13,098 nucleotides of DNA, taken from NCBI GenBank assembly GCA_019057975.1, contig JAHLWJ010000116.1:1-13098 (forward strand), written 5' to 3'. Position numbers and translations under genes: made by a program. The notes under the pieces are model-generated. The model saw only the letters and a program-made list of their open reading frames with translations, did not search any database and had not been told where the DNA came from. Below are positions 1 through 13,098 of the stretch, in pieces. Each line of letters opens with the position of its first letter. Position 1 is the first letter of the stretch. The DNA comes from Promethearchaeota archaeon. Its GTDB lineage: Archaea > Asgardarchaeota > Lokiarchaeia > Sigynarchaeales > SOKP01.

Positions 1-1051
1 GTGTATTTCCTTGAGAGATAGTGTAATCTGGCATCACAGGAATTTTTCCACCACCACCAGGAGCATCGACGACAAATGTAGGAACACATAAACCAGAAGT
101 ATGACCTCTCAGTCCTTCGATGATTTCAATACCCTGAGCGACACTGGTTCTAAAATGCCCTAGTCCTAAAGAAAGATCACATTGGTAAATGTAATAAGGT
201 CTTACTCTAATCTTTACTAAATCTTGAACTAACTTTTTCATGACATGTATACAATCATTGACTCCCCTTAATAATACTGATTGGTTCCCAAGTGGAATTC
301 CAGCATCAGCTAACATTTCACATGCTTTCATAGAATCTACTGTGATTTCATTTGAGTGATTAAAGTGAGTATTAAACCAGATAGGTTGATATTTTTTAAG
401 CATTTCACACAATTCTGGAGTGATTCGGAATGGATTTGTTACTGGTGCTCTAGAACCAATCCGTATTATTTCTACATGAGGTATTTCTTTCAATTTTTTT
501 AAAATATCCTCTAATTTTTTATCAGATACTAATAAAGCATCTCCTCCAGACAAAAGAACATCTCTTATGGAAGGAGTGTCTTTTATATATTCTATACAAG
601 CATCTATTTGTGACTGTGGAGGGGCCATATCGTGATGGCCAGCAAATCGTCTTCGTGTACAATGTCTGCAATACATGGAGCAAGTTTCACTCACGAGAAA
701 GAGTACTCTATCAGGATAACGATGCGTTAATCCTTCAACAGGAGAATCAACATCTTCACTAAGTGGATCTTCAAGGTCACCAGTGTATCTTTCTAATTCA
801 AGATTTGTTGGAATTGCTTGTTTTCTAACAGGATCATAAGGATCATCGGGATCGATTAAGGATAGATAATAGGGGGTAATTGCCATCCTATATTCTTGTA
901 AGATTCTAGGATCGTCTTCCTCTTTAGTCAATTTGATATACTTTTTAAGTTCTTCTAACGTCGTTATTCTATTTTTAACTTGCCATTTCCAATCATTCCA
1001 ACCCTCATCATTTACATGAGAAAATATTTCCTTTCGTCTACTAACTTTCAT
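1..1051 (-). CDS. kamA: L-lysine 2,3-aminomutase (KamA), 3' end cut by window edge
   Basis: Radical SAM, PLP-dependent enzyme that interconverts L-lysine and L-beta-lysine, the first step of anaerobic lysine fermentation. The ATG is at 1051-1049 and 350 codons lie in the window; the family is usually a little over 400 residues, so about 60 or more are missing. The radical-SAM cluster motif CSMYCRHC supplies Cys124, Cys128 and Cys131. DAPGGGGK places the PLP lysine at Lys336, with Asp329 before it, and YQCD gives Asp292. In the clostridial enzyme the equivalent residues (about 337, 330, 293) bind PLP and the lysine side-chain amine, so all substrate-binding residues are kept. This favours a true lysine 2,3-aminomutase over the EF-P-modifying EpmB branch. 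It lies 87 bp downstream of kdd on the same strand, probably cotranscribed. No clear ribosome-binding site precedes the start. Confidence 0.95.
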
Positions 1052-1138
1052 AATAATAAATTTAAACTCTAATTCGAATCTAATTAAGATAAAGATTTCC
1101 TAAACTAAAAATTTTGTTTAATTTGATGATTTACACCA

Positions 1139-2182
1139 TCACTTTTTTACGTATTTATCTTCAAATATTTTCCTTAAGACATTCGATTCCCTTAGTAGAT
1201 CTAATGCAATTTGGTCGTGATTTTTTGTGTATCCATTACCTATAATCATAGACACATCTTTTCCTACACCCTCTGCACCAAGAGCAGCTTTAGTGAAGCT
1301 TGTAGCCATGGAAAAGAAATACACAATCCCCCCATCTCTAACAGGAAGAATGCAAGATAATTCTGTATTAGGAATACTTAGACAATTTATTGAAATGTCA
1401 ACCTCATTTCCATTATTTACTTCTAAAGTCTTTTTTAGTACATCTGTGGACTTATAAACATCAGCAATTATTACTTCATGACAAAAATCAGTATCGCGCA
1501 AAAATGCTGCCCTTTTTTCATTTCTCGCTTGACCGATTACTTTTCCTTCTTTTCCAACTAGTTTCTTAGCAACGTAGGAACATATTAGTCCAGACTTACC
1601 TGTTGCTCCTAAAATAAGAACTGTATTCCCAGGTTTCACTAATTTTTGGACCTGGGCGGGTGCTCCTGCCACATCTAAGACTGCTAATGCTAATGTATCC
1701 TCCATATCTTCAGGAAGTTTAGCATAGATACCACTTTCAAAAAGAATTGCTTTTCCTTCAATTTCTACTCTATCAATATTTGGGTTAACATCTAAAATTT
1801 GGTCAATTCGTAGTGGTGTCAAGGAAAGTGAAACTAATGTAGCAATCTTATCTCCTTCTTTTATTTTGACCTTACCTTTCAATGAATCTCCAATTTTCTC
1901 CACTTTTCCAATAAGCATTCCACCAGAACCCGTAACAGGATTTTGCATTTTGCCTCTTTCATTTACAATTTCCATTATTTTCGCTTTAACCTTTTCGATA
2001 TCTCCTTTCGCTTCTTCTTTGAGTTGCGTAAAACTAGCAGAATCAATATTGAGGTAGTCTACATCGATTAAAATTTCATTATCAAAAATCTCCATATCGT
2101 TTGATATTTTTAATGCAGGTTGTGGAAGTACTCCTTTAGGAAGAATAACTCTATGAGTTCCATATTTATTTCCTTTTTTCAT
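1139..2182 (-). CDS. kdd: L-erythro-3,5-diaminohexanoate dehydrogenase (Kdd)
   Basis: NAD(P)-dependent oxidative deaminase that converts L-erythro-3,5-diaminohexanoate to 3-keto-5-aminohexanoate (EC 1.4.1.11) in lysine fermentation. The 347-residue length fits the family. Recognisable stretches are the N-terminal RVILPKGVLPQPA (11-23), NIDSASFTQ (45-53) and NERGKMQNPVTGSGGMLIG (74-92), all typical of Kdd. The dinucleotide-binding turn GATGKSG (192-198) follows a beta strand (NTVLIL) in the medium-chain-dehydrogenase-like fold. It precedes kamA on the same strand. Its product is the substrate of the kce product encoded about 3 kb away on the same strand. A TATA-like element lies about 80 bp upstream (2261-2273). 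The aminomutase that makes its substrate (KamDE) is not in the window. Confidence 0.93.
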   Translation of the reverse strand: MKKGNKYGTHRVILPKGVLPQPALKISNDMEIFDNEILIDVDYLNIDSASFTQLKEEAKGDIEKVKAKIMEIVNERGKMQNPVTGSGGMLIGKVEKIGDSLKGKVKIKEGDKIATLVSLSLTPLRIDQILDVNPNIDRVEIEGKAILFESGIYAKLPEDMEDTLALAVLDVAGAPAQVQKLVKPGNTVLILGATGKSGLICSYVAKKLVGKEGKVIGQARNEKRAAFLRDTDFCHEVIIADVYKSTDVLKKTLEVNNGNEVDISINCLSIPNTELSCILPVRDGGIVYFFSMATSFTKAALGAEGVGKDVSMIIGNGYTKNHDQIALDLLRESNVLRKIFEDKYVKK

Positions 2183-2260
2183 GATAAAATCTCTGATTTA
2201 TTGTTGAGTTTCCTTGATTGAAAACTATTTTAAGATAATTAGTTATTGATAATTTTATAG

Positions 2261-2273
2261 TTTTTATATAAAG
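2261..2273. promoter_or_regulatory. TATA-box-like element in the kdd/TPR divergent gap
   Basis: TTTTTATATAAAG lies in the 242-bp gap between the divergent kdd and TPR genes. Read on the minus strand it is a good archaeal TATA box. It would start kdd transcription near 2240, with a leader of roughly 55-60 nt. It is close to symmetric, so direction is not certain. Nothing else in the gap (2183-2424) looks coding. Confidence 0.4.
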
Positions 2274-2398
2274 CCACTGTTTGATGTAAAAAACAAAAAA
2301 ATTAATTGACACTGAGATTCAAAAGTCTTTTAAGCAAATTTATCTTCCTTTTTTTTATCCTAAAAATTTGAAAAAAGAAAAATCTCTTGATTTTAAGA

Positions 2399-2406
2399 TT
2401 TTAAAT
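2399..2406 (+). promoter_or_regulatory. TATA-like box for leaderless TPR gene
   Basis: TTTTAAAT is centred about 22-23 bp before the GTG start at 2425. Archaeal transcription usually begins about 25 bp after the TATA centre, so the transcript would start at or within a couple of bases of the GTG. No Shine-Dalgarno sequence is seen, which fits leaderless translation. The AT-rich context makes chance matches easy. Confidence 0.35.
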
Positions 2407-2424
2407 CCCTATATGATATAATCT

Positions 2425-4479
2425 GTGGACACTAAAAAAATGCTTGATTCAAGACTCGAAAAATTAAATTATGCTATAAAATTAATGCTTGAAGGGAAAT
2501 ACAGAGACGCACTTGAAACTATAACCTCTCTCGAGAAGAAAGGAACGCTTAAACCTGAAGATCAACTATCATCTCTCATTTTAAAAGGATATATATACTC
2601 GCTAAGAGGGCAATATGAAGATATTGTAAAAGTTGGTGAACTTGCTTATCAAATGAGTCAAAAACTGGGAAAGGTTTCCGAATCTATTAGTGCCCTTATT
2701 TTTAAATCGTTTGTAATATTCCTTGGAAAAATTGAAGAGGGCCTTGATTTTGTTTTAGAAGCCGAAAAATTACTGAATTCCCTTACCGATAAATCATCCA
2801 TACTTATTTCCATGCAAAAAGGACAATTGTTGCATAATAAATCTTGGAGTTATTTTTATAATGGTGATTTAAATAAGGCATTAGAGATAGCACTCCAAGC
2901 TTTGCTATTATCAGAAAAATTCGGTAATAAAATTAGCATTGCATATAATTTAATGCTAATTGGTTATATATATCTTTCAAGTGGTGAACCCAATGAAGCT
3001 TTAGATTATGCTATGAAGAGTTTGACCCTTCAAAGAGAACTAAACAATGAGGCTGGTGTCGCAAATTGTCTTTCTTTAGTTGGAGATATTTATTATAATA
3101 AGGGCGATTTTAATAAAGCTTTAAAATTTTGCGAACGAGGTTTATCGGTTAAGGAAATTAATAATCCAACCAAAACTGGGACATATCGAATTCTAGGAAC
3201 TATTTACCAGGAAAAAGGTGAATTAGATAGGGCTTTAAAATTTTTTAAAAGAGCCGTTAAGCTTGCAGAGGAATTAAATTTAGGTTTAGAGTTGGAATTT
3301 AACCTTATGTATATTGGGGGTCTTTACAGGAGGATGGGTGATTATGATCAGGCTATTGAATATCTTGAACGCAGCTTGGTACTTTCCGAAAATGGATTCA
3401 CACTTGTAATGATACTCTCACTTTTACGGTTGATTTATATACATCTTGATAAAGGTTCTCGTGAGCAAGTACAGCTGTATATAGTGCGTTTGAAGGAACT
3501 CGCTGATCAAAAAGAAAGTAGAATATTCACCCAAGCATATTTGATGGCAAAAGCATTACTGTTGAAAACGAGTGGTCGGATCCGTAATCATGCAGAAGCT
3601 GAAATGCTGCTAAAACAAATCGTTGAAGATGAGATTATTGTACCTCAAATACATATCTTATCTCTGATTTCTTTGTGTGATCTTTTCTTGGAAGAATTAT
3701 CCATGTCTAATAATCCAGAAGTACTGGAGGAAATTAATCCATTAATTATGCGATTAGTTAACGTTGCAGAAAATCAAACCTCATTTTCATGGTTAGCTGA
3801 AGCCAAGGTCTTACAAGCGAAGATGGCATTAATCCAAATGAATGTCGAGGAAGCAAAACAACTATTAACAGAAGCTCAGCGTATTGCAGATTTAAACGGA
3901 TTAAACTTGTTGGCGGCAAAAATCTCCGATGAACATGATAAATTGTTGGATCACTTAAATATTTGGAATACAATTAAAAAGGATGATCTCACTATAGCAG
4001 AACGGATAAAACTAGCTTCCTTTGATGGAGTTATAGACCGACTACAAGAAAAACGTGTGGTAGAGCCAACAGAATTAACTCCTGAAGTACCTGTACTTCT
4101 TTTAATAATAACTGAGGGTGGGTCTCTCTTGTTTTCTAACACGTTTTCCGAAGAATTAAAGTTCGAAGAAGATATTATTAGTGGATTTTTAACCGCATTT
4201 AACACTTTTAGTAGTGAAATTTTTTCGAAAGGACTCGATCGAGCAAAATTTGGTGAGAATACGATAATTCTGCAATCTACTAATTCCTTTTTGTTCTGTT
4301 ATTTATTCAAAGGGCAAACATATCTGGCAAAGCAAAAGCTTACCAAATTTACAGAAAGAATACAAAAAAAATCTTCAATATGGGAAACTCTTGAGAAATG
4401 TTATAAAAGGAACCAACTTCTTGAAATTAAAGATAGTCCTTACTTAGAAAATATTATTACTGACATTTTTATTGGCTAA
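2425..4479 (+). CDS. TPR-repeat protein with C-terminal longin/roadblock-like domain
   Basis: A 684-residue cytosolic protein with no signal peptide or membrane segment. Residues ~130-325 contain five clear tetratricopeptide repeats of about 40 residues (for example YFYNGDLNKALEIALQAL, YYNKGDFNKALKFCERGL, RRMGDYDQAIEYLERSL). Degenerate helical repeats occupy ~10-125 and ~330-510. After a linker, residues ~555-650 show strand-strand-helix-strand-strand-helix: PVLLLIITEGGSLLFSNTF, an amphipathic helix IISGFLTAFNTFSSEIF, FGENTIILQSTNSFLFCYLF and a final helix. This is the topology of longin/roadblock (profilin-like) domains that bind small GTPases; the assignment is from pattern only. It starts with GTG at 2425; an in-frame ATG is at codon 6. 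It separates the two halves of the lysine gene set on the opposite strand and is likely a scaffold or adaptor rather than a pathway enzyme. Confidence 0.88.
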   Translation: MDTKKMLDSRLEKLNYAIKLMLEGKYRDALETITSLEKKGTLKPEDQLSSLILKGYIYSLRGQYEDIVKVGELAYQMSQKLGKVSESISALIFKSFVIFLGKIEEGLDFVLEAEKLLNSLTDKSSILISMQKGQLLHNKSWSYFYNGDLNKALEIALQALLLSEKFGNKISIAYNLMLIGYIYLSSGEPNEALDYAMKSLTLQRELNNEAGVANCLSLVGDIYYNKGDFNKALKFCERGLSVKEINNPTKTGTYRILGTIYQEKGELDRALKFFKRAVKLAEELNLGLELEFNLMYIGGLYRRMGDYDQAIEYLERSLVLSENGFTLVMILSLLRLIYIHLDKGSREQVQLYIVRLKELADQKESRIFTQAYLMAKALLLKTSGRIRNHAEAEMLLKQIVEDEIIVPQIHILSLISLCDLFLEELSMSNNPEVLEEINPLIMRLVNVAENQTSFSWLAEAKVLQAKMALIQMNVEEAKQLLTEAQRIADLNGLNLLAAKISDEHDKLLDHLNIWNTIKKDDLTIAERIKLASFDGVIDRLQEKRVVEPTELTPEVPVLLLIITEGGSLLFSNTFSEELKFEEDIISGFLTAFNTFSSEIFSKGLDRAKFGENTIILQSTNSFLFCYLFKGQTYLAKQKLTKFTERIQKKSSIWETLEKCYKRNQLLEIKDSPYLENIITDIFIG

Positions 4480-4493
4480 AACAGTTTCACATA

Positions 4494-5219
4494 TTACATT
4501 TTTGATGATTTTATACCTACATACAGACCTCTTTCTTTCATTAGCCCATCTTTTAAAAACTCTGCTTTGAAACCAGCATTATTCATTATTTCTAAGAACT
4601 TATCAGTCTCAAAAAGTCCTACTTCATGTTTATCAACAAAATATTTTACCTCTTTATCTCTTTCGACAATTAAATAATGCATTTCCATAACTGAAAGATC
4701 CTTATCTAAAGCTGTTGTATTTAATCTGGCAATTTTAATGTCTTCTCCATCATAAGTTGTCATTCCAGGGTGACCCACCCAATATGTAGATTTAGTAAAC
4801 CATGGTTCAATTATTACGACCCCACCTGATTCTAAATGTTTATCAAAGTTTAAAATTGTTTTTTTCAAATTATCATAAGTTTTTACATATCCAATTGAAC
4901 TAAACAGACAGGTTACTACATCGAATTTATCATTCAAATCAAAGCTTATCATATCTGCTGGTTTGAAATCTACATCACTAATATTATTTTTTGCAACACT
5001 TATCATTTCTTCATTCAAATCAATACCTGTACAGGAGAATTTTTCTTTAAAATATTCTATATGTTTTCCTGTTCCACATCCTACATCAAGTAACTTATTC
5101 CCATCGGATTTCTTATATTTTTTAATTAATTTATTAATTTTCTTAGATTCCTTTTTATAATCCTTCCAAGAATAAATTAAGTCATAATACTTTGCTAATT
5201 CCTTATACATAATTCTCAT
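4494..5219 (-). CDS. class I SAM-dependent methyltransferase, DesVI/TylM1 (amino-sugar N,N-dimethyltransferase)-like
   Basis: A 241-residue Rossmann-fold methyltransferase. Motif I LLDVGCGTGKH (43-53) and the acidic residue of TGIDLN (Asp67) form the S-adenosylmethionine site. The N-terminal YKELAKYYDLIYSWKDYKKE, SSIGYVKT (107-114), EPWF (138-141) and a late EVGLF segment (199-203) resemble the TylM1/DesVI enzymes that dimethylate the amine of dTDP-3-amino sugars. The N-methyltransferase assignment is by resemblance only. The kce stop lies 21 bp upstream on the same strand, so the two are probably cotranscribed. No nucleotide-sugar genes are nearby, so an amine from the lysine pathway is a possible substrate (inference). 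The start is uncertain: ATG at 5219 or the in-frame ATG three codons later. It is convergent with the TPR gene, 14 bp apart. Confidence 0.85.
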   Translation of the reverse strand: MRIMYKELAKYYDLIYSWKDYKKESKKINKLIKKYKKSDGNKLLDVGCGTGKHIEYFKEKFSCTGIDLNEEMISVAKNNISDVDFKPADMISFDLNDKFDVVTCLFSSIGYVKTYDNLKKTILNFDKHLESGGVVIIEPWFTKSTYWVGHPGMTTYDGEDIKIARLNTTALDKDLSVMEMHYLIVERDKEVKYFVDKHEVGLFETDKFLEIMNNAGFKAEFLKDGLMKERGLYVGIKSSKM

Positions 5220-5240
5220 TTACATTAATACTTAATATGA

Positions 5241-6065
5241 TTATAATATACCTAAGATTTTTCGTGCTTCATTTGGAGATGCAATATCTCTTCCGAATTC
5301 ATTTGCAATTCTAACCACTTTTTCTACTAACTCTCCATTTGATTTTGCTAATACACCTTTAGAAAGATATACATTATCTTCAAAACCCACTCTTGCATGA
5401 CCTCCTTTTTCAATAGATAATGTTACCATTGGAAATTCATGCTTTCCGATCGCACATACTGTATATGCGGAATCTTTTGGTATACTCCCCACAAGAAAGG
5501 TTAAATCACGAGGTGAAGCACTAATACCTCCAATCACCCCAAGCACAAAGTTAAAATGCATTGGTTTTTTGATATACCCTTTTTTTTGTAATCGTAATGC
5601 CATATCAATCATCCCTTTATCAAAACATTCTAATTCATACCTAATGCCCCTTTTATTCATTTCTTCAGCGAAAAATATGATAGTATTTTCTGTATTGATA
5701 AATATTTCATCTCCACCAAAATTCATTGTTCCACAATCCAAAGTTGCCATTTCAGGTGGAGGTTCTAAATATATTGGTTGCAATCTTTCTTCATTGCTCA
5801 TACCAACCGCACCTCCTGTAGATGGTTGAATAATGACATCTGGGCATCTTTTTTTTATTTCTTCAATACATACTCGAAATCTTTCTTTGTTTTGAGTAGG
5901 TTTTCCATCGTCTTCTCTCACATGTAAATGAATTATGCTAGCTCCTGCTTTATAGGCTAATTCTGCTTCTTTTCCTATCTCTTTAACTGTATAAGGGATT
6001 TTTGGATTATGATCCTTAGTTACTTCAGCTCCACATATAGCTGCCGTTATTATTAATTTTTCCAT
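5241..6065 (-). CDS. kce: 3-keto-5-aminohexanoate cleavage enzyme (Kce, BKACE family)
   Basis: Zn-dependent TIM-barrel enzyme that reacts 3-keto-5-aminohexanoate with acetyl-CoA to give acetoacetate and 3-aminobutyryl-CoA. The 274-residue length matches the family. The metal ligands are IHLHVR (His46, His48) and ARVGFED (Glu229). Arg225 and Asp230 next to the ligand glutamate, Ser82 in QPSTGG and an acidic pair Glu14 (CGAE) and Glu144 (YELE) correspond to active-site residues described for the Cloacimonas enzyme. Retention of the acidic pair supports an amino-keto acid substrate rather than another beta-keto acid of this broad family. It is followed by the methyltransferase after 21 bp. Upstream lies a gap with TATA-like elements and a divergent zinc-ribbon gene, so it probably has its own promoter. 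Confidence 0.94.
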   Translation of the reverse strand: MEKLIITAAICGAEVTKDHNPKIPYTVKEIGKEAELAYKAGASIIHLHVREDDGKPTQNKERFRVCIEEIKKRCPDVIIQPSTGGAVGMSNEERLQPIYLEPPPEMATLDCGTMNFGGDEIFINTENTIIFFAEEMNKRGIRYELECFDKGMIDMALRLQKKGYIKKPMHFNFVLGVIGGISASPRDLTFLVGSIPKDSAYTVCAIGKHEFPMVTLSIEKGGHARVGFEDNVYLSKGVLAKSNGELVEKVVRIANEFGRDIASPNEARKILGIL

Positions 6066-6095
6066 TGATGACCACTAATGTTATTTAAAAAAAGA

Positions 6096-6104
6096 TTATT
6101 TAAA
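6096..6104 (-). promoter_or_regulatory. TATA-like box upstream of kce, with neighbouring short repeats
   Basis: On the minus strand this reads TTTAAATAA, about 31-39 bp before the kce ATG, which would give a very short leader. The plus-strand heptamer ttattta recurs at 6081-6087, 6096-6102 and 6112-6118, spaced 15 and 16 bp, the first two each followed by a run of seven or eight A. These may be alternative TATA boxes or simple low-complexity sequence. Confidence 0.35.
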
Positions 6105-6205
6105 AAAATCGTTATTTACATATATCAGTATCGCTATTAAGTTCTCTTCATTTGGAAGGGGTTTTCCATGGATGGTACCCCAAAATTTAATGAAAAAATG
6201 GTCAC

Positions 6206-6361
6206 ATGAAAAGGATCATACATTTCAATGAGATTTGTAATTTAACAAGTCAAGAAATAATTGGTCAATCTTGGAATTTCTGTCCCATTTGTGGTAATCG
6301 AAACACAGTAGATACTAGATTGTGCATAGAATGTGGTATTAATATTGAAGAAATACAATAA
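6206..6361 (+). CDS. 51-residue zinc-ribbon protein
   Basis: A short plus-strand reading frame in the gap between the CoA-transferase and kce, starting with ATG and ending with TAA. An in-frame stop at 6191-6193 sits just upstream, so 6206 is the only ATG start. The product carries CPICG (Cys26, Cys29) and CIECG (Cys40, Cys43), the two knuckles of a treble or rubredoxin-type zinc ribbon with ten residues between. An extra Cys11 lies in the N-terminal part. A four-cysteine ribbon is unlikely to arise by chance, which is the main support. It is divergent from kce (start-to-start 140 bp) and convergent with the CoA-transferase. Small ribbons like this often bind nucleic acid or protein partners; no specific role can be assigned. 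No good ribosome-binding site is visible. Confidence 0.72.
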   Translation: MKRIIHFNEICNLTSQEIIGQSWNFCPICGNRNTVDTRLCIECGINIEEIQ

Positions 6362-6391
6362 GCCACATTAACTAAGAGATTTATTTTAAAT

Positions 6392-7591
6392 CTAAATAAT
6401 TTTTTCTTGCGACATTTTATCAATGTCTTCATTATTATACCCTAATTCAGTAAGTATTTCTTTAGTATGCTGTCCTAAAGTTGGTGGTGCTGTGAGGATT
6501 TCTCCAGGTGTATTAGATAATTTGATTGGAATTCCAGTTACTTTGACTTTTCCTGCTGTTGGATGTTCAAGTTCCTTTACCATTTCCCTGTGTAATACTT
6601 GAGGGTCACTAAAAATCTTATCCATATTATAGATAGGGCCACATGGTACCCCCGCTTCAGTCAAGATTTTAAGCCATTCATCAGCTTTTTTATTGCAAAT
6701 TACATCTCCGATAATATCAATTATTTCTTCCCTATTTTTAACCCGCATAGCATTTGTAGCAAATTGCTGTTCATTCATTAGATTCTCTAATCCAAGAGCT
6801 TTACAAAATTTTTGCCATAATTGATCATTACCAGCAGCAACATTAACATATACATCTTTAGCTTTAAATGCTTGGTAAGGAACAATTACAGGGTGACCAG
6901 AGCCTAGTGGTTTTGGAATTTCTCCTGATGCAAAGAAAGAACCAGCACGATAGGTTAACCAAGCTACTTGACAGTCTAACAAACTTAGATCTATCATCTG
7001 TCCTTTACCACCCGTTTCTCTATTAAAAAGTGCTACTACTATCCCATATGCCGCGAACATTCCACCGGCAATATCGGCAACAGCTACTCCAACCTTGACG
7101 GGAGGACCATCAGGTTCACCTGTAATGCTCATCAATCCACCCATTCCTTGAAGAACTTGATCCATACCGGGCAATAACCGATACGGACCATCTTGTCCAA
7201 ACCCAGATATGCTACAATATATAATCTTTGGGTTTATCTCTTTTACTTCATTATAGGATAAACTCAACTTTTCCATTGTACCAGGACGAAAGTTTTCAAT
7301 CAAAACATCAGACTGCTTAATTAATCTATGAACGATCTCTATAGATTTCTCCTTCTTTAAGTTTAAAGTCATGGATTTTTTATTTCGGTTAACACTTATA
7401 AAATAGGCGCTTTCTCCTTTAATAAAAGGAGGACCCCATGCTCGAGAATCATCGCCTCTTTCAGGCATTTCTATTTTGATTACTTCTGCACCCATATCTG
7501 CTAGCATCATTGTACAATAAGGACCAGCTAAAGCCCTTGACAAATCCAAAACTTTTATTCCTTCCAATGGCCGAACCATAGAATTTTTCAC
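6392..7591 (-). CDS. class III (CaiB/BaiF family) CoA-transferase
   Basis: A 399-residue enzyme that moves CoA between carboxylic acids through an enzyme-bound anhydride. The N-terminal half shows GIKVLDLSRALAGPYCTMML, MGAEVIKIE, NLKK and ENFRPGTMEKL, all characteristic. The catalytic aspartate is Asp173 in GVAVADIAGG, matching Asp169 of CaiB and formyl-CoA transferase. GKGQMIDLSLLD follows, and the C-terminal domain ends with the usual LGQHTKEIL and LGYNNEDI elements. The GTG start at 7591 overlaps the TGA of the aminotransferase by 4 nt (GTGA), showing translational coupling; an internal ATG four codons later is possible. The substrate cannot be read from sequence. In this context it might exchange CoA among acetoacetate, acetate, butyrate or 3-aminobutyrate, but that is inference. 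Confidence 0.9.
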   Translation of the reverse strand: MKNSMVRPLEGIKVLDLSRALAGPYCTMMLADMGAEVIKIEMPERGDDSRAWGPPFIKGESAYFISVNRNKKSMTLNLKKEKSIEIVHRLIKQSDVLIENFRPGTMEKLSLSYNEVKEINPKIIYCSISGFGQDGPYRLLPGMDQVLQGMGGLMSITGEPDGPPVKVGVAVADIAGGMFAAYGIVVALFNRETGGKGQMIDLSLLDCQVAWLTYRAGSFFASGEIPKPLGSGHPVIVPYQAFKAKDVYVNVAAGNDQLWQKFCKALGLENLMNEQQFATNAMRVKNREEIIDIIGDVICNKKADEWLKILTEAGVPCGPIYNMDKIFSDPQVLHREMVKELEHPTAGKVKVTGIPIKLSNTPGEILTAPPTLGQHTKEILTELGYNNEDIDKMSQEKII

Positions 7592-8841
7592 TTGATCATT
7601 TTTTTACATTCATTTAAAGATTCACTAATCATATCAGCGGCAAAATCTAATTCTTCATTTGTATGCCGATAACATATATAGCCGTGGTGAAATGGCTGAA
7701 GAAAGACTTTACGCCGAATTAATTGTGTGTAAAATTCCTCACGTAATTTTTTATATAAAAGATTTGGATCATGCTCAAATGTAATATATGGCATCCAAGG
7801 TCCCCCAGAGAAAACACATGGAACACCACTTTCTTCGATCAAGTCAATTACTTTTTTAGCGAATTCATTTCCCTTTTTATTAATATTTTCCAAGACTTTT
7901 TCCCTTTCTAAAATCTCTATTGTCTTAAGTGACGCAATTTGTGCTAAGCTATTTGGAAAAAAAGTTGAACTAAGAAAAACTTCTTCGACCAATACATTCA
8001 TAATCTTTTGTTTTCCTCCAAGGAAGCTTATAGGATAACCATTTGCCATTGCTTTTCCAAAAGCAGCAAGATCAGGTATTACACCAAATAATCTTTGTGC
8101 TCCTCCTAGATCAAACCGAAACCCAGTGCGAATTTCATCAAACATCAATAAAGAACCATATTCATTAGTAATTTTTCGAAGACCTTCTAAAAATCCGGGG
8201 TTTGGCATCTCTACTTTATGACCTCCTGGATGATTAATAGGTGTAGTAATAATAGCTGCTACATCATCACCATATTTTTTCATCAACTCTTCTACTTGAT
8301 TAAGATTATTAAATTCAAATTCATGCACATCTTCAAAGAGTTTCTTAGGTATCCCTCCAGAAAGTTCATGACCTATAGCCCAATCATGCCATCCATGATA
8401 TCCACATCTAAGTATTTTAAAACGTTTTGTAAATGCTCGAGCAACTCGAATTCCTGTTGTTGTAGCATCTGAACCTGTTTTAACAAAAACCATCTTCTCA
8501 CAACAGGGTATTAATGATTTTAATTTTTGAGCTAACTTATTTTGTACTGGTTGGGTCAATGACATACAAAAACCCTTATCTTTGATTTGTTTTATAACTT
8601 CATTATCAATTTCCCCTTCTCTGTGTCCAATTATTATTGGTCCATAAGCACACAACATATCAATATATTCATTTCCGTCAACATCAATAACCTTTCCACC
8701 TTTTGCCTTCTCAAAAAATATCGGATATTCACCTTCAATAAAATTACTTGGGCGTCTAATTCCTAAAATTGCCCCTGGTATTAATTTAAGCGCATCTTCA
8801 TAAAGTTTAAATGTATTTTTTAAAGTTAATTTTTTAGACAT
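7588..8841 (-). CDS. class III PLP aminotransferase, candidate acyl-CoA beta-transaminase (3-aminobutyryl-CoA aminotransferase)
   Basis: A 417-residue fold-type I aminotransferase related to glutamate-1-semialdehyde aminomutase. From the ATG at 8841, KTGSDA (121-126) is the phosphate-binding turn, YHGWHDW (148-154) stacks on PLP, FDEIRTGFR holds the pyridine-binding Asp235, and FGKAMANGYP carries the Schiff-base Lys263. The reading frame extends 16 codons upstream, but GAGGAG lies 6 nt before the 8841 ATG, so that start is chosen. The gene is followed by the CoA-transferase with a 4-nt overlap. In Cloacimonas a PLP acyl-CoA beta-transaminase (Kat, EC 2.6.1.111) replaces 3-aminobutyryl-CoA ammonia lyase in lysine fermentation. 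With kamA, kdd and kce nearby and no kal seen, this gene is a candidate for that role. Family is certain; substrate is inferred. Confidence 0.85.
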   Translation of the reverse strand: MSKKLTLKNTFKLYEDALKLIPGAILGIRRPSNFIEGEYPIFFEKAKGGKVIDVDGNEYIDMLCAYGPIIIGHREGEIDNEVIKQIKDKGFCMSLTQPVQNKLAQKLKSLIPCCEKMVFVKTGSDATTTGIRVARAFTKRFKILRCGYHGWHDWAIGHELSGGIPKKLFEDVHEFEFNNLNQVEELMKKYGDDVAAIITTPINHPGGHKVEMPNPGFLEGLRKITNEYGSLLMFDEIRTGFRFDLGGAQRLFGVIPDLAAFGKAMANGYPISFLGGKQKIMNVLVEEVFLSSTFFPNSLAQIASLKTIEILEREKVLENINKKGNEFAKKVIDLIEESGVPCVFSGGPWMPYITFEHDPNLLYKKLREEFYTQLIRRKVFLQPFHHGYICYRHTNEELDFAADMISESLNECKKMIK

Positions 8842-8847
8842 TTTGTA

Positions 8848-8853
8848 CTCCTC
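8848..8853 (-). promoter_or_regulatory. ribosome-binding site fixing the aminotransferase start
   Basis: On the minus strand GAGGAG sits 6 nt before the ATG at 8841-8839. It decides in favour of this start over the upstream in-frame ATG at 8889, whose extra 16 residues (Tyr/Asn-rich) look like translated leader and would overlap the TATA box. Confidence 0.75.
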
Positions 8854-8875
8854 AAGTTTAGAATAATTAAAATAA

Positions 8876-8886
8876 TTTATATATAA
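8876..8886 (-). promoter_or_regulatory. TATA box for the aminotransferase/CoA-transferase operon
   Basis: TTATATATAAA on the minus strand, centred about 40 bp before the ATG. Initiation about 25 bp downstream would fall near 8855, directly in front of the GAGGAG ribosome-binding site, giving a compact and self-consistent archaeal promoter. Confidence 0.55.
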
Positions 8887-8923
8887 CATAATTTTTGAAG
8901 ATTTTTAAAAGGAAAGGTCTTAC

Positions 8924-8942
8924 AATTATAATTCTTATAATT
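8924..8942. promoter_or_regulatory. perfect 8-bp inverted repeat, possible operator
   Basis: AATTATAA-TTC-TTATAATT forms a perfect 8-bp inverted repeat with a 3-nt spacer. It lies 83 bp upstream of the aminotransferase start and about 40 bp behind its TATA box, in the gap shared with the divergent Cys-rich gene. The position suits a dimeric regulator. It is made almost only of A and T, so chance occurrence is quite possible. Confidence 0.3.
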
Positions 8943-8997
8943 CACAAAGTTTTAATGAATTTTACCTTCCTTATACAAATAGTTCTTGCATGAGGAT

Positions 8998-9007
8998 TAT
9001 AAATAAT
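8998..9007 (+). promoter_or_regulatory. possible TATA box for the Cys-rich small gene
   Basis: TTATAAATAA lies about 68 bp before the ATG at 9070 and would give a leader of roughly 40 nt. It is weak evidence in AT-rich sequence. The rest of the 8842-9069 gap holds only the aminotransferase promoter and the inverted repeat. Confidence 0.3.
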
Positions 9008-9069
9008 AATAGTACTATTTTAGTTTGTTTATTGTTTTGGAATCTTTGGATAAAATTAATGAATAAGTG

Positions 9070-9246
9070 ATGTTAAGAATGGGAGAAAAATTAATTTGTT
9101 CGGTTTGTGGGAAGGAGCAAGAGGTACCAAAATGCTGTGATAAATCTATGATACTTAAAAATGGATATTTATTATGTTGCTGCTCAGAAGAATGTGGATA
9201 TCAACCTATTCCTGAATGTTGTGGAAAAACGATGGTATATACATAA
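9070..9246 (+). CDS. 58-residue ten-cysteine protein with tandem desulforedoxin-like motifs
   Basis: A short plus-strand frame from ATG to TAA encoding 58 residues with ten cysteines (10, 13, 22, 23, 36, 37, 38, 42, 50, 51). It reads as a duplication: first half CSVCG then VPKCCDKSMI; second half CSEECG then IPECCGKTMV. CxxCG followed by CCGxxM is the signature of desulforedoxin and the N-terminal domain of desulfoferrodoxin, which hold an Fe(Cys)4 centre. Here the loop between the cysteine pairs is shorter and the second unit has CxxxC. It likely binds iron or zinc; whether redox active cannot be told. An in-frame ATG at 9079 would give 55 residues with all cysteines retained. It is divergent from the aminotransferase and convergent with the coiled-coil gene. 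Confidence 0.75.
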   Translation: MLRMGEKLICSVCGKEQEVPKCCDKSMILKNGYLLCCCSEECGYQPIPECCGKTMVYT

Positions 9247-9272
9247 ATTCAAGAAAATTATAAAAATTAAGA

Positions 9273-9294
9273 TTTTAAAAAATAATATTTTTTT
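9273..9294. terminator. AT-rich convergent terminator region
   Basis: Between the convergent Cys-rich and coiled-coil genes a run of seven T (9288-9294) serves the plus strand. Runs of A at 9277-9282 and nearby read as T-runs on the minus strand. Archaeal termination commonly uses such T-tracts without a strong hairpin. The T-run reaches 2 bp into the stop codon region of the coiled-coil gene. Confidence 0.35.
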
Positions 9295-10873
9295 ACCAAA
9301 TTAAGTTTGCAATTACATCTTTAGCTGTTTCAGCTTGTCTCTTGTTTAGGATTTTTCGAATTCTTAGATCATTAATTGAATCTTCTAATCGAGTATCTAA
9401 GTTCTTCATCTCCATTAAATTATTTTTATCACCTTGAGTTTCCACTAAATCTATCATTGCGTTATCTTTATTCATTAAATCCCTTAGTTTTTTCCGAAAG
9501 CTTGCTTTAACTTTTGTCTTCACAGGTTTTCCTTTATCTATCAATATTGGTAATATCGGCGCTCTTTCAGTAGTTCTATTTGTATTAGGATCAAGGAAGT
9601 AAAAGATGTATATTGGTATTCCAACTATAACATTTTGTGTTTTTAGCTCTAGAGTATAGTTATTAAAAAAGTTTTGAACATTTGTCATTTCTTTATCCTT
9701 GACACTTTCGATATTATTTAAAGAAGATTGCTTTTCCGTTGCAATTTGGGCAACCACTCCTTCAGCAGAACTTAAATCTTTACTTAATCCAGAGTGTTTT
9801 GCCTCAATTTGCTTCTCAACTTCTGTTTTTTTGCGTTCTAGTTCTTTTAACTTTTGTTGTTTTGTTTTCTCAAGATCAGATATTTCACGTTGCACATTTT
9901 TCCTTAATTGAGCAATTTCATTTTTATAACGTGTAATTGAATTTCCTAAATCTCGATATTTTAAATCAATATCTTTTAAAGCCTCTTCTGTTAAAAAAAG
10001 ATCTCTTTGATTTAATGCATTCCTCATACTATCAACACTGCCTTTAAGAGTGCTGATACTATTATTTAATTCACCAGTTTTGTCATTGATTTTATATTTA
10101 CCACTTTTTACCAATTCTTCTGGAGATTTTTCAATTTCTCGTTCTTTTTCTGCTTGCAATTCTTTATTAAGTATAGCTAATTGTTTTTCTTCTTCACCTG
10201 TGTCAACTTTAGTATCTCTGATTTTATCAGCATCTTTGCCTCCTTTTTCAATCCATCTTTCACATAGTTTTGTAATAGCATCTCCAAAAGTATCAAGAAG
10301 ATGAACATCCTTTTGAGTTACATATTCAGGAATGTCGTTTACAATTTTAGTTTGATTTACACTTTTTGAAATCGAACCCCCTTCGAGTAGAAAATACGGA
10401 GAAGGGTGGGCGCTTAAATTGTATTGATTAAGGAAGAAGTTCTGAAAATAGCCAATTTCATTGGTATTAAAGAGAGCCTCTTGGATGACTAAACCTCTTT
10501 TGAAGTTTTTAGATCTTTTAAGGTAAGTATTATTAAATTGCCGTAAAGAATTAAGAAAACTCACCGGATCTGCTCCTTTAATAACCGCTTCTGGTCTTGG
10601 GGGCATTTTAGCAAATTTCCCTATATTCAACTTCTCTTGTTTATTATAAAGATAACTCATTACACACGCTCTAGTATCAGATAAAGGGATTAATCGAACT
10701 GGCCAAAAAGCAGTTGAGATTTTTGATAATCTTCCCAATTTTTTAAGATTTTTACTATAAATTCCTATACATTCAATTAAAGCCATTGCCAATTCATTTA
10801 ATACTGCAGCTTGACTCCGTGCGGGAGTGACCTCACCCACATTAATTAAATAAGGTACTACTTTATCAACCAT
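9293..10873 (-). CDS. coiled-coil protein of unknown function
   Basis: A 526-residue protein I do not recognise. Residues 1-210 look globular, with a hydrophobic helical start (LNELAMALIECIGIYSKNLK) and a conserved-looking stretch around FWPVRLIPLSD (57-67). Residues ~225-255 are highly charged. Residues ~290-400 form a long coiled coil rich in Lys, Glu and Gln, for example EISDLEKTKQQKLKELERKK. A C-terminal domain follows, beginning with a strand-rich segment VIVGIPIYIFYFLDPN (415-430) that may be buried beta rather than a membrane helix, and ending with a charged helix and IANLIW. There is no signal peptide. The layout suggests a scaffold or structural protein with globular ends. It is monocistronic and divergent from the SDR operon. 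The ATG is preceded by a weak GTGA element 9 nt upstream. Confidence 0.8.
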   Translation of the reverse strand: MVDKVVPYLINVGEVTPARSQAAVLNELAMALIECIGIYSKNLKKLGRLSKISTAFWPVRLIPLSDTRACVMSYLYNKQEKLNIGKFAKMPPRPEAVIKGADPVSFLNSLRQFNNTYLKRSKNFKRGLVIQEALFNTNEIGYFQNFFLNQYNLSAHPSPYFLLEGGSISKSVNQTKIVNDIPEYVTQKDVHLLDTFGDAITKLCERWIEKGGKDADKIRDTKVDTGEEEKQLAILNKELQAEKEREIEKSPEELVKSGKYKINDKTGELNNSISTLKGSVDSMRNALNQRDLFLTEEALKDIDLKYRDLGNSITRYKNEIAQLRKNVQREISDLEKTKQQKLKELERKKTEVEKQIEAKHSGLSKDLSSAEGVVAQIATEKQSSLNNIESVKDKEMTNVQNFFNNYTLELKTQNVIVGIPIYIFYFLDPNTNRTTERAPILPILIDKGKPVKTKVKASFRKKLRDLMNKDNAMIDLVETQGDKNNLMEMKNLDTRLEDSINDLRIRKILNKRQAETAKDVIANLIW

Positions 10874-11033
10874 ATTTGATTCACTTGATATTTCTATATT
10901 ATTTTTTAATTACGTTTTAATAATTAAAGTTTTGGTTTTAGCTCCATCATTATAAAGGTTCTATATTAAAATTTTAAATAGAGTGAAAGAAAATTAATAT
11001 CATTAACAAAAAGATAATTCAAATATCAATGAT

Positions 11034-11038
11034 GGTGA
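11034..11038 (+). promoter_or_regulatory. GGTGA ribosome-binding site setting the GTG start of the SDR
   Basis: GGTGA, the core archaeal Shine-Dalgarno sequence, lies 3 nt before the GTG at 11042. A nearby ATG at 11039-11041 is followed at once by TGA and cannot be used, so the GTG is the start. Confidence 0.65.
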
Positions 11039-11041
11039 AAT

Positions 11042-11854
11042 GTGACGGAAAAATTTCTAGAAGGGAAAGGGTGCCTCATTACTGGAGGCGCATCTGGATT
11101 TGGTAGGGGTGTAGCCTATGCCTTTGCCGAAAGAGGGGCGGACTTAGTTTTAGTTGATATAAATGAAGAACTCCTTAATGAAACAAGTAAGAATGTCGAG
11201 AAAGAAACAAAACAAAAAGTAATCCCCATATTATGCGATGTATCAGAGGCTAAGCAAGTTAAAAAAATGACTGAACAAGCTTTTTCAGAACTAGATAATA
11301 TATATGTTTTATTTAATAACGCAGGTACCGAAGCAGCTTATGGTGTAGATGTTTTAAAAGTAGGTGAAAAAGCATGGGATTTGACTATGAATGTTAATCT
11401 TAAAGGTCAATGGTTAACAGATAAATTTGTGTCCCGTAAAATGAATCGACAAAAATCTGAGCCTTTAAGAGGGAAGATTATTCATACTTCATCAATTGCA
11501 GGGACAGTTGTTGATCCCTTAATCCCAGTTTATAGTATAAGTAAAATTGGGATAATAGCTTTAACACAGCTAGTAGCTAAAAGTCTTGCTCCTTATATTA
11601 CCTCAAACGCGATAGCACCGGGATTTCATGTCACAGGTGTTTATGGAAATAGAAAAGATATTATGATTCAGACCATGAAAGATGGAAATGTAAAAACACC
11701 ATTAAATAGAATAGGGACTATTGAAGATGTTGTTGATTTAATGGTTTTTTTAGCCTCACCAAGAAGTAATTTTATAACCGGTCATACATTTCCTATAGAT
11801 GGAGGTATCGCTGAAGTAGGTGTCGCTCCAAATACATTAAAGTCTGATATTTAA
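11042..11854 (+). CDS. classical short-chain dehydrogenase/reductase (SDR), NAD-type
   Basis: A 270-residue Rossmann-fold oxidoreductase. The cofactor motif is TGGASGFG (14-21), and Asp39 at the end of the second strand (LVLVDIN) favours NAD(H) over NADP(H). NNAG (92-95), Asn118, Ser151, Tyr164 and Lys168 complete the catalytic tetrad with the usual spacing (Ser 13 before Tyr, YxxxK). The C-terminal ITGHTFPIDGG is typical. The substrate is unknown; family members oxidise secondary alcohols such as 3-hydroxyacyl-CoA or polyols. It heads a plus-strand operon with a membrane protein (47 bp later) and a second SDR. The 168-bp gap upstream (10874-11041) is AT-rich with possible TATA elements and no coding frame. 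Confidence 0.92.
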   Translation: MTEKFLEGKGCLITGGASGFGRGVAYAFAERGADLVLVDINEELLNETSKNVEKETKQKVIPILCDVSEAKQVKKMTEQAFSELDNIYVLFNNAGTEAAYGVDVLKVGEKAWDLTMNVNLKGQWLTDKFVSRKMNRQKSEPLRGKIIHTSSIAGTVVDPLIPVYSISKIGIIALTQLVAKSLAPYITSNAIAPGFHVTGVYGNRKDIMIQTMKDGNVKTPLNRIGTIEDVVDLMVFLASPRSNFITGHTFPIDGGIAEVGVAPNTLKSDI

Positions 11855-11901
11855 ATCTTTTAAGAATATTATTTACTTTTAAAATCAAAATGAGATAAAT
11901 C

Positions 11902-12297
11902 ATGATGGATTTAATGATTGCAGGATTAGAAATTTTTATGGCAGTTGGTTTTATTGGGTTTTGGATCTACTTTTTTATAGCTGAGAATAAAAAACCTGAT
12001 CAACGAGAAGGGTATCTTGAATTTGAGAGATCCTTTCCGTTACCAGATTTAGGATGGGCAGTGCCTTGTTTAATCTTAGGAGCCATTGGCCTTATTATGA
12101 ACGAAAAATTTGGGATTTTTTTTTCAATTGCAGGTGGAAGTACTATGGTTTTCTTGGGCTTACTTGATATTTCTCACAATCTACAATATGGGGGATATAG
12201 TGGTGAAAAATTTGAAATTATTCTAAATCTAGTAGTTAACCTGTTTTGTATAATTTTTGGACCTATTTTTATGATTTATGGTTGGTCAAATATATAA
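11902..12297 (+). CDS. small four-helix integral membrane protein of unknown function
   Basis: A 131-residue hydrophobic protein with four predicted membrane helices at about 5-27, 50-66, 70-90 and 104-127. The loop between helices 1 and 2 is charged (ENKKPDQREGYLEFERS) and ends in FPLPDLGWAVP. Helix 3 ends with GLLDISHNLQYGGY, a conserved-looking motif. No family name is recognised. It starts with two consecutive ATG codons (11902 and 11905), so the exact first residue is uncertain. It lies between two SDR genes on the same strand (47 bp after the first, 53 bp before the second), which suggests a membrane partner for a lipid- or alcohol-modifying pathway. That role is inferred from position only. 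Confidence 0.8.
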   Translation: MMDLMIAGLEIFMAVGFIGFWIYFFIAENKKPDQREGYLEFERSFPLPDLGWAVPCLILGAIGLIMNEKFGIFFSIAGGSTMVFLGLLDISHNLQYGGYSGEKFEIILNLVVNLFCIIFGPIFMIYGWSNI

Positions 12298-12350
12298 AAT
12301 TTGAGGAAATTATTTTTATCAAAATTCTGAAATAATTTAAGTGAGATAAT

Positions 12351-13098
12351 ATGAAAAAAGAGAAATTAGTTAGACAGCAACCATTTAAAGACAAAATTGC
12401 TATTATCACTGGTGGATCTCAGGGATTAGGAAAAGCATCAGCAAAATATTTTGTAGAATTAGGGGGAAGCGTATGTATTATTGCAAGGAGGACAGAAATT
12501 TTAAAAGAAGCTGCTAATGAGATTAATGAATTAAAACTTGGTGATTCCCAATTTATAGAGATCATTGCATGTGATACCACAATTATGGATAAATTAAAAC
12601 CACTTTTAACTGAATTTATAGAGAAATATGGAATTCCTGATTATTTATTAAACTGTGTTGGGTATGCGTATGCCAATTATATTGAAAAATGTTCTCTCGG
12701 TGATTTTAAAAAGAACATGGAAGTGAATTATTATGGGCAGTTAGTTCCAATTCTAATTCTATTACCCTACTTTATGAAGGAAAAAAAGGGACACATTGTA
12801 AATGTTTCTTCCATATTAGGGTATATGGGCTTAATGGGCTTTACAACTTATGTTCCATCTAAATACGCAGTAGTAGGTTTATCGGAAACGCTTCGAAATG
12901 AGTTAAAACCTTACAAAATTAATGTATCAATTCTTTATCCTCCTTCTATGGATACTCCTGGATTTGAAATAGAAAACAAGATAAAACCTGAAGAATGTCG
13001 AATAATGGAAGCAAGAGGAGGACTTGAAACACCTGAAAATGTTGCTGAAGTCTTTATACATGGTATTTTAAAAAATAAGTTTAACATTTTACCTGGTG
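12351..13098 (+). CDS. 3-ketodihydrosphingosine reductase-like SDR, 3' end cut by window edge
   Basis: 249 complete codons of an SDR. TGGSQGLG (20-27) binds the cofactor, and CIIARR at the end of the second strand has the Arg typical of NADPH users. Catalytic residues are Ser154, Tyr167 and Lys171. The C-terminal substrate region SILYPPSMDTPGFEIENKIK (193-212) with PEE following closely matches the eukaryotic 3-ketodihydrosphingosine reductase (KDSR/Tsc10) motif YPPDTDTPGF...EN.TKP. Those enzymes reduce 3-ketodihydrosphingosine, the second step of sphingolipid synthesis. Unlike the human enzyme there is no N-terminal membrane helix here. GTGAGA lies just upstream of the ATG. Similar sequences could act on other long-chain 3-keto substrates, so the specific reaction is not assured. 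It is the third gene of the operon. Confidence 0.85.
   Translation, partial: MKKEKLVRQQPFKDKIAIITGGSQGLGKASAKYFVELGGSVCIIARRTEILKEAANEINELKLGDSQFIEIIACDTTIMDKLKPLLTEFIEKYGIPDYLLNCVGYAYANYIEKCSLGDFKKNMEVNYYGQLVPILILLPYFMKEKKGHIVNVSSILGYMGLMGFTTYVPSKYAVVGLSETLRNELKPYKINVSILYPPSMDTPGFEIENKIKPEECRIMEARGGLETPENVAEVFIHGILKNKFNILPG

Follow-up and report, generated by a model that had tools for sequence, protein, structure and literature searches.

The window analysed here, a 13,098-nucleotide stretch of DNA (contig JAHLWJ010000116.1), ends within a gene whose product resembles eukaryotic 3-ketodihydrosphingosine reductase (KDSR), and the locus raises the question of what such an enzyme reduces in an archaeon. 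Archaea are not known to make sphingolipids. An earlier note, made from the sequence alone, had called the host a probable archaeon and weighed the case of an Asgard, and this is borne out: the gene is 99% identical to a copy on contig JAUVXW010000014.1 (L001) of a Candidatus Lokiarchaeota MAG, which identifies the host as a Lokiarchaeon. The copy in L001 is complete and encodes 283 residues. The closest genome to the window, G001, is 94% complete and has 42% of the window's sampled 31-mers in common with it. The KDSR-like reductase family is called C0 below, the four-helix protein encoded upstream of it C1, and the more distant SDR of the locus SDR1 (C2). The relevant features are as follows.

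11042..11854, + strand: SDR1 (C2), an SDR resembling FabG and glucose dehydrogenase, upstream of C1 and C0 and apparently in one operon with them, 47-nt gap to C1
11902..12297, + strand: C1, 131 residues with four predicted transmembrane helices, not assigned to any accepted Pfam family; immediately upstream of C0 across a gap of 53 nt
12351..13097, + strand: C0, KDSR-like classical SDR by ORF, Pfam, PDB and trees; codons 1-249 of 283, the remainder lying beyond the window end
12408..12431, + strand: TGGSQGLG, the TGxxxGxG nucleotide-binding motif (C0 residues 20-27; G21, G25 and G27 invariant in 35 aligned rows)
12486..12491, + strand: Arg-Arg after the second beta strand (C0 residues 46-47; R46 invariant in the 35-row alignment)
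12810..12812, + strand: catalytic Ser154 of C0, invariant in the 35-row alignment
12849..12863, + strand: catalytic Tyr167-x-x-x-Lys171 of C0, invariant in the 35-row alignment
12936..12995, + strand: KDSR signature YPPSMDTPGFEIENKIKPEE (C0 residues 196-215)

The reading frame and the C-terminal segment from which the earlier note started are both present, residues 196-215 reading YPPSMDTPGFEIENKIKPEE. Pfam assigns C0 to the classical SDRs, and the protein has the TGxxxGxG motif together with the catalytic Ser and Tyr-x-x-x-Lys of the SDR fold; Gly21, Gly25, Gly27, Arg46, Ser154, Tyr167 and Lys171 are among the positions invariant in the 35-row alignment. The Arg46-Arg47 pair suggests a preference for NADP(H), and an Asp after the second strand of SDR1 suggests NAD(H) for that protein. 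Among PDB sequences, the top single-stretch, near whole-length match to C0 is Cryptococcus Tsc10 (8jat, 90 bits over residues 15-246); 2et6 ranks above it with 125 bits, which is the sum of two repeated domains (59 + 64 bits). The structure model of C0 is a single SDR domain with C-terminal helices, and the fold search gave general SDRs among the matches listed, with Tsc10 not among them. The partial protein falls below every NCBIfam cut-off, which counts against the explanation we prefer. Several C0 homologues are named '3-dehydrosphinganine reductase' by JGI, and thus an automatic KDSR label is already in public annotation.

C0 and the eukaryotic enzymes (KDSR/FVT1, Tsc10, TSC10A) share the classical SDR core and the catalytic Ser-Tyr-Lys, fall in one supported clade and are 30-35% identical over ~230 residues. 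They also share the signature P-P-D-T-D-T-P-G-F..E-N..K-P, with S-M in place of D-T in C0. When the pattern PP..DTPG..EN..KP was scanned in a strict and a looser version over several row sets, the strict form was found in 15/15 Asgard rows, in 8/8 bacterial rows from loci with FAAL and SPT-type genes (FAAL, fatty acyl-AMP ligase; SPT, serine palmitoyltransferase), in 13 of the 20 bacteria in the first tree (L005 being counted in this set as well as in the preceding one) and in 7/9 rows of a second bacterial set. Only 2/6 eukaryotic KDSRs have it (3/6 with the looser pattern), and it is absent from all 17 other SDRs and from the 566 other ORFs of the loci, one of which matches the looser pattern. 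On these counts of sequence matches the signature is far above chance and is a mark of the KDSR-like subfamily; since it is common in the bacterial members too, it is not a eukaryotic mark. The earlier note had taken it to match eukaryotic KDSRs rather than generic SDRs, of which the second half holds and the first is too narrow. As proof of eukaryotic kinship the signature was rejected, since the Asgard and bacterial rows have it more often than the six eukaryotic rows.

Trees built with eukaryotic, bacterial and archaeal homologues, as the earlier note had proposed, place C0 with eukaryotic KDSR/Tsc10 and apart from unrelated SDRs. The Asgard, bacterial and eukaryotic KDSR-like proteins form one clade in all three, with support of 96/98, 100/100 and 99/96, separate from the lokiarchaeal paralogues used, SDR1 and FabG. 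The first tree, which included 15 of the 29 distinct Asgard C0 genes, leaves all 14 other SDRs outside the clade. For the second, three long-branch lokiarchaeal SDRs were dropped and three others added; the third kept 11/20 bacterial and 4/14 outside rows of the first and added 16 bacterial and two outside rows. In the second and third trees the other SDRs again lie outside, except a Sinorhizobium SDR (L162), which in the third joins human and plant KDSR. By sequence, the window gene is a true member of the KDSR subfamily, and the three trees make a generic SDR without special kinship unlikely.

The trees do not carry the further claim that the gene bears on the origin of eukaryotic sphingoid-base synthesis. 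Fungal Tsc10 joins the Asgard group (83/90 in the first tree, 96/91 in the third) on long branches, with the human and plant rows elsewhere. AU tests reject neither a single eukaryotic clade (p 0.387 with the second tree, 0.209 in a later test) nor a placement of eukaryotes and Asgards with the SPT-linked bacteria (p 0.196 and 0.262), so that the eukaryotic rows are unsettled and descent from an Asgard gene is unsupported. An Asgard-only clade is rejected (AU p 0.016), and eight bacterial reductases linked to FAAL and SPT-type genes are nested within the Asgard clade (100/98, third tree). The rejection makes gene transfer with bacteria likely, and the sequences are compatible with movement in either direction.

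These eight bacterial genes (L005, L224-L230) are 52-57% identical to C0. The phylum of L005 is that of the Spirochaetes bacterium RBG_16_49_21 MAG, and a C0-like gene was found at 1e-45 in 43/247 of its genomes; larger stretches were taken for L005 and for 14 of the other 42. FAAL adjoins the reductase in all eight closest loci and an SPT-type synthase in six; the stretch of L229 stops at a contig edge on the relevant side, and L225 shows no synthase. In L224 a small gene lying between those for the synthase and FAAL encodes a carrier protein (PF00550). The synthases of L224, L228 and L230 score best to SPT, though by only 11-26 bits (375 vs 350, 371 vs 360 and 384 vs 368). In these respects the loci differ from the window, and C1 is found in the stretch of none of the eight, which separates the SPT context from the C1 context. 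The best argument for a sphingoid role is this FAAL/SPT neighbourhood in bacteria. In six further bacterial loci (L231-L236) an extended SDR adjoins the C0 gene, and the one in L231 is similar to OleD and to enzymes of the 3beta-HSD type.

The earlier note had also stated that characterised bacterial routes to sphingolipids rely on another reductase, which is true in part. Caulobacter CerR is described, in the part of the source available, as an NDUFA9-homologous, periplasmic ceramide reductase that acts after N-acylation (PMC11087976). Its reaction resembles the one proposed for C0, a keto group on a long-chain base being reduced as bacterial sphingolipids are made (PMC11087976, in the same part), and the enzyme probably lies outside C0's subfamily. 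Against the statement stand the nearest bacterial relatives beside FAAL and SPT-type genes and BT_0972 of Bacteroides thetaiotaomicron, according to the available part of its paper an SDR with shown 3-KDS (3-ketosphinganine) reductase activity (PMC9278070); by that paper's description, its catalytic and NADPH motifs are of the same kind as those of C0.

A home-made sphingoid base would call for an SPT-type alpha-oxoamine synthase, and the search for one that the earlier note had advised gave a divided answer. The genome closest to the window, G001, does encode an alpha-oxoamine synthase, in two contig-edge pieces 94% and 93% identical to that of G017, and the latter is Kbl-type, with 479 bits to TIGR01825 vs 353 to SPT. 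The synthases of G003, G004, G015 and G017 form a single clade on the Kbl side of a quick tree. Of the 19 genomes of the window's genus (g1), three, which are 58-81% complete, have no synthase at 1e-20; in the other 16 the score of the synthase to the SPT model does not exceed 354 bits. Thus no SPT-type synthase that could work ahead of C0 was found in G001 or the 18 other genomes of the genus, and the lineage, as judged from incomplete genomes, seems to be without the first committed enzyme. A search of the 58 relatives of G001 for the L005-type FAAL found none at 1e-60, in a run that had no positive control.

Other Asgard families do have SPT-type synthases. At a limit of at least 400 bits they occur in 30/227 Asgard genomes, in families f2, f15, f17 and f20 and in G032, which belongs to the window's own family and has C0 as well. 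In f2, a family of the same order as the window, 7/8 sampled genomes have the synthase, all seven with C0; the eighth, G049, has neither. The f2 and G032 synthases score 411-513 bits to the SPT model, below its cut-off of 640, and SPT is the best model for the eight that were typed. The f2 and G032 synthases form a clade (SH-aLRT 95) adjoining bacterial SPT-like genes in the quick tree, where bacterial SPT is represented by the ten top-scoring rows of the bacterial search, all under the model cut-off; most members of the clade share an NP..PAV-like loop. In f2 the synthase genes are distant from C0 and lie beside genes for MFS transporters, MutS, topoisomerase and others.

The occurrence of the two genes together was considered as functional proof and set aside. 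C0 is present in 27/58 relatives of G001, and all eight of these relatives with an SPT-type synthase have C0 (p 0.001), yet seven of the eight belong to one family. The link fails in wider samples. At 1e-40, C0 is present in 48/227 Asgard genomes, and 22/30 SPT-bearing Asgards lack it; both genes occur in 8/227 against ~6.3 expected (p 0.28). Of 17 C0-bearing genomes among 198 of the bacterial phylum of L007, three have SPT (p 0.56) and 14 have no SPT-type synthase. With overlaps of 8/30 and 3/17, SPT does not track C0. Synthases of the L005 type (371-385 bits) would fall short of the 400-bit line, and at a limit of 1e-110 the overlap is unchanged, at 8 of 51 Asgard genomes, a set that includes Kbl-type synthases such as that of G056, and 3 of 49 bacterial genomes.

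What accompanies the reductase in the window is a membrane protein. SDR1, C1 and C0 follow one another on the + strand in an operon-like arrangement with gaps of 47 and 53 nt. The human, Arabidopsis and yeast KDSR sequences used here have one or two hydrophobic segments each, whereas C0 has none (no 19-residue segment with hydropathy >1.6 in a hydropathy scan, the highest being 1.12), and by this measure lacks the transmembrane anchor of the eukaryotic enzymes, with a separate C1 gene instead. In the 198 genomes of the phylum of L007, C1 is found in 12/17 C0-bearing genomes vs 1/181 others; among the 58 Asgard relatives C1 occurs without C0 in nine genomes and C0 without C1 in seven, which counts against the reading we favour. 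The C1 family, which is tied to KDSR-like SDRs, has members in Asgards and, among the bacterial genomes sampled, in two phyla, so that this unnamed membrane protein tends to go with the reductase. A Foldseek search with C1 gave no match reaching 0.001, and a resemblance to EXPERA (EBP / sigma-2 receptor) is a lead only.

Other genes lie about the locus. In three genomes of genus g15 (L092-L094) a gene directly upstream of C1-C0 has a second copy nearby, and the L093 copy is ESCRT-III-like (Snf7, PF03357). The window encodes at 9293-10873 (- strand) a 526-residue protein without an accepted Pfam family, whose cluster C4 relatives are found near the C0 locus in 11 distinct stretches. Lysine-fermentation genes above NCBIfam cut-offs lie at 2-2182 and 5241-6065 (lysine 2,3-aminomutase, 3,5-diaminohexanoate dehydrogenase and 3-keto-5-aminohexanoate cleavage enzyme), with a CoA-transferase and an aminotransferase near them.

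The explanation that we prefer, though it could as readily fail as hold, is that C0 depends on NADPH, reduces a long-chain 3-keto lipid and is aided at the membrane by C1. Going by its sequence, C0 would turn a 3-keto group into an alcohol at the Ser154/Tyr167/Lys171 site, with NADPH as cofactor. The substrate would be a membrane-borne lipid with a long chain, perhaps a 3-keto amine or a similar beta-keto compound, and C1 would hold C0 or this substrate at the membrane. C1 is proposed for this part because C0 is without the hydrophobic segment seen in the eukaryotic rows and C1 is encoded just upstream. The substrate in the host is probably not home-made 3-ketodihydrosphingosine, as the genomes of the genus yielded no synthase of the SPT type. 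That C0 is the second enzyme of such a pathway, in which SPT makes 3-ketodihydrosphingosine and C0 reduces it, would agree with the three trees, the FAAL/SPT context of the nearest bacterial relatives and the joint presence of both genes in f2 and G032, but with 0/19 genomes of the genus having the synthase, those typed being of the Kbl type, and with the L005-type FAAL missing from the 58 relatives in the search described, we regard it as very unlikely. Sphinganine synthesis is plausible in some Asgards and is not supported in the window's host. It is quite unlikely, too, that C0 is a generic or detoxifying SDR on whose substrate the KDSR-like motif is uninformative: the strong subfamily clade and the C1 partner speak against this, even though SDR substrate ranges shift easily and 14/17 C0-like genomes of the phylum of L007 lack an SPT-type synthase.

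A different chemistry is suggested by genomes of the genus that have C1 and no C0. In four of five genomes of g1 with C1 and no C0 (G005, G006, G007 and G018, the last with a 125-residue piece) a TPP enzyme directly follows C1, where C0 stands in other genomes, and in G031, of another genus and likewise without C0, one lies near C1. These enzymes (L182-L185 and L189, L185 being the 125-residue piece) are 2-hydroxyacyl-CoA-lyase-like; the nearest PDB entries to that of G005 are the 8vz- series, oxalyl-CoA decarboxylase or 2-hydroxyacyl-CoA lyase/synthase, at 237-246 bits. C0 is thus optional in the g1 locus and may act on keto products of another pathway. In the window's genus it might reduce the hydroxy-keto product of such TPP-enzyme chemistry, the SDR1-C1-C0-NAD-kinase-like locus then being a carbonyl-metabolism unit rather than a sphingoid one. 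G017 (L087), in which the TPP gene comes directly after C0, fits this, but it is the only such case among the C1-C0 loci compared, and the fifth genome, G019 (L186), has C1 and neither C0 nor a TPP enzyme in its stretch. A common position in the locus does not amount to a common pathway, the more so as the locus borders lysine-fermentation genes too, and the KDSR signature and the FAAL/SPT-linked relatives favour a long-chain substrate; we consider the TPP-linked role unlikely. A broader scenario, doubtful but conceivable, is that some Asgards, f2 first, make sphingoid-type bases with an SPT-type synthase and KDSR, that the gene was exchanged with FAAL/SPT bacteria, and that the enzyme of the window's lineage, tied to C1, works on another long-chain keto lipid.

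Among the literature matches listed, no title or abstract deals with an Asgard SPT or KDSR gene, and none joins dehydrosphinganine reductase with Asgard. For the sphingolipid metabolism of eukaryotes, a 2026 Nature study reports, in the part available, a global association with Asgards (PMC12872458). A Black Sea survey found an Spt-like protein in none of its archaeal MAGs (PMC11334938), and the available portions of PMC12619533 and PMC12993136 contain nothing on an Asgard SPT or KDSR gene. For the source of eukaryotic sphingolipids, concrete candidate genes can now be named, with KDSR-type genes in 48/227, SPT-type genes in 30/227 and both in 8/227 Asgards, and the question therefore becomes testable by enzyme assay and lipidomics. 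The pairing of C1 with C0 provides a handle on an unnamed family of membrane proteins.
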